This document shows, one piece after another, positions 1-64,000 of a stretch of 64,000 nt of DNA (position 1 is its first letter; the number at the start of each line of letters is the position of its first letter). The notes under the pieces were generated by a model. It worked only from the letters and a program-made list of their open reading frames with translations, was not told the DNA's origin and searched no databases. The stretch is from Butyrivibrio sp. Su6. Lineage in GTDB: Bacteria; Bacillota; Clostridia; Lachnospirales; Lachnospiraceae. The translations under genes were made by a program, and so were the position numbers. The stretch covers positions 62,001 through 126,000 of the forward strand of contig NZ_FNUR01000006.1 in assembly GCF_900108105.1 (NCBI RefSeq), read 5' to 3'.

Positions 1-833
1 AAAATCCGGGAATGGCAACACCTCTTTTGGGAAAATATATTATTGATGACATAATAACAGACAACGAAAATGAAGATGGCGGTGATTCAGCCTGTCTTGC
101 TCTTTTTAACGTATCGGTTGCCACAGATCTATTCAATGCCTGGAAAAATTATGCATATAAAAATGAATATAAGCTTCTTGACAAGAATTATAGTAGAAAC
201 CATAAGGCTAAAGGAAGAGCGATTGAGGAATGGGATTTTTGGGGATCTGATGGTAGCGATGTAACTCTTTCAGATTATTACATAAGCGACATACTGGCCC
301 TTATGGAAAGTGTGGATAACAACAGTGATGAGGCCAAAAAGCTTATGTCTGTACTTAAGGCTTCTGTGGCATATTACGGGCACACATCAGACAAAAATGA
401 GCTTACAGGACTCTCGGTTTCGCTGCCCTATGGAGACTCTGACTTTTATGATAAGTTGAAAGATGTCTTTAAAGGCATATCTTTAGACAATGAGTATATC
501 GAATGGCTGGGATCATTTGTTTCAAGTGACGGATATGATGACTACTACGATTATGGTGGTTTTGAGGATGGTTGGAGCGGTTGGGGATCCTACGAAAGCG
601 ATTATGGTTTTAACTACAGCAGTGGTGGCTCGGGGCAGTATTTCTTTGATGGCGATGATTATGAAAATGACTGGGTATATGATCACGAAGAAAAAATCTG
701 GTACATGTATGAAGGAGATGTCCTCTATCTATATGATGACGAGACCAATACTCTGTTCTATTACGATGAATATGAGGACAAATACTACTACTACGATGAA
801 GATCAGGATGACTGGTTTGAAGTAGAGGAATAA
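1..833 (+). CDS. Clostripain-family (C11) cysteine peptidase, C-terminal part
   Basis: The reading frame is already open at the left edge, so this is the 3' part of a longer gene; the catalytic His and Cys of the family would lie upstream. The visible segment begins with NPGMATPLLGKYIIDD and continues with GDSACLALFN and LTGLSVSLPYGD, which I recognise from the region after the catalytic Cys in clostripain-related proteins of Lachnospiraceae. These are usually secreted or surface peptidases that cut after Arg or Lys. The last 95 or so residues form a low-complexity tail very rich in Asp, Glu, Tyr, Gly and Trp (for example DKYYYYDEDQDDW). The tail has no family counterpart that I know and may be a binding or wall-associated segment. 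The gene ends at TAA 831-833, with no clear terminator hairpin before the next promoter. Confidence 0.75.
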   Translation, partial: NPGMATPLLGKYIIDDIITDNENEDGGDSACLALFNVSVATDLFNAWKNYAYKNEYKLLDKNYSRNHKAKGRAIEEWDFWGSDGSDVTLSDYYISDILALMESVDNNSDEAKKLMSVLKASVAYYGHTSDKNELTGLSVSLPYGDSDFYDKLKDVFKGISLDNEYIEWLGSFVSSDGYDDYYDYGGFEDGWSGWGSYESDYGFNYSSGGSGQYFFDGDDYENDWVYDHEEKIWYMYEGDVLYLYDDETNTLFYYDEYEDKYYYYDEDQDDWFEVEE

Positions 834-870
834 GTAAATATGAAATTTTTATGAAGTTGGTTTTGACTTA

Positions 871-899
871 TTGACAACATGTAGCTAGCTACGTATTAT
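871..899 (+). promoter_or_regulatory. Promoter of the marR-exporter operon
   Basis: A perfect -35 box TTGACA (871-876) lies 17 bases before a -10 box TATTAT (894-899). It is the best sigma-A type promoter upstream of the MarR gene, and transcription would start near 906. Both operator palindromes overlap it, which fits self-repression. Confidence 0.8.
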
Positions 900-922
900 A
901 TAACATGTAGCTAACTACATGT
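877..922. promoter_or_regulatory. Two MarR-type operator palindromes
   Basis: Two near-palindromes share the core GTAGCTA. The first, ACATGTAGCTAGCTACGT (877-894), fills the spacer between the -35 and -10 boxes and contains the perfect 12-base palindrome GTAGCTAGCTAC. The second, ACATGTAGCTAACTACATGT (903-922), covers the predicted start point. MarR dimers typically bind such 16-20 base dyads. The centres are about 27 bases apart, so two dimers would sit on a similar helix face. Regulation by the adjacent MarR gene is inferred from position. Confidence 0.75.
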
Positions 923-976
923 TTTCTTTTTGCGGAAAAATCATTCCGTTGAAAAGCACTGAAAAGAGAGGGATAA

Positions 977-1453
977 ATGAGCTGCACAGACGAACAAAAT
1001 GAGTTTTTTAGAGATCGCGAGCATGAGCCCATAGGCTTTAAGTTCAAGCTTATCCATGAGGGCTTTGTTGCAATGTTCAATAGAGAGCTTAAGGAAGATG
1101 ATATTACTTTTTCTCAGGTTATGGTGATCTCGTACCTGGATGAGCACAAGGATAAAAAAGTAACTCAGAAGGATATTTCTGAAGCTCTTCATATTAAGCA
1201 TCCAACTACGATAGGTCTTTTGAAGAGGCTGGAAGAAAAGGGCATGATCACAAACGTGACAGACCCTGACAATCGCAGGTGCCGAAATGTTACTCTGTCA
1301 GAAAAGGGTCTTGAATTTGTTGATAAACGAAGGGAACGAAGAAAAAACACTGACTATTATCTGGTTAATGGAATGACAGAGGATGAGATTGCAGCCTTAA
1401 GAAAGCTTTTGGATAAAGTCATAGATAATATGGGTTCGATAAATACCAGATGA
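977..1453 (+). CDS. MarR family transcriptional regulator
   Basis: This 158-residue protein has the MarR winged-helix layout. An N-terminal dimerisation helix is followed by a helix-turn-helix around residues 55-85 (KKVTQKDISEALHIKHPTT, IGLLKRLEEKGMI) and a wing with DPDNRRCRNVTLSEKG, where the D-x-R-R-x-x-x-V-x-L-T pattern is diagnostic. The ATG at 977 follows an AGAGAGGGA ribosome site. It is first in an operon with two ABC exporter genes, and palindromic operators overlap its own promoter. It is therefore probably an autorepressor released by a toxic compound that the exporter removes; the ligand cannot be read from sequence. A weak bulged hairpin (1459-1485) separates it from the exporter genes and could lower their expression. 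Confidence 0.9.
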   Translation: MSCTDEQNEFFRDREHEPIGFKFKLIHEGFVAMFNRELKEDDITFSQVMVISYLDEHKDKKVTQKDISEALHIKHPTTIGLLKRLEEKGMITNVTDPDNRRCRNVTLSEKGLEFVDKRRERRKNTDYYLVNGMTEDEIAALRKLLDKVIDNMGSINTR

Positions 1454-1505
1454 GATGTTAATTATAGGGTTTTTTACCCTAATTATTTTATAAAGGGAGA
1501 GTTAT

Positions 1506-3260
1506 ATGGTTAAGACATTACTAAAAGAAATAAAGGAATTTAAATTTCCTTCCATAATGACTCCGATTTGTATGATCGGAGAAGTTATCTGCGAAATGGT
1601 AATTCCGATCCTGATGGCCAGAATCGTCGACTTAGGTATATATGGCGGCGATATGGCACTTATCTTTAGAACAGGCGGCATGATGATCGTGATCGCAATA
1701 TTGGGACTTATTGCCGGTCTTGGCGGAGCTTATTTCGGAGCTAAGGCATCAGCTGGTTTTGCCAGAAACTTAAGAAAGGCTATGTTCGATAATATTCAGT
1801 CATTTTCATTCTCGAATATAGACAAGTTCTCAACTTCAGGTCTTGTAACAAGACTTACAACAGATGTAACAAACATCCAGAATGCCTATATGATGACACT
1901 CAGAATGGCTATGAGAGCACCTTCATCTCTTATTATTGCCATGATCGCAGCATTTACTATAAATGCTGAGCTTGCTTCTATATATCTGGTTGCTGTGACT
2001 ATTCTTTCAGTTATCATGGTATTTATCATGAACAGGGCAACTAAATATTTCAAAGAAGTATTTGAAAAGTATGATGCTCTAAATGAGAGTGTTCAGGAAA
2101 ATGTATCAGCCATCAGAGTAGTAAAGGCTTATGTAAGAGAAGATTACGAGAACAATAAGTTCAAAAAAGCTGCTCTAAATATTTACAATATGTTCGTAAA
2201 AGCAGAATCCAACGTTGTTTTCATGAGCCCTATCATGACTGGAACAGTTTATGTATGCATTCTTCTTATCAGCTGGCTCGGCGCACATATGATAGTTGGC
2301 GGAAGCCTCACAACAGGTAATCTGATGAGTCTTTTGACCTACTGCATGACAATCCTCATGAACCTCATGATGCTTGCTATGATCTTTGTTATGCTCACTA
2401 TGGCTCAAGCAAGTGGTAAGCGAATCGCAGAAGTTATCGAAGAAAAAACAAATATCACAAATAATGACAAGGCCATTAAAAATGTTCCGGACGGAAGTAT
2501 TTCTTTTGACCATGTAAACTTTGCATATAACCAGACTTCAGAAGAGCCTGTGCTTAAAGACATAAATCTGGAGATAAAGTCCGGCGAGACAATAGGTATC
2601 ATCGGAGGAACAGGTTCTGCGAAATCTTCTTTGGTAAACCTTATAAGCAGACTTTATGATGTCACAGGCGGTTCTGTGAAGGTCGGCGGAATCGATGTAA
2701 GAGATTATGATCTTGAGACTTTAAGAGATCAGGTTTCTGTAGTACTTCAAAAGAATGTGCTGTTCTCAGGAACAATTCTTGATAACCTCAGGTGGGGCAA
2801 TAAGGACGCAACTTTGGAAGAATGCCAGAGAGCCTGTAAAATGGCCTGTGCTGACGAATTTATAGAGAAGATGCCTCAGGGCTATAACACAGAAATTGAG
2901 CAGGGCGGCACCAATGTTTCCGGCGGACAGAGACAGAGACTTTGTATTGCAAGAGCTCTTTTAAAGAAACCAAGGATCCTTATCCTTGATGATTCAACAA
3001 GTGCTGTTGATACGGCTACAGATGCCAAGATAAGAAAAGCTTTTGCAGAGGAAATACCAGGAACAACAAAGCTTATCATTGCTCAGCGTATAAGCTCAGT
3101 TCAAGGATGTGACAGAATAATTGTCATGGACGATGGTAAGGTGAACGGATTTGGAACACACGATGAACTTCTTAAGTCCAATAATATTTACAGGGAAGTA
3201 TATGAGTCACAGACCGGAATGAGCGGCGACGCAGATTTTGATGAAAATAGAGAGGTATGA
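1506..3260 (+). CDS. ABC exporter half-transporter with degenerate ATP site
   Basis: This 584-residue protein has a six-helix exporter domain (about 1-310) and a nucleotide-binding domain (about 335-570). The ATP site is non-canonical. Walker A reads GGTGSAKSS, with Ala372 where Gly normally precedes the Lys. Walker B reads ILILDDSTSAVD, with Asp496 in place of the catalytic Glu. The switch His is Gln527 (IIAQRIS). The signature VSGGQRQRL is intact. This is the known pattern of the regulatory half of heterodimeric exporters such as TM287/288, BmrCD and LmrCD, so the changes are expected rather than decay. The partner gene follows with a four-base stop/start overlap or a very short gap. Substrates of such pairs are usually drugs, lipids or peptides, and the MarR context favours a toxic compound. 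The ribosome site is AAGGGAGAG at 1493-1501. Confidence 0.9.
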   Translation: MVKTLLKEIKEFKFPSIMTPICMIGEVICEMVIPILMARIVDLGIYGGDMALIFRTGGMMIVIAILGLIAGLGGAYFGAKASAGFARNLRKAMFDNIQSFSFSNIDKFSTSGLVTRLTTDVTNIQNAYMMTLRMAMRAPSSLIIAMIAAFTINAELASIYLVAVTILSVIMVFIMNRATKYFKEVFEKYDALNESVQENVSAIRVVKAYVREDYENNKFKKAALNIYNMFVKAESNVVFMSPIMTGTVYVCILLISWLGAHMIVGGSLTTGNLMSLLTYCMTILMNLMMLAMIFVMLTMAQASGKRIAEVIEEKTNITNNDKAIKNVPDGSISFDHVNFAYNQTSEEPVLKDINLEIKSGETIGIIGGTGSAKSSLVNLISRLYDVTGGSVKVGGIDVRDYDLETLRDQVSVVLQKNVLFSGTILDNLRWGNKDATLEECQRACKMACADEFIEKMPQGYNTEIEQGGTNVSGGQRQRLCIARALLKKPRILILDDSTSAVDTATDAKIRKAFAEEIPGTTKLIIAQRISSVQGCDRIIVMDDGKVNGFGTHDELLKSNNIYREVYESQTGMSGDADFDENREV

Positions 3261-3262
3261 AG

Positions 3263-5203
3263 ATGGCAGAAACAAAACAGATAAAAGCAGGTCCCGGTGG
3301 TGGAAACAGACGTGGAATGCCAAGACCTAAGGTACAAAACCCCGGTGCTTTATTTAAAAGAATAATGGGATATGTTTTTAAATACTATCCTTTACATATG
3401 ATAACTGTGCTTGTTTGCATACTGTTAACAGTATTTTCAAGCGTTCAGGGAACTCTTTTTACAAAGACACTTATTGATTCCTACATTCAGCCAATGCTTG
3501 ACAGTGGAAACAGTGACTACGGCCCACTTCTTGCTGCAATGGGAAGAGTTGCGATATTCTATGGAGTAGGTGTGATCGCAGCTTTTGTTCAGGCAAAGGT
3601 CATGATCTACATAAACCAGGGAACACTAAGAAAACTCCGTGAAGAGCTCTTTGTCCACATGGAGAGTCTTCCTATAAAGTACTTTGATACAAATGCCCAT
3701 GGCGATATCATGTCAATCTACACCAATGATATTGATACATTAAGACAGATGATAAGCCAGAGTATTCCACAGATGCTCAGCAGTGCGATCACAATCGTGA
3801 GCGTTCTGATCTCTATGGTTGTGCTCAGTATTCCATTGACTCTGATAACTCTTTTGATGGTTGGAATTATGCTGTTTTGCTCAGCTAAGGCCACAAAAGC
3901 TTCAGGTAAAAACTTCGTGGCTCAGCAGAAGAACATTGGCTCATTAAATGGTTATATTGAAGAGATGATGACTGGTCAGAAGGTAATCAAAGTATTCAAT
4001 CATGAGCAGGAAGCAATCGAAAAATTCGATGAGCTCAATCAGCAGCTTTATGAGAGTTCCTTTAAGGCTAACGGCTTTTCCGGTGCTCTTGGCCCGATAA
4101 ATGCTCAGCTTGGTAATACAAGTTATGTTATCTGCGCCATGATAGGTGGTGCGATAGCTCTTTCTGATTCAGTTGCTGTTGGCTTCACTGTTGGTGCTCT
4201 TGCAAGTTTCCTTACTTTCAATAAGAGCTTCTCAATGCCTATCAACCAGGTAAGTATGCAGTTTAACTCAATCATAATGGCACTTGCAGGTGCAGAGCGT
4301 ATTTTCAGACTTCTTGATGAAAAGCCTGAGACAGATGAAGGATATGTAACCTTGGTTGATGCAGAAATCAAGGACGGACAGGTTGTTGAAGCAGATCATC
4401 ACACAGGTCACTGGGCTTGGAAGCATTATCACAAGGCTGACAACACTACAACCTATCAGCCAATGGAAGGTGATGTTACATTTAATGGCGTAGACTTTGG
4501 TTATACAGATGAAAAGATGGTTCTTCACGATATCGTCCTTCACGCAAAGCCTGGTCAGAAGATTGCCTTTGTTGGTTCAACAGGTGCAGGAAAGACAACA
4601 ATCACTAACCTTATCAACAGATTTTATGATATTCAGGATGGTAAGATCAGATACGACAACATCAATATCAACAAGATCAAAAAAGCTGACCTTCGCCGTT
4701 CACTTGGTATAGTTTTGCAGGATACACATCTTTTCACAGGAACTGTGCGCGACAATATCCGCTATGGAAAGCTTGATGCCACAGATGAAGAGGTAATTGC
4801 AGCAGCTAAGCTTGCAAATGCTCACAGCTTTATTAAAAGACTTCCTGAAGGGTACGACACAATGCTTACAGGTGATGGAGCAAACCTCTCACAGGGCCAG
4901 CGCCAGCTCCTTGCTATCGCCAGAGCTGCCATTGCAGACCCGCCGGTGCTTATACTTGATGAAGCTACTTCATCAATCGATACAAGAACAGAGAAAATTG
5001 TTCAGGACGGTATGGATAAGCTCATGAAGGGCAGAACTACCTTTGTTATTGCCCACAGACTTTCAACTGTCAAAAACAGTGACTGTATCGTAGTTCTCGA
5101 GCAGGGCCGCATCGTTGAGCAGGGAACTCACGATGAACTCATTGCCAAGAAGCAGCGTTACTACCAACTCTATACAGGAAATAAGGCAGAGGAAACTGCA
5201 TAA
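3263..5203 (+). CDS. ABC exporter half-transporter with canonical ATP site
   Basis: This is the partner of the preceding half-transporter. A six-helix domain spans about residues 40-340, and an ATPase domain about 410-630. The catalytic residues are canonical: Walker A GSTGAGKTT with Lys444, signature LSQGQRQLL, Walker B LILDEATSS with Glu567, and switch His598 (IAHRLST). A charged His/Trp-rich insert (TGHWAWKHYHK) lies between the two domains, as in related Lachnospiraceae exporters. An in-frame ATG at 3257 overlaps the upstream stop, but AGAGAGG ends only one base before it. The ATG at 3263 has a seven-base spacing and is preferred, giving 646 residues. Together the two genes encode a heterodimeric exporter in the cytoplasmic membrane. 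Confidence 0.9.
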   Translation: MAETKQIKAGPGGGNRRGMPRPKVQNPGALFKRIMGYVFKYYPLHMITVLVCILLTVFSSVQGTLFTKTLIDSYIQPMLDSGNSDYGPLLAAMGRVAIFYGVGVIAAFVQAKVMIYINQGTLRKLREELFVHMESLPIKYFDTNAHGDIMSIYTNDIDTLRQMISQSIPQMLSSAITIVSVLISMVVLSIPLTLITLLMVGIMLFCSAKATKASGKNFVAQQKNIGSLNGYIEEMMTGQKVIKVFNHEQEAIEKFDELNQQLYESSFKANGFSGALGPINAQLGNTSYVICAMIGGAIALSDSVAVGFTVGALASFLTFNKSFSMPINQVSMQFNSIIMALAGAERIFRLLDEKPETDEGYVTLVDAEIKDGQVVEADHHTGHWAWKHYHKADNTTTYQPMEGDVTFNGVDFGYTDEKMVLHDIVLHAKPGQKIAFVGSTGAGKTTITNLINRFYDIQDGKIRYDNININKIKKADLRRSLGIVLQDTHLFTGTVRDNIRYGKLDATDEEVIAAAKLANAHSFIKRLPEGYDTMLTGDGANLSQGQRQLLAIARAAIADPPVLILDEATSSIDTRTEKIVQDGMDKLMKGRTTFVIAHRLSTVKNSDCIVVLEQGRIVEQGTHDELIAKKQRYYQLYTGNKAEETA

Positions 5204-5220
5204 AAGAAAAATGTGAACAA

Positions 5221-5255
5221 AAAAACCAGTAATGACGCAGTCATTACTGGTTTTT
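5221..5255. terminator. Bidirectional intrinsic terminator
   Basis: A perfect 16-base stem (5221-5236 with 5240-5255) and a three-base loop GCA has A-tracts on the left and T-tracts on the right. It lies between the exporter operon and the convergent cheY, so it can end transcription from both sides. Confidence 0.9.
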
Positions 5256-5275
5256 TGAAATTCGCAAAAGTATTA

Positions 5276-5638
5276 TTATCCGATGGCTTTTTTAACGGCC
5301 TCAAGAACACGGTCAGCCTGGAAAGGCTTAACGATGAAGTCCTTTGCACCAGCCTGAATAGATTCTATAACCATTGCTTGCTGACCCATAGCAGAGCACA
5401 TAATACAAACCGCATTAGGATCCGCAGCCTTAATTCCCTTTAGGGCTCCAATACCATCAAGCTCGGGCATTGTGATATCGAGAGTTACAAGGTCGGGTTT
5501 CAACTCATTATATTTTTCGATTGCGATCTTTCCGTTCTCTGCTTCGCCGGCAATCTCATATCCATTCTTGGAAAGGATATCCTTAAGCATCATACGCATG
5601 AAAGCGGCGTCATCAGTAATGAGTATTCTTTTTCCCAT
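5276..5638 (-). CDS. cheY: CheY-like single-domain response regulator
   Basis: This 120-residue protein is a bare receiver domain. The acidic pocket is Asp9/Asp10 (ILITDDA), the phospho-acceptor is Asp54 (VTLDITMPELDG), the switch residue is Ser82 and the conserved Lys is Lys104 (FIVKPF). No output domain is present. In Firmicutes such CheY proteins bind the flagellar switch, but a role with the adjacent pilus-like operon is also possible. It is transcribed away from the exporter and starts at an ATG with a GGAGG site eight bases upstream (on + strand, cctcc at 5646-5650). A weak extended -10 (TGTTACAAT on the minus strand, near 5721-5729) lies in the 176-base spacer upstream. A CheR methyltransferase lies elsewhere in the window at 37103. 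Confidence 0.88.
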   Translation of the reverse strand: MGKRILITDDAAFMRMMLKDILSKNGYEIAGEAENGKIAIEKYNELKPDLVTLDITMPELDGIGALKGIKAADPNAVCIMCSAMGQQAMVIESIQAGAKDFIVKPFQADRVLEAVKKAIG

Positions 5639-5814
5639 ATTGAACCTCCAATAAGTAATTTAGTATGAGACAATTAAAACAATTTCTTTTTAAAATTTAA
5701 TGTAGTTCAGTACATAATCTATTGTAACACAACATTTTAAAAATAAGCGTTAAATCGTTATGCAAATAATTAAAATTTGATAAAGTCTCTGAGAAAAATA
5801 TTTTAACAATTAAA

Positions 5815-6225
5815 TTAGTTTTGCTTAACGGGAAGTGAGTAATCATACTCAAAATCCTCGTGGATAACGATTTGCCACTGTTTTATGCTGTAGAAATTGT
5901 TTGAAATGCTCAAATTGTTTGCAGTATTAGTAGTTATCGTAATATCAAGAGATTGATTATCGGTAATTGGTATACTTTCTTTTATTATACCATCAACCAT
6001 TCCTAAATCATACCCTGAATTTACTGCCGCAAGAAAAGCATTTCCTTGGTGACAAGCATTATAGTATATTCGTTCACGTTCTGCAAGCTTATTGCTTAAA
6101 GTGTAGTCTGCCCTTGAGTTTACAAGGGAAAGGCAGGCAAACGATATGAGACTTAGAACTGTAAAAATAAGTAAAATGGAGGCACTTCCTACATGGGCGC
6201 CCGGTGGTCTTTGACTTCCTGCCAT
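5815..6225 (-). CDS. Small pilin-like membrane protein (PilX/GspK-like N-terminus)
   Basis: This 136-residue protein begins with a short polar stretch ending in Gly13, then a hydrophobic helix (about residues 14-36, SASILLIFTVLSLISFACL) and an extracytoplasmic part with few motifs. A small N-terminal basic or polar leader before a single helix is the layout of minor pilins such as PilX or GspK. The usual Glu at position +5 is missing, so the assignment rests mainly on context. It is the last gene of the minus-strand operon that carries a pseudopilin and a PilC/GspF platform, and it starts three bases after the preceding gene ends. I do not recognise the C-terminal domain. Confidence 0.6.
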   Translation of the reverse strand: MAGSQRPPGAHVGSASILLIFTVLSLISFACLSLVNSRADYTLSNKLAERERIYYNACHQGNAFLAAVNSGYDLGMVDGIIKESIPITDNQSLDITITTNTANNLSISNNFYSIKQWQIVIHEDFEYDYSLPVKQN

Positions 6226-6228
6226 TAT

Positions 6229-6750
6229 TTATCCTCCTATGTATGTGTCAACAGATATGCTGTGGATAACATTTGGATCGTCATCAGAGGCTTCAAGAAG
6301 TGGTTCAGAAAGCTTCCTGACATCTATGATCTTGATTGTGCCGCAGATGGCGTTTCCTTTGAGCTTTACATTATATTTTGTAACATCCGAGTATGCTTCA
6401 CCTGCAGGTATCTCTTTGGTACTCAGTATTGCCTCAAAAGAAGCTTTTGCTGAATTGCCATCCATGTATTCCCAGTTATCATCAAAAAAGATTATGAGAT
6501 TTTTGTCTGAAAGAAATGCAGAAGGGTAGGATCTTCCGATTTCATGTATATCGCCTTTTGCGCTGACAAAGCTTTCTGCAAGGGACTGGGACCATGTGAC
6601 AGCATGATTTAAATTTACTGTTCTGTCAGCCATCTCATGGGATGCTACAAAAAGTTTTACGCATACTGCTGCAGAAAGTGAAAAGAAAAAAACTGCAACT
6701 ATAAGCTCCATAAGGAAAAGGCTTGTTCTTGAATTATTTCTCTGGTTCAT
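6229..6750 (-). CDS. Type IV pseudopilin-like protein
   Basis: This 173-residue protein has a prepilin-like N-terminus. A basic leader (MNQRNNSRTS) is followed by LFLMELIVAVFFFSLSAA, in which Glu15 falls at +5 if prepilin peptidase cuts after Ser10. The residue before the cut is Ser rather than the usual Gly, which is unusual but tolerated in some systems. The rest is a soluble domain of about 135 residues that would sit outside the membrane. It directly abuts the gene upstream at 6751 and is three bases from the gene downstream at 6225, so translation is probably coupled. It likely forms part of the filament or its tip; the specific role is not clear. Confidence 0.7.
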   Translation of the reverse strand: MNQRNNSRTSLFLMELIVAVFFFSLSAAVCVKLFVASHEMADRTVNLNHAVTWSQSLAESFVSAKGDIHEIGRSYPSAFLSDKNLIIFFDDNWEYMDGNSAKASFEAILSTKEIPAGEAYSDVTKYNVKLKGNAICGTIKIIDVRKLSEPLLEASDDDPNVIHSISVDTYIGG

Positions 6751-7245
6751 TTAGTTTTCCTCTGTGCTTCTTTTGGCTATATAGACGGCTTCGTTCTCGC
6801 CATCAGCTAATACGATATTTACAGATAAAAGAGCTTCCGACGCATAGGAAACATCAAAAGAGTGGATTTCTAGGATCTTCTGACCTGATTGCGGATAGAA
6901 GCTTGTCAGATCCGCTCTTGCATAAAGCTCCATAAGATATCCGTTGTAGTCATAAATATAAGTGTTATATAAAGTTCCATTGACTTCCTCTTGCAAAACA
7001 AGAGTGTTCTGACCGAAGAGGTTTGTGACAAAGATTGCGCCATTGTTATCAGATTGTCTGACTTTTTCAGTGATATAAGCACAGGCGGTCCTGTGATCAT
7101 AGTTGCTTCCCATGGTTTCCACGTTCTTTTTGTAGATACCGGCGCCCAAAGAAATAACGGAAAGAGCAGACAGTATAAATAAAAGCATGAGACACAGTAT
7201 GAATGCCACATCTACAATATGATGTTTGTTCTTCACATATTCCAT
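6751..7245 (-). CDS. DUF4860-like membrane protein of the pilus operon
   Basis: This 164-residue protein has one N-terminal hydrophobic helix (about residues 12-36, DVAFILCLMLLFILSALSVI) and an extracytoplasmic domain. The segment NYDHRTACAYITEKVRQSD resembles the DUF4860 proteins that I recall from Lachnospiraceae type IV pilus-like operons. The function of that family is not known. No prepilin Glu at +5 is visible. The gene sits between two other small membrane proteins with spacings of 13 and 0 bases, which supports a structural role in the same assembly, perhaps as a minor pilin or assembly factor. The family name is from memory and should be confirmed by profile search. Confidence 0.6.
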   Translation of the reverse strand: MEYVKNKHHIVDVAFILCLMLLFILSALSVISLGAGIYKKNVETMGSNYDHRTACAYITEKVRQSDNNGAIFVTNLFGQNTLVLQEEVNGTLYNTYIYDYNGYLMELYARADLTSFYPQSGQKILEIHSFDVSYASEALLSVNIVLADGENEAVYIAKRSTEEN

Positions 7246-7258
7246 ATGTTTTTCCTGC

Positions 7259-7600
7259 TTAATTGTTTATTTTGATGACTGTTACATCGGGATAAAGATT
7301 CGAGGCAATGGGCTGGTAATCCACAAAAAAAGTGGTTTTGTCATAGGTAAGTCCGTAATGATCTTCAAGATATGACAGATCCGGTGGATACATTCCCTCG
7401 ATCGCATAGCACTGCACAATATCCCTGGCTAAAGCGCTCTCCAGCGACTCCTGCTGCTTTTCAATAGTGTTTTTTCCTGACGCGTCAACAGCAAAGTAAA
7501 ATAACAGGATAATAGCAGCAAAAATGACTGCAGAAAGAACCCTGTATACGCTATCTGATATGTTTAAAATTTTGCTTTTCTTTTCAAACCTGTTTGTCAT
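7259..7600 (-). CDS. Small single-helix protein of the pilus operon
   Basis: This 113-residue protein of unknown function has a basic N-terminus, one hydrophobic helix at about residues 20-42 (VLSAVIFAAIILLFYFAV) and a short outside domain containing CYAIEGMYPPDLSYLEDHYG and FFVDYQPIASNLYPD. The pattern YPP-x-L-x-Y-L resembles the small exposed domain of some minor pilins, where a first strand follows the helix, but the canonical prepilin cleavage motif is absent. It starts four bases after the PilC/GspF gene ends and continues the same operon. I do not recognise a named family with certainty. Confidence 0.65.
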   Translation of the reverse strand: MTNRFEKKSKILNISDSVYRVLSAVIFAAIILLFYFAVDASGKNTIEKQQESLESALARDIVQCYAIEGMYPPDLSYLEDHYGLTYDKTTFFVDYQPIASNLYPDVTVIKINN

Positions 7601-7604
7601 TTAC

Positions 7605-8660
7605 TTATCCTATAGATGTCATGATGCCCATAAGCGGCATGATTACTGATAAAAGGATCATTCCTACTATTATGGAGAGTATTATTACCAAAGTCGGTTC
7701 TATGATAGAGATTATTGATGAGATCTTTCTCTGGGTCTCACGCTCAAATCTGTCAGCAATCTGTTTCATTGCCTTATCCATTGATCCGGATTTGAATCCA
7801 ACATCCACCATCTGTGCATAGAATGATGTGAATATTTTTGAAGCTAAAAGAGCTTCCGGAAAAGAGCTTCCGTCAATGAGCAATTCTTTACACTTGTCGA
7901 TTTTCTCTTTCATTTCATTTGATTCCACAAGCTTTTTTACCAGGGCGAGACCCTCAAAAGTGTCCATGCCACTTGAAAGAGTCAGGACCATTCCGCTTGC
8001 AAAACGCTCGCTTTCAAGCTCTTGCATAAGCTTTTTGGTCGGTGCGAATCTGCCGATGAATTTTCTGAATGCCTGGCGGCCTGAGACGGTATAAGTGATA
8101 TAGAAAAATAAAATTGCCAAAAGAACCAGAATCGCTACGAGTATAAAGGAGTATCTGTTAAGGATATTTCCCAGACTTAAAAGTGACTGGGAAAAACCGC
8201 TCATTGCAGTTCCAAGCTGAGCAAAGACCTGCTCGAAAATAGGAAGGACCTTTAAGACAAGTACCAGCACAACCACAAGCATCATAAATACCATGACGAG
8301 AGGGTAGCTGATGGCACTTTTTATACTGGATTGTATACTGTCTTCCCTTTCGTAGTAGTCGGCAAGAGAGTCCATAACTACATCTATGTTTCCGGATTCT
8401 TCACCGATCGTTACCATGTGAGAGACATAATCCGGGAAAACTCCGCTCATAGTCAGGGCAACATGGAATTTTTCGCCGCTCCTTAGGACCTGACTGATAG
8501 AACTAAGGATCTCTTTTATGGAAGCGTCATCAGTGTCCTGAGTTAGTATCTCAATGCTGTCAGAGGGAGCAATACCGGCCCTTAAAAGAAGAGCAAGCTG
8601 CCTGCAAAAGCTTGATATTTCGTAGCTGTTTAGCTGTTTGATTTTTCTTTTTGTTTTCAT
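7605..8660 (-). CDS. Type II secretion / type IV pilus platform protein (GspF/PilC family)
   Basis: This 351-residue inner-membrane protein has the two tandem T2SSF domains of the family, at about residues 15-140 and 215-340. Recognisable segments include SFCRQLALLLRAGIAPSDSI, LRSGEKFHVAL, IGEESGNIDVVMDSLADYYE and VDVGFKSGSMDKAMKQIADR. Membrane helices lie near 120-150, 170-190 and 315-345. The protein anchors the assembly ATPase and moves pilin subunits into the filament. It is the clearest functional marker of this operon. No assembly ATPase (PilB/GspE) or prepilin peptidase lies nearby; the only ATPase of this type in the window is PilT at 49393. The length is slightly shorter than typical PilC proteins (about 400), mainly at the N-terminus. 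Confidence 0.88.
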   Translation of the reverse strand: MKTKRKIKQLNSYEISSFCRQLALLLRAGIAPSDSIEILTQDTDDASIKEILSSISQVLRSGEKFHVALTMSGVFPDYVSHMVTIGEESGNIDVVMDSLADYYEREDSIQSSIKSAISYPLVMVFMMLVVVLVLVLKVLPIFEQVFAQLGTAMSGFSQSLLSLGNILNRYSFILVAILVLLAILFFYITYTVSGRQAFRKFIGRFAPTKKLMQELESERFASGMVLTLSSGMDTFEGLALVKKLVESNEMKEKIDKCKELLIDGSSFPEALLASKIFTSFYAQMVDVGFKSGSMDKAMKQIADRFERETQRKISSIISIIEPTLVIILSIIVGMILLSVIMPLMGIMTSIG

Positions 8661-8670
8661 AATCCATTCC

Positions 8671-9663
8671 CTAATAGATGTATTTTACGGAGTAATTTGA
8701 TCCGTCTCCAATAAAGCTCTTTAGTTCTTTTTCATTGACATTGGATGCAAAGGTTGGATCCATGAGTGACCACTCTGTTCCGTCAAACTCGATGATTCCG
8801 TTGACCCAGCCAACATCTGTTATATAGGTGCTTATCCATGCGTGATAAGCAGTTCCTGCGTAGCCGACTTCCATTCTGGTAGGGATCCTCTGACTTCGCA
8901 GCATGCTGCTCATAAGTACTGCATAATCAAGACAGATTCCTTTTTTAGTTGAAAGAACTTCATCAATATCAGGAATATAGCCGCTTTGAACGGTTTCGGC
9001 TTCTGTGTAGTCGTAGGTGATGTTGTCAATCATAAAGTTGTAGACTGATGAGACAACTTCCAGGTCGTTGTTGCAGGAATAACTGAGCTCCTGTCCCTTG
9101 GAAATAGCCGCATCATCTTTTGTGAAATTGACATATTGATTGGGATATAAAAAAGGTGAAAATTCATTGGAAATATTTACCTCGACCATCTGGGAAAAGA
9201 CCATGGAATACTGAGTCTTTTCTATGTTCTCATAAACATTTACAAGGTATTCACCATTGCCTGACTGAAGAGGGAAAACCTCATCAGTGGGAGTCTGTGA
9301 ATTTAGATTATAAGTATATGTAGTCTCATCAGGTCCTGTTATCTGCAGCTTGACCTTGGGCGATTCGCCGGTATATCTGACGATCACGTATCCTTCAGAA
9401 GAGTTGGAAGCATCAAGATGAGCAAATTCATTCTCATATGTAACAGTTCCGCTCGCTTCAGGAACAAGGCAAACAGGAGTATTATCCCTGGCGCCCTTTA
9501 CAGGAGCAGAAGCTGTACTTACTTCCTCTGATCCGGAACTTGAGTCAGAGGGAATAGTGCGAGACTCAGAAACAGTTTCACTGCTTCCACACCCTGAAAG
9601 AATAAACAGGATCATGCCTGAAACTATAAATATTTTTTTATCAAAAAAACGATTAATCTTCAT
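8671..9663 (-). CDS. Lipoprotein with transglutaminase-like domain
   Basis: This 330-residue protein has a lipoprotein signal peptide (about residues 1-24) ending in the lipobox LSGC. A Ser/Glu-rich linker and a beta-rich region (about 70-160) come next. The C-terminal domain carries the transglutaminase-like triad in order: Cys in KKGICLDYAVLMSS, His in GTAYHAWIS and Asp in WSLMDPTF. Such domains act as cysteine peptidases or cross-linking enzymes, and in Gram-positive bacteria they are often attached to the outer membrane face. Its place between a PHP phosphatase and the pilus platform gene, with gaps of about ten bases, suggests a surface role linked to the pilus, but the substrate is unknown. 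Confidence 0.82.
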   Translation of the reverse strand: MKINRFFDKKIFIVSGMILFILSGCGSSETVSESRTIPSDSSSGSEEVSTASAPVKGARDNTPVCLVPEASGTVTYENEFAHLDASNSSEGYVIVRYTGESPKVKLQITGPDETTYTYNLNSQTPTDEVFPLQSGNGEYLVNVYENIEKTQYSMVFSQMVEVNISNEFSPFLYPNQYVNFTKDDAAISKGQELSYSCNNDLEVVSSVYNFMIDNITYDYTEAETVQSGYIPDIDEVLSTKKGICLDYAVLMSSMLRSQRIPTRMEVGYAGTAYHAWISTYITDVGWVNGIIEFDGTEWSLMDPTFASNVNEKELKSFIGDGSNYSVKYIY

Positions 9664-9672
9664 TATTATATT

Positions 9673-10506
9673 TTACAATAGTTTGTGTGCTGTGGGGATT
9701 CTTTTTTTGAAGGTGTAGTATTCGGTGAATCCACAGTCTTTGACAATATCTGTCATGACATCAAAATGCGTCGCAACTCTGTCGGGAGTGTGGGCATCTG
9801 AGCCAAAAGTAATTATCTTTCCGCCCATTTCCTTATATCTTTTTATTATTTCAGGGCATGGATTGGGCAAAAGATCCATATCCGCATATGCAAGGACTTT
9901 TGAGTTCAGATCCAGTCCCTTGTCATTCTTTATAAGATGCTCAAGGATCGCATCGATCTTTTCACTATATCTTTTGTAGGAATAGGTATCATCGCCCTCG
10001 GGAACATAGCGGGATATATAATCAAGGTGCCCAAGAACGTCAAAGTCCGTGAATTTCGTGATGTTCTCCAGGGTTTCATCAAAATACTTATTGAAAATAT
10101 TATCCACAGTATCAGCTTCCCAAAAGTCGCTGTAGAAAGGGTCTCTTTTATCTAACAGATGTTGTGAAGCTATAACGAAATCAAAATCATGCTCTTTGAC
10201 AAATTCAAGATTTTCTTTTACGCAGTCATCCTGCATTCCTACTTCAACGCCAAATCTGATAGTTATCTGGTCCTTATATTTATTATTGTAGTAAGAATAT
10301 TCTTTATAATAAGCATCAACATCAAGCATAAATGGGTCCGGTGGAAGATCCGGTAAAAGAGGGTAATTCAGGTCCAGGTGCTCTGTGAAACAGATCTCGC
10401 TAAGTCCCTGCCTGATAGAAGATAAGATCATCTCTTCCATTGGCGCCTGACTGTCGCCTGAATTGTGGGTGTGCATGTGATAGTCCGGTGGAAGTAATTT
10501 ATTCAT
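9673..10506 (-). CDS. hisJ: Histidinol-phosphatase-like PHP family phosphoesterase
   Basis: This 277-residue metal-dependent hydrolase has the PHP-domain motifs in order: DYHMHTHNSGD (first metal ligands), CFTEHLD, FGVEVGMQ, DFVIASQHLL, VLGHLDYISRY and TFGSDAHTPDRVA. The order and length match the HisJ/HisK type of histidinol phosphatase, which removes phosphate from L-histidinol phosphate in histidine synthesis. No other his gene is near, so the true substrate may be another phosphoester. It is the first gene of the minus-strand pilus-like operon and ends nine bases before the transglutaminase lipoprotein gene starts. The link to that operon may be only transcriptional. Confidence 0.82.
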   Translation of the reverse strand: MNKLLPPDYHMHTHNSGDSQAPMEEMILSSIRQGLSEICFTEHLDLNYPLLPDLPPDPFMLDVDAYYKEYSYYNNKYKDQITIRFGVEVGMQDDCVKENLEFVKEHDFDFVIASQHLLDKRDPFYSDFWEADTVDNIFNKYFDETLENITKFTDFDVLGHLDYISRYVPEGDDTYSYKRYSEKIDAILEHLIKNDKGLDLNSKVLAYADMDLLPNPCPEIIKRYKEMGGKIITFGSDAHTPDRVATHFDVMTDIVKDCGFTEYYTFKKRIPTAHKLL

Positions 10507-10628
10507 AATATCCCTGCTCCAAAGTTATCAATATTGAGAAGTACATGTTTAGTATTTTTTAAGCATATTCTAGCATAAAATTTTACAATCTTACTTGATT
10601 TATGCATAAAAGTTTATTAGAATAAGAG

Positions 10629-10656
10629 TTGCTGATAAAAATTTATCAAATATGAT
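10629..10656 (+). promoter_or_regulatory. Putative gapA promoter
   Basis: TTGCTG (10629-10634) and TATGAT (10651-10656) are spaced by 16 bases, about 50 bases before the gapA start, which has a strong AGGAGGA site at 10691. The AT-rich divergent spacer (10507-10703) must also hold the promoter of the minus-strand operon, which I could not place. Confidence 0.5.
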
Positions 10657-10703
10657 ATTGTAACAGCAACTAAATATATAATTCATTTTAGGAGGAACTT
10701 AAA

Positions 10704-11729
10704 ATGGCAGTTAAAGTAGCAATCAATGGTTTTGGCCGTATCGGTCGTCTTGCATTCAGACAGATGTTTGAGCACGAAGGAACAGAGATCGTAGCAATCA
10801 ACGATCTTACAGCTCCTAAGATGCTTGCACACCTTCTTAAGTATGATTCATCACAGGGCAAGTACAAATACGCTGATAAGGTATCTTACGGCGAGGATTC
10901 CATTACTGTAAACGGTAAGGAAATCAAAATCTACAAGGAAGCTGATGCTAATAACCTTCCTTGGGGAGAAATCGGAGTAGACGTTGTTCTTGAGTGTACA
11001 GGTTTCTACACATCAAAGGATAAGGCTCAGGCTCACATCAACGCTGGTGCAAAGAAGGTTGTTATTTCTGCTCCTGCAGGAAATGATCTTCCTACTATCG
11101 TATATAACGTTAACCACGAGACACTTACAGCAGATGACAACATCATTTCAGCTGCATCTTGCACAACAAACTGCTTAGCACCTATGGCTAAGGCTCTTAA
11201 CGATTTCGCACCTATCCAGTCTGGTATCATGGCTACAATCCATGCTTACACAGGTGATCAGATGATCCTTGACGGACCACAGAGAAAGGGTGACCTTAGA
11301 AGAGCACGTGCAGGCGCTGTTAACATCGTTCCTAACTCAACAGGTGCTGCAAAGGCTATCGGTCTTGTTATCCCTGAACTTAACGGCAAGCTCATCGGAG
11401 CTGCTCAGAGAGTTCCTGTTCCAACAGGTTCAACAACACTTCTTTTCGCAGTTGTTAAGTCTGACAAGGAACTTACAAAGGAAGCAATCAACGAAGCTAT
11501 GAAGAAAGCTTCAGATCCTGAGACATTCGGATACAACGAGGATGAGATCGTATCTTCAGATATCGTTGGAATGACATATGGTTCACTCTTCGATGCTACA
11601 CAGACAATGGTTACAGCAATCGGCGATGGCCTCTATGAAGTTCAGGTTGTTTCATGGTATGACAACGAGAACTCATACACATCACAGATGGTTCGTACAA
11701 TTAAATATTTCGAGAAATTCGTTAAGTAA
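10704..11729 (+). CDS. gapA: Glyceraldehyde-3-phosphate dehydrogenase, type I
   Basis: This 341-residue enzyme oxidises and phosphorylates glyceraldehyde 3-phosphate to 1,3-bisphosphoglycerate with NAD. The N-terminal nucleotide-binding motif is [14 protein letters not shown], and the active site is [12 protein letters not shown] with catalytic Cys153. The C-terminal domain has [14 protein letters not shown]. Length and motifs are full and normal. Codon use is strongly biased to a few codons, as expected for a highly expressed gene. It heads a gapA-pgk-tpiA cluster, but a terminator-like hairpin follows it before pgk, so part of the transcription may stop there. Confidence 0.98.
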
Positions 11730-11769
11730 TCACCTAGCGAGGTTTTTTCGAGCTTGGTGTACTACTTAG

Positions 11770-11796
11770 TTCTGGCGAGCGTAAGCGAGAGCAGAA
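11770..11796. repeat. GCGAGCG/AAGCGAG intergenic element, copy 1
   Basis: The spacer between gapA and pgk holds GCGAGCGTAAGCGAG (11775-11789), flanked by GTTCTG (11769-11774) and CAGAAC (11792-11797), which can form a six-base stem. It is far richer in G and C than the surrounding spacer. Almost the same core, GCGAGCGAAGCGAG, occurs at 57454-57467 before the LacI gene. The function is unknown; a REP-like dispersed element is the simplest reading. Confidence 0.5.
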
Positions 11797-11825
11797 CTTC
11801 CTTGTGAATGCATTGAGCAATTATC

Positions 11826-11860
11826 AAAGGGTCCGGTCCCTTAGGACCGAACCCTTTTTT
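11826..11860 (+). terminator. Intrinsic terminator between gapA and pgk
   Basis: AAAGGGTCCGGTCC (11826-11839) pairs with GGACCGAACCCTTT (11844-11857) with one C-A mismatch and a short loop, followed by a T-run. It probably lets gapA be made in excess over pgk. Just upstream (11775-11789) is a GCGAGCG-TAAGCGAG element, described under repeats. Confidence 0.75.
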
Positions 11861-11892
11861 CTTTGAAAAACAATCCCAGGAGGAAAAATAAT

Positions 11893-13131
11893 ATGAGTCT
11901 TAACAAAAAGTCAGTTGATGACATCAACGTAAAGGGCAGACGCGTACTTGTTCGTTGCGATTTCAACGTACCTCTTAAGAACGGCGAGATCACAGACGAG
12001 ACAAGAATCGTTGCAGCTCTTCCTACAATCAAAAAGCTTATAAAGGATGGCGGCAAGGTTATTCTTTGCTCACACCTTGGAAAAGTAAAAAATGGCCCTA
12101 ACGAGGGTGAGTCACTTGCTCCTGTAGCTAAGAGACTTTCAGAGAAGCTTGGCAAGGACGTTAAGTTTGTTGATGATTACAACGTAACAGGCGCTGCAGC
12201 AACAGGTGCTGTAGAGGCTATGAAAGAGGGAGATGTTGTTCTTCTTCAGAATACTCGTTTCAGAGGCAAGGAAGAGACAAAGCCTGAAGAGGCTGGTGAG
12301 GCTTTTGCAAAAGAGCTTGCTGATCTTGCTGATGATTATGTTTGTGATGCATTCGGTTCAGCTCACAGAGCACATGCTTCTGTAGCAGTTGTAACAAAGT
12401 ACATCAAAGAAAAAGGCGGAAATAACGCTGTTGGATATCTTATGCAGAAGGAAATTGACTTCCTTGGAAATGCAGTAGAGAATCCTGTAAGACCTTTCGT
12501 AGCTATCCTTGGTGGTGCTAAGGTTGCTGATAAGCTCAATGTTATCAACACTCTTCTTGAGAAGTGCGATACACTTATCATCGGTGGTGGTATGGCTTAC
12601 ACATTCCTTAAGGCTAAGGGATATGAGATTGGTAACTCTCTTCTTGACGACAGCAAGATCGACTATTGTAAAGAGATGATGGAAAAGGCTGAGAAGTCAG
12701 GCAAGAAGCTTCTTCTTCCTATCGACACAGTTTGCATCGATGAGTTCCCTAACCCTATCGACAACCCATCAATCGCTACAACAATCGTTGATTCAGATAA
12801 GATTCCTTCAAACAAGGAAGGTGCTGATATCGGACCTAAGACTATCGAGCTTTACTCAGAAGCTGTTAAGTCTGCTAAGACAGTAGTTTGGAACGGACCT
12901 ATGGGCGTATTCGAGAACCCTGTTCTTGCAAATGGTACAAAAGAAGTTGCTAAGGCACTTTCTGAGACAGAAGCTACAACAATCATCGGTGGTGGTGATA
13001 GTGCAGCAGCTGTTAACCAGCTTGGTTTTGCAGACAAGATGAGCCACATCTCAACAGGTGGTGGAGCTTCTCTTGAGTTCCTTGAAGGCAAGAAGCTTCC
13101 TGGCGTATACGCAGCAGATGACCGCGCTTAA
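11893..13131 (+). CDS. pgk: Phosphoglycerate kinase
   Basis: This 412-residue two-domain enzyme transfers phosphate from 1,3-bisphosphoglycerate to ADP. The signature [13 protein letters not shown] lies near the N-terminus, CSHLGKVK and the [12 protein letters not shown] motif bind substrate, and the C-terminal domain ends with [12 protein letters not shown] and [11 protein letters not shown]. The start was set at the ATG at 11893, which has AGGAGG at 11878-11883; an in-frame ATG 30 bases upstream lacks such a site. It follows gapA across a terminator hairpin and is followed 27 bases later by tpiA, so pgk and tpiA are probably co-transcribed. Confidence 0.98.
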
Positions 13132-13158
13132 TAAAGTCAACTTAAAGGAGAATACACA

Positions 13159-13905
13159 ATGGCACGTAGAAGAATTATTGCAGGCAACTGGAAGATGAAC
13201 AAGACTCCTAGCGAGGCTGTTGCACTTGTTGCTGAGCTTAAAGATTTAGTAAAAAATGATGCTGTAGACGTAGTTTACTGCGTTCCAGCTATCGATATCG
13301 TACCTGTAGCAGAGGCTGTTAAGGGTACAAACGTACATGTAGGTGCAGAGAACTTCTACATCGTAGACAACGGTGCATTTACAGGCGAGATTTCAGCTCC
13401 TATGCTTAAGGATGCTGGTGTTGAGTATGTTATTATCGGACACTCAGAGAGAAGAGATATCTTCGGTGAGAACGATATCCTCATTAACCAGAAGGTTAAG
13501 AAGGCATTTGCATCAGGTCTTACACCTATCCTTTGCTGTGGTGAGTCACTTGCACTTCGTAAGGCTGACACATACAAGGAATGGATCGAGAGACAGATCA
13601 CATGGGATCTTGATGGCGTAACAGCTGATCAGGTTAAGAAACTTGTTATCGCATACGAGCCTATTTGGGCTATCGGAACAGGCGAGACAGCTACAGCAGA
13701 TCAGGCTGAAGAAGTTTGCGGACTTATCCGTAAGCTCATCGCTAAGCTTTATGATCAGGCTACAGCTGATGAAGTTCGTATCCAGTATGGCGGATCTATG
13801 AACGCTGGCAACGCTGCTGAGCTTCTTTCTAAGGAGAACATCGATGGTGGTCTCATTGGTGGAGCTTCACTTAAGCCAGACTTCGGTAAAATCGTTAATG
13901 CTTAA
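13159..13905 (+). CDS. tpiA: Triosephosphate isomerase
   Basis: This 248-residue TIM-barrel enzyme interconverts dihydroxyacetone phosphate and glyceraldehyde 3-phosphate. The substrate loop [13 protein letters not shown] holds the N-terminal Asn and Lys, the catalytic His is in IIGHSERR, and the catalytic Glu is in the loop [13 protein letters not shown]. The phosphate-binding YGGSMNAGN and GGLIGGASL segments are intact. It has a clear AAAGGAG site and the same biased codon use as gapA and pgk. It ends the glycolysis cluster and is followed at once by a very strong terminator. Confidence 0.98.
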
Positions 13906-13908
13906 TAA

Positions 13909-13956
13909 ATGATATAAAAAGCGGGCATCCGTCAGATGCCCGTTTTTTTATATCAT
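13909..13956 (+). terminator. Long terminator after tpiA
   Basis: A stem of about 20 pairs (13909-13929 with 13935-13956, one bulged T) has a GC-rich top GCGGGCATC/GATGCCCGT, a five-base loop and a T-run. The outer AT part of its right arm is shared with the next hairpin (13945-13983), so only one of the two can form at a time. Confidence 0.88.
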
Positions 13957-14075
13957 AGGAAATTGCTTCCTATGATATAAAAAATCGCTCCGCTAAGGAA
14001 GCGCACTCGCGCGATTGGAAGATGTTGCATAAATGCAACCGCGCTCGGCGCGAGAATGTCGCAAGCGACATTCTA
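13945..14075. repeat. Nest of palindromes between tpiA and the phosphatase gene
   Basis: At least four inverted repeats follow one another. A 17-base perfect stem runs 13945-13961 with 13967-13983 (core ATATCATAGGAA). The others are GTTGCATAAATGCAAC (14024-14039), CGCGCTCGGCGCG (14040-14052) and GAATGTCGCAAGCGACATTC (14053-14072). The AATCGC/GCGATT arms at 13983-14016 may form a further stem. The string ATATCATAGGA recurs at 14081-14091, where it forms the ribosome site of the next gene. Several stems close on AA or TT. Most of the stretch from 13985 is unusually GC-rich for this genome. Confidence 0.7.
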
Positions 14076-14100
14076 TTTTAATATCATAGGAGATGGAATA

Positions 14101-14886
14101 ATGAAATTGATATTTATAAGGCACGGAGACCCAAATTACGAGATTGACGGATTAACAGATAAGGGCAAAGTGGAAGCTCAGCTCTTGGCAAAACAGATTA
14201 AAAACTTAAGTATAGATGAAGTTTTTGTCTCACCTCTTGGAAGAGCAAGAGCTACAGCAGATTACTCGTTAAAAGAGCTCAATCTGACTGCTACGACCTG
14301 TGATTGGCTCAGAGAGTTTCCTGCTGAATTTGATGCCAATATTGCTGATGATGAGACAAAAAGGGCATATAAAACAGAACTTAGAAAAGACGAAAACAAC
14401 GGGATATATCATAAACGAATTCTGTGGGATATGCTTCCTTCATACTATGGTGATCATCCTGAGCTTTTTGATGTTATTGGATGGCGTGATTCAGACCTTG
14501 TAAAGGCATCTGATATGATCACTAAATACGATAATGTCATACAAAATTTTGACGCGCTGCTTTCAGACCATGGGTATAAAAGAGATGGCCTTATATATAA
14601 GACTGATAATGGCAACGACAAGACACTGGCCTTTTTCTGCCACTTCGGTATAACCGGTGTATTGTTATCACACCTATGGAACGTATCACCATTTGTTCCG
14701 CTTCAGTTCCTTGCAACAGCTCCTACGTCAGTTACTGAAGTTGTAACTGAGGAGCGTGAAAAGGGAATTGTAACTTTCAGGACACTTCGGGTTGGCGATA
14801 CAACTCATTTATCAATGGGCGGTGAAAAACCTTCATTCTCTGCAAGATTCTGTGAAAAGTTTGAAAATATGGACGAACGACATTGA
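14101..14886 (+). CDS. Histidine phosphatase family protein (phosphoglycerate-mutase-like)
   Basis: This 261-residue protein opens with MKLIFIRHGDPNYEIDGLTDKG, where RHG (residues 7-9) holds the phospho-accepting His. SPLGRARATADY carries the conserved Arg, and the second His is in FFCHFGITGVLLSHLW. This is the histidine phosphatase (branch 2 type) fold. It could act on a sugar phosphate or nucleotide; a true glycolytic mutase is less likely because the insert between the motifs is unusual. The start at 14101 follows an AGGAGATGG site; an upstream in-frame ATG at 14056 lies inside the palindrome nest and is not used in my reading. It is about 200 bases downstream of tpiA and isolated by a terminator. 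Confidence 0.85.
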   Translation: MKLIFIRHGDPNYEIDGLTDKGKVEAQLLAKQIKNLSIDEVFVSPLGRARATADYSLKELNLTATTCDWLREFPAEFDANIADDETKRAYKTELRKDENNGIYHKRILWDMLPSYYGDHPELFDVIGWRDSDLVKASDMITKYDNVIQNFDALLSDHGYKRDGLIYKTDNGNDKTLAFFCHFGITGVLLSHLWNVSPFVPLQFLATAPTSVTEVVTEEREKGIVTFRTLRVGDTTHLSMGGEKPSFSARFCEKFENMDERH

Positions 14887-15016
14887 TAATAAGGTATTTT
14901 ACGACCAATCGAGTTGGTTTAATTGCCTTAATTGTGATATAGTTACTTGGTATGCGTGGTGGCAGATAGATTTATCTTTTGACCTGCTATCAATAGGCTG
15001 GAAAAATGGAGTGATC

Positions 15017-15517
15017 ATGAAAAAAAACAATATAATACTGATAGGTATGCCTGCTTCCGGAAAGAGCACAGTAGGTGTAATTCTTGCGAAGATTCTTGGA
15101 TATAACTTTATTGATGCGGATATAGTGATCCAGGAGAAAGACGGAAGAAAGCTCTCTGAGATTATAGAAGCAGAAGGAATAGATGGATTTGTGGATCTGG
15201 AAAACAGGATCAATTCTGAAATTGAAACTGAAAAGACTGTTATTTCCACCGGTGGTAGTGTGGTGTATGGAAAAGAAGCCATGGAGCACTACAAAAATAT
15301 AGGAAAAGTTGTGTATCTTAAAGTCTCTATGGATGTCCTCACAAAGCGCTTAAATGATGTTAAGCAGCGCGGAGTTGTTATGAGAGAGGGGCAGTCTTTG
15401 GTCTCACTTTACAACGAAAGAACTCCTCTATATGAGAAATATGCTGATTACACCATTGATGAAGGAACTCATACAATGGAAGAAGTGATCGCTGACATTC
15501 TCTCAGCAATCAGCTAA
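15017..15517 (+). CDS. Shikimate kinase-like protein
   Basis: This 166-residue P-loop kinase starts MKKNNIILIGMPASGKSTVG, with the Walker A motif GMPASGKS. NFIDADIVIQEKDGRKLSEI holds the Asp of the DxD region that binds shikimate, FVDLENRI replaces the more usual F-R-x-x-E, and the glycine-rich loop is STGGSVVY. These fit the AroK family that phosphorylates shikimate in aromatic amino-acid synthesis. The missing Arg of the FRxxE motif, here Val in GIDGFVDLE, is a caution, and the substrate may differ. A second shikimate kinase may exist elsewhere in the genome. The start at 15017 has a TGGAG site; an ORF extending further upstream overlaps the phosphatase gene and is not supported. Confidence 0.75.
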   Translation: MKKNNIILIGMPASGKSTVGVILAKILGYNFIDADIVIQEKDGRKLSEIIEAEGIDGFVDLENRINSEIETEKTVISTGGSVVYGKEAMEHYKNIGKVVYLKVSMDVLTKRLNDVKQRGVVMREGQSLVSLYNERTPLYEKYADYTIDEGTHTMEEVIADILSAIS

Positions 15518-15560
15518 TGGTATATATTACCTGTTAGATTATGACAGGTAAGGGAAAATT

Positions 15561-16544
15561 ATGAAAAGAGATTTTAAATTTGATAATATAAAGGCTTTGT
15601 TGATATTTCTGGTGGTTCTGGGACATTCACTGGAATATTTATATGGAGTTAAGGGCACATATGGAGCAATTAGAGCAGTTATCTATTCATTCCATATGCC
15701 GGCCTTTGTTTTTATTTCAGGTTATTTTGCCAGCAGATCAAAAAGCTCTGTATCAGAAGTTGTTGTCAAATACCTTGTAACATATCTGATATTTAACACG
15801 CTTTTTGCAATCTCTCCCTGGCACGTGGATTCACCTTTTAATTTTTTGTTTCCTCAGCTTATTTACTGGTATCTGTTGTGCCTGTGTTTCTGGAGAATAT
15901 CTGTGGGAGCGATTGCCGGTATAAGGTTTGCAGTGCCTCTTTCAATTCTTTTTACACTTTACATCGGGACATGTCCGCAGGCTGACAGATTCATGTCTAT
16001 ATCAAGGGCTGTGTGCTTTTTTACATTTTTCCTGATAGGATACAAGTTTTCTTTTCGATGGATAGAGAAGATAAAAAAGCTATATATGGCCTGCGCACTG
16101 GTCGGAAGTATGGCACTGACAGTAGCGTTTTACTACAGACATATCATTCCGGTTAAGATGTATGAGTATATCCAGTCGTATTCATCGACAAAGGTTGGAA
16201 ATGCAGCCGGAATAGAGATGAGGATAATCATGATGTTGCTATCGCTTATCATCACGCTTTGTCTCATAGGCCTGATGCCCTCAAAGGAATACTTTTTCAC
16301 CATACTTGGGAAAAACAGCCTTTGTATCTATCTTGTCCACATTTTTGTTATCAAGGCTGTAGCCCAAAGCAAGGTATTATCTTTTTCAAACACCTGGGCC
16401 AACGTGGCTGCCGCAGCTATGCTGTCTCTAGCCATATGCTTTGTTTTATCACTGCAGGTACTAAATACAGCTTATAACAGGTTTATCAGTAAAATATCCG
16501 GTGTGCTCATTATTCAAAAAGACTTACATATTAGCCCTACTTGA
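15561..16544 (+). CDS. Acyltransferase family 3 membrane protein
   Basis: This 327-residue protein is almost wholly hydrophobic, with about ten helices. It starts RDFKFDNIKALLIFLVVLGH, with the catalytic His of acyltransferase 3 proteins in the first helix (LGHSLEY), and has YSFHMPAFVFISGYF in the next. This matches the OafA / fucose 4-O-acetylase-like group (COG3594), which transfers acetyl or other acyl groups to surface sugars. The target here is unknown. A hairpin TTACCTGT/ACAGGTAA (15529-15550) lies just before the start and its right arm touches the ribosome site AAGGGA, so it could reduce translation. The gene ends inside the stem of its own terminator. Confidence 0.88.
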   Translation: MKRDFKFDNIKALLIFLVVLGHSLEYLYGVKGTYGAIRAVIYSFHMPAFVFISGYFASRSKSSVSEVVVKYLVTYLIFNTLFAISPWHVDSPFNFLFPQLIYWYLLCLCFWRISVGAIAGIRFAVPLSILFTLYIGTCPQADRFMSISRAVCFFTFFLIGYKFSFRWIEKIKKLYMACALVGSMALTVAFYYRHIIPVKMYEYIQSYSSTKVGNAAGIEMRIIMMLLSLIITLCLIGLMPSKEYFFTILGKNSLCIYLVHIFVIKAVAQSKVLSFSNTWANVAAAAMLSLAICFVLSLQVLNTAYNRFISKISGVLIIQKDLHISPT

Positions 16545-16557
16545 GGAAAGTAGGGCT
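16533..16557 (+). terminator. Terminator after the acyltransferase gene
   Basis: AGCCCTACTT (16533-16542) pairs with AAGTAGGGCT (16548-16557) around the loop GAGGA. The stop codon TGA at 16542-16544 lies at the top of the stem. Only a short T-run follows, so termination may be partial. Confidence 0.65.
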
Positions 16558-16563
16558 TTGCTG

Positions 16564-16572
16564 TGCTATAAT
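16564..16572 (+). promoter_or_regulatory. Extended -10 promoter just before the SNF2 gene
   Basis: TGC followed by TATAAT (16564-16572) is an extended -10 element; no good -35 box is seen. Transcription would start near 16579, only about five bases before the ATG at 16584. This suggests a leaderless or nearly leaderless mRNA. Confidence 0.5.
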
Positions 16573-16583
16573 AAAATATTGAG

Positions 16584-19500
16584 ATGAATACTAATGGTAA
16601 AGATGACAATTTAAGAAGCACTTTTGTCACCGCCTCAGGGAGACGGTTTATTTCTGATGCTCCAAAAGAGTACCATTACACTTCATTTGAGACCAAGAAA
16701 CTTCTAAAGGCATATTCGCCTGAAAGCGCTTCACCTGCTATGTACAAAAAGACTGCGCTGGTTGAACTTGAACCTCATGTTTCCTATAACAGGGACAAGA
16801 TGCAGCTTAGTTTTAACATTTTAAGTGCAGGTGGAATAAGCTATGTATTAAAAGATATTTCGGATTTCGTTACTGCTGTGGCTGAAAGAGAGACTGTAAG
16901 CTATGGCAAGCATCTTACTTTTACCCATGACATGGCAGCATTTTCAGATAAAACTCAGAGGATAATTGAGTTTTTAAATGATTATTTCAGAGAAAAAAAT
17001 GCATCCTTGTATCCATATGGTAAAGGGCACAGCAAGCAGATCGAACTGTCCGGAGTCCAGATAGATGAGTTCATGAATTCTGTCGACGAACTCTATTTTG
17101 TGAATGCGGATTTCAGAGCGCATTTCACAGAAGAAAGGCTCCTTCAAAAAGCCATAGTATTCCCTGAAATTGATCTAAATATCGAGAAGACTGCAACCGG
17201 AGTAAATTTTGAGACCAGCTCTTTTACCATGTTTGAAGGGCACTCCAATATTTATTTTGAGAGGCGCAAAAAGATTCATGTGATTCCCAGAAAGGATGTG
17301 GCGCAGATCCTGCCGTTTTTAAACTTCCTTTCTGCCAGAAGAACAGACAATGAGCTGTTTATCGCGGAAAAAGATCTGACGCTTTTTACTACAGGTCTTT
17401 TACCGGTTCTTCAGGAATATATGAACGTGAGTTTTGATGGATTTGATCCATCAAGATATTCCCCTGATGTGCCTAAGTTCAGGATATATGTGGATATGCC
17501 GGATCATCTCACCATTTCCTGTGATGTTCAGGCAGTATATAATTCCGATACCATAAATGAAGAGATATATCATATATTTGCGACAGATTATCCGGAAAGC
17601 GCTGCAGACAAGGAATCAGAAAAAGAAATAAAGATAAAAAGAGACCTTTATCAGGAAAATCAGACAGCAAGGAGTATAAGCCCCTTCTTTGATGAACTTG
17701 ATAGTAAAAAGGGCCTTCTTTTGCTAAAGGCTGATGATTACAGCGAAGATAAAATATATGTCTTTTTGACTGAGAGCCTTCCGCAGCTTGAAAGGCTCTG
17801 CGAGGTATATCTTTCTGATGCCATCCACAAGATAAATATAAAAGCTGCGCCAAAGGTGAATTTCGGTGTTTCTTTTGTTTCAGATCTATTGGAAGTATCT
17901 ATAAATCCGGAGGATATTTCGGTAAAAGAACTGGATGAGATACTTCATAAGTATGATAGAAAGCGAAAATTCTTTAAACTAAAAAACGGAGATGTAATTG
18001 ACCTTGCCAGCAAGGAAATGGGAGTTATTTATTCTCTTTCCGACGGTCTTATGCTATCCAAAAAGGATCTTGAGGAGGGACATGTTGCTGTCCCCAGGTT
18101 CAGGGCGTTGTTTTTGGAGGACCTCTCAGATCAGAGCAGAGATTTTGACTATAACTATATCAGTAAGAGCAGGGATTTTAAGGACCTCGTAAATTCTTTT
18201 GCCGGTGATTATGAAAAAGAATTTACGGTACCTGAAAGCCTTAAGGGGGTACTTAGAGACTATCAAAAGACAGGATTTTTCTGGCTTAAGGCCTTAAAGA
18301 GAAATGCCTTTGGCGGAATACTTGCCGATGATATGGGACTTGGAAAGACTCTGCAGATATTGTCACTTCTTTTGTCCATAAAAGAAGACAATGAAAAGAA
18401 CGGCGACAAACATCGCTGCAGCCTCATAGTGTGCCCGGCATCCCTTGTCTATAACTGGCAGCATGAGATACATAAATTTACGCCTCAGTTAAAGTGTGAG
18501 CTTGCAGTAGGAATAAAGCCTGACAGGGAGAGGGTTACATCTGAGATTGATGAAGAAAAAACTGATATTATCATAACTTCCTATGACCTTCTAAGACGTG
18601 ACGCAGAGCTTTATAAATATCTGTCGTTTGAGTGCATGATAATTGATGAGGCTCAGTTCATCAAAAATCCAACCACTCAGGTGGCAAAGGCTGTAAAAGG
18701 CATAAAGGCGTCATTTAAGGCGGCGCTTACCGGAACTCCTATCGAGAACAGATTGAGTGAGCTTTGGAGCATTTTTGATTACTGCATGCCGGGATATCTT
18801 TTTAACTATAAGAGCTTTAAGGAGCGCATTGAGATTCCGGTTACAGTTGATGGCGACAACGAAGAGATGGAACATCTAAAGAGGATGATTTCCCCATTTG
18901 TTTTAAGGCGCCTTAAAAAGGACGTGCTGAAAGACCTTCCGGATAAGCTTGAGGAGACAATTGTTGCTCAGATGACAAAGCCTCAGGAAGAGCTCTACAG
19001 AGCCCATGTTCAGAGGGTGAAGCTTTTAGTTAATTCTAAAGATGAAAAAGAGGTTACAAGAGACAGGATTGCGATTTTGGCTGAGCTTACAAGACTCAGG
19101 CAGCTATGCTGCGACCCGGGACTTATCTATGACAACTACGATGGCGGTGCAGCTAAAGTGGATCTTGTGATCGAGATGATAAAGAGTGCGGCAGAAAGTG
19201 GGCACAAGGTACTTTTATTCTCACAGTTCACTTCCATGCTTGACAGACTGGTGCAGAGACTTTCAAAAGAGGATATAAAGCATTATCTTTTGACGGGATC
19301 GACTAAAAAAGAAGACAGAATAAAGATGGTTGATGCCTTCCAGGAAGATGATACTCCTGTGTTCTGTATATCGCTGAAGGCGGGCGGAACGGGACTTAAT
19401 CTCACAGCAGCCGATATAGTTATCCACTATGACCACTGGTGGAATGTGGCAGTTCAGAATCAGGCCACGGACAGAGCCCATAGAATAGGGCAAAAGAATG

Positions 19501-19658
19501 TAGTCACAGTCTATAAGCTTGTGATGAAGGACACCATCGAAGAGCGAATCATAAATCTTCAGAACAGAAAGAAGGAACTTGCCGACCAGCTCCTTAATTC
19601 TGACGCTTTGAGTACGCCAAAACTTTCAAAAGAAGAGCTTCTTGAATTGCTTGGATGA
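16584..19658 (+). CDS. SNF2-family DNA translocase/helicase
   Basis: This 1024-residue protein has a long N-terminal part (about 1-540) typical of bacterial SNF2-associated regions, then a two-lobe helicase core. Lobe 1 has YQKTGFFWLKAL (Q motif), ADDMGLGKTLQ (Walker A), VCPASLVYNW (Ia), MIIDEAQFIKN (DEAQ box) and LTGTPIENRL (III). Lobe 2 has LFSQFTSMLDRL, LTGSTKKEDR, LKAGGTGLNLTAAD (V) and QATDRAHRIGQ (VI). The core remodels DNA-protein complexes with ATP. Many Firmicute relatives carry a SWIM zinc finger at the N-terminus; I see no Cys-x-Cys pattern here. An in-frame TAA 12 bases before the ATG rules out a longer protein. No clear Shine-Dalgarno sequence precedes it. Confidence 0.93.
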   Translation: MNTNGKDDNLRSTFVTASGRRFISDAPKEYHYTSFETKKLLKAYSPESASPAMYKKTALVELEPHVSYNRDKMQLSFNILSAGGISYVLKDISDFVTAVAERETVSYGKHLTFTHDMAAFSDKTQRIIEFLNDYFREKNASLYPYGKGHSKQIELSGVQIDEFMNSVDELYFVNADFRAHFTEERLLQKAIVFPEIDLNIEKTATGVNFETSSFTMFEGHSNIYFERRKKIHVIPRKDVAQILPFLNFLSARRTDNELFIAEKDLTLFTTGLLPVLQEYMNVSFDGFDPSRYSPDVPKFRIYVDMPDHLTISCDVQAVYNSDTINEEIYHIFATDYPESAADKESEKEIKIKRDLYQENQTARSISPFFDELDSKKGLLLLKADDYSEDKIYVFLTESLPQLERLCEVYLSDAIHKINIKAAPKVNFGVSFVSDLLEVSINPEDISVKELDEILHKYDRKRKFFKLKNGDVIDLASKEMGVIYSLSDGLMLSKKDLEEGHVAVPRFRALFLEDLSDQSRDFDYNYISKSRDFKDLVNSFAGDYEKEFTVPESLKGVLRDYQKTGFFWLKALKRNAFGGILADDMGLGKTLQILSLLLSIKEDNEKNGDKHRCSLIVCPASLVYNWQHEIHKFTPQLKCELAVGIKPDRERVTSEIDEEKTDIIITSYDLLRRDAELYKYLSFECMIIDEAQFIKNPTTQVAKAVKGIKASFKAALTGTPIENRLSELWSIFDYCMPGYLFNYKSFKERIEIPVTVDGDNEEMEHLKRMISPFVLRRLKKDVLKDLPDKLEETIVAQMTKPQEELYRAHVQRVKLLVNSKDEKEVTRDRIAILAELTRLRQLCCDPGLIYDNYDGGAAKVDLVIEMIKSAAESGHKVLLFSQFTSMLDRLVQRLSKEDIKHYLLTGSTKKEDRIKMVDAFQEDDTPVFCISLKAGGTGLNLTAADIVIHYDHWWNVAVQNQATDRAHRIGQKNVVTVYKLVMKDTIEERIINLQNRKKELADQLLNSDALSTPKLSKEELLELLG

Positions 19659-19671
19659 AGGGCAATACATT

Positions 19672-19717
19672 AAATATAGATTAAATTGTTCTGATCTAAA
19701 TTTTACTTTTTTTTATT
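19672..19717 (+). terminator. Weak AT-rich terminator after the SNF2 gene
   Basis: AAATATAGAT (19672-19681) pairs with ATCTAAATTT (19694-19703) with one mismatch, followed by a run of eight T. It is AT-only in the main and so of uncertain strength. Confidence 0.4.
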
Positions 19718-19808
19718 AATGGCATATGTGGTATTGAGTTATAATATAATTACTTTTTAGAGAAAAAATGTTTTTATATTAAGTAATCAAAAGCAGGAGG
19801 GGATATCG

Positions 19809-20117
19809 ATGTCAGGAAGAGAAGACCTTATAAATCAGCTTGCAGCAAGTATGGGCGCTGGGGATTTTGCTCAGACCAAATATAAAGAATCAAAATATGA
19901 TGCCCAGACAGGAACGCTGTATTGCGATGGAATAATGATCACAAAGCCTGTCATTGAGAAGGCTGAGCAGCATTTTAAAACTCTTAAGTCTAAATGTAGC
20001 TACAATGACCCTGCTTCCCGTGAGATGGCTATGATCTATCAGGTCGCCATTGAAGGGATCAACATGATCAGAAACAGTGGCCAGCAGACAATGAAGGAAG
20101 ACAGAAGCGGAGAGTAA
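19809..20117 (+). CDS. Small conserved-looking protein of unknown function
   Basis: This 102-residue soluble protein has a strong GCAGGAGGGG ribosome site and so is very likely expressed. It has no signal peptide or membrane helix. It begins SGREDLINQLAASMGAGDF and includes GTLYCDGIMITKPVIEKAEQ, which suggests a mixed alpha/beta N-terminal half and a helical C-terminal half. I do not recognise a family. It ends immediately before the membrane-anchored binding-protein gene, and may be co-transcribed with the binding protein, kinase and regulator that follow. An AT-rich 150-base spacer with two TATAAT-like strings but no good -35 box lies upstream. Confidence 0.75.
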   Translation: MSGREDLINQLAASMGAGDFAQTKYKESKYDAQTGTLYCDGIMITKPVIEKAEQHFKTLKSKCSYNDPASREMAMIYQVAIEGINMIRNSGQQTMKEDRSGE

Positions 20118-20147
20118 TTGTTTTTTGTGGGGGAACGCATTAGATAC

Positions 20148-21176
20148 ATGACTAGATTTAGACTACTCGTGGGGATTGCTTTATTCATAGCAGTAATAGG
20201 GGTGTGCCTTTTGCTTTTTAATACAAGGCAGGCGGATGAACTGGTGGCACAGGAACGACTTGTTGTGGTTTCACCCCATCCTACGGAATTCATTATCCCT
20301 CTTGTTCAGGAATTTGAGAATGAGACCGGGATTTCTGTTGAAATAATCAGTAGCGGCACTTCAGCTGCAATTTCAGATATTATTTCCGGAGATGATATAG
20401 ACCTTCTTTGGGGAGGGTCTATTCTTTCTGTGGGCCCGTATAAAGAGCTCTTTTACGCCTATAATACCCTGAATAAAACTGTGTTTTCTGAAGAGTGTAA
20501 GAACGTAAGCGATGAGTTTACGTGTTTTTCTGATGTTCCAAGCATTATCATGGTTAATAATGACATTATTGGAGATATAGAAGTTAATGGTTACGAAGAT
20601 CTGCTGGATGAAAGACTTAAAGGGAAAATAGCCTTTGCAAATCCCTATAAATCCTCATCTTCATTTGAACAGCTGGTAAATATGCTCTATGCCATGGGAA
20701 ATGGAGATCCTGATGAAGGCTGGGACTATGTTAAAAAACTGATCGGACAGCTTGATGGAAATATGCTTGATAGCTCCTCAGAGGTGTACAAAGGAGTTGC
20801 CGATGGAAGGTTCCTGGTGGGGCTTACTTTTGAAGAAGCTGCAGTAACTATGCTGAAAAGTGGAAAGCATATAGGGATCATATACATGAAAGAGGGCGTA
20901 GTTTCAACGCCTGATGGAATATACATAAATAAGAATTCAAAAAGAATTGAACAGGCAAAGAGGCTTGTTGATTTTCTTACATCAAAAGATGCCCAGATGT
21001 TCATGGCCAAGAATCTGGGAAGACGCTCTGTCCGCAAGGATGTAGAGCCATCAAACATGGTAATATCCTATGATGAGATGAAAAAGATAACTGTGGACAA
21101 AGAGAAGGTTATCGCAAATAAAGACAAATGGACAGATAAGTTTTTAGAGCTTTATGAGGAGGCTGCGAATGAGTAA
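20148..21176 (+). CDS. Membrane-anchored binding protein of the Fe/sugar-phosphate (AfuA/HptA) type
   Basis: This 342-residue protein has an uncleaved-looking N-terminal helix (TRFRLLVGIALFIAVIGVCL) and no lipobox Cys. A solute-binding domain follows, with VVVSPHPTEFIIPLVQEFE, SSGTSAAISDI, DLLWGGSILSVG and KGKIAFANPYKSSSS; these resemble binding proteins of ferric and sugar-phosphate importers. It is followed by a YesM-type kinase with an eight-base overlap and by a YesN-type regulator. This trio resembles Staphylococcus HptA-HptS-HptR, in which the binding protein is a sensor for hexose phosphates. A sensing rather than transport role is therefore likely. The start is uncertain: TTG at 20118 abuts the upstream gene, while ATG at 20148 is preferred because it begins the membrane helix. 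Confidence 0.8.
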   Translation: MTRFRLLVGIALFIAVIGVCLLLFNTRQADELVAQERLVVVSPHPTEFIIPLVQEFENETGISVEIISSGTSAAISDIISGDDIDLLWGGSILSVGPYKELFYAYNTLNKTVFSEECKNVSDEFTCFSDVPSIIMVNNDIIGDIEVNGYEDLLDERLKGKIAFANPYKSSSSFEQLVNMLYAMGNGDPDEGWDYVKKLIGQLDGNMLDSSSEVYKGVADGRFLVGLTFEEAAVTMLKSGKHIGIIYMKEGVVSTPDGIYINKNSKRIEQAKRLVDFLTSKDAQMFMAKNLGRRSVRKDVEPSNMVISYDEMKKITVDKEKVIANKDKWTDKFLELYEEAANE

Positions 21177-22878
21177 GAATGTAGGCTCCTTTCAGGAAAA
21201 CATAAGAAAGACTTTCATAAGATTCTCCATTGCTCCTGTAGCGGCTATAGTAATGGCTGTTTTTGTCCTGTTTGCAATAGTATGGATAAATTTCATGGAG
21301 GATTCCAATAAATCCGATAACGCTGCATCATGTAACGAGATAAAAAGAATCATGAATATCTACTATGAAATGATGGATGATGTCAGTGATATCCTTTTGC
21401 CAGAGACTAATGACAATAACTCATTGGAGATTATTATAGATAGCGCTGACGCTGCAAAAGTGACACTTCCGGTTGATGAGATATTTTCTGCGCTCTATAA
21501 CAGGACCGCTCCTTTCGGTGATATCGGAAATCTTATTATCCTCTCGGGTGACAGAAAAGTTCTTTTCTCAAGTAAAAAGAATACGCCTAAGTTCTTGATC
21601 GCTGAAGAATACGCTAATTGGGGTGTTTGGAAAAGTATAAAGACGAATGAAGGGAAAACTGCAACAGTTTTATACGGTAAAAATCTCTGCATAGGAAAAG
21701 GTGTTTATGAAGGAAATACCTTGAAATATGCTATTTGCTATATTGTCCCAAATGAAGTTATTTCAGGTGCCATAGTTGTTCAGGACAGATTTGTTATTTT
21801 AACTGACAATAGTGGATGGGTTTACGCCAGCAACACCAAGATGATGCAGGATGCGTATGGCCAGATAGACAGCTCTTTTTACAATAAAACAGGGTATGTG
21901 AGGCAGTCCGGAAAACTGTACTACGCCTTTTCAAATAAGACTGACAAAGGCCTTGTGCTCTACACGATCAATGATATTTCAAGGAGCATTGAGCTTATCT
22001 GGGTAATGGTTGCCATAGTAATAATTATTTTTATTGCCATTGCTCTTATTACCATACGCAGTACATCCAAGAGCTCAAAGGAGTACACAAAGGACATAAA
22101 GAAGATTGAAGATGCCTTTGAAGAAGTGCAGAACGGTAATTTTGATGTGAGCCTTGATATAGACAGCAGCACAGAGTTCATGGTAATTGGAAATGACTTT
22201 AACAAGATGCTTCAGGGTCTTAAGGATCAGATAGAGCAAAATAAAGAACTGGCAGAAAACGCTGCTTTTTCCCAGGTTAAGCAGCTTGAAAGTCAGTTTA
22301 ATCCGCATTTTCTTTTTAATACTTTGGATAATATCAGATTCATGGCAAAGATTGATGCAGCAGCTGCCGACAAGATGATCGTTTCTTTGTCAGGTCTTTT
22401 ACGCTATAGTATCAGGGAAGTCCGTGAAGAAGTTACGGTAAAAGAAGACCTGGATAACCTCCAGTATTATCTGAATATCCTGCAGATAAGGTTCAACAAG
22501 CGTTTTGCATATAAGTTGGATGTGGCAGAGGATATAATGGAATGCCTTATCCCAAAGCTTCTCATACAGCCGCTTTTGGAGAATGCGGTTAAATACGGCT
22601 TTGGAACAAAGGAAAAGCTGTGCGTCAGTATCAGGGGCTATCAGATGCAGGAGATGCTGGTGTTTATATGTGAAGATGACGGCGCGGGAATAGAAGAAAA
22701 GCAGCTAAAAGAAATCCGGGATAATCTAAAGGAAGACAGCAATACAACCATGCATTACGGCCTTTACAATATCCACCGAAGGATACGTCTTATGTATAAA
22801 GGTGATTACGGCCTTGATATCTCTAGTGTTAAGGATAAGGGAACAATAGTAAGGCTCACTATTCCAAAGCACATCTGA
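21169..22878 (+). CDS. YesM-type sensor histidine kinase
   Basis: This 569-residue kinase has a membrane helix at about 20-42, an extracytoplasmic sensing domain (about 43-270), a second helix (about 272-294, WVMVAIVIIIFIAIALITI), a HAMP-like linker, then the His-kinase internal region with ESQFNPHFLFNTLDNIRFM. His380 in NPHFLFN is the phospho-acceptor. The ATPase region has IPKLLIQPLLENAVKYGF (N box) and CEDDGAGI (G1 box). It starts at an ATG with GAGGAGG seven to eight bases upstream, inside the end of the binding-protein gene, so translation is coupled. It is expected to phosphorylate the regulator encoded next, in response to a ligand presented by the binding protein. Confidence 0.92.
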   Translation: MSKNVGSFQENIRKTFIRFSIAPVAAIVMAVFVLFAIVWINFMEDSNKSDNAASCNEIKRIMNIYYEMMDDVSDILLPETNDNNSLEIIIDSADAAKVTLPVDEIFSALYNRTAPFGDIGNLIILSGDRKVLFSSKKNTPKFLIAEEYANWGVWKSIKTNEGKTATVLYGKNLCIGKGVYEGNTLKYAICYIVPNEVISGAIVVQDRFVILTDNSGWVYASNTKMMQDAYGQIDSSFYNKTGYVRQSGKLYYAFSNKTDKGLVLYTINDISRSIELIWVMVAIVIIIFIAIALITIRSTSKSSKEYTKDIKKIEDAFEEVQNGNFDVSLDIDSSTEFMVIGNDFNKMLQGLKDQIEQNKELAENAAFSQVKQLESQFNPHFLFNTLDNIRFMAKIDAAAADKMIVSLSGLLRYSIREVREEVTVKEDLDNLQYYLNILQIRFNKRFAYKLDVAEDIMECLIPKLLIQPLLENAVKYGFGTKEKLCVSIRGYQMQEMLVFICEDDGAGIEEKQLKEIRDNLKEDSNTTMHYGLYNIHRRIRLMYKGDYGLDISSVKDKGTIVRLTIPKHI

Positions 22879-22926
22879 TGATAGGGGAAGGCTTTTGGCG
22901 GAGTAAAAAACACAGAATGAGGGATT

Positions 22927-23679
22927 ATGTACAGAGTATTGATTGTTGAGGATGAAGATATCATAAGAAAAGGCATAGCCTACACCATGGACTGGGTAGG
23001 AATGGGATGTACAATAGTCGGCGAAGCTGCAAATGGCAGAGAAGGGCTCGATAAGATAAAAGAACTTTCGCCAGACATAGTGCTTGTTGATATCATGATG
23101 CCTGTAATGGATGGCATTGAGATGATAAGAAGGGCAGGGGAGGATGATAATATAAGTGACCTTAAAACAATCATTCTTACCAGCTACGCAGATTTTGATT
23201 ATGCCAAAAAGGCTATAAATCTCGGAGTTTCTGCCTATCTTATGAAACCTGTAGATGAAGAGGAACTAAAGGTCAGCGTAGCCAAAGTAATCTCTGAAAT
23301 AGAAAAAGAGCATCGCCTTGAACAGATAGAGCAAAAGAGTTCAGATGTATTCATAAAAACTGACAAGGAAAATGATTATATCCAGCAGATCCTTGATGAA
23401 ACCAAACTTCACTATTCAGAAAAGATAAGCATAGAAATTTTCTCCGACAAATTTGGAGTATCTTCAAGCTATCTGTCTCGCAAATTCAAGGAATCCACAG
23501 GAACCAGCTATCTTGATTTCCTGAATAAATACCGGGTCCAGCTGGCAGTAAAGCTTCTTGAAACCGGTAAATACAAAGTATACGAAGTATCCGACCTTAC
23601 GGGTTTTTCCGACTACAAACACTTCAATACAGTATTCAAGCGCTACACTGGCTCTTCGCCTTCAGAGTTTGTGAAGTGA
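22927..23679 (+). CDS. YesN-type response regulator with AraC DNA-binding domain
   Basis: This 250-residue regulator has an N-terminal receiver domain with acidic residues 8-11 (VEDED), phospho-acceptor Asp55 (VLVDIMMPVMDG) and Lys in YLMKPVDEEE. The C-terminal AraC-type domain (about 150-250) has two helix-turn-helix units, including FGVSSSYLSRKFKESTG and VSDLTGFSDYKHFNTVFKR. Its partner kinase is encoded 48 bases upstream. Likely targets are the importer genes starting at 26460, or its own cluster. Immediately after the stop is TACATGGGGACGGG, a short motif seen again after the permease gene at 29403. Confidence 0.92.
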   Translation: MYRVLIVEDEDIIRKGIAYTMDWVGMGCTIVGEAANGREGLDKIKELSPDIVLVDIMMPVMDGIEMIRRAGEDDNISDLKTIILTSYADFDYAKKAINLGVSAYLMKPVDEEELKVSVAKVISEIEKEHRLEQIEQKSSDVFIKTDKENDYIQQILDETKLHYSEKISIEIFSDKFGVSSSYLSRKFKESTGTSYLDFLNKYRVQLAVKLLETGKYKVYEVSDLTGFSDYKHFNTVFKRYTGSSPSEFVK

Positions 23680-23695
23680 TACATGGGGACGGGCA

Positions 23696-26263
23696 TCATT
23701 TATTGTGCTGCTTTATCTCGTTTTTGTTTTTGTACATTTCTTTGTCAGCACGCTCAAAAATCTGGGATAGTGTTTTGTCACCTTTCGTATATTTAGAGAG
23801 ACCGGCTGCAACAACAACGTCCCCCTTGTACTGATTTTTGATGTTGTGCTTTTTTAGTTTGGTCATTATAGATGAACTGTTAAGGTAGTCCAGACCTTGG
23901 ATTATTGCTACGAATTCATCACCACCAATTCTAAATACAGGGCTGTGCTTGAAAAAGCTACAAATGGTCGAGCAGCCTTTTTGGATGTATTCGTCACCGG
24001 CCTGATGACCTAAAGTATCATTTACCTGTTTGAGACCATTTAAGTCAAATACAGCCAGGGCAAAATCCTCGACGGTACCATCTGAGATCATTTTATTCAT
24101 CATGAGCTCAGTTTCGACATATGCATGTTTGTTCTTTACGCCTGTTAGCTCATCAATGATGGCCTTGTTCTCTGCAGCGTAGAGGTTTTCGTTGTATTCC
24201 TGTTCGCGTCTTACAATTTCGTCAATATCAAGAATGCCAACGATAAGTTTTTCATCATCCGCCTTGTTATCCATAACAGCTCTGAGGGAAACGTATATAA
24301 ATGAATTGCCATATATAAGTCTGTGATGGTGTTCAAAAACACCGGCAGACCGTACATGTTTCATCACCTTTTCTTTGGTAAAAGCAGATAACATGCCATC
24401 CACATCATCCGGATAGACAACTTTAGGAGTGATTTTTATCATATCCCCAAAGAAATCATCACCCTCTTCAGGAAGTTCTGTGGCAACACGTTTGTTACTG
24501 GGGATATATTTATTATAGTGACCTGTAACAGGATCAACAGAGAAAATATATATGTAATTGCCTGATAGAGCGCCAATCCTGGAGTATATTATTTCTTCTT
24601 CCTTTGCATGCTCAAGTAATTCGCGGGCCTTTATCTGCGCATCCACATTGTTAATGCCGATAATTACATGGTTTCCTTTTCCCTTAACTTTTACCGCTTT
24701 AACAGTGACAAAGGTCGGGACACCCTTAATAAGCATTCTTGTAACAACGGAATATATTCCACTCTTTTCAAGTTCGCTTGCTACTATTTCTTTTGTGAAC
24801 AATTTTTTGAACTGTTCTTTATCCTCTTCAATGATCGGAGGATCAATGTTGTCCTTGTCCAGGTCAAAGAAATTAGAACCTTTTCTTTCAAAAGATATAT
24901 CGCGACTCTCGCCATGGGAAGAATACTCGGTGAAAGAATCATTATCCATATCCACAAAGAACAGTGTTATATAATCCTCGCTGAGTGCTCTTGCAATGTA
25001 GTTGTAAGTCAGTGAGTCCTTACTGTCGGGCTCAGAAACAGACAAAATTACTGTGGCAACAGCTGCGTCACCGGTAACAGGATTTACTGCAATCCTGAAC
25101 ATGAGCAGCTGAACGATTCTTCCGTCATTCATTCTGTCATCGATTATCACTCTTCTTCCATCCGCTGCGCACTGCCTGGCGGCATTAAAAGAGTAGTAAC
25201 CAACTCCCGGATTTATTGAAGAGTAGTCAATCTCATTTATTTCTTTGAACTCAGGAAATTTTTTTAATATAAAATTTCGAAAGCTCTTATTGCATCTGAC
25301 AAATGTTGCTTTATCCTTACCCATGGAAAAAATTACCATAGGAGTAGCATCGAAATAATCGGAAAGGGGCTTGTCATCATTCTGAGAAAGTGACAGGTCA
25401 TAAAGGTTTATTTTTCCTACCTGTTCAAAGTAAGAGGACTCTTCGGGATTCTCAAAACCGATCTGTATGCCTTTTTCATTTCTTTCGACAATCTCTGCCA
25501 GTGATACCGGGTGAATGTAGTAGTAGCCCTGAAGCTTGGTGCATCCTATCTCTGTCAGAAAGTCTGCCTGTTCTTTTGTTTCAATTCCCTCAGCAACAGT
25601 ATCTGTTCCAAGTGAAAGTGCAGTCTTTACAACTTCGGTGAGAAGTATCTGCCCGGCCTCATCCTTGCCGATAAGGTGAGTAAAAGCATCATTTATCTTA
25701 AGAAGATCAAAATGAATCTTTAAAAGGATCAAAAGAGAAGCATAGCCACTTCCATAGTTATCCATCCATACTTTGATTCCGGCTGACCTGAAGCGCTCAA
25801 TTATATCCTTGTAATAATCCATGTCTGAGGAAATATCTTTTTCAGACAGTTCGATACACAGCTTTTCTCTAGGGAGTCCTGACTTGTCGATAAGCTTTGT
25901 AATCTCAGTTACCATATCACAGCATTTAAAATCAGTCCCAGACAGATTTACTGATTCGGGAACTATAAAAAGATCATGGGAAGCCTGGCCTTTTAGCTTC
26001 TTTAATACCCTGTCCACCATATAGAGATCAAGTTTATAGGTCAGATTATGTTTTTCAAGTATAGGGACAAAAAGAGAAGCTGAATAGACATCACCGTCAG
26101 GTGTTTCCCACCGTGCGAAGGCTTCTTCATCGGAAACTCTGCCGTTTGCAGCACGAATCAAGGGCTGATGGTAAGCTTTTATCCATTCTTCTTCCAAAGC
26201 CCTGTCCAGGTTATTCAAAATGTATTTTTCAAAATCAGAATTAATAGCTTTACTTGAGCCCAA
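23696..26263 (-). CDS. EAL-PAS-GGDEF cyclic-di-GMP signalling protein
   Basis: This 855-residue cytoplasmic protein has an N-terminal EAL-type domain (about 25-270), a middle region with two or more PAS-like sensor folds and a C-terminal GGDEF domain (about 690-850). GGDEF is intact (FRIGGDEFVAI), so diguanylate cyclase activity is expected; the upstream product-inhibition RxxD is absent. The EAL part is altered: EAL reads EAF, DDFGTGY reads DNYGSGY, and K-I-D reads K-I-N. The missing second Asp is a metal ligand, so phosphodiesterase activity is doubtful. The start is taken as TTG (on + 26261-26263), six bases after GGGAGG; a TTG further upstream lacks a site. It is convergent with the YesN-type gene and divergent from the importer, suggesting a functional link. 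Confidence 0.88.
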   Translation of the reverse strand: MGSSKAINSDFEKYILNNLDRALEEEWIKAYHQPLIRAANGRVSDEEAFARWETPDGDVYSASLFVPILEKHNLTYKLDLYMVDRVLKKLKGQASHDLFIVPESVNLSGTDFKCCDMVTEITKLIDKSGLPREKLCIELSEKDISSDMDYYKDIIERFRSAGIKVWMDNYGSGYASLLILLKIHFDLLKINDAFTHLIGKDEAGQILLTEVVKTALSLGTDTVAEGIETKEQADFLTEIGCTKLQGYYYIHPVSLAEIVERNEKGIQIGFENPEESSYFEQVGKINLYDLSLSQNDDKPLSDYFDATPMVIFSMGKDKATFVRCNKSFRNFILKKFPEFKEINEIDYSSINPGVGYYSFNAARQCAADGRRVIIDDRMNDGRIVQLLMFRIAVNPVTGDAAVATVILSVSEPDSKDSLTYNYIARALSEDYITLFFVDMDNDSFTEYSSHGESRDISFERKGSNFFDLDKDNIDPPIIEEDKEQFKKLFTKEIVASELEKSGIYSVVTRMLIKGVPTFVTVKAVKVKGKGNHVIIGINNVDAQIKARELLEHAKEEEIIYSRIGALSGNYIYIFSVDPVTGHYNKYIPSNKRVATELPEEGDDFFGDMIKITPKVVYPDDVDGMLSAFTKEKVMKHVRSAGVFEHHHRLIYGNSFIYVSLRAVMDNKADDEKLIVGILDIDEIVRREQEYNENLYAAENKAIIDELTGVKNKHAYVETELMMNKMISDGTVEDFALAVFDLNGLKQVNDTLGHQAGDEYIQKGCSTICSFFKHSPVFRIGGDEFVAIIQGLDYLNSSSIMTKLKKHNIKNQYKGDVVVAAGLSKYTKGDKTLSQIFERADKEMYKNKNEIKQHNK

Positions 26264-26459
26264 AGTTGGCCTCCCGAGAATTTTGAAAAATAAAGTGTGA
26301 CACAATACCAATTTAATTTTATCACAAAAATGACAATAACACAGAAAAAATTGGTTCAGAAAATCGGATATAAAAACAGAAATTTAGGTATAGAGGAAAT
26401 CTTAAATGTTTTATGCTTTTTTTATCAAATGTTTATTTCATTTGGAAAGGAGAAGGAAA

Positions 26460-27632
26460 ATGAAAAAGAAATTAGCGTTGGTATTGGCAGGACTTATGAC
26501 GTTAGGCCTGATAGGCTGTGGCTCTCAGAGTCAGCCTGCAGCTACAGAGACTCCTGCAGCTGAGACTAAGACTGAGGAGACAGCTCCTGCAGAGACACAG
26601 GCAGAAGCACCTGCAGAAGAGGCAGGTGGTCTTGATGCGATCATTGAAGCTGCAAAAGCAGAGGGGGAACTTATTGTCTACGGTTCTTGTGAGGAAGAAT
26701 ATTTAGCAGCTGCATGTGAACATTTCCAGGAGCTTTATGGAATCAAAGTTCAGTATCAGAGATTATCAACAGGTGAAGTACAAAGTAAGATCGAAGAGGA
26801 AAACGGAAATCCTTCAGGAGATGTATGGTTCGGAGGAACAACAGACCCTTATAACGTAGCAGCTTCAGAAGGACTTTTAGAGCCATATGAGGCACAAAAT
26901 GCAAGTCATCTTTTGAGTGATAAGTACCGCGATGCTCAGGGTCAGTGGTATGGAATCTACAAAGGAATCCTTGGCTTCATGGTAAACAAGGATGAGCTTT
27001 CACGTATGGGCATTGATGAGCCCGCTGATTGGAAGGACCTTCTTGATGAGAAGTACAAAGGCCTTATCTGGCTTTCAAACTACAATACAGCAGGAACAGC
27101 AAAGCTTGTTATCAATACTATGATCCAGAAATATGGACATGACGAAGGTATTCAGTATCTTGTTGATCTTGATAAGAATATCGAAGTTTATACAAAGTCA
27201 GGTTCAGGCCCATCAAAGAATGTTGGTACAGGTGAGTGCGTTGTAGGTATTGGTTTCCTTCACGATGGAATCACTCAGATAGTTGACAACGGATATGGCA
27301 ATGTAGGACTTATCATTCCTTCATCAGGAACATCCTTCGAAGTTGGTGCAACTGCAATATTTAAGGGATGCGCACATCCTAATGCTGCAAAGCTTTGGAT
27401 TGAATATGCCCTTAGCCCTGACTGCGTAGAACTTGCTGCACAGAACGGCTCATATCAGTTCCTCGTAATTGATAATGCAAAACAGCCTGAAGTAGCAGCA
27501 GAGTTTGGCCTTGATCCTGAAAATGTTATGGATTACGACTTTGAAGATGCTAAACAGAATACAACTACTTATGTAGAAGAAGTTATGACTGCACTTGGAA
27601 GTGCTGCAGACGATCGTTTCAAGACAGAATAA
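26460..27632 (+). CDS. Solute-binding lipoprotein of a ferric/sugar-phosphate type importer
   Basis: This 390-residue protein has a lipoprotein signal peptide ending in LIGC, then a Thr/Glu/Ala/Pro-rich linker (about 20-60) and a binding domain. LIVYGSCEEEYLAAACEHF, GDVWFGGTTDPYNVA, WLSNYNTAGTAK and VGLIIPSSGTSFEVG are typical of the FbpA/AfuA group. It captures a ligand outside the cell and hands it to the permease encoded next. Related proteins bind ferric iron, 2-aminoethylphosphonate or sugar phosphates. I see no Tyr pair that would settle for iron. AAGGAGAAGG precedes the ATG. A strong hairpin separates it from the permease gene, which would give more binding protein than permease. Confidence 0.9.
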   Translation: MKKKLALVLAGLMTLGLIGCGSQSQPAATETPAAETKTEETAPAETQAEAPAEEAGGLDAIIEAAKAEGELIVYGSCEEEYLAAACEHFQELYGIKVQYQRLSTGEVQSKIEEENGNPSGDVWFGGTTDPYNVAASEGLLEPYEAQNASHLLSDKYRDAQGQWYGIYKGILGFMVNKDELSRMGIDEPADWKDLLDEKYKGLIWLSNYNTAGTAKLVINTMIQKYGHDEGIQYLVDLDKNIEVYTKSGSGPSKNVGTGECVVGIGFLHDGITQIVDNGYGNVGLIIPSSGTSFEVGATAIFKGCAHPNAAKLWIEYALSPDCVELAAQNGSYQFLVIDNAKQPEVAAEFGLDPENVMDYDFEDAKQNTTTYVEEVMTALGSAADDRFKTE

Positions 27633-27641
27633 TGTGTTTAT

Positions 27642-27670
27642 TTGGGGCGGATGTCATACATCCGCTCCAA
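27642..27670 (+). terminator. Intra-operon attenuator hairpin
   Basis: A 13-pair stem (27642-27654 with 27658-27670, one G-U pair) with loop CAT lies between the binding-protein and permease genes. It lacks a T-run, so it more likely slows decay or partly stops transcription than ends it. Confidence 0.6.
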
Positions 27671-27696
27671 TTTGTTATAACAAGGAGGACATAACA

Positions 27697-29403
27697 ATGG
27701 CAAAAAGTCAAAGTGCCAGCCTTGACAGGAAAAAGCTTATGGCGGACCCAATTATGGTCTCAACCATCGTGCTTTTGATTGTTTTTTTGACTGTATTTAT
27801 TTTGTATCCGCTGGCAATACTGTTGGTGGATAGCTTTATTTCTGAATCGGGATTTACCTTAGACACATTTAAAAGAGTTATGGAACTGGCAAATTTTAGA
27901 AGGGCCATAACCAATACTTTAAAAGTAGGATTTTTGGTGGGCATTGCATCTGCCCTTATCGGACTTTTATTTGCATATGTGGAGGTCTACGTAAAGCTCC
28001 GCACAAAATTCATGGAAGGACTCTTTAAGGTGGTATCAATGCTTCCTGTTGTTTCACCGCCATTTGTTCTTTCACTTTCAATGATCATGCTTTTTGGAAA
28101 AGCAGGAATTATAACACGATTTCTTTTGAAAATATATGACAACAGCGTGTATGGCTTTTGGGGAATTGCTATAGTACAGACGCTTACCTTTTTCCCTGTC
28201 TGCTATATGATGCTGAAAGGTCTTTTGAAAAATATCGATCCATCCCTGGAAGAAGCTGCAAGAGACATGGGAGCATCAAGATTTAAGGTATTTATGACAG
28301 TGACACTGCCACTTATCCTTCCGGGTCTTGGAAATGCATTTTTAGTAACATTCATTGAGTCTATAGCAGATTTTGCCAACCCAATGATCATCGGCGGATC
28401 ATATGATACTCTTGCAACAACCATATATCTTCAGATAACAGGTGCATATGATAAGCAGGGAGCTGCAGCGATGGCGGTAGTTCTTTTGGCAATAACACTT
28501 GTAATGTTCATCGTTCAGAAGTATTACCTTGAGGCTAAAAGTACCGCTACACTCTCAGGAAAGGCTTCGAGAGAAAGAATGCTCATCACTGATAAGAGTG
28601 TGACGGTTCCTTTGACGATTCTCTGCTCAGCGCTGGCAATCTTCGTTATCATCATGTACATCTGTGTTCCTTTCGGAGCAATGTTCCGTACATGGGGATA
28701 TGATTTCCACCTGACATTTAAGTGGTTTGGACTTGTCTTTAGCAAGTATAAGGGCCTTAAGGCCTTTAAGGACAGCTTTATCCTGTCACTTATTTCTGCG
28801 CCGATCACAGCTCTTTTGTCCATGATCATTTCTTATCTTGTTGTAAAAAGAAAATTCAAGGCAAAGGGCTTTATCGAAGCTGTTTCAATGCTTGCCATGG
28901 CTGTACCAGGTACTGTTCTTGGTATTGGATACATAAGAGGCTTCTCCGGGGGCCTTTTTGGAACCGGAATCCTTCAGGGACTTTACGGAACAGGTGCTAT
29001 TCTTGTTATCGTATTTATTGTTCGTAGTCTTCCAACAGGAACGCGAAGCGGAATATCAGCCCTTCGCCAGATTGACAAGAGCATAGAAGAATCGGCTTAT
29101 GACATGGGAGCAGACAGCTTCAAAGTATTTATGACTGTTACGCTTCCACTTATCAAGGATAGTTTCCTTAGCGGCTTTGTTACATCATTTGTCCGTAGTA
29201 TTACAGCTATCAGTGCGATCATACTTCTTGTTACACCGTCTTATCTGCTTATTACGGTTCAGATCAATGAGTTTGCAGAAAAAGGATCTTATGGCATCGC
29301 CTGTGCTTTCGCCACAATTCTTATCTGCATAACCTATGGAGCTGTTTTGATAATGAATATGATCATCAAACGATTTGGAACAAGTAAAAGAGTGATGGAA
29401 TGA
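27697..29403 (+). CDS. Fused two-domain ABC permease (FbpB/AfuB type)
   Basis: This 568-residue protein carries two tandem permease domains with about twelve membrane helices. Each has an EAA loop that docks on the ATPase: EEAARDMGASRFKVFMTVTL and EESAYDMGADSFKVFMTVTL. The near identity of the two loops shows an internal duplication. A single chain with two permease domains is typical of the Fbp/Afu family. It starts at ATG 27697 after AAGGAGGA; the frame extends upstream into the binding-protein gene but has no site. Just after its stop is CCTGGGGACGGG, a motif shared with 23685-23695. Confidence 0.93.
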   Translation: MAKSQSASLDRKKLMADPIMVSTIVLLIVFLTVFILYPLAILLVDSFISESGFTLDTFKRVMELANFRRAITNTLKVGFLVGIASALIGLLFAYVEVYVKLRTKFMEGLFKVVSMLPVVSPPFVLSLSMIMLFGKAGIITRFLLKIYDNSVYGFWGIAIVQTLTFFPVCYMMLKGLLKNIDPSLEEAARDMGASRFKVFMTVTLPLILPGLGNAFLVTFIESIADFANPMIIGGSYDTLATTIYLQITGAYDKQGAAAMAVVLLAITLVMFIVQKYYLEAKSTATLSGKASRERMLITDKSVTVPLTILCSALAIFVIIMYICVPFGAMFRTWGYDFHLTFKWFGLVFSKYKGLKAFKDSFILSLISAPITALLSMIISYLVVKRKFKAKGFIEAVSMLAMAVPGTVLGIGYIRGFSGGLFGTGILQGLYGTGAILVIVFIVRSLPTGTRSGISALRQIDKSIEESAYDMGADSFKVFMTVTLPLIKDSFLSGFVTSFVRSITAISAIILLVTPSYLLITVQINEFAEKGSYGIACAFATILICITYGAVLIMNMIIKRFGTSKRVME

Positions 29404-29460
29404 AACCTGGGGACGGGGTTCGTGGTCCATTTTTCGAAAACATAGATGGAGAGGAATATT

Positions 29461-30522
29461 ATGGCAAAAGAGAAAAAAGGCGTACGCCTTGAACATATTT
29501 CAAAAATTTATAAAGACCCAAAGACCGGAAAAGATTTCTATGCAGTAAAGGATGCAAATATAGAGATAGAACCTGGAAGCTTTGTGACACTGCTTGGACC
29601 TTCAGGCTGTGGAAAAACTACAACCCTTCGAATGATCGCAGGATTTGAGAGCCCGGATGAGGGAGAAATCTATCTTGGAAATGAGGCTATAAATGCCTTG
29701 ACACCTAACAAGAGAGATACTGCAATGGTTTTCCAAAGCTATGCGCTTCTTCCTCACTACAACATTTTTGACAACGTAGCTTATGGACTTAAGCTTCGCA
29801 AGATGGATAAAGATGTTATAAAGAAAAAAGTTACTGACATATTGGCGCTTGTTGGACTCGAAGGTATGGAAAACCGAATGACAAATCAGCTTTCAGGTGG
29901 ACAGCAGCAGAGAGTTGCCCTTGCAAGAGCACTTGTTATTGAACCGGGAGTTCTTTTGTTTGATGAGCCATTATCAAACCTTGACGCCAAGCTTCGTGTA
30001 TCCATGCGTACTGAAATCCGCAGGATCCAGCAGGAAGCAGGAATTACCGCTATCTATGTAACTCATGACCAGAGTGAGGCCATGGCTATATCTGATAAAG
30101 TAATCATTATGAACAAAGGCCTTGTTGAGCAGATATCAACTCCTCAGGAGGCTTACTACTACCCAAATAACAAGTTTGTAGCTGATTTCATCGGCGAAGC
30201 TAATTTCATGAGTGCCACCGTGAAAGCACAGGATACAGTTGTTATTGATGGAGCAGAAGTCAAGTGCGCAACAGGAAATATGGAGATCGGAGCATCCTGC
30301 AGTGTTGTTCTTAGACCTGAAGGAGCATATCTTGGCGATACAGGTGCTATTAAAGGAAAAGTTATGTATTCCTGCTTTATGGGCGCATACCAGGATTATC
30401 ACATCCAGGTTGCTGATGCTCTTGTTAAGATCCAGGAGTACAACCCAAAGAACCGCAAGATCTACAATGTTGGCGATGAGGCTTTTCTTAACTTCCAGGA
30501 AAACACACTTTACGCACTGTAA
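29461..30522 (+). CDS. ABC importer ATPase (FbpC/PotA type)
   Basis: This 354-residue ATPase has Walker A GPSGCGKTT, Q-loop VFQSYALLPH, signature LSGGQQQRVALARAL, Walker B LLFDEPLSNLDAKLR and switch YVTHDQSEAM. A C-terminal TOBE-like domain follows (about 270-354). It powers import by the fused permease encoded just upstream. The chosen ATG has GGAGAGG seven bases upstream; an in-frame ATG at 29446 lies before that site and is rejected. The three genes from 26460 form a complete importer of the ferric/sugar-phosphate/phosphonate type. The ligand cannot be assigned, but the nearby HptA-like sensor trio favours a phosphorylated organic compound. Confidence 0.93.
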   Translation: MAKEKKGVRLEHISKIYKDPKTGKDFYAVKDANIEIEPGSFVTLLGPSGCGKTTTLRMIAGFESPDEGEIYLGNEAINALTPNKRDTAMVFQSYALLPHYNIFDNVAYGLKLRKMDKDVIKKKVTDILALVGLEGMENRMTNQLSGGQQQRVALARALVIEPGVLLFDEPLSNLDAKLRVSMRTEIRRIQQEAGITAIYVTHDQSEAMAISDKVIIMNKGLVEQISTPQEAYYYPNNKFVADFIGEANFMSATVKAQDTVVIDGAEVKCATGNMEIGASCSVVLRPEGAYLGDTGAIKGKVMYSCFMGAYQDYHIQVADALVKIQEYNPKNRKIYNVGDEAFLNFQENTLYAL

Positions 30523-30536
30523 AACAAAAAGTGAGA

Positions 30537-30602
30537 GTTATTATTATAAATACAGCAAGGAATGAAATAGATTCTGTCATTCCCTGAATGTATTATAATA
30601 AC
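30537..30602 (+). promoter_or_regulatory. Large imperfect hairpin before mgtC
   Basis: GTTATTATTATAAATACA (30537-30554) pairs with TGTATTATAATAAC (30589-30602), and inside it GGAATGA pairs with TCATTCC. The right arm contains TATAAT (30594-30599), a possible -10 box with a poor -35. It may act as a weak terminator for the importer operon or as an RNA control element for mgtC. Confidence 0.45.
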
Positions 30603-30651
30603 TATCACAATATCTTTTGGATATTATTTTATGGGGAATGGAGTGAGTTTT

Positions 30652-31350
30652 ATGAACGGAATGACGATGCTTGAGTTTTTAGAAGGAACCAGTGATATTG
30701 CTGTAGCAATAAGGCTTATTCTGGCAACGCTCTTTGGATGCCTTGTGGGTTGGGAGAGAGTAGTCAAAAGACATAGCGCGGGTATTAAGACTTTTGCGCT
30801 TGTGAGCCTTGGAAGTGCTGTTACCACGGCGCTTAATATTTACCTGGCTATGCTTCCGGGGCTTTCGGCTGATACCAGCAGAATCCCTGCAGGCGTTGTA
30901 AGCGGAATCGGCTTTTTGGGAGCTGGAACTATCCTTGTTACAGGCCGAAAGCAGATCAAGGGACTTACCACTGCGGCAACCCTTTGGGTAACAGCCTGTA
31001 TGGGAATGGCCATTGGCGGCGGATACCTGGTAGTTGGCACTGTCTGCTTCATACTGATAATGATAGCTAACGTTATCCTTATGCAGCTTAGTAAAGTGGT
31101 TGAAGAATACAGCAAGTACTTAAGTCTTTACATCGAGGTCAATAAGAATGCAGGTGTAAAAAAGCTGTCGAAATGGATATCAGATCAGGGCTTTGAAGTC
31201 AGCAGTATGACAAAGAGCAAAGAAAAGACTCTTCTTTCATCTGATGCTGCACTTATCGTAGATATCGATTTTGATAGAAAGAGATCCCATCGGGATGTTA
31301 TAAATGCTCTGAATGAGCTTGATTTTGTAAGTTACGTGGAAGAAATCTGA
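30652..31350 (+). CDS. MgtC/SapB family membrane protein
   Basis: This 232-residue protein has an N-terminal membrane domain with four or five helices and the MgtC motifs RLILATLFGCLVGWERVVK, AGIKTFALVSLGSA and AGVVSGIGFLGAGTI. A C-terminal soluble ACT-like domain follows (about 155-232). MgtC proteins do not carry Mg but modulate membrane potential, ATP synthase or phosphate metabolism under low Mg. Many Lachnospiraceae carry one. An in-frame ATG lies at 30631, but GGAG at 30640 fits the ATG at 30652. It is followed by a terminator at 31410 and is monocistronic. Confidence 0.88.
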   Translation: MNGMTMLEFLEGTSDIAVAIRLILATLFGCLVGWERVVKRHSAGIKTFALVSLGSAVTTALNIYLAMLPGLSADTSRIPAGVVSGIGFLGAGTILVTGRKQIKGLTTAATLWVTACMGMAIGGGYLVVGTVCFILIMIANVILMQLSKVVEEYSKYLSLYIEVNKNAGVKKLSKWISDQGFEVSSMTKSKEKTLLSSDAALIVDIDFDRKRSHRDVINALNELDFVSYVEEI

Positions 31351-31409
31351 TCATCAGAATGTGGTTTTTGTGAGTGGGATAAGCGCTGGTAAAATAGCGG
31401 AATATCAGG

Positions 31410-31437
31410 AAAAGGCTGTGATTGACACAGCCTTTTT
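31410..31437 (+). terminator. Terminator after mgtC
   Basis: AAAAGGCTGTG (31410-31420) pairs with CACAGCCTTTT (31426-31436) around loop ATTGA, with a T-run on the right arm. It is a classic intrinsic terminator. Confidence 0.85.
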
Positions 31438-31505
31438 CATTTTGTAAAATAATAACGCATGCTCTTTTAAATAACATAATTATTTTACTGTTGGGGAGGG
31501 ATACC

Positions 31506-32057
31506 ATGTCCAGAAAAGCAACCATAACGCAAAAAGAAATCGTAAATGCGGCATTTAAGATCACAAGAAAAGAGGGCTTTGAGCAGATCACATCAAGAAA
31601 ACTTGCTGCGCAGGCAGGATGCTCTACACAGCCTATTTTCCGTATCTACGAGAATATGGATGCACTTAAGATCGACGTTTATAATAAAGCGGCAGCATAT
31701 TATGAAGATTACTACAATGACAGTGCAAAGACCCATGAGACACCATTCGTTGATCTCGGACTTGCTTACATTGGTTTTGCGCAGAAATATCCACATCTTT
31801 TCAGACTTCTTTTTCTCTCTGAAAAAGACAAGGATACAAAGAGTATGTATGATCTTGTAAATGGATCAGCTGAGAATGTTGTAAAGGAGATCAGCAAGGC
31901 TCAGAGCATGGGGGTAAAAAATGCACAGCAGCTGTTTATGCAGATGTGGGTATTTATCCACGGTGCGGGATGCATGGCTGTAACAGGTGATTTTGATCTT
32001 GATGAAGCTGCTTCAGTAGAGATGCTTGAGTCAGCTTATAAGGCATTTAGTCTATGA
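31506..32057 (+). CDS. TetR family transcriptional regulator
   Basis: This 183-residue protein has the TetR DNA-binding helix-turn-helix at about residues 10-55 (TQKEIVNAAFKITRKEGFEQ, TSRKLAAQAGCSTQPIFRIY) and a helical ligand-binding C-terminal part. GGGAGGG precedes the ATG at 31506; an in-frame start 84 bases upstream falls in the terminator region and is rejected. Its stop overlaps the start of the RpiR-type gene by four bases, so the two are coupled. Its ligand and target genes cannot be read from sequence, and the only close neighbours it could regulate are the co-transcribed genes. Confidence 0.85.
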   Translation: MSRKATITQKEIVNAAFKITRKEGFEQITSRKLAAQAGCSTQPIFRIYENMDALKIDVYNKAAAYYEDYYNDSAKTHETPFVDLGLAYIGFAQKYPHLFRLLFLSEKDKDTKSMYDLVNGSAENVVKEISKAQSMGVKNAQQLFMQMWVFIHGAGCMAVTGDFDLDEAASVEMLESAYKAFSL

Positions 32058-33004
32058 AGTTCGAAAATGATGTTGATGTTATCACCCGAATAAATGAATG
32101 CTATCCCAAAATGAGCAAAGGTAAGAAATCAATTGCGCTCTACATCTGCGATCACTATGAACAGGCAGTTTTTATGACAGCAGCAGAGGTTGGCAAGATT
32201 GTTGGCATGAGCGAATCTACGGTTGTAAGATTTGCCATGAGCCTTGGATATGATGGTTATCCTCAGTTCCAAAAGGCTCTTTCTGTCTGGGTTAGCGACA
32301 AATTTGGTTCAGTTGAGAAGGTTGGACGCAAGTTTGGGAAAAGCAGTGACGGAGAAATCCTGCAGACTATCCTTAGATCTGATATGTCCAACATTGAACA
32401 GACTATAAATAATATTGATGTTGCGGCATTTAAGACAGCGGTTGATATTATTTTAAAGGCTAAGACGGTTTATATCGTGGGACTTAGAAGCTGCGAGCCT
32501 TTGGCGGATTTTTTACATTTTTATCTGAATATTATCAGAGGCAACAACGTTCTTATAAAGACTACAAGTGTTTCTGAGATGTTCGAACAGATGATAAGGA
32601 TCAACGACAGGGATTGTATAATAGGCATAAGCTTTCCAAGGTACTCCATGAGGACCTTAAAGTGCATGGAGTTTGCCAATGACAGAAATGCCAAGGTTAT
32701 AACTATCACAGATTCTGTTCATTCACCAATGAATCTGTATTCTTCCTGCAATCTTTTGGCAAAGAGTGAGATGGCATCTATTGTTGACTCACTTGTGGCG
32801 CCCCTTAGCGTTATAAATGCTTTGGTTGTCGCTCTTTGCATGAGAAGGCCTGCTGATGTAAAGGCAGATCTTAAAATGTTAGAAGAGGCCTGGAACAATT
32901 ATCAGGTATATTTAAACGATGAAATAGACTTTGCCTCTGATGCGCCTATGATAGGACTTCCGCTTCAGAACAGGCCTAAAGAGTCAGAGCAAGAGGATTT
33001 TTAA
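32054..33004 (+). CDS. RpiR/MurR family transcriptional regulator
   Basis: This 316-residue protein has an N-terminal HTH_6 domain (about 1-80, KGKKSIALYICDHYEQAVFM, AAEVGKIVGMSESTVVRFAM) and a C-terminal sugar isomerase (SIS) domain (about 115-270) with VYIVGLRSCEPLADFLHFY and IGISFPRYSMRTL. Such proteins sense sugar phosphates and control sugar metabolism genes. The S-x-S/T phosphate-binding pattern of SIS domains reads RSCEPL here, which is divergent. A TTAATG overlap couples it to the following flavoprotein gene, and it is coupled upstream to TetR. The operon thus pairs two regulators with a redox enzyme, and the signal is unclear. Confidence 0.9.
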   Translation: MKFENDVDVITRINECYPKMSKGKKSIALYICDHYEQAVFMTAAEVGKIVGMSESTVVRFAMSLGYDGYPQFQKALSVWVSDKFGSVEKVGRKFGKSSDGEILQTILRSDMSNIEQTINNIDVAAFKTAVDIILKAKTVYIVGLRSCEPLADFLHFYLNIIRGNNVLIKTTSVSEMFEQMIRINDRDCIIGISFPRYSMRTLKCMEFANDRNAKVITITDSVHSPMNLYSSCNLLAKSEMASIVDSLVAPLSVINALVVALCMRRPADVKADLKMLEEAWNNYQVYLNDEIDFASDAPMIGLPLQNRPKESEQEDF

Positions 33005-34260
33005 TGAAGAAAATTGCAATAATTGGCTGCGGAGCAGCCGGTATGATGGCGGCGCTTTCTGCAGCTTCTGGCGGCAGCAGCGTCACTATTTTTGAAAAAA
33101 ATGAAAAGCCCGGAAAAAAGATCTACATAACGGGAAAAGGCAGATGTAATGTGACAAATGCCTGTGCTGTAGAGGACTATTTTGGCTTTGTGCGCAGAAA
33201 TGCACGATTTTTATACAGCGCTGTTTATGGTTTTGATAATAGTGCAGTTATGGACTTTTTTGAGAATAACAACTGTCATCTGAAGATAGAGAGAGGAGAG
33301 AGGGTTTTCCCTGTATCTGACCACTCTTCAGATATCATAAGGACCTTGTTTGATGCTGTAAAAAGGGCAGGAGTACAGGTGTTATTTGATACTACTGTTT
33401 TATCTGTTGAGGCATCGGGAGGAAAAGTGAGCGCAGTGACTTATTCATCAGGTGATGACCCGATCACAAGAGAAGAGTTTGACTCTGTGATCGTGTGCAC
33501 CGGTGGAATGTCTTATCCTTCAACGGGTTCTACAGGAGATGGGTACAGATTTGCAAAAGACATGGGACACAGCATAGTTACGCCTGCTCCTTCACTTGTA
33601 CCATTTGAGATAAAAGAAAGCTGGTGCAAGGACCTTCAGGGACTGTCACTTAAAAATGTCGGACTTAAGATGTTCACCATCGACAGCAGATCTGCCAAAA
33701 AGAGAAAGCCTGTCTATGACGGCTTTGGAGAGATGCTCTTTACCCACTTTGGAATCAGTGGTCCACTTGTTCTTACAGCAAGCTGCTATTATGATAAAGA
33801 AAAACAGTATGAGCTCTTCCTTGACTTAAAGCCCGCTCTTAATGAAGAACAGCTTGATAAAAGAGTTTTGAGGGATTTTGAGGAAGGCCTTAATAAGAGC
33901 TTTAAAAATATTTTGGGAGGTCTTTTCCCTTCAAAAATGATTCCTGTTATGATAAAGTTGTCAGGAATTGATCCTGAAAAGAAGGTTAACGAGATCACCA
34001 AAGAGGAAAGGCTTGCCTTTGTAAAGCTTATAAAGAGCGTTCCTATGACGATAACAGGAACAAGGGGCTTTAATGAAGCTATCATTACAAAGGGCGGAGT
34101 TAATGTAAAAGAGATAAATCCTTCCACTATGGAATCCAAGATTGTCGCAGGCCTTTACTTTGCAGGAGAAGTTATAGATGTAGATACCGAGACCGGAGGC
34201 TACAATCTTCAGGTTGCCTGGTCTACGGGACATCTTGCGGGCGAAAGCGCAGCAATGTAA
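33004..34260 (+). CDS. HI0933/YhiN-family FAD-dependent oxidoreductase
   Basis: This 418-residue flavoprotein begins KKIAIIGCGAAGMMAALSAA, the FAD-binding GxGxxG Rossmann motif, followed by FEKNEKPGKKIYITGKGRCN and NVTNA, both hallmarks of the HI0933 family (also seen in BaiN). VICTGGMSYPSTGSTGDGY lies mid-protein, and the C-terminus has ITKGGVNVKEINPSTM and LYFAGEVIDVDTETGGYNL. Members are proposed reductases or tRNA-modification-like enzymes; the true substrate here is unknown. Starting one base into the TAA of the previous gene (TTAATG), it is tightly coupled to the RpiR regulator and lies 29 bases before cmk. Confidence 0.92.
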   Translation: MKKIAIIGCGAAGMMAALSAASGGSSVTIFEKNEKPGKKIYITGKGRCNVTNACAVEDYFGFVRRNARFLYSAVYGFDNSAVMDFFENNNCHLKIERGERVFPVSDHSSDIIRTLFDAVKRAGVQVLFDTTVLSVEASGGKVSAVTYSSGDDPITREEFDSVIVCTGGMSYPSTGSTGDGYRFAKDMGHSIVTPAPSLVPFEIKESWCKDLQGLSLKNVGLKMFTIDSRSAKKRKPVYDGFGEMLFTHFGISGPLVLTASCYYDKEKQYELFLDLKPALNEEQLDKRVLRDFEEGLNKSFKNILGGLFPSKMIPVMIKLSGIDPEKKVNEITKEERLAFVKLIKSVPMTITGTRGFNEAIITKGGVNVKEINPSTMESKIVAGLYFAGEVIDVDTETGGYNLQVAWSTGHLAGESAAM

Positions 34261-34288
34261 GATATTTTTATAAGGAGTTTTTAGATTT

Positions 34289-34951
34289 ATGAGTAAGCAG
34301 ATTGCAATAGACGGACCTGCAGGAGCAGGAAAAAGCACAATAGCCAAAAAAGTGGCTGCTGAGCTTGGCTTTATCTATGTTGATACAGGAGCTATGTACA
34401 GAGCCATGGCTTTATATATGATAAAAAACGGTATCAGAGCTGATGAGCCGGAAAAGATAAGTGCTACCTGTGAAAGCGCCGATATTACTATCAGACACGA
34501 GAACGGAGAACAGGTTGTTTTATTAAACGGAGAAAATGTTAACGGTCTTATCAGAACAGAGGAAGTGGGAAATATGGCTTCCGCAAGCTCTGTAAACGGT
34601 GATGTCAGAAGAAAGCTTGTAGAGCTTCAGCAGAAGCTTGCAAGTGAAACTGATGTTGTAATGGATGGCCGTGATATTGGAACAGTAGTGCTTCCAAATG
34701 CTAATGTTAAGGTGTATCTTACAGCAAGCTCAAGAGTAAGAGCCGAGCGCAGATTTAAAGAACTCACTGCAAAGGGAGAAACTTGCGACATCGATGTGAT
34801 CGAAAAAGATATTATTGAAAGAGATTACAGAGACATGCACAGGGAGATATCACCACTTAAACAGGCTGATGATGCGACACTGGTGGATTCTTCAGACATG
34901 ACAATTGATGAAGTTGCAAAGACAATTGTTGACCTGTATAAAAATAATTAG
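34289..34951 (+). CDS. cmk: Cytidylate kinase
   Basis: This 220-residue kinase phosphorylates CMP and dCMP. It begins KQIAIDGPAGAGKSTIAKKV with Walker A GPAGAGKST, followed by FIYVDTGAMYRAMALYM (the substrate-binding DTGAMYR). DGRDIGTVVLPNANVKVYLTA is the conserved catalytic and lid region. Length and motifs are complete. It follows the flavoprotein gene closely and precedes ispH and rpsA, an order common in Clostridia. An AAGGAG site lies upstream of the ATG. Confidence 0.97.
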   Translation: MSKQIAIDGPAGAGKSTIAKKVAAELGFIYVDTGAMYRAMALYMIKNGIRADEPEKISATCESADITIRHENGEQVVLLNGENVNGLIRTEEVGNMASASSVNGDVRRKLVELQQKLASETDVVMDGRDIGTVVLPNANVKVYLTASSRVRAERRFKELTAKGETCDIDVIEKDIIERDYRDMHREISPLKQADDATLVDSSDMTIDEVAKTIVDLYKNN

Positions 34952-34966
34952 GAAGGCATTAAGTAG

Positions 34967-35821
34967 ATGGAAGTAATAGTTGCTGAGCACGCCGGCTTTT
35001 GCTTTGGAGTTACAAAAGCTGTTGAAACAGTATATGATCAGATAAAAAACGCATCTGATGTGAATATTTATACATACGGACCTATTATCCACAATGAGAT
35101 AGTTGTCAGCGACCTCGAGAAAAAGGGCGTAAAAGTGATAAACTCAGTTGAGGAGCTTGATGGCATATCAGAGGGAACTATAGTTATAAGATCCCATGGG
35201 GTTACCAAGGAAGTTCATCAGAAAATTGAGGAAACCGGGCTGAATATCATTGATGCTACATGTCCTTTTGTAAAAAGAATCCATAAAATTGTGGATGAGG
35301 AGAGTAAGGCCGGAAAAAGCATCATTGTAGTAGGCAGTGCCAACCACCCTGAAGTTGAAGGAATCGTGAGCTATGCAAGGGGACCTGTATTTGTGATCGA
35401 CTCACCAAAAGAGGCAGAAAATTTCAACGAAAACAGGGAACTGGAATACACATTAGTGTCCCAGACTACATTTAACAGGAATAAATTTCAAGAAACCGTT
35501 GAAATCTTTGAAAATAACGGTTACAATATTAATATTGTGAATACTATATGCAATGCAACCGACGAACGTCAGTCAGAAGCTGAGGAAATTGCAACCAAAG
35601 CGGATGCCGTGATAGTCATTGGTGGCGCCCACAGTTCCAATTCCAGGAAACTGTATGATATATGCAGTCAGAAATGTGAGCAGACATATTTTATTCAAAC
35701 CCTGGAAGACTTGCATTTTAATAAAAATAATGACATCAAGCTTGTAGGGATTACCGCCGGGGCATCAACCCCAAAGAACATTATCGAGGAGGTTCAGAAT
35801 TATGTCAGAACAAACTTTTGA
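34967..35821 (+). CDS. ispH: 4-hydroxy-3-methylbut-2-enyl diphosphate reductase
   Basis: This 284-residue iron-sulfur enzyme makes isopentenyl and dimethylallyl diphosphate in the last step of the MEP isoprenoid pathway. Its three cluster Cys residues are visible in AEHAGFCFGVTKAV, IDATCPFVKRIHKI and NTICNATDERQSE, and the catalytic Glu region is in YTLVSQTTFN. Full length, it lies 15 bases after cmk. Its last 20 bases overlap the start of rpsA, so translation of the two is linked. In some Clostridia ispH and rpsA are even fused; here they are separate genes. Confidence 0.97.
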   Translation: MEVIVAEHAGFCFGVTKAVETVYDQIKNASDVNIYTYGPIIHNEIVVSDLEKKGVKVINSVEELDGISEGTIVIRSHGVTKEVHQKIEETGLNIIDATCPFVKRIHKIVDEESKAGKSIIVVGSANHPEVEGIVSYARGPVFVIDSPKEAENFNENRELEYTLVSQTTFNRNKFQETVEIFENNGYNINIVNTICNATDERQSEAEEIATKADAVIVIGGAHSSNSRKLYDICSQKCEQTYFIQTLEDLHFNKNNDIKLVGITAGASTPKNIIEEVQNYVRTNF

Positions 35822-36941
35822 ACAGATGCTTAACGAATCGTTCAAAACAATTCACACAGGGGAGGTTGTTGAGGGAACTGTTATTGACGTTAAGCCTGAC
35901 GAGATAATCCTTAACATTGGTTACAAGTCCGACGGTATCTTAACAAAGAGCGAATACAGCAACGACAACAGCATTGACCTTACAACCGCCGTTAAAGTTG
36001 GTGACACAATGGACGTTAAGGTCCTTAAGACCAACGACGCAGACGGACAGGTTATTCTTTCATACAAGAGACTTGCCATCGACAGAGGCAACAAGAGAAT
36101 TGAGGAAGCCTTCAATAACAAAGAGGTACTTACAGCTAAGGTTGTTCAGGTACTTGAGGGTGGACTTACAGTAGTAGTTGATGAAGTTAGAATCTTCATC
36201 CCTGCAAGCCTTGTTTCTGATAGCTATGAGAAAGACCTTTCAAAGTATCAGGATCAGGAAATTCAGTTCGTTGTAACTGAGTACAATCCTAAGAGAAGAA
36301 GATATATCGGAAACAGAAGAATGCTTGTAACAGCTGAGAAGGCTGAAGCAGCTAAGAAGCTCTTTGATTCTATCAAAGCTGGCGATGTTGTTGACGGTAT
36401 CGTTAAGAACGTTACAGATTTCGGTGCTTTCATCGATCTTGGTGGAGCAGACGGACTTCTTCATATTTCAGAAATGAGCTGGGGACGTGTTGAGAGCCCT
36501 AAGAAAGTATTCAAGGTTGGCGATACAGTTAAAGTTCTTGTTAAGTCAATTGATGGCAGCAAGATTGCTCTTTCAAGAAAGTTCGACAACGAGAATCCTT
36601 GGAAGGATGCTACAGAGAAATATGCTGTAGGCAACATCGTAAAGGGTAAAGTTGCAAGAATGACAGACTTCGGTGCTTTCGTAGAGCTTGAGCCTGGTAT
36701 CGATGCACTTCTTCATGTTTCTCAGATCGCTAAAGAGCATGTTGAGAAGCCGGCTGATGTACTTAAAGTAGGTCAGGAAGTTGAAGCTAAGATCGTAGAC
36801 TTCAATGAGGAAGAGAAGAAGATAAGCCTTTCAATCAAGGCTATGTTCGCTTCAGAGCCTAGCGAAGAAGCAGCTGAAGACGGAGACGTTGTTTCAGTTG
36901 ATATCGACAAAGTAATCGCTGAGCAGAATGAAGAGAACTAA
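35802..36941 (+). CDS. rpsA: 30S ribosomal protein S1 / S1-domain RNA-binding protein
   Basis: This 379-residue protein has about four S1 OB-fold domains, at roughly residues 17-86, 103-168, 188-257 and 274-343. The last two are the clearest, with GVVDGIVKNVTDFGAFIDLG, GADGLLHISEMSW, GKVARMTDFGAFVELEPG and DALLHVSQIA. Firmicute S1 proteins are shorter than the six-domain E. coli S1 and help bind mRNA. The start has GAGGAGG ten bases upstream, inside ispH. Codon use is strongly biased, as for a highly expressed protein. A terminator follows at 36957. Its acidic tail ends EEAAEDGDVVSVDIDKVIAE. Confidence 0.93.
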   Translation: MSEQTFEQMLNESFKTIHTGEVVEGTVIDVKPDEIILNIGYKSDGILTKSEYSNDNSIDLTTAVKVGDTMDVKVLKTNDADGQVILSYKRLAIDRGNKRIEEAFNNKEVLTAKVVQVLEGGLTVVVDEVRIFIPASLVSDSYEKDLSKYQDQEIQFVVTEYNPKRRRYIGNRRMLVTAEKAEAAKKLFDSIKAGDVVDGIVKNVTDFGAFIDLGGADGLLHISEMSWGRVESPKKVFKVGDTVKVLVKSIDGSKIALSRKFDNENPWKDATEKYAVGNIVKGKVARMTDFGAFVELEPGIDALLHVSQIAKEHVEKPADVLKVGQEVEAKIVDFNEEEKKISLSIKAMFASEPSEEAAEDGDVVSVDIDKVIAEQNEEN

Positions 36942-36956
36942 TCAGATAAAATTTTC

Positions 36957-36992
36957 AAGGGACTGTGGTTTATACCACAGTCTCTTTTTTTA
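36957..36992 (+). terminator. Terminator after rpsA
   Basis: AAGGGACTGTGGT (36957-36969) pairs with ACCACAGTCTCTT (36974-36986) around TTAT, with a T-run after. It ends the cmk-ispH-rpsA operon. Confidence 0.88.
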
Positions 36993-37015
36993 CTGTCTCT
37001 TTAGAATAATTTAAT

Positions 37016-37044
37016 TTTACATAAAATTGTATCTAATATAGAAT
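37016..37044 (+). promoter_or_regulatory. cheR promoter
   Basis: TTTACA (37016-37021) and TAGAAT (37039-37044) are spaced by 17 bases, about 58 bases before the cheR start. It is a good sigma-A type match directly after the rpsA terminator. Confidence 0.65.
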
Positions 37045-37102
37045 TTAATAAGAGACGTTATAACAAATATTTGTCTACTTAATGTTAGGAGGATATCTAC
37101 CT

Positions 37103-37888
37103 ATGGAATACGATTACGAGTGGTTTAAAAAGGGTGTCTATGATTTGACCAAGATCGACCTTAACGCATATAAAGAAAAACAGATGAAGAGGAGAATTGA
37201 TACTCTTATCGGAAAGTATGAAGTTAAGGGCTATGATGGATTCCTTGCACTTATAAAGAAAGATAGAGAAGCTCTGGATTCTTTTGTAACATACCTCACA
37301 ATTAACGTTTCTGAGTTCTTCAGAAATATGGATCAGTGGAACCTTATGGATAAAGAAATGGTCCCTGAGCTTATGGGAAAATTCGGAAAGAATTTGAAAA
37401 TCTGGAGTGCTGCCTGCTCTACAGGTGATGAGCCCTATACGATTGTTATGCTCCTTTCAAAGCATGTGCCTCTTAATCAGATCAATGTCTATGCTACAGA
37501 CCTTGACGCTGTAGTTCTTGCAAAGGCTAAGGCTGCTATTTACGATAAAAAGGAAATTGCAAATGTACCAGAGGAGTTTAAGAAGAAATACTTCACAGAA
37601 ACACCTGATGGAAAAATGAAGGTTTCAAGTGAGATCACATCAAGAGTTACATTTAAGCAGGCAGATCTTTTAAGAGACCCATATCCGAAGGATTGTAACC
37701 TCATTGTATGTAGAAATGTTCTGATCTACTTCACAGAAGAAGCGAAGGATGACATTTTCAGAAAATATTATGCCAACCTTACACCGGGAGGAATTCTCTT
37801 TATCGGCAGCACAGAGCAGATTGTAAACTATAAGGATATCGGATTTATCCGTAAGAACTCATTCTATTACGAAAAACCAAAGGCATAA
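37103..37888 (+). CDS. cheR: CheR-type protein-glutamate methyltransferase
   Basis: This 261-residue enzyme methylates glutamate residues of chemoreceptors using S-adenosylmethionine. It has the CheR N-terminal helical domain (about 1-75) and a methyltransferase fold. The cofactor motif is KIWSAACSTGDEPYTIVMLL, and the CheR signature FKQADLLRDPYP and CNLIVCRNVLIYF lie near residues 195-220. AGGAGG at 37087 places the start at ATG 37103, not the earlier 37082. It is a lone gene between terminators, away from other chemotaxis genes, although a cheY lies at 5276. Possible targets are receptors elsewhere in the genome. Confidence 0.93.
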   Translation: MEYDYEWFKKGVYDLTKIDLNAYKEKQMKRRIDTLIGKYEVKGYDGFLALIKKDREALDSFVTYLTINVSEFFRNMDQWNLMDKEMVPELMGKFGKNLKIWSAACSTGDEPYTIVMLLSKHVPLNQINVYATDLDAVVLAKAKAAIYDKKEIANVPEEFKKKYFTETPDGKMKVSSEITSRVTFKQADLLRDPYPKDCNLIVCRNVLIYFTEEAKDDIFRKYYANLTPGGILFIGSTEQIVNYKDIGFIRKNSFYYEKPKA

Positions 37889-37916
37889 AGATTTGATATT
37901 GCATACATAAATGTAT

Positions 37917-37962
37917 AAGCAGCCCCTTGTCATACTTGCGTATGGCCAGGGGCTGCTTTTTT
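37917..37962 (+). terminator. Terminator after cheR
   Basis: AAGCAGCCCC (37917-37926) pairs with GGGGCTGCTT (37949-37958), with an inner stem CATAC/GTATG closing a TTGC loop, then a T-run. Strong intrinsic terminator; its T-run is the start of the next -35 box. Confidence 0.9.
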
Positions 37963-37989
37963 GACATGTGAAAAATAAATTGCTAAAGT
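37961..37989 (+). promoter_or_regulatory. Promoter of the NusG-II gene
   Basis: TTGACA (37961-37966) and TAAAGT (37984-37989) are 17 bases apart, about 48 bases before the start. The -35 box overlaps the end of the preceding terminator, a compact arrangement. Confidence 0.6.
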
Positions 37990-38036
37990 TTAATTGTGAG
38001 AAAATATAGGGAAATTGGGCAAGTTGGGGATTTGTG

Positions 38037-38426
38037 ATGGATAAAAAGAGTAAGATCCGCTATGATATCATACTTATAATTGGACTTTTAGTTATTACAG
38101 TTATTATTGCACTGGCTGTCAGACTTACGCAGAAGACAGGAAAAACTGTGGTGGTTTCAGTTGATGGAGTAGTAAAATATACATTTCCTTTGGATGAAGA
38201 TATTGAGTTTAAGATAGAAGGGTATGAAGGTGGCACCAACTACCTTGTGATCAAGGATGGTGAGGCTTACCTTACTGAAGCTTCATGCCCCGACCTTTTA
38301 TGTGTTCATATGGGGAAAATAAGTAGTCAGGGCCAGTCAATCATATGCCTTCCAAATAGAGTTGTTGTGGAAATAAGAGATGACAACGAAAATGATCTAA
38401 AAGAATACGACACAATAGTTGGTTAA
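38037..38426 (+). CDS. NusG domain II family secreted or membrane-anchored protein
   Basis: This 129-residue protein has one N-terminal membrane helix (about 9-31, YDIILIIGLLVITVIIALAV) followed by a single NusG-II beta domain with GKTVVVSVDGVVKYTFPL, YLVIKDGEAYLTEASCPDLL and GQSIICLPNRVVVEI. The pattern SCPDLLC and the following ICLPN, with two to three Cys, are typical of the family. Its partner, next in the operon, is a Gx-type transporter, a pairing common in Clostridia near Rnf-type or quinone genes. GTG at 38034 and ATG at 38037 are both in frame; the ATG has GGGGA seven bases upstream. The precise role is unknown. Confidence 0.85.
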   Translation: MDKKSKIRYDIILIIGLLVITVIIALAVRLTQKTGKTVVVSVDGVVKYTFPLDEDIEFKIEGYEGGTNYLVIKDGEAYLTEASCPDLLCVHMGKISSQGQSIICLPNRVVVEIRDDNENDLKEYDTIVG

Positions 38427-38457
38427 ATCAGATAATAAGTGCTGTTAGGGGATAATG

Positions 38458-38952
38458 ATGGATAAAACAAAAAAGATAGCTACATATGGTGTTATGGCTG
38501 CACTTGCAATGATACTCAGTTATGTAGAGATGCAGCTTCCGGCTTTCGTGGCCATTCCAGGAGTTAAGTTGGGGCTTACAAATATAGTTGTACTTGTTGC
38601 GCTTTACAAAATGGGATATAAAAGCGCCCTATTCATCAATATTGTCAGGATTATTGCAGTCTCACTATTATTTGGCACTTTTATGAGCTTCGCCTTTTCT
38701 TTTACAGGAGGAATGCTCAGTACATTAGTAATGATACTCCTAAAAAAATCTGACAAATTCAGTGCGGTAGGAGTAAGTGTAGCAGGCGGTATTACCCATA
38801 ACATAGGCCAGATCCTTGCTGCAATGCTCCTTTTAAACACAAAAGCCATCATCTGGTACCTTCCGGTTCTCTGGCTTTCGGGAATCCTCAGTGGCCTCCT
38901 GATAGGACTTATCGGGGCCCTGATCGTCAAAAGGATAAAATTCATGCAGTAA
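38458..38952 (+). CDS. Gx transporter family membrane protein
   Basis: This 164-residue protein has about six membrane helices and the family pattern AALAMILSYVEMQLPAFVA, IPGVKLGLTNIVVLVALYKM, FSFTGGMLSTLVMILLKK and SVAGGITHNIGQILAAML. These match the Gx transporter / heptaprenyl diphosphate synthase component I group, which resembles ECF-type substrate subunits. No energising ATPase is nearby, so it may share a common one or act alone. Two adjacent ATG codons (38455, 38458) are possible; the second has the better spacing from AGGGG. It is 31 bases after the NusG-II gene, so the pair is likely one unit. Confidence 0.82.
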   Translation: MDKTKKIATYGVMAALAMILSYVEMQLPAFVAIPGVKLGLTNIVVLVALYKMGYKSALFINIVRIIAVSLLFGTFMSFAFSFTGGMLSTLVMILLKKSDKFSAVGVSVAGGITHNIGQILAAMLLLNTKAIIWYLPVLWLSGILSGLLIGLIGALIVKRIKFMQ

Positions 38953-39012
38953 CTTTCATATGTACAACTCCTACTCCTTTATAAATGTTTTTCGTGCAAA
39001 TAAAAAATGTTC

Positions 39013-39040
39013 TTGCATTCTGATATGATTTGTGTATAAT
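39013..39040 (+). promoter_or_regulatory. Promoter of the long repeat-protein gene
   Basis: TTGCAT (39013-39018) and a perfect TATAAT (39035-39040) are 16 bases apart. The transcript would carry a leader of about 130 bases with a bulged ATCACGGAA/TTCCGATGAT hairpin (39070-39092). No known riboswitch pattern was seen in the rest of 38953-39174. Confidence 0.65.
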
Positions 39041-39174
39041 GTTTCTTTGTCGGCATTCAGCTGACATGAATCACGGAAATTCTTCCGATGATTTTCCACT
39101 TTTAATTTATTGACGACGCTTGCATGGGGCGTGTTTGTGCCTTTTTGCGAGCAATTACAGAAAGGGACATTGTT

Positions 39175-41697
39175 ATGAATTTTAGAGGAAAATGGGACAA
39201 ACAAAACAATTCGGTTAAGCTTTTGCTAAAAAAGCTTAAGAGGCACGACACGCTTGTGGTGGCAGTTGCGGTCATTATTGCGCTTGTGCTATGTGGAGGC
39301 CTGATCTACATCAGTACTCCTGTGGCTATGGCTACAGCAAAAGAAGAGTTTGCTGAAAGTGAGAAAGAGAGTAAAGAAGCAACAAATGAAAAACTTGATG
39401 AACTCCATGAGTATTTGACAGAGCTTGATAAAAGCATTGTTGACAGTAAAAATGGTCTTGATTCTTTTTATGAGCTTACAAAAGAGGATAAGACAAATGA
39501 GCATATAACTGAGAAAGTTACGACTCTTGGTGGTAATTTGAAAGAACTCCATAGCGAGGTGATTCAGACAGATAGTCAGATCCAGAATATGAAGGAGCTT
39601 ATTGAGAAAAACGGAGGCGAGAATAAGGAGAAACTCAATCAGGAATTTAGCCAGGTTTCTGAAAGATTTAATCAGATAGAAAATAATTATTCCAAGGCCC
39701 AGACTGACAATAAAGAGCTTATGGATTCAATTAAAAATCTTATAAAGAGCAACGACACGAAGATGACAGGAGAGAATCTCAAGCAGTACACTGATCTTGT
39801 CACAAAGCTTTCTGATCTTGATAAGAACTTTACAACGGATATGGGCAAGTCTGTAGATCTTTTGGAAAAGAATATAAAAGAGCTTAACGAGGCCACTGAA
39901 AAGAGACTTGCAGAGCTGGATAAAACAACAAGCAGTAAGCTCGATGAGATGAATACATCCACGAAGAATAAGCTGGATGAAATGAATACATCCACAAAGA
40001 ATAAGCTCGATGAAATTGATACAACCACCAAAAATAAACTTGATGAGATGAATAACTCAACAAACAATAAGCTCAGCGAAATGGATGCATCAACAAACCG
40101 TAAGCTTGATGAGATGAATACATCCACAAACAATAAGCTCGATGAGATGAATGCATCTACTAACAGCAGACTTGATGAAATGGGCAATTCTACTAATAGT
40201 AAACTTGATGACCTGGATAAAAGAACCGGCAGCAAATTGGATGAGCTTGGGAAAAACACTAATAATAAGCTGGATGAGATAAATAAGGCGACAAATGACA
40301 GATTAAATTCCATGGACAAGTCTACAAGCGACAAACTGGATTCTATGGATAAATCCACAAACAGCAAGATTGATGCAATGGGTAAGTCAACAAACAGCAA
40401 ACTTGATGCTATGGATAAGGCTACCAGCAGTAAACTTGATGGAATGAACAAGACAAATACAAACAAGTTTAATGAGCTCAACACATCGATAAATAACAAC
40501 TTTAAAAATATTACCAATACTTCTTTGAACAACACAAATGGTTTAAAGAGCTATATAACAACTGAACTTAATAAAACAAACGGAAAGATTGATAAGGTTT
40601 TTCAGCGTGTGAGTGATGGCAAAAAGCTATTGGCATCCACATTACTCACTAAGGGCGTTAAAGTCAGACAGGATGCCACATTTAAGGAACTTAGCGATGC
40701 TATAAATAAGATCCCGCAGCAGGTTGTCTTGGGAAATGGTGATGTTGCAGGCAAAGTTGAGTATGAATATCACTATCATAAGGATGGCGCCGGAAGAGTC
40801 TGTGATGAAGAATATGTTCCGGCTAATCGAAAAGGTGGATGTTACAACGTTTCAGTGACTCATAAGCATACTGACAGCTGTTATAAGATTGAGTACTGGT
40901 ATTCATATAGAACAAGAAAAGACTGCGATAATCTGTATCACGTGACAGACCGTGATAACGGCGATGATCCTATCTTCAGATGGCGTTGTAATTATTGTGG
41001 ATCGGAATATGACTCTGATGACGGTTACCATTCAGAATCCACTACAGATATCAATGTCTTCCGTGACAGAGGTAAGAGCGATCCTGAAGTGCATATGAAT
41101 AAGATAAAAATATGTAAATATGAGGATGGACAGCTTTTGGGATACCGCCCATCCTGTGGTTATGTACACGGACAGATACTGAAAGCACATATTTCTTTTA
41201 ACCAGAATTATAAGGACTATAACAGTACAGTGAATGTGCCTAGTCCAAGGAATGTAATGACTTCACACATGATGGTTTCTGATAAGACAATGGATCTTGA
41301 AAGCCTTTTTAAGGGATTTGAATTCTCTGATGATGGAAGTGCTGTATTTAAAGTGCCGATAGATGAGAGCACGGAAGGAATGTCTGATGCAAAAGAAATG
41401 TCGCCTATCGAGAGCTTGGATGAAAAGAAAAGTGAAGAGGCGGCACATGAACAGAGTACAATGGACAATTCTGGAAAAAATCTGAGTATTCAGGAAAATA
41501 ATTCTTCAAATCAAAATGATTCATCAGCGCCGGAATCTATAGCACAGGAGAGCAGTTTGATTGAAAGCTCCTTTGATAATTATGAAATTTCTGAGAACAA
41601 TACTCAATATGATGACGGAGTTAAAGAGGAAAAAGAAGAAGCAAACGATGCAGCGTCTACTGATTGCGCATCTGATCAGACTACTGATAATGAATAA
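39175..41697 (+). CDS. Membrane-anchored coiled-coil stalk protein with tail-fibre-like module and Cys/His-rich head
   Basis: I do not recognise this 840-residue protein as a whole. A basic cytoplasmic N-terminus (1-24) and one helix (about 26-47, VVAVAVIIALVLCGG) put the rest outside the cell. A charged coiled-coil region (about 55-240) is followed by 18 consecutive 11-residue repeats of the type KLDEMNTSTKN (244-441). A small segment with DGKKLLASTLLTKGVKV and DATFKELSDAINKI (about 479-513) resembles a motif I know from phage tail-fibre and tail-like proteins. A Cys/His-rich region (543-661) contains CNYCG, HKHTDSC and several spaced Cys, possibly metal-binding or disulfide-linked. The tail (about 715-840) is Ser/Glu/Asn-rich. 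Start ATG 39175 has AAAGGGA; an upstream ATG at 39124 lacks a site. It stands alone, between a Gx transporter and a COG0523 gene. Confidence 0.85.
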   Translation: MNFRGKWDKQNNSVKLLLKKLKRHDTLVVAVAVIIALVLCGGLIYISTPVAMATAKEEFAESEKESKEATNEKLDELHEYLTELDKSIVDSKNGLDSFYELTKEDKTNEHITEKVTTLGGNLKELHSEVIQTDSQIQNMKELIEKNGGENKEKLNQEFSQVSERFNQIENNYSKAQTDNKELMDSIKNLIKSNDTKMTGENLKQYTDLVTKLSDLDKNFTTDMGKSVDLLEKNIKELNEATEKRLAELDKTTSSKLDEMNTSTKNKLDEMNTSTKNKLDEIDTTTKNKLDEMNNSTNNKLSEMDASTNRKLDEMNTSTNNKLDEMNASTNSRLDEMGNSTNSKLDDLDKRTGSKLDELGKNTNNKLDEINKATNDRLNSMDKSTSDKLDSMDKSTNSKIDAMGKSTNSKLDAMDKATSSKLDGMNKTNTNKFNELNTSINNNFKNITNTSLNNTNGLKSYITTELNKTNGKIDKVFQRVSDGKKLLASTLLTKGVKVRQDATFKELSDAINKIPQQVVLGNGDVAGKVEYEYHYHKDGAGRVCDEEYVPANRKGGCYNVSVTHKHTDSCYKIEYWYSYRTRKDCDNLYHVTDRDNGDDPIFRWRCNYCGSEYDSDDGYHSESTTDINVFRDRGKSDPEVHMNKIKICKYEDGQLLGYRPSCGYVHGQILKAHISFNQNYKDYNSTVNVPSPRNVMTSHMMVSDKTMDLESLFKGFEFSDDGSAVFKVPIDESTEGMSDAKEMSPIESLDEKKSEEAAHEQSTMDNSGKNLSIQENNSSNQNDSSAPESIAQESSLIESSFDNYEISENNTQYDDGVKEEKEEANDAASTDCASDQTTDNE
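39904..40497 (+). repeat. Eighteen 33-base coding repeats (11-residue repeats)
   Basis: The stretch encodes 18 gapless 11-residue units (residues 244-441), with consensus K-L-D-E-M-N-x-S-T-N-x. The hydrophobic residues sit at positions 2 and 5 of each unit, and the last six positions are rich in Asn, Ser and Thr. Eleven-residue periodicity is the hendecad pattern of slightly right-handed coiled coils, as in stalks of surface fibres. Units 2 and 3 are identical in protein, and the DNA varies at third positions, so the array is old rather than newly expanded. Confidence 0.9.
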
Positions 41698-41717
41698 CAG
41701 ACGCATTTCCCCCTTTC

Positions 41718-41747
41718 TTGACATTCATTTGTGGGCTGCTATAGAAT
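41718..41747 (+). promoter_or_regulatory. Promoter of the COG0523 metallochaperone gene
   Basis: A perfect TTGACA (41718-41723) lies 16 or 18 bases before TATAGA (41740-41745) or TAGAAT (41742-41747). Transcription would start near 41754, about 50 bases before the start codon. Confidence 0.6.
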
Positions 41748-41786
41748 AGACCTTGTTGTAGTAGTTATAGCACAGATAATGAATGT
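41721..41786. promoter_or_regulatory. Nested inverted repeats over the COG0523 promoter
   Basis: ACATTCATT (41721-41729) matches AATGAATGT (41778-41786), and inside it TGCTATA (41737-41743) matches TATAGCA (41766-41772). The left arms overlap the -35 and -10 boxes and the right arms lie after the start point. They might bind a metal-sensing repressor, or fold in read-through RNA. No Zur or Fur consensus is recognised. Confidence 0.5.
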
Positions 41787-41802
41787 GCAGATTGGAGATA
41801 TA

Positions 41803-43119
41803 ATGACCAAGATAGATATTATTTCAGGATTTTTGGGAGCTGGTAAGACAACTCTTATAAAGAAGCTTTTAAAGGAAGCACTTGCAGGAACTAAGGTAGT
41901 TCTTATTGAAAATGAATTTGGTGAGATCGGAATTGACGGCGGATTTTTAAAGGAAGCCGGAATTGAGATCACAGAGATGAATTCAGGTTGTATCTGCTGT
42001 TCACTTGTAGGTGATTTTGAGACTTCACTTAAGCAGGTTATGGAGCAGTACGCACCTGAGCGTATCCTTATCGAGCCTTCAGGAGTAGGCAAGCTTTCAG
42101 ACGTTATGAGAGCTATTCAGAATATTGCAGATACTTCTGATGATATGGAACTCAACAGCGCTGTTACTGTTGTTGATGTTTCAAAGGCAAAGGTTTATAT
42201 CAAGAACTTCGGTGAGTTCTTCATTAATCAGATTGAGAACGCCGGAACAATCATCCTTACAAGAACAGACAAGGCTGATCAGAAAAAGATCGAAGAGGCT
42301 GTAGAACTTATTCGTAAGCATAACGAAAAGGCTACTATCATCACAACTCCACTTAATGAGATCACAGGAAAAGAAATCCTTGATACATTTGAGGGCAACA
42401 ATGACCTCGAGGCAGAGCTTTTGAAGATGGTAATGGAGCAGGAAGAAGAGCATCACCATCACCATCATCACCACGGAAGCCACAAGACTGTTGCTGAGGA
42501 TGGTTCAGTAGTTTACAGTGCACACCACGATGATGACGATGATGACGAGTGCTGCTGTCACCATCACCATGACGACGATGAAGAGCATGAGTGCTGTCAT
42601 CACCACGATCATGATGAAGATGAGCATGAACACGAGCATCATCACCACCACGATCATGACGAGGATGAGCATGAACATGAGCATCATCACCACCACGATC
42701 ATGACGAGGATGAGCATGAACATGAGCATCATCACCACCACGATCATGACGAAGATGAGCATGAACATGAGCACCACCATCACCACGATCATGACGAAGA
42801 TGAGCATGAACATGAGCACCATCATCACCACCATGATGCAGCAGATGTATTTATCAGCTGGGGAATGGAGACACCTCTCAAATATACAGAGGATGAGATA
42901 AAGGGCATGCTGGCTCAGCTCGAGGATGATGAGAGATTTGGTATCGTTCTTCGTACAAAGGGCGTTGTTCCAAGCACAGACGGATCATGGATCGAGTTTG
43001 ACTATGTACCAGGTGAAGCTGATGTTCGTAAGGGCGCAGCAGATGTAACAGGTAAGTTCTGCGTAATCGGATCTGAACTTAAAGAGGAGAACCTTGAGAA
43101 GCTCTTCCGCAGACTTTGA
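41803..43119 (+). CDS. COG0523/CobW-type GTP-binding metallochaperone with His-rich repeat
   Basis: This 438-residue G3E-family GTPase has Walker A GFLGAGKTT (9-17), the metal-binding CxCC motif in NSGCICCSL (Cys63, 65, 66), Walker B region RILIEPSGVG and the guanine motif TRTDKAD. After residue 216 comes eight consecutive His, then a Cys/Asp/His stretch (DECCCHHHH) and five 15-residue repeats of His, Asp and Glu (268-342). The C-terminal CobW_C domain (about 350-438) has WGMETPLKYTEDE and VLRTKGVV. Such proteins deliver Zn, Co, Ni or Fe to enzymes using GTP, and the His repeat can buffer metal. The start at 41803 follows TGGAGA. The gene is next to a second COG0523-like gene, and metal-dependent control is likely but not shown. 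Confidence 0.93.
   Translation: MTKIDIISGFLGAGKTTLIKKLLKEALAGTKVVLIENEFGEIGIDGGFLKEAGIEITEMNSGCICCSLVGDFETSLKQVMEQYAPERILIEPSGVGKLSDVMRAIQNIADTSDDMELNSAVTVVDVSKAKVYIKNFGEFFINQIENAGTIILTRTDKADQKKIEEAVELIRKHNEKATIITTPLNEITGKEILDTFEGNNDLEAELLKMVMEQEEEHHHHHHHHGSHKTVAEDGSVVYSAHHDDDDDDECCCHHHHDDDEEHECCHHHDHDEDEHEHEHHHHHDHDEDEHEHEHHHHHDHDEDEHEHEHHHHHDHDEDEHEHEHHHHHDHDEDEHEHEHHHHHHDAADVFISWGMETPLKYTEDEIKGMLAQLEDDERFGIVLRTKGVVPSTDGSWIEFDYVPGEADVRKGAADVTGKFCVIGSELKEENLEKLFRRL
42604..42828 (+). repeat. Five 45-base tandem repeats encoding His/Asp/Glu units
   Basis: Five head-to-tail 45-base units encode HDHDEDEHEHEHHHH. The DNA copies are nearly identical, differing at a few third positions, which points to recent duplication or frequent slippage. 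Copy number may vary among strains and so alter metal-binding capacity. Confidence 0.9.
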
Positions 43120-43157
43120 TAGACAGAAGTTAAGCGATTATGATAAGGAGAATGAAT

Positions 43158-44099
43158 TTGAAACCAGTATATATAATCAATGGCTTTCTCGACAGTGGAA
43201 AGACAGATTTCTTCAGATATACAATTGCACAGCCTTACTTCAGAACAAAAGGCAAGACTCTTTTGATCGTCTGTGAGGATGGCGAGAATGATTATGAGGA
43301 AAAGCTTCTTAAATCTACAAACACTGTTATTGAGAAAATAGAAGACGAGGAAGACTTTAATCCGGATGCGCTTATTGCACTTGATGCAAAGCACAATCCT
43401 GAGAGAATCCTTGTTGAGTATAACGGAATGTGGAACTTTAAGAACTTAAAGCTCCCTGTAATGTGGAATCTTGAGCAGCAGATAACTGTAATAGACGCTT
43501 CAAGTTTTGAACTGTATTTCAACAACATGAAGTCTCTTCTTGCAGAGCAGATCAGAAATTCTGACCTTATTTTATTCAACCGCTGCGATGGAATTGAGGA
43601 CCTTGCTTCTTATAAGAGAAATGTTAAGGCTATCAACCAGAAGGCTGATATTATCTTTGAAGATAGAAATGGTGAAGTGGACGTAACTCTGGATGAGGAT
43701 CTTCCTTTTGATCTTAATGCTAATCCTATCGATCTCAACAACTATGGCTATGGAATGTTCTATCTTGATGCTCTTGACCATGTTGACAGATATGAAGGCA
43801 AAACGGTCAGATTTAAAGGTATGGTGCTTAAGCCAACAGAGTTCCCTGAGAACCGCTTTGTTCCGGGAAGAATGGCAATGACATGCTGCGCGCAGGATAT
43901 GCAGTTTTTGGGCTTTGCATGTGAGTATGACAAGGTAGCTGACCTTAATGAAAAGGATTGGGTCCTTGTTACTGCAAAGGTTGAGAAGCAGTATGTTGAG
44001 GAGTATCAGGGCGAAGGACCTGTTCTTAAGGCTATATCAGTTGAAAAGACAACAGAACCTGATAATCCGGTAATAGATTTTTCGAATCCGGAACAGTAA
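43158..44099 (+). CDS. COG0523-like GTPase fused to a DUF1980/TIGR03943-like domain
   Basis: This protein of about 313 residues begins KPVYIINGFLDSGKTDFFRY, a P-loop with the G3E form, and has LILFNRCDG as a guanine-specificity-like motif. The CxCC motif of its neighbour is absent and the Walker B region reads ILVEYNGMW, so it is divergent. The C-terminal part (about 205-300) has YEGKTVRFKGMVLKP, FVPGRMAMTCCAQDMQFLGF and WVLVTAKVE, which match the C-terminal domain of the DUF1980/TIGR03943 (YcgQ-type) proteins often linked to zinc. The start is uncertain: ATG codons at 43140 and 43152 are blocked by, or too close to, AAGGAG (43145-43150), while TTG at 43158 has a seven-base spacing. It follows the His-rich COG0523 gene by 38 bases. 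Confidence 0.82.
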   Translation: MKPVYIINGFLDSGKTDFFRYTIAQPYFRTKGKTLLIVCEDGENDYEEKLLKSTNTVIEKIEDEEDFNPDALIALDAKHNPERILVEYNGMWNFKNLKLPVMWNLEQQITVIDASSFELYFNNMKSLLAEQIRNSDLILFNRCDGIEDLASYKRNVKAINQKADIIFEDRNGEVDVTLDEDLPFDLNANPIDLNNYGYGMFYLDALDHVDRYEGKTVRFKGMVLKPTEFPENRFVPGRMAMTCCAQDMQFLGFACEYDKVADLNEKDWVLVTAKVEKQYVEEYQGEGPVLKAISVEKTTEPDNPVIDFSNPEQ

Positions 44100-44121
44100 G
44101 TAGTTTTTTGGGGGGATTATT

Positions 44122-45099
44122 TTGTTTAATTATTTACCACATCAGTGGCTTTTTCTATTCTATCTATACAGCTTTTTTGGGTGGTGCTTCGAATCCACTT
44201 ATGTATCTATATTAAATAAAAGGTTTGTAAACAGGGGCTTTATGCGAGGCCCCTTTTTACCTTTATATGGCAGTGGCGGGATAATGATGCTTGTTGTATC
44301 AAAGCCCTTTTATTCCAATATACTTTTGGTCTATCTGGCAGGATGCGTTGGTGCTACAGCCCTTGAATACGTTGTGGGCGTTTTGATGGAACTGCTTTTT
44401 AAGGTTAGATACTGGGACTATTCGGATAAGTTCCTTAATATCAATGGGCATGTATGTCTTGAATCCACACTTGTTTGGGGATTTTTCACTGTTGTTTTCA
44501 CGCATTATCTTCAGATTCCTGTGGAAAACTTCATAATGTCCATACCTTACAATTTCCTCACTGTTTTTACAACGGTGCTAACTGTTTATGTGAGCTGCGA
44601 TTTTATGGTGGCCTTTAAGACAGCCATCGATCTAAGAGATTTCCTTGTATATATGGAAAAAGCTAAAGAAGAAATGGGCAAAATGCAGAAGAGACTCGAT
44701 GTTATCATTGCCTTTAAGGGCGAGGATGTTCGTGAGACCATTGGTCAGAGAGTAGATGGCATAAGCTCAGAAATTGGTAGTAGAGTAGAAGTTTTGAGCT
44801 CTGGAATTGGCAGCAGAGTAGATGTACTTAGTGGAAAATTGGAAAAATCTTTCGCCGGTTTAAAAGAAAGGCTCTATCATGATCCTTCTCCAAGCATGTT
44901 AAATGTAAGAGAAGAGGTTGGCGAAATGTATGCAAAGTACCGTATCCTTATGGATAGGCTTGCTCCAAAGCCAATAAGAGGCTTCTTTGAATGGTATAGA
45001 AACAGGACTATTCTTGGTAACCCCGGAATGGTTTCGGGTAAGTTTAAGACAAGCTTGGAAGAGATAAAAGAAAAAGCTGCAAGCTTTAGAAAGAAATGA
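44122..45099 (+). CDS. Putative ABC-permease-like membrane protein (DUF1113/CmpB group)
   Basis: This 325-residue protein has five or so helices in its first 190 residues, with HQWLFLFYLYSFFGWCFEST, RGFMRGPFLPLYGSGGIMML and LECVVGVLMELLF-like segments (here LEYVVGVLMELLF). This matches the putative ABC transporter permease group (PF06541). The C-terminal 135 residues are soluble and coiled-coil-like, with two or three near repeats of IGSRV-DVLSSGI. The start is a TTG at 44122, six bases after GGGGGG. It is third in a unit with the two COG0523 genes, but no sequence feature ties it to metals. A bidirectional terminator follows. Confidence 0.75.
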   Translation: MFNYLPHQWLFLFYLYSFFGWCFESTYVSILNKRFVNRGFMRGPFLPLYGSGGIMMLVVSKPFYSNILLVYLAGCVGATALEYVVGVLMELLFKVRYWDYSDKFLNINGHVCLESTLVWGFFTVVFTHYLQIPVENFIMSIPYNFLTVFTTVLTVYVSCDFMVAFKTAIDLRDFLVYMEKAKEEMGKMQKRLDVIIAFKGEDVRETIGQRVDGISSEIGSRVEVLSSGIGSRVDVLSGKLEKSFAGLKERLYHDPSPSMLNVREEVGEMYAKYRILMDRLAPKPIRGFFEWYRNRTILGNPGMVSGKFKTSLEEIKEKAASFRKK

Positions 45100-45120
45100 T
45101 CAATAGAAAAGTAAAAAAAT

Positions 45121-45155
45121 AAAACCACATGTCGGTGAGAAGACATGTGGTTTTT
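45121..45155. terminator. Bidirectional terminator
   Basis: AAAACCACATGTC (45121-45133) pairs with GACATGTGGTTTT (45142-45154), loop of eight bases, with A- and T-runs on opposite sides. It ends both the COG0523 unit and the convergent rpsT. Confidence 0.9.
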
Positions 45156-45181
45156 AATTTATATATTCTTATAAAAAAAGA

Positions 45182-45445
45182 TTAAGCCATCTTATTTACA
45201 GCCTGAGCAAGACGAGAAACTTTTCTTGATGCTGTGTTCTTCTTGAATACACCCTTTGACTCAGCCTTGTCAATTGCAGATGTTGCGTTAAGAAGTGCCT
45301 TAGCAGCCTCGTCCTTGTTGCCAGCTTCGATAGCAGCACGAACCTTCTTGATCTCTGTCTTTACAGCTGATTTGATGATCTGATTTCTCTCAGCCTTTTT
45401 CTTATTAACTAAAACTCTCTTCTTGGCGGATTTAATATTTGCCAT
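45182..45445 (-). CDS. rpsT: 30S ribosomal protein S20
   Basis: This 87-residue basic protein binds 16S rRNA in the small subunit. It starts ANIKSAKKRVLVNKKKAERN and has SAVKTEIKKVRAAIEAGNKD and KGVFKKNTASRKVSRLAQAV, all typical of S20. The GGAGG site and the biased codons are normal. Transcription is convergent with the COG0523 unit and divergent from lepA, as in many Firmicutes. A strong promoter lies about 95 bases upstream, so a leader of about 85 bases is made. Confidence 0.97.
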   Translation of the reverse strand: MANIKSAKKRVLVNKKKAERNQIIKSAVKTEIKKVRAAIEAGNKDEAAKALLNATSAIDKAESKGVFKKNTASRKVSRLAQAVNKMA

Positions 45446-45537
45446 AATTACCTCCGAATATTATAACTATTTGTATTTTTAGTGATGATAATGACTGAGG
45501 CTAGACACGGAAAGCCTTTTGTCACATACTCTAGAAT

Positions 45538-45566
45538 ATATTAGATGAAATATCGCAAACTGTCAA
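45538..45566 (-). promoter_or_regulatory. rpsT promoter
   Basis: On the minus strand TTGACA (+ strand 45561-45566) and TAATAT (+ strand 45538-45543) are 17 bases apart. This is a strong sigma-A type promoter for the ribosomal protein gene. Confidence 0.8.
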
Positions 45567-45724
45567 TAGATTTTTGGTTTTAAGAGTTTTTTCGAGGACC
45601 GAATTGTGGTATATTATGATGACAGGGTCGAAAGTTATTTATGACGGAGCAATTCGTGTCATCAGTTAGGGGCAAGATTTACTTTGGCCCTTTCATTATC
45701 TAATTTTAGAAAGAGGATTTTTGC
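45567..45724 (+). promoter_or_regulatory. lepA leader with two inverted repeats
   Basis: The 158 bases before lepA hold a TATTAT-like -10 box near 45614 with a weak TTTTCG -35 seventeen bases earlier. Two inverted repeats follow: ATGAC/GTCAT (about 45641-45662) and GGGGC/GCCCT (about 45670-45692). Neither has a clear T-run. They may be leader hairpins; no known riboswitch is recognised. Confidence 0.35.
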
Positions 45725-47533
45725 GTGGATCAGAGTAAGATTAGGAATTTTTGTATAGTAGCACATATAGACCATGGTAAGTCAACTCTTGCTGACAGAA
45801 TGATCGAGAAAACCGGCGTTCTTACCAGTAGAGAAATGCAGAACCAGGTCCTTGATAATATGGATATAGAGCGTGAGAGAGGAATCACTATCAAGTCTCA
45901 GGCTGTCAGAATGATTTATAAGGCAAAAGATGGTGAGGAATACACCTTTAACATGATAGATACTCCAGGACATGTAGACTTTGGATATGAAGTATCCAGA
46001 AGCCTTGCAGCCTGTGATGGTGCTATTTTGGTAGTCGATGCAACACAGGGAGTTGAAGCCCAGACACTTGCTAACGTGTATATGGCACTTGATCATGACC
46101 TTGATGTTTTCCCCGTAATTAATAAAATTGACCTTCCAAGTGCCCAGCCGCAGGAAGTTAAGGACGAGATAGAGGATGTTATTGGAATTGAGGCGCAGGA
46201 TGCACCTCTTATTTCAGCTAAAAACGGAATTGGAATAGAGGATGTATTAGAGGCGGTTGTTCATAAGATTCCTGCTCCGGCCGGAGATTCAACCAAGCCT
46301 TTGACAGCGCTTATTTTTGACAGTATCTATGACTCTTATAGAGGCGTTATTGTATTCATCCGTGTAAGAGACGGCATTATCAAAAAAGGCATGAAGGTGA
46401 AATTCATGGCAACAGGTGCTGAGGCCGAGGTTGTAGAAGTAGGATATTTTGGTCCCGGAAGATTTATTGCCAGCGATGAACTTACTGCCGGAGATGTAGG
46501 TTACTTTACTGCATCCATCAAGAATATTCAGGATACACGTGTTGGTGATACAGTTACTGATTTTGCAAAACCATGTGCAGAGGCACTTCCCGGATACAAA
46601 AAGGTTATGCCTATGGTTTACTGCGGACTTTATCCTGCAGATTCTGCACATTATTCCGACCTTCGTGATGCCCTTGAAAAGCTTCAGCTTAATGATGCAT
46701 CTCTTTTCTACGAACCTGAAACATCTCAGGCTCTTGGATTTGGTTTCAGAGCAGGCTTTTTGGGACTCCTTCATTTGGAAGTTATTCAGGAAAGACTTGA
46801 AAGAGAGTATGATCTGAATCTTGTAACCACAGCCCCTGGCGTTGTTTACAAGGTTCATAAGACAGACGGAACAGTATTTGACCTCACCAACCCTACTAAT
46901 CTTCCTGATCCATCTGAAATAGAATATATGGAAGAGCCTATCGTAAATGGCGAGATCATGGTTACAACTGATTATGTTGGTGCGATCATGCAGCTTTGCC
47001 AGGAGAGACGTGGTAAGTACCTCAGTACTGACTATATTGAGCAGACAAGGGCAATCCTTAAGTATGAGCTTCCACTTAACGAGATCATCTATGATTTCTT
47101 TGATGCCCTCAAATCCAGATCAAGAGGATATGCATCTTTTGACTATGAACTTAAAGGCTATGAGAGGTCTGAGCTTGTTAAGCTCGATATTCTGATAAAC
47201 AGAGAAGAGGTCGATGCGCTGTCATTTATAGTCCACAAAGACGGGGCTTATGAGAGAGGCCGTAAGATGTGCGAGAAGCTTAAAGAGGAGATTCCAAGGC
47301 ATCTGTTCGAGATTCCTATCCAGGCAGCAGTCGGTGGCAAGATAATCGCAAGAGAAACTGTTAAGGCTTATCGCAAGGACGTTCTTGCCAAGTGCTATGG
47401 CGGTGATATAACACGTAAAAAGAAACTTCTTGAGAAGCAGAAGGAAGGTAAGAGAAAAATGCGCCAGATTGGTAATGTTGAAGTGCCACAGGCAGCTTTC
47501 CTTTCTGTTCTTAAGCTTGATAATACCGATTAA
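45725..47533 (+). CDS. lepA: Elongation factor 4 (LepA)
   Basis: This 602-residue GTPase acts on stalled ribosomes and helps assembly of the small subunit. The G domain (about 1-185) has [14 protein letters not shown] (G1), RGITIKSQA (G2), [12 protein letters not shown] (G3), VINKIDLPS (G4) and [10 protein letters not shown] (G5). Domains II, III and IV follow, with the LepA-specific C-terminus including [18 protein letters not shown]. The start codon is GTG at 45725. The next gene begins one base after its stop, so the hemW start is coupled to it. Full length and motifs are intact. Confidence 0.97.
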
Positions 47534-47534
47534 G

Positions 47535-48701
47535 ATGAAAAATAATCTATCACTATATGTTCATATTCCTTTTTGTGTAAAAAAGTGCCTGTACTGCGAC
47601 TTTTTATCTTTTCCTGCAAATGACGATCTGATAAAAAGCTACGTTGAGGCACTTAGGAGGGAAATTGTTATTTCTTCACCAGAATTTGTGGATAACAATG
47701 TCAGATCCATATTTTTTGGTGGAGGAACGCCCTCGTTTGTTGATGCAAAAGAGATATGCGATGTGTTACACCTTATAAAAGAGAACTTTAATGTGTCTGC
47801 GGACGCAGAAATAAGCATTGAAGCCAATCCTGCTTCTGCAATGAGAGAAAAGCTCTTTTCATACCGGGAGGCTGGATTTAACAGGCTGAGCATCGGAGCG
47901 CAGTCGCTGAATGATGAGGAACTAAAAAAGCTCGGAAGAGCCCATGACAGCAGGATGTTCTTTGAAACCTATGATAATGCAAGGAGCGTCGGCTTTGACA
48001 ATATCAACATTGATATTATGAGCGCGCTTCCTGACCAGAGTCTTGAAACATATCTTGGTACAGTAAAAAAGGTGATCAGTTTAAAGCCTGAGCATATTTC
48101 AGCCTACAGTCTGATAGTAGAAGAAGGGACTCCTTTTTATGACATGGAGCTAAGTCTCCCATCAGAAGAGCTTGATAGGGAAATGTACCATGAGACAAAG
48201 AGTCTTTTAGCTGAGAGAGGCTATCACAGATATGAGATATCTAACTATGCTTTAAGTGCACAGACAGAGTGTTTTCACAATAAGGTTTACTGGAGACGTG
48301 GCAATTACTTAGGCCTGGGTCTTGGGGCTTCATCTATGGTAAAAAACACCAGGTGGAATAATGTTACTGACATGAGTCAGTATAAAAAGGCCTTTGAAAG
48401 TGATGCTGCCTTGGAATACAAGGAGAACGTGCAGACACTCTCTAAACAGGAACAGATGGAAGAGTTTATGTTCCTGGGATTAAGGCTTGTAGAAGGTGTG
48501 GACGTTGACAGTTTCAAAGATTGTTTTGAGTGCGACATTTATGATGTGTATTCTGAGACAATTGAAAAGTATACAGGGATGGGACTTTTGGAAACTTATG
48601 ATTCTCTTAATGAGGATGGAAACATGGCCCATAAACTGCGTCTGACTGACAGGGGACTTGACGTAAGCAATACAGTAATGGCTGATTTTTTATTTACTTA
48701 A
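47535..48701 (+). CDS. hemW: Radical SAM heme chaperone HemW
   Basis: This 388-residue protein has the radical SAM cluster motif CxxxCxxC in IPFCVKKCLYC near the N-terminus, then the family markers FFGGGTPSFVDA, SIEANPASA, FNRLSIGAQSLN and NIDIMSALPDQ, with a C-terminal HemN-like domain (LGLGLGASSMV). HemW moves heme to respiratory proteins and is often misnamed as an oxygen-independent coproporphyrinogen oxidase; the Cys following the cluster motif is Asp here (CDF). The start at 47535 lies one base after the lepA stop and has no good ribosome site of its own, so coupling to lepA is likely. The pair lepA-hemW is conserved in Firmicutes. Confidence 0.94.
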   Translation: MKNNLSLYVHIPFCVKKCLYCDFLSFPANDDLIKSYVEALRREIVISSPEFVDNNVRSIFFGGGTPSFVDAKEICDVLHLIKENFNVSADAEISIEANPASAMREKLFSYREAGFNRLSIGAQSLNDEELKKLGRAHDSRMFFETYDNARSVGFDNINIDIMSALPDQSLETYLGTVKKVISLKPEHISAYSLIVEEGTPFYDMELSLPSEELDREMYHETKSLLAERGYHRYEISNYALSAQTECFHNKVYWRRGNYLGLGLGASSMVKNTRWNNVTDMSQYKKAFESDAALEYKENVQTLSKQEQMEEFMFLGLRLVEGVDVDSFKDCFECDIYDVYSETIEKYTGMGLLETYDSLNEDGNMAHKLRLTDRGLDVSNTVMADFLFT

Positions 48702-48725
48702 TTTTTTACAGAGGAGAATGTGGGG

Positions 48726-49319
48726 ATGAATTACAATTTTTTTGCACTTATATCCAGAATGAAATACATTGACAGATGGGCACTTATGCGAAATACAAGG
48801 GCAGAAAATCTCTGTGAGCATTCTATGGAGGTTGCGATCATAGCCCATGCGCTCTGTACGATCGGAAATGTGCGATACGGCAAGAACCTTGATGCTGACA
48901 AAGCGGCACTTATAGGTCTTTATCATGATGCGTCAGAGATCATAACGGGTGACATGCCTACTCCGGTAAAATATTTTAATGCAGATCTTAAAACTGCCTA
49001 TAAGCAGGTGGAGACCATAGCAGATAATAAGCTTTTGGAAAAACTTCCGGAAGATTTAAGACCTGTGTATGAAGAGATTTTCAAGTCTTCTGAAGATGAG
49101 AATGAAGTTTATATGAGAAAACTTGTAAAGGCAGCTGATAAGCTATCTGCCCTTATCAAGTGTATAAATGAATTAAATGCAGGTAACAGCGAATTCAGAA
49201 CTGCAAAAGAGAGTACCGGCAAATCGATCAGAAGCTTATATCAGGACCTTCCTGAGGTTTTGGATTTTGTAAATGAGTTTTTGGCTTCCTATGGAAGCAC
49301 TCTTGATGAACTCACATGA
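48726..49319 (+). CDS. YfbR-like HD-domain 5'-deoxynucleotidase
   Basis: This 198-residue protein has the HD phosphohydrolase fold of the YfbR group, which removes phosphate from deoxynucleoside 5'-monophosphates. It starts NYNFFALISRMKYIDRW. The metal-binding His is in CEHSMEVAIIAH, HD in LYHDASEIITGD, and Asp in AADKLSAL. GAGGAG at 48711 supports the ATG at 48726; a GTG six bases earlier is less well spaced. It follows hemW by 24 bases and is probably co-transcribed with lepA-hemW. No terminator is seen after it, and an AT-rich spacer leads to pilT. Confidence 0.88.
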   Translation: MNYNFFALISRMKYIDRWALMRNTRAENLCEHSMEVAIIAHALCTIGNVRYGKNLDADKAALIGLYHDASEIITGDMPTPVKYFNADLKTAYKQVETIADNKLLEKLPEDLRPVYEEIFKSSEDENEVYMRKLVKAADKLSALIKCINELNAGNSEFRTAKESTGKSIRSLYQDLPEVLDFVNEFLASYGSTLDELT

Positions 49320-49392
49320 TATGGATATTAATTGCTTTTTAGTTAAATTAGATTCATAATTATAGACATAACAATGATGAGGGGCTTTTTAT

Positions 49393-50454
49393 ATGTCAAA
49401 AATAGAGGATATCTTAAGAGAAGCGAAGGAAAAAGGAGCATCTGACGTACATATTACAGTAGGTCTACCTCCTAAAATGCGATTAAATGGCAAACTTATC
49501 GCAATGGACAATTACGATAAGATGATGCCTGCAGATACTAAGCTTATTGCTGACGAAGTAATGAATGACAAGCAAAAAGAAAAGCTTGAAGAAAACGGTC
49601 AGCACGATATGTCTTTTTCTATTCCGGGAATAGGGCGTTACCGTCTTAATATTTTCAAGCAGCGTGGCTCCATTGCTATGGCTTTTAGAGTTGTTGCAAC
49701 TCAGATTCCGACAGCGGAAAGTCTTGGCATACCGGAAACAGTAGTTGACCTCTACCAAAAACAAAGAGGCCTTGTTCTTGTAACAGGTCCAACAGGAAGC
49801 GGTAAATCAACCACACTTGCTTCTATCATTGACATGATCAACAACAACAGAGAGGCGCATGTTATCACTCTTGAGGATCCTATCGAGTTTACCTATCAGC
49901 ACAGAATGTCAATTGTAAACCAGAGGGAGATCGGAACTGATTCAAACAGCTATGCCAACGCACTTAGGGCAGCTCTTCGTGAAGATCCTGATGTAATCCT
50001 TGTGGGCGAAATGCGTGATCTTGAGACTATAAGCACAGCCATTACTGCAGCGGAGACAGGACACCTTGTTCTCTCAACAGTACATACTATAGGTGCTTCC
50101 AATACAGTAGACAGACTCATCGATGTATTTCCTTCTCATCAGCAGCAACAGATACGTATTCAGCTGGCTGGAGTATTGGAAGCTGTTATTTCCCAGCAGC
50201 TCATTCCTACAACTGATGGCGTTTCCCGTGCAGCAGCCTTTGAAGTTCTCCATGTAAACAGCGCTGTCAGAAACCTCATCCGCGAAGGAAAGTCCCATCA
50301 GCTCATAACCTATATGCAAACATACCGCAAACAGGGCATGATGACAATGGATGACGCCATCCTTGAACTCTACCGTGCTCAAAAGATATCCCGTGAAAGC
50401 GCCCTTCAGTTCGCACAGGATCCTGACACCATGCAAAATAAAATGCTCAGATAA
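49393..50454 (+). CDS. pilT: Type IV pilus retraction ATPase PilT
   Basis: This 353-residue hexameric ATPase disassembles pili and pulls them in. It starts KIEDILREAKEKGASDVHIT, has Walker A GPTGSGKSTT, Asp box ITLEDPIEF, Walker B RALREDPDVILVGEMRDL, and His box ETGHLVLSTVHT. The PilT-specific motif AIRNLIRE reads AVRNLIREGKSHQL here, which distinguishes it from extension ATPases. It is monocistronic, ended by a perfect palindromic terminator. The pilus-like genes at 5815-8660 lack an ATPase. PilT is next to comM and dprA, both linked to natural transformation. Confidence 0.95.
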   Translation: MSKIEDILREAKEKGASDVHITVGLPPKMRLNGKLIAMDNYDKMMPADTKLIADEVMNDKQKEKLEENGQHDMSFSIPGIGRYRLNIFKQRGSIAMAFRVVATQIPTAESLGIPETVVDLYQKQRGLVLVTGPTGSGKSTTLASIIDMINNNREAHVITLEDPIEFTYQHRMSIVNQREIGTDSNSYANALRAALREDPDVILVGEMRDLETISTAITAAETGHLVLSTVHTIGASNTVDRLIDVFPSHQQQQIRIQLAGVLEAVISQQLIPTTDGVSRAAAFEVLHVNSAVRNLIREGKSHQLITYMQTYRKQGMMTMDDAILELYRAQKISRESALQFAQDPDTMQNKMLR

Positions 50455-50455
50455 G

Positions 50456-50484
50456 AAAATGGCTACGTACGTAGCCATTTTTTT
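50456..50484 (+). terminator. Terminator after pilT
   Basis: A perfect palindrome AATGGCTACGTACGTAGCCATT (first half 50458-50468, second half 50469-50479) is followed by a T-run, forming a stem with a small ACGT loop. Confidence 0.88.
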
Positions 50485-50627
50485 GCGTAGATTTTTGACT
50501 TGCACGAGGGGAGTTTTTGTTGTATAGTATGCAAGTTGGTTAAAATTGTTAATGCTCAATAGAAGTTTGCAAAGTTCTTTTGCAGACTGATTACCCATAT
50601 TTAATTTAATAGTGAGAGAGGAAGTTT

Positions 50628-52196
50628 ATGTTTAGTACAGTTACTTCGGGAGCTGTCAGGGGCATTTTGTCTTACCTTATTGAGGTAGAGGTGGATGTTT
50701 CGACGGGACTCCCTGGTTTTAGCATGGTTGGCTTTATGAGCGGCGATGTAAGAGAGGCTGGTGACAGAGTTAAGGTGGCACTTAAAAATATAGGTGTTAA
50801 GATACCGGCTTCTAAGATCACGGTCAATCTGTCCCCTGCAGATATCAGAAAAGAAGGCATTGTGATAGATCTTCCAATGGCTGTTGCGATACTGATCGCC
50901 ATGGGGGAACTGGAAGAAAAATGTGTTAAGGATATGGTTATTTTAGGTGAACTTGGTCTTGATGGAGAAGTTAAGCCGGTGAAGGGAATTCTTCCAATTG
51001 TTACTAAGGCAAAAGAGATGGGAATAAAGACAGTTCTTTTACCAAAAGATAATGCAATGGAGGGCGCAGTTGTCGATAATATCAGGATTATTGGGGTTGG
51101 GTCACTTCAGGAAGCAATCTGTTATCTTGCTGCGTCTGAAAATGAAAGGGATAGTCTCATAAAGCCCACAACTGTGAATGTCAGAGAAATATTTGAAAGG
51201 GATTTAGGCAGAGAAGACGGCCTTGATTTTGCAGATATCAACGGTCAGGCTGCAGTTAAAAGAGCTGTAGAGGTTGCGGCAGCGGGATTTCATCATCTAC
51301 TCCTTGTGGGACCGCCGGGATCAGGAAAGAGTATGGTGGCCAAAAGAATCCCCTCCATAATGCCAAAGCTTTCTTTGGAGGAGAGCCTTGAAGTGTCAAC
51401 AATCTATTCGGTTGCCGGAGAACTTAAGGAAAATCAGGCGCTTATAACCAGAAGACCATTTATGAGTCCCCATCACTCCATAACTGAGACGGCTCTTACG
51501 GGAGGCGGCAATGTGCCACGCCCCGGCGTAATTTCCCTGGCCCACCGAGGAGTTCTGTTTCTTGATGAAATGGCAGAATTTCCAAGGACTAAGCTTGATA
51601 TGCTACGCCAGCCAATGGAGGATAAGTTTATACATATAGCAAGAAGCAGAGGAACTTTTTCCTATCCTGCGGATTTTCAGTTAGTAGGGGCTCTAAACCC
51701 TTGCCCCTGCGGGTATTATCCGGACAGAAACAAGTGTAAATGTACATCTAACGAGATCAAAAGATATCTTGGCCATATTTCAGGACCAATTCTTGACAGG
51801 ATCGATATATGCGTAGAAGCGCCAAGGGTAGATATATCCGATCTTTCTCAGAAATCCAGAAGTTTAAATGAATCAAGCAAAACCATAAGACAAAGGGTGA
51901 TGGCGGCCAGAAAAAGACAGGAAGAGCGATTTAGGGGAACAAATCTTAAGTTCAATTCTGAAATGTCACCCGGAGACATCCAAAAGTATTGTCCACTTGG
52001 TAATATTGAACAGTCGTATCTTGAGAGTGTCTTTTCTAAGATGGAGCTGAGCGCCAGAGCCTATCACAAAATTCTCAGGATTGCCAGAACCATTGCGGAT
52101 CTTGAAAACAGCGAAAAGATAACAAGGCTGCATATTATGGAGGCAGTAAGCTATCGAATGACAGATGGCAAATATTGGAGCCAAAGAGAGGAGTAA
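50628..52196 (+). CDS. comM: ComM/YifB-family Mg-chelatase-like AAA ATPase
   Basis: This 522-residue protein has an N-terminal Lon-like S5 domain (about 1-165, FSTVTSGAVRGILSYLIEVE, TVNLSPADIRKEG) and an AAA+ Mg-chelatase domain with LLVGPPGSGKSMVAKRIPS, FLDEMAEF and a Cys cluster CPCGYYPDRNKCKC. The C-terminal domain is the Mg-chelatase lid. ComM homologues extend branches of DNA during natural transformation. TTACTTCGGG starts just after an AGAGAGGAAG ribosome site. Upstream is an AT-rich spacer with TTGACT (50495-50500) and TATAGT, spaced too far for a confident promoter. The gene ends four bases before dprA starts, and AGAGAGGAG inside its end serves dprA. Confidence 0.94.
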   Translation: MFSTVTSGAVRGILSYLIEVEVDVSTGLPGFSMVGFMSGDVREAGDRVKVALKNIGVKIPASKITVNLSPADIRKEGIVIDLPMAVAILIAMGELEEKCVKDMVILGELGLDGEVKPVKGILPIVTKAKEMGIKTVLLPKDNAMEGAVVDNIRIIGVGSLQEAICYLAASENERDSLIKPTTVNVREIFERDLGREDGLDFADINGQAAVKRAVEVAAAGFHHLLLVGPPGSGKSMVAKRIPSIMPKLSLEESLEVSTIYSVAGELKENQALITRRPFMSPHHSITETALTGGGNVPRPGVISLAHRGVLFLDEMAEFPRTKLDMLRQPMEDKFIHIARSRGTFSYPADFQLVGALNPCPCGYYPDRNKCKCTSNEIKRYLGHISGPILDRIDICVEAPRVDISDLSQKSRSLNESSKTIRQRVMAARKRQEERFRGTNLKFNSEMSPGDIQKYCPLGNIEQSYLESVFSKMELSARAYHKILRIARTIADLENSEKITRLHIMEAVSYRMTDGKYWSQREE

Positions 52197-52200
52197 GCTA

Positions 52201-53403
52201 ATGACAGAAAACGAATATGCCTATTTTTTATACAATATCCCGGGGCTTGGGAATAAGGGTATTTATAGTATTTTGGGGACTGGTGTTACCTGCAGGGATA
52301 TTTTTAACATGGATGAAAAGAATTTGAGCCTCCTCGTAAAAGAAAAGACTTCAAAAATAAAGCCTGCAAAAGAAATAATCGAAAGAAGAAAAAACTGGAA
52401 TTTTGAAAAAGAGGCAGAAAAACTAAGAGCCCAGGGGATAAGGTTTATTTCTGCCTGTTCTGATGAGTTTCCGGAGCGATTAAGGTATATCCCTGATCCG
52501 CCATTTGCAATCTATGTAAAGGGAAGGCTTCCAAAACCGGAGATCCCTTCAGTATCTATTGTTGGGGCACGCATGTGCTCTGATTATGGGAGGTTTATGT
52601 CAAGAGAATTCGGTAAGGGCCTTGCTATTGCAGGAGTTCAGGTTATAAGCGGAATGGCAAGAGGAGTCGATGGCATAAGCCAGAAGGCAGCAATAGAAGC
52701 AGGAGGAAGTTCCTTTGGAATTCTGGGCTGCGGTGTAGACATCTGTTATCCCGAGGAAAACAGGGATGTATATAACAGGATATGCGTAAATGGCGGCCTT
52801 ATTTCAGAATATCATCCCGGTACTGAGCCAAAACCTAATCTTTTTCCTATGCGCAACAGAATCATAAGCGCGCTGGCCGATATATTGCTTGTGGTTGAGG
52901 CCAGGCAGAAGTCCGGAACTCAGATAACTGTGGACCAGGCTCTTGAGCAGGGAAAAGAGGTCCTGGCAGTTCCCGGGAGAGTCACTGACAGATTAAGCGA
53001 TGGCTGCAACTTTTTGATCAGTCAGGGGGCGGGAGTTGCTCTTTCTGTGGGAGATGTACTTGACAGGCTTTGGAGAGGCACAGCCGCAGGCAATAACGAT
53101 GACAGGACCAAAGATAAAAATGCAGATGCCCCCGAAGAAAAAAGCATTGTTTGTGGTGAAAAGTGTAGGAATGATCAGAATGATAATGAGGATGACTTTG
53201 GATTGGAAGAGCGAAGATCAATAGAAGATGAGATCGTCGATGTTGTGGATATCATCCCTGTTTCCGCTTCATCTATCATGGAGAGATTGTATGAAAAAGA
53301 AATTACCATTTCCGTTCCGGAACTTATGGGGAAACTAATGGATCTGACCTATAAAAGATTGATCATCCAGGACGGCGTTTATTACAGAAAACGCATAGGA
53401 TGA
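52201..53403 (+). CDS. dprA: DNA-processing protein DprA
   Basis: This 400-residue protein loads RecA on incoming single-stranded DNA. It has an N-terminal SAM-like region (LYNIPGLGNKGIYSILGTG) and the Rossmann core with SIVGARMCSDYGRFMSREF, VISGMARGVDGISQKAAIEA and GILGCGVDICYPEEN. An acidic low-complexity linker of about 70 residues follows (about 285-345), then a C-terminal winged-helix domain with ISVPELMGKLMDLTYKRLI. The linker is longer and more charged than usual. The ATG at 52201 has AGAGAGGAG in the end of comM. Together with pilT and comM it suggests competence for transformation. Confidence 0.94.
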   Translation: MTENEYAYFLYNIPGLGNKGIYSILGTGVTCRDIFNMDEKNLSLLVKEKTSKIKPAKEIIERRKNWNFEKEAEKLRAQGIRFISACSDEFPERLRYIPDPPFAIYVKGRLPKPEIPSVSIVGARMCSDYGRFMSREFGKGLAIAGVQVISGMARGVDGISQKAAIEAGGSSFGILGCGVDICYPEENRDVYNRICVNGGLISEYHPGTEPKPNLFPMRNRIISALADILLVVEARQKSGTQITVDQALEQGKEVLAVPGRVTDRLSDGCNFLISQGAGVALSVGDVLDRLWRGTAAGNNDDRTKDKNADAPEEKSIVCGEKCRNDQNDNEDDFGLEERRSIEDEIVDVVDIIPVSASSIMERLYEKEITISVPELMGKLMDLTYKRLIIQDGVYYRKRIG

Positions 53404-53419
53404 GCTTTTGTGGCACCGA

Positions 53420-53462
53420 TTGCGCAAAACGTTTCCGGCAACGATGCCGAAAACGTTTCCGG
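53420..53462. promoter_or_regulatory. LacI-type operator cluster upstream of the sugar importer
   Basis: TTGCGCAA (53420-53427) is followed by two direct copies of AAAACGTTTCCGG (53426-53438 and 53450-53462), the second within the near-palindrome CCGAAAACGTTTCCGG (53447-53462). The copies are 24 bases apart. AAACGTTT and TTGCGCAA are core sequences typical of LacI-family operators. The likely binder is the LacI protein encoded at 57479. Confidence 0.65.
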
Positions 53463-53523
53463 TGAAAAAGTCAATGTGCAATCTGTATAAAAGTGTGAAC
53501 GTTTTATCATAAAAAATGCTTTA

Positions 53524-53552
53524 TTGACAAAAAAGTGCACAAGACCTAAACT
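53524..53552 (+). promoter_or_regulatory. Promoter of the sugar importer operon
   Basis: A perfect TTGACA (53524-53529) and TAAACT (53547-53552) are 17 bases apart. Transcription would start near 53559, about 60 bases before the binding-protein start, just in front of a dyad operator. Confidence 0.75.
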
Positions 53553-53569
53553 TTTTTACAGAGCAACCG

Positions 53570-53589
53570 ATTGCGCGATAGTGCGCAAT
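53570..53589. promoter_or_regulatory. Dyad operator downstream of the promoter
   Basis: ATTGCGC (53570-53576) and GCGCAAT (53583-53589) form a perfect 7-base inverted repeat around GATAGT, about 11 bases after the predicted start point. The string ACCGATTGCGC is shared with 53416-53425. This is well placed to block transcription when a LacI-type protein binds. Confidence 0.65.
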
Positions 53590-53621
53590 GTGGAAAGGTA
53601 CGAAAAAACGGAGGGATAAAA

Positions 53622-54953
53622 ATGAAAAAGAAATTGGTTTCTGTTTTATTGTCAGCAGCAATGGGCGCTACACTCCTTGCTGGATGTGGACAGCAGGCAG
53701 CTCAGGAGGCTGCAGAAACAGCTCAGGAAACAGCTGAGACTGTAGCTGAGACAGCTCAGGAGACAACTGAGGCTGTTCAGGAAGCTGCAGAAGAGATTAC
53801 AGATTATGGCACAGGCGAAGTTAAGGTTTGGGTTGCTGATGCTGTAGTTGATTTTACAAATCAGCAGATCGCTAAATTCCAGGAAGCACACCCTGAAATG
53901 TCAGGTTACACATTCACAGTTGAGGCAACTGGTGAAGGTGATGCTGCCGGAAACATGATCACAGACGTTGAGGCTGGTGCTGATGTATATGTATTTGCAC
54001 AGGATCAGATCGCAAGACTTGTTTCTGCAGGTGCTCTTGAAGAGGTTGAGCCAGCTAACGCAGAGATGGTTAAGGCTCAGAACGATGCAGGTGCTGTTGG
54101 CGCTGCTACAGTAGGTAACACACTTTATGCTTATCCTCTTACATCAGATAACGGATATTTCCTTTACTATGATAAGAGCGTTGTAACAGATCCTTCTTCT
54201 CTTGAGAAGATCGTTGCAGATTGCGAAGCAGCAGGAAAGAACTTCTACTTCGAGATCAACTCAGGCTGGTACCAGACAGCATTCTTCTTTGGAACAGGTG
54301 CACAGCTTACATATGACACAGATGATGCAGGTAACTTCACAAAGTGCAATTCAACATATGCAAGTGATGCAGGTGTAGTTGCTCTTAAAGAGATCATTGA
54401 ACTTGCTCAGTCAAAGTCATTCCAGAATGGTTCATCAGTTTCTAACGCAACAAACTGCGCAGCAATCGTTGATGGAACATGGGATTCAGAAGCAGCTAAG
54501 GCAATGTTTGGTGACAACTATGCATGTGCTAAGCTTCCTTCATTCGAAGGCTCTGATGGAAAGACATATCAGATGAGCGGTTTTGGTGGATTCAAGCTTC
54601 TTGGTGTTAAGCCTCAGGAAGATGAGCTTAAGCTCGCTGTATGTGATGCTCTTGCTGCATACCTTTCAAGTGAGGAAGTTCAGCTTGCAAGATTCGAAGC
54701 AGTAGGCTGGGGCCCTTCAAACTTAAATGCACAGCAGTCTGATGCTGTTAAGGCTGACGAAGCACTTTCAGCTCTTGCTGATCAGCTTCAGTACACAATT
54801 CCTCAGGGTCAGTATCCTGGTGATTACTGGTCACTTGCTACATCACTTGGTGATTCTGTAATTTCCGGTGAGATTGCAGCAACTGCAAGCGATGAGGATA
54901 TTTTAAAGGCTCTTACAGATTTCCAGACAACTTGCGAAAGCTATGCAAAATAA
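53622..54953 (+). CDS. Sugar-binding lipoprotein (maltodextrin-type importer)
   Basis: This 443-residue protein has a lipoprotein signal peptide ending in LLAGC, then a long Ala/Glu/Thr/Gln linker of about 40 residues and a solute-binding domain. VEAGADVYVFAQDQIARLVSAG, YPLTSDNGYFLYYDKSVV and AIVDGTWDSEAAKAMFG are typical of the maltodextrin-binding (MalE/CUT1) family. It collects an oligosaccharide outside the cell for the permeases encoded next. AGGGAT precedes the ATG at 53622. The nearby GH35 enzyme suggests galactose-containing oligosaccharides. A hairpin after the gene (54987-55015) would lower permease relative to binding protein. Confidence 0.93.
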   Translation: MKKKLVSVLLSAAMGATLLAGCGQQAAQEAAETAQETAETVAETAQETTEAVQEAAEEITDYGTGEVKVWVADAVVDFTNQQIAKFQEAHPEMSGYTFTVEATGEGDAAGNMITDVEAGADVYVFAQDQIARLVSAGALEEVEPANAEMVKAQNDAGAVGAATVGNTLYAYPLTSDNGYFLYYDKSVVTDPSSLEKIVADCEAAGKNFYFEINSGWYQTAFFFGTGAQLTYDTDDAGNFTKCNSTYASDAGVVALKEIIELAQSKSFQNGSSVSNATNCAAIVDGTWDSEAAKAMFGDNYACAKLPSFEGSDGKTYQMSGFGGFKLLGVKPQEDELKLAVCDALAAYLSSEEVQLARFEAVGWGPSNLNAQQSDAVKADEALSALADQLQYTIPQGQYPGDYWSLATSLGDSVISGEIAATASDEDILKALTDFQTTCESYAK

Positions 54954-54986
54954 TTAGCTGAAAATTGTATCAAAGCTATGATTTCA

Positions 54987-55015
54987 AGGCTCGGAATACC
55001 TATTATTCCGAGCCT
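54987..55015 (+). terminator. Attenuator hairpin inside the sugar importer operon
   Basis: AGGCTCGGAATA (54987-54998) pairs perfectly with TATTCCGAGCCT (55004-55015) around CCTAT, followed by a short AT-rich stretch. It probably acts as a partial terminator or mRNA-stabilising element after the binding-protein gene. Confidence 0.7.
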
Positions 55016-55059
55016 ATATTTTCAGTAGAGCACTTAAAGTTAAGAAGGGAGGTCCAGGC

Positions 55060-56457
55060 ATGGCAGGAAGTACTGGAAAAAAGAAAACTAAAAACGTTGG
55101 CTCTGGTCTTGAATCTGTTAAGCAGGTATTTAAGAATATTGGGGTGACATTTGTTGAGGGGGATTTTAAAACCAAATTATCATATTTGATCTTTGGTTTT
55201 GGTCCGATGCTTAGGGGACAAATTCTTATAGGAGCAGTACTTCTTTTACTGGAAGTTCTATTTTTCTGGTACATGACCGGATTTGGCTGGCAGTACCTTT
55301 CTAAAATTTCAACACTTGGAACAGTAGCAACTCAGAAAGTAGGAAGAAAGACTGTTTACGGTGATAACAGCTTCCTTATCCTTTTGTTCGGTGTACTGAG
55401 TGCATTCGCAGTGATCGCATTTTTTGTAGTGTGGTATCTGAACATCAGGGAGAACAGAAAAGAAGAGCTGCTGCTAAAGGCAGGAAAAAAACTTCCTTCA
55501 AACAAGGATACATTCTTATCTCTTTTTGATAAGAACTTTGATAAGACACTTCTTTTCTTACCTGTTACAGGAATATTTGTATTCACAGTTTTACCTATCG
55601 TTTTCATGATCTGTGTCGCTTTTACAAATTACGATGCAAATCATCAGGCGCCATCCAATCTTTTTACATGGGTTGGACTTGAAAACTTTAAAAACCTTGT
55701 TTCATTCGGAACAGAGGGCTTTGGACCCACATTTTTACAGGTTCTTTTGTGGACACTTGTGTGGGCTTTTCTTGCTACATTTATAGACTATTTCCTTGGT
55801 CTTGGAGTAGCAATACTTATCAATAAAAAAGGAGTAAGATTCAAAAAGCTCTGGAGAACCATCCTGGTTATGACTATTGCGGTTCCTCAGTTCGTATCAC
55901 TTCTTTATATCATGAAAATGTTCGCTAATGACGGACTTATCAATGGATACCTTATAAAGTGGGGCATCATTAAAACTGCTATTCCTTTCTGGACTGATCC
56001 TTTACTTGCCAAGATAACGATCATTGTCGTCAATATCTGGATTGGTATTCCATATCTTATGCTGATTGCAACGGGACTGCTCATGAACATTCCTGAGGAC
56101 CTCTATGAGAGCGCCAGGATCGATGGTGCCAACGGTTGGCAGATGTTTAAGAGTATCACCCTTCCATATATGTTATTTGTGACTGGACCATTTATCCTGA
56201 CTCAGTTTACCGGAAACCTCAATAACTTTAATGTTATTTACCTTCTGACTCAGGGCAAACCTCAGTCAATGAATCTTGCCGGCAACGCCGGAAACACAGA
56301 CCTTTTGGTAACATGGCTTTACAAGATGACTGTAAATGACACTAACTACAAGATGGCAGCAGTAATAGGTATCATGGTATTTATAGTAACTGCTATATTC
56401 GCACTTGGTGTATATGGCCTGCTTCCATCAGTAAAGGATGAGGAGGGCTTCCAATAA
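55060..56457 (+). CDS. Sugar ABC permease, MalF-type
   Basis: This 465-residue protein has two extra N-terminal helices (about 55-125) followed by the six-helix permease domain. LFLPVTGIFVFTVLPIVFMI, FTWVGLENFKNLVSFG and the EAA loop YESARIDGANGWQMFKSITL are diagnostic of the maltodextrin-type MalF. The first 40 residues are soluble and Lys-rich. It starts after GGGAGG at 55048 and overlaps malG-type by one base. It forms the membrane channel with the next gene product and would need an ATPase, which is not in this operon; many Lachnospiraceae use a shared MsmK-type ATPase. Confidence 0.93.
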   Translation: MAGSTGKKKTKNVGSGLESVKQVFKNIGVTFVEGDFKTKLSYLIFGFGPMLRGQILIGAVLLLLEVLFFWYMTGFGWQYLSKISTLGTVATQKVGRKTVYGDNSFLILLFGVLSAFAVIAFFVVWYLNIRENRKEELLLKAGKKLPSNKDTFLSLFDKNFDKTLLFLPVTGIFVFTVLPIVFMICVAFTNYDANHQAPSNLFTWVGLENFKNLVSFGTEGFGPTFLQVLLWTLVWAFLATFIDYFLGLGVAILINKKGVRFKKLWRTILVMTIAVPQFVSLLYIMKMFANDGLINGYLIKWGIIKTAIPFWTDPLLAKITIIVVNIWIGIPYLMLIATGLLMNIPEDLYESARIDGANGWQMFKSITLPYMLFVTGPFILTQFTGNLNNFNVIYLLTQGKPQSMNLAGNAGNTDLLVTWLYKMTVNDTNYKMAAVIGIMVFIVTAIFALGVYGLLPSVKDEEGFQ

Positions 56458-57320
56458 TGAATAAATCATATAAAACAAAAAGAACAATAGGAAATGTGAT
56501 CGCATATATTGTTCTTATACTTATCAGTATCATATGGCTGTTCCCTTTTGTGGGACTTGTTCTTCAGAGCTTTAGATCATATGCAACAGAATATGGCGGA
56601 ATGGTTGATTACCTTTTGCCCAAAGCTTTTTCACTTGATAATTACAAATTCCTGTTTTCAGGTGAGACAAACTATGTCAGATGGTATAGCAATACCCTTA
56701 TAATCGCATTCTTTGTCACTGCTTTCCAGACTATCATTATCCTCTGTGTAAGCTATGCACTTTCAAGAATGAGATTTGCAGGAAGAGAACTACTTATGCG
56801 CTTTTGGCTTATTTTAGGTCTTTTCCCCGGATTCCTTACTATGATCTGCCTGTATTTCCTTTTAAAGCAGTTTGGACTTACTCAGGCAGGTGCTATCCCG
56901 GGCCTTATCCTTGTATCGGTAGCAAGTTCAGGTATGGGATACTACGTATGCAAAGGATATTTTGACACAATTCCTAAGGCTCTCGACGAAGCAGCAAGAA
57001 TTGATGGCGCTACAAGAGCAAGAATATTCTTTACAATGATCATTCCTATGTCAAAGCCTATCATCATTTACACAGCACTTGTTGCCTTCATGGCACCATG
57101 GTGTGACTATGTATTTGCTTCTTATGTTGCTTTTGGCCACGATCAAAGTTACAATGTAGCAGTTGCCATGACCAGATGGGTATGGACAAACGACTACCAG
57201 GGCTACTTTACAAGGTTCTGTGCAGGCGGCGTTCTCATCGCCATTCCTGTAACATTACTGTTCATGTTCCTTCAGAAATATTACGTTGAAGGTGTAACCG
57301 GCGGAGCTGTGAAGGGCTGA
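56457..57320 (+). CDS. Sugar ABC permease, MalG-type
   Basis: This 287-residue permease has six membrane helices and the EAA loop LDEAARIDGATRARIFFTMI, with IPMSKPIIIYTALVAFMAPW typical of MalG. WTNDYQGYFTRFCAGGVLIAI lies near the C-terminus, which ends with FLQKYYVEGVTGGAVKG, a hallmark of the group. It overlaps the MalF-type gene by one base (TAATGA). No ATPase gene follows; instead a palindrome-rich spacer, a LacI regulator and a GH35 gene come next. Confidence 0.93.
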   Translation: MNKSYKTKRTIGNVIAYIVLILISIIWLFPFVGLVLQSFRSYATEYGGMVDYLLPKAFSLDNYKFLFSGETNYVRWYSNTLIIAFFVTAFQTIIILCVSYALSRMRFAGRELLMRFWLILGLFPGFLTMICLYFLLKQFGLTQAGAIPGLILVSVASSGMGYYVCKGYFDTIPKALDEAARIDGATRARIFFTMIIPMSKPIIIYTALVAFMAPWCDYVFASYVAFGHDQSYNVAVAMTRWVWTNDYQGYFTRFCAGGVLIAIPVTLLFMFLQKYYVEGVTGGAVKG

Positions 57321-57467
57321 TTTTACTAGATTTTTAAAGCGCAAGCGCATAAAAATCTTAGTAAAATCGTGTTAAGGCTCACATGCTTGCATGTGAGAGC
57401 TTAACTTCCTTATGAAAAACATGTGTAGAAGAAATCGTGTTAAGGCGAGCAAGGCGAGCGAAGCGAG
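57320..57467. repeat. Palindrome-rich spacer between malG-type and lacI genes
   Basis: The spacer contains a long hairpin (57320-57342 with 57345-57367, stem core GCGCAAGCGC), and a second hairpin GTTAAG-CTCACATGC/GCATGTGAG-CTTAAC (57371-57405). The 15-base string AAATCGTGTTAAGGC occurs twice (57364-57378 and 57432-57446). GCGAGCGAAGCGAG (57454-57467) is nearly the same as an element at 11775. The first hairpin could end the importer transcript. The rest looks like a composite REP-like element, similar in style to that at 13945-14075. Confidence 0.7.
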
Positions 57468-57478
57468 AAAAGAGTGTT

Positions 57479-58477
57479 ATGAACAATCCAAAACTCACAA
57501 TTGATGATGTTGCCAAGGCTCTTGGGATTTCCAAGACCACCGTATCCAGAGCTATTTCCGGAAAAGGCAGAGTTGGAAATTCCACTAAGAGCAAGGTAAT
57601 GGAATATATTGAAAAGCATAATTACAGACCAAATGTTATGGCAAGAGCTCTGGCAAAACAGAGAACCTATAACATAGGCGTAGTATGGCCTGATGACTAT
57701 AACGCTGTCGATCTGCCTTTTTTTCAGAGATGTATGGTCGGCATGAGTGAAATAACCTCATCCTTTGGCTATGACATTGTGGTTTCGCTTATTGCCGGCG
57801 ATGACATTTCAGGTCTTAAAAGAGTTGTTGAGAACCATAAGGTAGATGGCATCATTCTTACCAGAACTTTAGTGAATGATAAGCCGGCTGCTTACCTCAA
57901 GGAATGCGGAATTCCTTTTGTGGCTATAGGCAGTTCAACGGATCCTGATATCATTTGTGTAGATAATGCCAACTATGAAGCATGTAAGGAGCTCACATCT
58001 GTTCTTATTGCCAAGGGTCTTAAAAAACTTGCACTTATCGGTGGTTCCACAGAGCATATCATCACAAGGACAAGGCATAATGGCTTTGCGTCTGCTTTTG
58101 TGGATGCGGGTCTTGAAATGGATCCGGCTCTTGTTTACCTTGATGTTGAAAAGACAGCTAAAGTGGGCGGAATATTAAAAGAACTGCTTAAGAAAAATAT
58201 AGATGGAGTCATCTGTATGGACGACAATCTTGCAGGAGAGGTTATTGCAAGGTGCAGGGAAGAACATATTCTTGTTCCGGAAAAGCTTAAAGTTGCTTCT
58301 TTTTACAACAGCTCCATTTTGGAAAGTTCAGTTCCTTCAGTTACGTCGCTTAATTTTGACGATAGAAATCTTGGAGCGACGGCGGCCAAAAAGCTGCTTG
58401 AGCTCATAGATGGGCAGGATGTTTCAAACACTGTTCTTACTAACTACGAAGTAATACTAAAAGAAAGTACTAAATAA
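57479..58477 (+). CDS. LacI family transcriptional regulator
   Basis: This 332-residue regulator has an N-terminal LacI helix-turn-helix (about 3-50: LTIDDVAKALGISKTTVSRA, then KHNYRPNVMARALAKQRTY) and a periplasmic-binding-protein-like sugar domain (about 60-330). The hinge segment NVMARALA is intact, and the sugar domain has VVENHKVDGIILTR and IDGVICMDDNLAGEV. The ATG at 57479 has only a weak purine-rich stretch upstream; earlier in-frame starts fall in the GCGAGC repeats. It is flanked by the importer and the GH35 gene. It most likely represses both, via the TTGCGCAA/AAACGTTT operators at 53420-53589, and is released by a sugar. Confidence 0.92.
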   Translation: MNNPKLTIDDVAKALGISKTTVSRAISGKGRVGNSTKSKVMEYIEKHNYRPNVMARALAKQRTYNIGVVWPDDYNAVDLPFFQRCMVGMSEITSSFGYDIVVSLIAGDDISGLKRVVENHKVDGIILTRTLVNDKPAAYLKECGIPFVAIGSSTDPDIICVDNANYEACKELTSVLIAKGLKKLALIGGSTEHIITRTRHNGFASAFVDAGLEMDPALVYLDVEKTAKVGGILKELLKKNIDGVICMDDNLAGEVIARCREEHILVPEKLKVASFYNSSILESSVPSVTSLNFDDRNLGATAAKKLLELIDGQDVSNTVLTNYEVILKESTK

Positions 58478-58493
58478 GAAACGGGGAGTTTTT

Positions 58494-60671
58494 ATGAAGA
58501 TATTGTCAGATTCAAAGGTTGGATTTGACCCGATCAGTCTGATTGTTGATGGGAAAAGAGTATTCCCAATGATGGGAGAGATGCACTTTAGCAGATATCC
58601 CCATCAGTACTGGGAAGAAGAACTCTGCAAGATGAAAGCGGGAGGAATTGATATAGTTTCTCTCTACGTCATCTGGATCCACCATGAGGAAATCCATGGT
58701 GATTTTGATTTTAGCGGAGACAGAAATTTAAGACTGTTTTTGGAAACAGTTAAAAAATGTGGCTTATATGCAATATTGAGAATTGGCCCATGGGCACATG
58801 GAGAGGCAAGAAACGGTGGATTTCCTGACTGGCTTTTAAAAGATTCAGTGGATAATGGCTACGAAGTCAGGACTGATGCGCCACGCTATCTTGAACATGT
58901 AAGAAAGTTCTATGAAAAGACATTTGAACAGGCGAAAGGTCTTTTGATAAAGGACGATGGTCCCGTGATCGGAGTGCAGATTGAAAACGAATACGGGCAC
59001 TGCGGTGGAAAAAATGGCGAAGAGGGCGAGCAGCACATGAGAACTCTTCTGGCTATGGCAAAAGAGATTGGCTTTGAAGTACCGATCTACACAGCTACAG
59101 GCTGGGGCGGAGCTGTCACAGGCGGAATGATCCCTGTTATGGGCGGTTACTGCGAGGCTCCATGGGATCAGAGAACTACAGAGATCGAGCCAAGCGGCAA
59201 CTACATTTTTACAAGAGAAAGAAATGATCACAATATTGGCTCAGATCATGGCCTGGGTGATGGAATTACCTTCGACATGAACAAGTTCCCGTTCCTTACT
59301 GCTGAACTTGGCGGAGGACTTCAGGTTACAAAGCATAGAAGACCAATAGCGACAGGACTTGATACAGCGGCTATGACCATGACCAAGCTTGGAAGCGGGG
59401 CTAATCTTTTAGGCTATTACATGTACCACGGAGGAACCAATCCTGAGGGCAAGCTTACTACTCTTCAGGAGACAAAAGAGACAGGATACCCCAATGATCT
59501 TCCTGTATTGTCCTATGATTTTAATGCACCTCTTCGTGAATATGGACAGATGGAGGATACTTACAGACAGGTGCGCCTCCTTGCTTCATTTATTCACGAT
59601 TTTGGAAGTGATCTTTGCGACATGGCTTATGTGGAGCAGCCTGGCAATCCATTAAAACCTGACAATTTTAATGACCTTAGAAGTGCTGTAAGATGCAAGG
59701 AAAGAATCCTTCCAAATGGGGAAAAAGTAAAGTCAGGATACCTCTTTGTTAATAACTATCAGCGCAGATATATCATGGCTGACCATAAAGATACAGCTCT
59801 GAAAGCCTATGATGAAGATGGCAGTGTTCTTGCAAGCTTTGAGAGCAGGGATGTTGCAAATGGAGACTTTTTCTTTTATCCATTTAATATGCCGATTGGA
59901 GACAAGGCAGTTATCACAACTGATGCTACTCCTGTTTGCCGTATTGCTGACTTTGATGGAAATGGACACGTTGCTTACATTTTCTATAAAGACTCAGAAA
60001 AAGAGCCGTCTCTTTCAGTAAAGGGAGATCTCGACGGCAACAAAGTGGTATTTATTACCAGGGAAGAAGCTGTTCATGGAAGCAAGGTTACAATAAATCG
60101 AAAAGAGCACTTTGTCATAAGCAGTGGCGATGTTGTAACAAATGCGGATGGAAAGCCGGAGCTTTATTTCGAGGTTTCGGATAATGAGACTAAACATGCT
60201 GTATTCAAGGCATTTCCGGAGCTGCGAGTTACACAAGGTGGCTTTGATACTTTGAAAAAAGATGACGAGGTCTTTACGGTCTATAAGAGCAAAAACAGTT
60301 ATGAAAACAAGGCTGCAGCTCTTTTGACTAAAGATGAGCAGGACGGTGGGCTAAAAGCATCATTAAAAGTAACAGATATGCCTTCCGGTAGAAATGAAAT
60401 GCTTTTGAGCATAGATTATGAAGGCGATACAGCTCAGATGTACCTTGATGGCAAAATGATCGCAGACAGCTTCTACACAGGCCAGAAGTGGGAAGTTGGA
60501 CTTAAGCGTTTTTGTGGTAATGAATCCGGTGAATTTGCCTGTGAAATATCTGTTGATCCGCTGAAAGAAGATACAAAGCTGTATCTTCAGGAATGGCCTA
60601 AGATGACAGACGGAAAAGCCTGTAGAATCAACGGCGTACATTTAATAGCGCAATTTAAAACAGAAATATAA
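58494..60671 (+). CDS. Glycoside hydrolase family 35 beta-galactosidase
   Basis: This 725-residue enzyme has the GH35 catalytic barrel (about 10-330) and C-terminal beta domains. MMGEMHFSRYPHQYW, KAGGIDIVSLYVIWIHHE, LRIGPWAHGEARNGG, GVQIENEYGHCGG and the LTAELGGG loop are clear. The acid/base is Glu166 (ENEYG) and the nucleophile Glu271. It removes terminal beta-galactose from oligosaccharides. There is no signal peptide, so it acts in the cytoplasm on imported sugars, which fits the importer upstream and the LacI gene 17 bases before it. A terminator follows at 60688. Confidence 0.94.
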   Translation: MKILSDSKVGFDPISLIVDGKRVFPMMGEMHFSRYPHQYWEEELCKMKAGGIDIVSLYVIWIHHEEIHGDFDFSGDRNLRLFLETVKKCGLYAILRIGPWAHGEARNGGFPDWLLKDSVDNGYEVRTDAPRYLEHVRKFYEKTFEQAKGLLIKDDGPVIGVQIENEYGHCGGKNGEEGEQHMRTLLAMAKEIGFEVPIYTATGWGGAVTGGMIPVMGGYCEAPWDQRTTEIEPSGNYIFTRERNDHNIGSDHGLGDGITFDMNKFPFLTAELGGGLQVTKHRRPIATGLDTAAMTMTKLGSGANLLGYYMYHGGTNPEGKLTTLQETKETGYPNDLPVLSYDFNAPLREYGQMEDTYRQVRLLASFIHDFGSDLCDMAYVEQPGNPLKPDNFNDLRSAVRCKERILPNGEKVKSGYLFVNNYQRRYIMADHKDTALKAYDEDGSVLASFESRDVANGDFFFYPFNMPIGDKAVITTDATPVCRIADFDGNGHVAYIFYKDSEKEPSLSVKGDLDGNKVVFITREEAVHGSKVTINRKEHFVISSGDVVTNADGKPELYFEVSDNETKHAVFKAFPELRVTQGGFDTLKKDDEVFTVYKSKNSYENKAAALLTKDEQDGGLKASLKVTDMPSGRNEMLLSIDYEGDTAQMYLDGKMIADSFYTGQKWEVGLKRFCGNESGEFACEISVDPLKEDTKLYLQEWPKMTDGKACRINGVHLIAQFKTEI

Positions 60672-60687
60672 AAATATGTGTTAAAAT

Positions 60688-60725
60688 AGTGTTATCGAGA
60701 TGATAAAATTTCGATAACACTTTTT
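60688..60725 (+). terminator. Terminator after the GH35 gene
   Basis: AGTGTTATCGA (60688-60698) pairs with TCGATAACACT (60711-60721), followed by a T-run. It separates the sugar operon from the small protein and signalling genes that follow. Confidence 0.88.
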
Positions 60726-60746
60726 GTTTTTACTTGTGGTGATAAT

Positions 60747-61007
60747 ATGTCTGATGAAGAGATGAGAATGACTTATTCTGCAATTGTTACCGGAAAAGAT
60801 AACAAGAAGATGGTAAGGGTTTCTTTTGAACGGAATGGTAAAAACGGAAAAGAGATTGCAGAAGGTGTTATTCCTGACGGTAAGATAGTTAAAAATAACG
60901 GGTATTCTCAGGACGAAATTGCAGGCCTTGAGGTATATCTTAAAGCAAATGCCGATGACATTATTTCCAAAGCAAAAGTCATCAGCAATCCGCTTAAGTG
61001 GTTATAA
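60747..61007 (+). CDS. Small acidic/basic protein of unknown function
   Basis: This 86-residue protein has a mixed sequence starting SDEEMRMTYSAIVTGKDNKK, with MVRVSFERNGKNGKEIAEGV and the C-terminal DDIISKAKVISNPLKWL. It is soluble with no signal peptide. I do not recognise a family. It ends 20 bases before the seven-helix signalling gene at 61028 and seems co-transcribed with it and its paralogue. An in-frame start for the signalling gene overlaps its end but lacks a good site. A TAATAT-like -10 lies directly before the start codon, so its promoter is unclear. Confidence 0.75.
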   Translation: MSDEEMRMTYSAIVTGKDNKKMVRVSFERNGKNGKEIAEGVIPDGKIVKNNGYSQDEIAGLEVYLKANADDIISKAKVISNPLKWL

Positions 61008-61027
61008 AACAAAGCTGGAGTCTGTGG

Positions 61028-62980
61028 ATGCAATATAATATTTATTTTGATATTTGCGCATTATTTATATTGATCACTATCGCTGTTACTTCCATGTCGA
61101 GAAGAGCTGTGCCTTCCTATCGACAGAGAGCTTACAGTGCGCTTTATTTTGCCATTTTCATGGCGACTTTGTGTGAAAGAATAGAAACATATCTGCAGAT
61201 GCATCCTCTGACCTTTTCTGAGTACGGCATTCTTGAAAAAATAGCCGGAAGTACTTTTTTCTTTTTCCATCTTGGGTCAGCAGTTTTTTATCTTTTATAT
61301 ATCATGTCTGTATTGGATATTTATGTGCCTATAACCACCTGGAAAGGCTTTTGGTATCTCTGGTTCGGGTATATTATCTGCACAGTTCTTTTAGTGGTCA
61401 ACTGGTTTGAGCCGATCCTGTTCAGCTACTCTGTAGACGGTATCTATCACAGGGGTAAATACCTTTTCCTCTTTTATATCATCGCAACGTATTATCTGAT
61501 TGTCAGCCTTGTTTTGTTGTTAAAATATAATAATCTCATGCGCAGAAGGACAAAGGTGGTTGTGGCATCATATGTTCTTTTTGTTCTTGCAGGAATACTG
61601 ATCCAATACTTTTATCCAACTCTGCTTGTCGAGAATTTCTGTAATACCATCAGTGTGACCTTTATTTATATAACCCTTCAAAATCCCAGTGAGATGGTAG
61701 ATGAAGTCCTTGATATCCTTAATAAAAAGGCTTTTCTGGAGGGACATGATCTTAAGACAAAAAGAAAAGGAGAGCACTTTACAATCTTCCTTACCATAAA
61801 AAATATCCGTACTCTCAGTGATGAGATTGGCTATGGAAATGGACAGGATGCGCTTAAGACCATAGCAAAGTATTTAAAGAGTGTAGGCCGCAGGGAACTA
61901 CACCTTATTACCTATGCTTACAGATATTCCGAGTATGTATTTGCTTTGACTGTTCATACAGATGATGCAGATAAAGCAAAGGCTTTGATGTATAAGATTT
62001 CTTACAGGATGCGTGAACCCTGGAGTTTTGGCAACATGAAGCTGAAAGTGGACGGGCAGCTCTTTTTGCTTCATTATCCTGTACATTACAAGACTACAGC
62101 TGATCTCATAAACAAGATAGAGATGATGGTTGAGCATGTAAACGATGACCACAATCTTATTATTGATGTGGATAAGGTTGACTTTGAGGCTATCAGAAGA
62201 GAAAGCGACTATGATAATCTTGCGAGGGGCAATCTCGACAGCAAGCTGGCGACAATAAAGTTCCAACCATTTTTATCCAAGATCTATAAGATCAATTATT
62301 GTGCTGATGTACTTTGTTTCCTTCATGATGCAGCCGGAAACGAAATTGATATGAGGGGAAAGATTCCTGATATTAAAGTTACTCAGGCACTTATGGACGC
62401 GGATGAGTTTGTTTTCAGAAGGGCTTGCAGGGCGCTTTCATTTTGGAATGCCGGCGACAAAAACGGCAAATACAGGGCTGTTGTCGCAATGTCTCAGGGT
62501 GAAATATCAAAGAATGATTTCATAAAGCGTATAAAGAAAATACTGCGCGAAGAGAATGCTGTAGCATCATGGATCAGCATCAAGCTCACTGAGACAACAA
62601 TTTCTACCATGAACTCCATCGCTGAGCGAAATATAAAGATGCTTGGCGATTTAAAGAGCTCTATCATTGTTGATAAATTTGGAAGCGGCTATGGAGACCT
62701 CAACAGAGTACTCTCACTCCCAGTTTCCCAGATTAACTTAGACAGCTCAATCCTTCACTCTGCCATGGAATCTGAGAAGATGATGCTGGTCGTACAGGGC
62801 ATTGTCAATCTTTTCCATGACATAAGCATATTTGTCTGTGCCACAGATATTGAGAATGAGACAGACAAAAAAATGGCTGAAGAGCTGGGTTGCGACTATC
62901 TTATCGGAGATTATATGGGAGCTCCGATGAAGGATAGTTCTTACGTTAAGTTTATTGATGCATATTTTGAGGAAAATTGA
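61028..62980 (+). CDS. Seven-helix membrane protein with degenerate GGDEF and EAL domains
   Basis: This 650-residue protein starts with seven membrane helices (about 1-220), ending at ITLQNPSEMVDEV, then a GGDEF-like domain (about 225-380) and an EAL-like domain (about 400-650). Both catalytic motifs are lost: GGDEF reads YSEYVF, EAL is replaced (VLCFL), DDFGTGY reads DKFGSGYGDL, and the AEGVE region reads CATDIEN. It probably does not make or break c-di-GMP, but could bind it or sense a ligand by its membrane part. CTGGAG at 61015 supports the ATG at 61028, not an earlier one at 60998. A truncated paralogue with the same seven-helix layout follows two bases after its stop. Confidence 0.85.
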   Translation: MQYNIYFDICALFILITIAVTSMSRRAVPSYRQRAYSALYFAIFMATLCERIETYLQMHPLTFSEYGILEKIAGSTFFFFHLGSAVFYLLYIMSVLDIYVPITTWKGFWYLWFGYIICTVLLVVNWFEPILFSYSVDGIYHRGKYLFLFYIIATYYLIVSLVLLLKYNNLMRRRTKVVVASYVLFVLAGILIQYFYPTLLVENFCNTISVTFIYITLQNPSEMVDEVLDILNKKAFLEGHDLKTKRKGEHFTIFLTIKNIRTLSDEIGYGNGQDALKTIAKYLKSVGRRELHLITYAYRYSEYVFALTVHTDDADKAKALMYKISYRMREPWSFGNMKLKVDGQLFLLHYPVHYKTTADLINKIEMMVEHVNDDHNLIIDVDKVDFEAIRRESDYDNLARGNLDSKLATIKFQPFLSKIYKINYCADVLCFLHDAAGNEIDMRGKIPDIKVTQALMDADEFVFRRACRALSFWNAGDKNGKYRAVVAMSQGEISKNDFIKRIKKILREENAVASWISIKLTETTISTMNSIAERNIKMLGDLKSSIIVDKFGSGYGDLNRVLSLPVSQINLDSSILHSAMESEKMMLVVQGIVNLFHDISIFVCATDIENETDKKMAEELGCDYLIGDYMGAPMKDSSYVKFIDAYFEEN

Positions 62981-62982
62981 TT

Positions 62983-64000
62983 ATGACTCTTTTAACAAAT
63001 CCACAAAACTACGAAATATGCTTTGCTATATGCTCAATGGTGGTTCTGCTTATCACTGTTTTTGTGCATCTTTTTGGAGAGCATTACTACAGCAGGCAAA
63101 ATGACATATTTGGCGGGCTGCTCTTTAATGCTTTTTGCATGAATTTATTGGGACTAATACATAAAGTTTGGATACAGTCTGATTTTTTTAAAATGTCCCT
63201 CAGCTATGAGGCAGTCTGTGTTCTTGTAATGCTTGAAAAAGTGTGCATTTATATAATGCCTCTTTTATCGGTCATCTATGGGATGGCTATTTTCCGCATT
63301 GAGTTCCAGAGCTTTGTCAAAAAGATCCTTATTGGTATTCCTACTATCTGCTCGCAGGTTGTTATCTTCAGCGTTATTTTTACCGGATTCTTTTACAGGT
63401 TTGATGAAAATGCTGAAACCAGGTACATATATCCGCAGGCTGTCACCATATATCTGAGTGTCTGGTTCTATCTCATTGTTGCAGCTTACATGATCATTAA
63501 GTACAAAAAGTCTTTGAGCACTGAGAAACAGATGGCCCTTGTGGTCTATTATTTTTTGATGGCAGCAGGGGTTCCTATCAGAATACTGACAAGGTCCAGC
63601 TCAATCTTTGAGTTTTCAGTTTCGATAGCTCTTTTGCTGTGCGTCTATACATTCCAGAATCCAAGTGAGTTTGTGGACTTAACTTCCGGTGCAGGAACAA
63701 AGAAAGCTCTGGATTTCACCATTTCTACCAATCTTTTACAGAAAAAGACATTTTCACTTCTGGGAATATATGTGGATAAGCTTGATGTGTTCCTGAGCGA
63801 AGAATCCATTGAGAACTCCTCAGAGCTCCTTAGACACATATCGGATTATCTAAAGAAAATGTGTCCGGAAGGAGGATTGTTTTATCCGTTTGACAGCACG
63901 TTTATTCTAATGCTTCCCGGGGCAGACCCAGATGAAACAGTGATAGAAAAAACTGTAGAACAGATAAAGATAAGGTTTAAAGATCCGTGGGTACTAAAAA
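62983..64000 (+). CDS. Second seven-helix signalling protein (partial, right edge)
   Basis: The frame opens with an ATG two bases after the previous stop and stays open to the window edge, giving about 339 residues. It begins TLLTNPQNYEICFAICSMVV and has seven predicted helices (about 10-225) ending at VYTFQNPSEFVDL, which parallels TLQNPSEMVDEV in the paralogue. The soluble part starts with a segment such as LLGIYVDKLDVFLSEES and FDSTFILMLPGAD, resembling the start of a GGDEF-like domain in the position where the neighbour has its degenerate one. No stop codon is seen, so the gene continues beyond the window. No ribosome site of its own is obvious apart from GAGGAAA at the end of the preceding gene. 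Confidence 0.75.
   Translation, partial: MTLLTNPQNYEICFAICSMVVLLITVFVHLFGEHYYSRQNDIFGGLLFNAFCMNLLGLIHKVWIQSDFFKMSLSYEAVCVLVMLEKVCIYIMPLLSVIYGMAIFRIEFQSFVKKILIGIPTICSQVVIFSVIFTGFFYRFDENAETRYIYPQAVTIYLSVWFYLIVAAYMIIKYKKSLSTEKQMALVVYYFLMAAGVPIRILTRSSSIFEFSVSIALLLCVYTFQNPSEFVDLTSGAGTKKALDFTISTNLLQKKTFSLLGIYVDKLDVFLSEESIENSSELLRHISDYLKKMCPEGGLFYPFDSTFILMLPGADPDETVIEKTVEQIKIRFKDPWVLK

Follow-up and report, generated by a model that had tools for sequence, protein, structure and literature searches.

A stalked protein of Butyrivibrio with a tail-fiber-like module and a divergent Cys/His head

Members of Butyrivibrio are abundant fiber degraders of the rumen, and to our knowledge both their attachment and their encounters with phage are poorly known. 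The genome of Butyrivibrio sp. Su6 encodes a protein of 840 amino acids in which a basic N-terminus with one hydrophobic segment, a long repetitive stalk, a tail-fiber-like module and a Cys/His-rich head follow one another, which raises the question of whether this is a fiber of the cell surface, a piece of a phage, or a protein with some other role. We analyzed the gene within a window of 64,000 nucleotides (contig NZ_FNUR01000006.1, positions 62,001 to 126,000); all coordinates below refer to this window, and all features lie on its forward strand. No published description of the fiber protein was found in the literature searched, including passages of PMC5217386.

Architecture of the fiber protein

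The open reading frame (39175..41697) runs from the ATG at 39175 to the stop codon; another in-frame ATG is present upstream at 39124, but the sequence common to relatives begins at 39175. The encoded protein consists of a basic N-terminus with a hydrophobic segment, the stalk, the module, the Cys/His head and an acidic tail. In searches of Pfam and NCBIfam, no family reached its cut-off, in agreement with the earlier note, which knew of no named family with this architecture. Apolipoprotein (55.1 bits, cut-off 90) and the anti-phage protein ZorA (17.4 bits, curated cut-off 250) were rejected as families, as was phage tape measure, whose PHROG matches (best, 6.8e-14) sit on the stalk repeats and were judged a low-complexity resemblance. 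What the fiber protein shares with these coiled-coil profiles is an amphipathic repeat composition.

The basic N-terminus (residues 1 to 27, 39175..39255; motif QNNSVKLLLKKLKRHDT) is common to most Butyrivibrio relatives, and no paralogue was detected elsewhere in the same genome at E < 0.2. The following hydrophobic segment (residues 28 to 46, 39256..39312; mean hydropathy, 2.96 over 19 residues) may be a signal anchor or the core of a signal peptide and is found in 52 of 59 rows, the remaining rows being mostly truncated or masked. Residues 47 to 55 (STPVAMATA, 39313..39339) contain a possible signal peptidase site of the A-x-A type. Such a motif occurs no more than 16 residues after the hydrophobic segment in 44 of the 52 rows, the window counted, compared with 36% of shuffled 16-mers. 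Of the membrane anchor proposed earlier, the single, strongly hydrophobic segment stands, and given this enrichment the segment could equally well belong to a cleaved signal sequence or serve as an anchor. The protein is probably exported, and the A-x-A pattern could reflect release from the cell. Sequence inspection revealed no cell wall sorting signal, as the C-terminus ends in ASTDCASDQTTDNE, with neither an LPxTG-type motif nor a hydrophobic tail.

Residues 56 to 470 (39340..40584) are predicted to form a coiled-coil stalk, which lacks proline throughout and would measure about 60 nm as a continuous helix at 1.5 Å per residue. Within it, we confirm the 18 gapless 11-residue repeats described before, NKLDEMNTSTN-like units that start at residue 243 and are followed by a 19th, degenerate unit (residues 243 to 451, 39901..40527). 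Residues 241 to 460 have a lag-11 self-identity of 0.55 (highest value among 1000 shuffles, 0.18), with a hydrophobic period of 3.67, or 11/3, and Tandem Repeats Finder detects the array as a 33-bp repeat. The hendecad is nevertheless rejected as a defining feature, since orthologues carry other repeat classes. In a comparison of 50 rows, from which rows containing runs of N were excluded and in which one genome is counted twice (L013 and L072) and one row is stalkless (L053), some orthologues have 18-residue and others 7- or 14-residue repeats instead, and the stalks of relatives are about 225 to 880 residues long.

The tail-fiber-like module (residues 471 to 514, 40585..40716) extends from KIDKVFQRVSDGKK to FKELSDAINKIP. 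Among 46 rows, 16 match phrog_26419 (tail fiber) at E ≤ 0.01, with a best value of 5.5e-5 and a value of 0.0061 for the window sequence, and a profile of the module family reaches a probability of 97.8% with three phage or prophage modules, all of them targets found by searches with the same family. The likeness to tail fibers suggested by the earlier note is therefore correct as to position and holds for the family, whereas the window's own copy matches weakly and gives nothing significant against phage records (E 3 to 7). The module of relative L050 is 44.7% identical (E 3e-4) to QHZ54126.1 of Paenibacillus phage phiERICV, the gene for which sits after that of “phage tail protein I” and the domains of which are ordered Phage_tail_fib (PF12571), module, and Kelch propeller head. 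In all three orthologues tested, a repeat between module and head matches the phage families phrog_13589 and phrog_38337 (E 1.4e-12 to 4.8e-8); the fiber-repeat part of L105, compared with phage records, yields just three weak matches (E 3e-3 to 2e-2). These similarities support a relationship between the module family and phage tail-fiber modules; that the module would be phage-derived is unproven.

Genomic setting and distribution

Neighboring genes were assigned by Pfam to LytB, CheR, NusG_II, Hpre_diP_synt_I, CobW (twice), CmpB and LepA, together with an S1-domain-like protein recognized by eye. No phage genes were found among the neighbors examined, and these neighbors, together with the synteny in relatives, place the gene outside any phage or prophage tail operon. 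This supports the earlier proposal of a host gene that encodes a stalk, a tail-fiber-type module and a Cys/His head in that order. Immediately downstream lie a His-rich CobW GTPase gene (PF02492, 41803..43119), which adjoins the fiber gene in 38 of the 40 relatives' loci fetched (8 kb), and a gene for a CobW GTPase domain plus DUF1980_C (43140..44099). A promoter-like TTGACA-18-TAGAAT sequence precedes the CobW gene (41718..41747), which thus need not be cotranscribed with the fiber gene; the site is a consensus match only, one of 11 in the region where shuffles lead to an expectation of 9.2.

The protein had been regarded as an orphan, which it is not: the homologue search recovered relatives throughout the genus, with the gene found in 40 of 48 Butyrivibrio genomes whose completeness is 90% or more (its own included), as well as a relative with the full architecture in one other genus. 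Its own genome contains a single match. The 50 stretches listed as relatives exclude rows with runs of N. Alignment A2 comprises 47 rows (the window plus 46) after omission of L039, L040, L053 and L072, alignment A3 omits L071 besides, and alignment A4 comprises 34 rows, a subset chosen by hand to which L053, L105 and L106 were added.

The Cys/His head and the divergence island

The Cys/His-rich region with CNYCG and HKHTDSC lies where it had been reported and belongs to a head (residues 525 to 676, 40747..41202) in which 11 Cys/His positions (H533, H535, C556, H563, H565, C569, C605, C608, H619, C647 and C661) are conserved in 41 to 47 of 47 sequences. The cysteine pairs among them (C605, C608, C647 and C661), of the kind that zinc-ribbon and rubredoxin-type domains have, are kept in 44 to 46 of the 47. 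Through these 11 residues the head is most likely braced by bound metal, with zinc as the obvious candidate. AlphaFold2 models the head alone with confidence (pLDDT 94), yet Foldseek gave no significant match to a solved structure among those listed, which lends the predicted domain an interest of its own. Partial matches to NrdR (probability, 0.60 to 0.69) span 37 to 40 columns only, and for the head-only model no NrdR match is among the best 50 of 247; in Pfam, the rubredoxin profile reaches E 0.26 or worse only. The head was not found in 50,697 phage records and viral contigs, one search giving just E ≥ 0.05 over polymerase or hypothetical genes, and its best Foldseek match to viral models (E 0.012) has an unusable rmsd. 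No known ligand-binding domain was identified in the fiber protein.

Heads of this type also terminate secreted fiber-repeat proteins. The same motif set (HxHxG...GGGCYxxPV and CGKxxxTVExYxLxCGK; by profile and by eye) recurs in the secreted-looking Lachnospiraceae proteins L113/L120, L115/L121 and L114/L122, which differ from the fiber in that neither stalk nor module was seen; L113 and L115 carry the head motifs in tandem, and L122 has a glycine-rich ALK/LTK-type domain. Genome G348 carries several alternative AGYY-plus-head copies, which occupy both strands close to resolvase-like genes (by eye) and a T2SSE-type ATPase. PilV-type shufflons encode pilus-tip proteins with a constant shaft and an exchangeable C-terminal tip, and the G348 copies may extend this likeness of a constant shaft with a changeable tip; neither a recombinase nor silent head copies were seen beside the window gene.

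The acidic low-complexity tail (residues 700 to 840, 41272..41694), absent from the part list of the earlier note, is the least conserved part, is short or missing in some relatives, and has a dN/dS of 0.27 to 0.73 (five pairs).

Comparison of close genomes reveals that head and tail together constitute a divergence island (40747..41697), which is a new observation here. Between the window and G050, 120-nt blocks starting at 40800 to 41640 are 0.45 to 0.73 identical, compared with 0.91 for the module block and 0.98 for the block from 41760, so that the island is bounded by the module on one side and by the end of the gene on the other. When synonymous divergence was compared (51 sources given, 37 heads compared, rows with runs of N excluded), the head lay far above the CobW genes in 8 of 9 close pairs (Fisher P < 1e-3), and in five of the six groups that these pairs form; the module stays near the flank level in pairs where the head has diverged. 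For the window and G050, pS is 0.89 in the head and lower in each of nine neighboring genes or parts (0.10 to 0.45). The CobW flank is possibly codon constrained and may hence understate flank divergence. The island is not strictly confined to the head, as the repeat part of the stalk has diverged as well (stalk dS, 1.40; blocks, 0.57 to 0.78), to which repeat misalignment may contribute.

Where measurable (three pairs), the head has a dN/dS of 0.03 to 0.08, which indicates that heads remain functional, without any hint of positive selection. The head tree places G050 outside the window, G012 and G041 (support, 90/89), and its clades mostly agree with the flank tree. A tree test for head exchange did not reject the grouping of the window, G012 and G050 (p-AU 0.161). 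In the head tree as well, the clade of the window and G041 that amino acid distances lead one to expect is rejected (p-AU 0.00887). We infer that recombination may lie behind the island; exchange of heads between lineages is unproven.

A candidate surface fiber and its alternatives

On balance we lean slightly toward an exported, rod-like Butyrivibrio surface protein with an exchangeable, metal-braced binding head. The basic N-terminus and hydrophobic segment would direct the protein across the membrane, the stalk, presumably a coiled-coil oligomer, would hold the compact distal head past the envelope, and the tail-fiber-like module would both cap the stalk and joint it to the head. The head would bind something extracellular, and lineages would replace or diversify it while the N-terminus and module remain fixed. 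Such a working plan of constant base, shaft of variable length, conserved adapter and changeable tip is that of a phage fiber or a stalked adhesin. The phiERICV tail fiber has a related adapter module joining a proximal part to a distal globular head, but it is a virion protein encoded in a tail operon, with another N-terminus, no long hendecad coil, and a Kelch head. YadA, UspA1 and other trimeric autotransporter adhesins combine a long coiled-coil stalk, a distal head and repeat-based length variation, all of which find a likeness here; unlike them, the Butyrivibrio protein has an N-terminal hydrophobic segment and an unrelated head, and no C-terminal beta-barrel translocator was seen, the acidic tail having no Pfam match.

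The adjoining CobW pair suggests another role, that of a surface protein for metal capture or sensing whose head collects zinc outside while the GTPases distribute it inside. CobW proteins in other bacteria are linked to zinc, the 11 head Cys/His are conserved, and the fiber-to-CobW order is nearly constant (38 of 40 loci), but we consider this role quite unlikely. The CobW-DUF1980 gene is retained in seven of eight fiberless genomes, G005 and G045 have the fiber gene and the CobW pair in separate places, and the 12 kb fetched around the G348 fiber (L109) showed no CobW gene. In G420, of another genus, the fiber gene is flanked by genes for an MBOAT acyltransferase and a GDSL lipase, and eight stretches around module relatives from other genera gave no CobW match. 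No Zur-like site better than shuffles precedes the fiber or CobW gene, and Fur consensus sites fare no better, save a six-mismatch match before the CobW gene that 28 of 300 shuffles equal. The linkage is therefore rejected as functional proof, since the order is kept within the genus and not outside it where examined and CobW persists without the fiber; the adjacency looks mostly inherited. Comparably low odds attach, in our view, to a structural envelope component, in which the coil would span and space the wall and the head would be fixed to a wall polymer or S-layer, with no external ligand. One copy per genome, a conserved N-terminus, the missing sorting signal, the acidic tail, the proline-free stalk and the low head dN/dS all fit; a head with a wall partner, however, might be expected to vary little between close genomes, yet few parts of the locus have diverged as much as head and tail, and the range of stalk lengths is hard to reconcile with a fixed wall thickness.

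A domesticated or decaying phage tail fiber gene would account for the module family and the extra repeats that resemble phage fiber modules, but it is the least probable origin that we weighed and a very unlikely one, given neighbors without phage genes, a place beside CobW and a presence across the genus, an N-terminus, stalk and module that evolve under purifying selection (dN/dS of 0.00 to 0.11 in 11 of 12 comparisons and 0.21 in one), and a head absent from phage records and viral contigs in the searches made. The N-terminus is moreover of an export type, with which we know of no virion fibers. As for the island, it might reflect fast mutation or relaxed selection on an unimportant head rather than exchange of functional heads, which the tail dN/dS and the lack of significant tree incongruence would allow. 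We regard this as unlikely, since synonymous sites are near saturation in the head and not in the adjacent module or the gene behind the stop, so that relaxed protein selection alone is insufficient, and both the low head dN/dS and the maintained Cys/His set speak against it.

Returning to the exported surface fiber, its rod shaft, phage-related connector and fast-changing head suggest that it is built on the same plan as the fiber with which a phage grips its host. With its stalk, its diverging tip and its spread across the genus, it might serve in attachment, cell-cell recognition or phage contact, and it may offer a case of related adapter modules serving both phage and cell fibers. Far more tentatively, and as a reading that we hold to be rather unlikely, Lachnospiraceae might possess a counterpart of the tail fiber that is encoded by the cell: an exported rod, an adapter (and in some members tip repeats) in common with phage fibers, and a metal-braced tip, its fold lacking close relatives among solved structures, that is swapped between lineages at a fixed joint, the module. 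If this is true, phage fibers and bacterial surface fibers would take their adapter and tip cassettes from a common stock.

Architecture of the putative fibre and its stalk

The fibre gene (39175-41697, + strand) is a reading frame of 840 residues encoding a basic N-terminus and then a single hydrophobic segment (residues 28-46), a stalk without proline (residues 56-470), a module that spans KIDKVFQRVSDGKK to FKELSDAINKIP (about residues 471-514), a Cys/His head (about residues 525-676) and, C-terminal to the head, an acidic tail. A hendecad array of 18 units without gaps and a degenerate 19th starts at residue 243. The earlier note had described 18 gapless hendecads, a module and a Cys/His head, and this observation is confirmed, since the parts and their order are read directly, the lag-11 self-identity of the repeats is 0.55 (shuffle maximum, 0.18) and their hydrophobic period is 3.67. 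An antisense open frame of 282 amino acids (39687-40535, minus strand) faces the array and is most likely a side effect of the 33-bp repeat rather than a gene.

The best self-similarity lag of the stalk, many assignments being weak, is 11 or 22 in 17 of 50 rows, 18 in 10, 7 or 14 in 15 and another value in 8. Among the 17 rows with stalk self-identity of at least 0.25, it is 11 or 22 in 8 (the window protein included), 18 in 3 and 7, 14 or 21 in 6. Uncut stalks range from ~225 to 880 residues, with at most one proline per stalk. Judged from these sequences, the conserved stalk feature is a predicted long helix and not the hendecad. Of 52 rows, 44 have an A-x-A after the hydrophobic segment, compared with 36% in shuffles, and the segment may be either a membrane anchor or a cleaved signal.

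Kinship of the module with phage tail fibres

When the modules are scanned singly, 16 of the 46 reach E ≤ 0.01 against phrog_26419 (tail fiber protein), the lowest value being 5.5e-5 and that of the window module 0.0061, and 11 match phrog_35286. Against phage records, the window module yields hits at E 3 to 7 only, and that of one relative (L050) is 44.7% identical (E 3e-4) to its match in Paenibacillus phage phiERICV. The phiERICV gene comes after “phage tail protein I,” and its product is ordered as tail-fibre N-terminal domain, module and Kelch head. When the 46 cell modules are compared as a profile with three modules from phages or prophages, the probability is 97.8%; all three phage rows came from searches with this module family, and the value is therefore support and no independent proof. 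In addition, an extra repeat (ILSGKTAYVNG... AGYYDSITV) lies between module and head in all three orthologues tested and matches phage families phrog_13589 and phrog_38337 (E 1.4e-12 to 4.8e-8). The interpretation offered in the earlier note, a fibre with a phage-derived module on a hendecad stalk, was partly right: the module family is kin to phage tail-fibre modules, but the hendecad is not what the stalks conserve.

One fetched locus (L053 of genome G043, 5612-7486) has its fibre gene divided into two frames where the module starts, and this gene reads as a broken or recoded copy.

The Cys/His head and its divergence island

Eleven positions (H533, H535, C556, H563, H565, C569, C605, C608, H619, C647 and C661) are Cys or His in 41 to 47 of 47 aligned sequences, these rows having been collected by a profile of the same head region. 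Given an anaerobe and an extracellular site, bound metal appears likelier than disulphides. The AlphaFold2 head-only model has a pLDDT of 94.3, and a longer model reaches 92-98 per ten-residue block over alignment residues 71-200; Foldseek found no solved structure at E < 0.49 for either. Further secreted-looking proteins in the family share the head's motif set, at times in tandem, and the head is therefore part of a wider Cys/His motif group. Secreted-looking proteins in two fetched stretches (L122, from G445:C1, and L118) combine this motif set with a glycine-rich domain, which is PF12810 ALK_LTK_GRD in L122 and was recognized by eye in L118.

When the window is compared with genome G050, nine neighbouring genes or parts of genes show a difference of 0.10-0.45 per synonymous site. 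Within the fibre gene, this value is 0.13 for the N-terminus, 0.41 for residues 57-240 and 0.26 for the module, compared with 0.89 for the head (non-synonymous, 0.26). In 120-nt blocks, identity stands at 0.91 for the module and at 0.45-0.73 for the blocks with starts from 40800 to 41640; the block that begins at 41760, the first entirely beyond the stop codon, reaches 0.98. The repeat array also dips (blocks, 0.57-0.78; stalk dS, 1.40), which may partly be repeat misalignment. In eight of the nine genome pairs whose CobW flanks are close, the head shows an excess at Fisher p<1e-3 (the ninth, L046/L074, p 0.019). Sorted by relatedness of the genomes, these pairs make up six groups, and the excess is present in five. 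In the three measurable pairs, dN/dS of the head lies at 0.03-0.08, with no sign of positive selection, and these heads are therefore constrained. The island points to divergent, working heads imported by recombination, although tree topology does not settle the matter: the flank tree unites window, G012 and G050 (support 100/99) and the head tree places G050 outside window, G012 and G041 (90/89), but the test does not reject a head tree in which window, G012 and G050 are kept as one clade (p-AU 0.161).

Two loci carry more than one head. L106 (G348:C26:36000-50000, 4206-10394) holds partial frames on both strands, each with an “AGYY” fibre repeat and a Cys/His head variant (five pass the head profile, further ones by eye), near resolvase- and IS66-like genes, a collagen-repeat protein and a T2SSE-type ATPase; they look like a shufflon-like store of alternative tips. 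L105 (G060:C3:178000-189000, 3819-7759) encodes two adjoining secreted-looking proteins with near-identical N-terminal parts and, by eye, different Cys/His heads.

Neighbours, distribution and a proposed role

Downstream lie a His-rich CobW GTPase (41803-43119), a CobW-DUF1980 protein, a CmpB-type membrane protein and LepA. Of 40 loci fetched, 38 have the fibre next to CobW (over 8 kb). Several findings speak against a functional link: the CobW-DUF1980 gene is kept in seven of eight genomes without the fibre, fibre and CobW are separate in G005 and G045, no CobW is seen near the fibre in G348, neighbours differ in G420, and a promoter-like site precedes CobW. The CobW GTPase itself contains a long tandem HHHHHDHDEDEHEHE array (about 42518-42901), a local divergence dip against G050 (0.52 identity, block at 42720), and the CmpB-type protein (44122-45099), two genes beyond the first CobW, carries short 11-residue repeats (GSRVEVLSSGI GSRVDVLSGKL) in a C-terminal stretch.

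The fibre protein has one match in its own genome. Plain protein search finds it in 49 of 60 other Butyrivibrio genomes and in none of 38 genomes of other genera; among the 48 genomes of the genus with completeness of 90% or more, its own included, profile search detects it in 40, with a few partial matches. Outside the genus, a 244-residue profile hit 8 genomes out of 248 in the family; the counts are 6 of 248 for the module profile and 5 of 296 for the head profile, which matched none of 297 genomes drawn from the phylum. By eye, the G420 relative, from another genus, is complete in architecture, with hydrophobic segment, coil, module and head, and other out-of-genus relatives keep the first three and differ distally. 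Also by eye, the L092 match sits in an apparent prophage tail operon and the L089 match adjoins apparent pilus-assembly genes (one neighbour was scanned against Pfam and had no hit). In G420 (L119, 3230-7990), the relative directly follows MBOAT O-acyltransferase and GDSL lipase genes, a pair known from polymer O-acetylation.

The window protein is most likely an exported fibre. The analysis demonstrates the order of its parts, its conservation, the kinship of the module, the Cys/His set and the island; from these we infer export, oligomerization, metal, exchange and binding. Its base would sit in or pass through the membrane, the stalk would span the wall, the module would serve as the joint between stalk and head, and the metal-braced head would be the tip contacting an external target, the part that lineages would keep altering. 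The protein probably belongs with stalked surface fibres, and there is a chance that this candidate is a cell-encoded counterpart of phage fibres.
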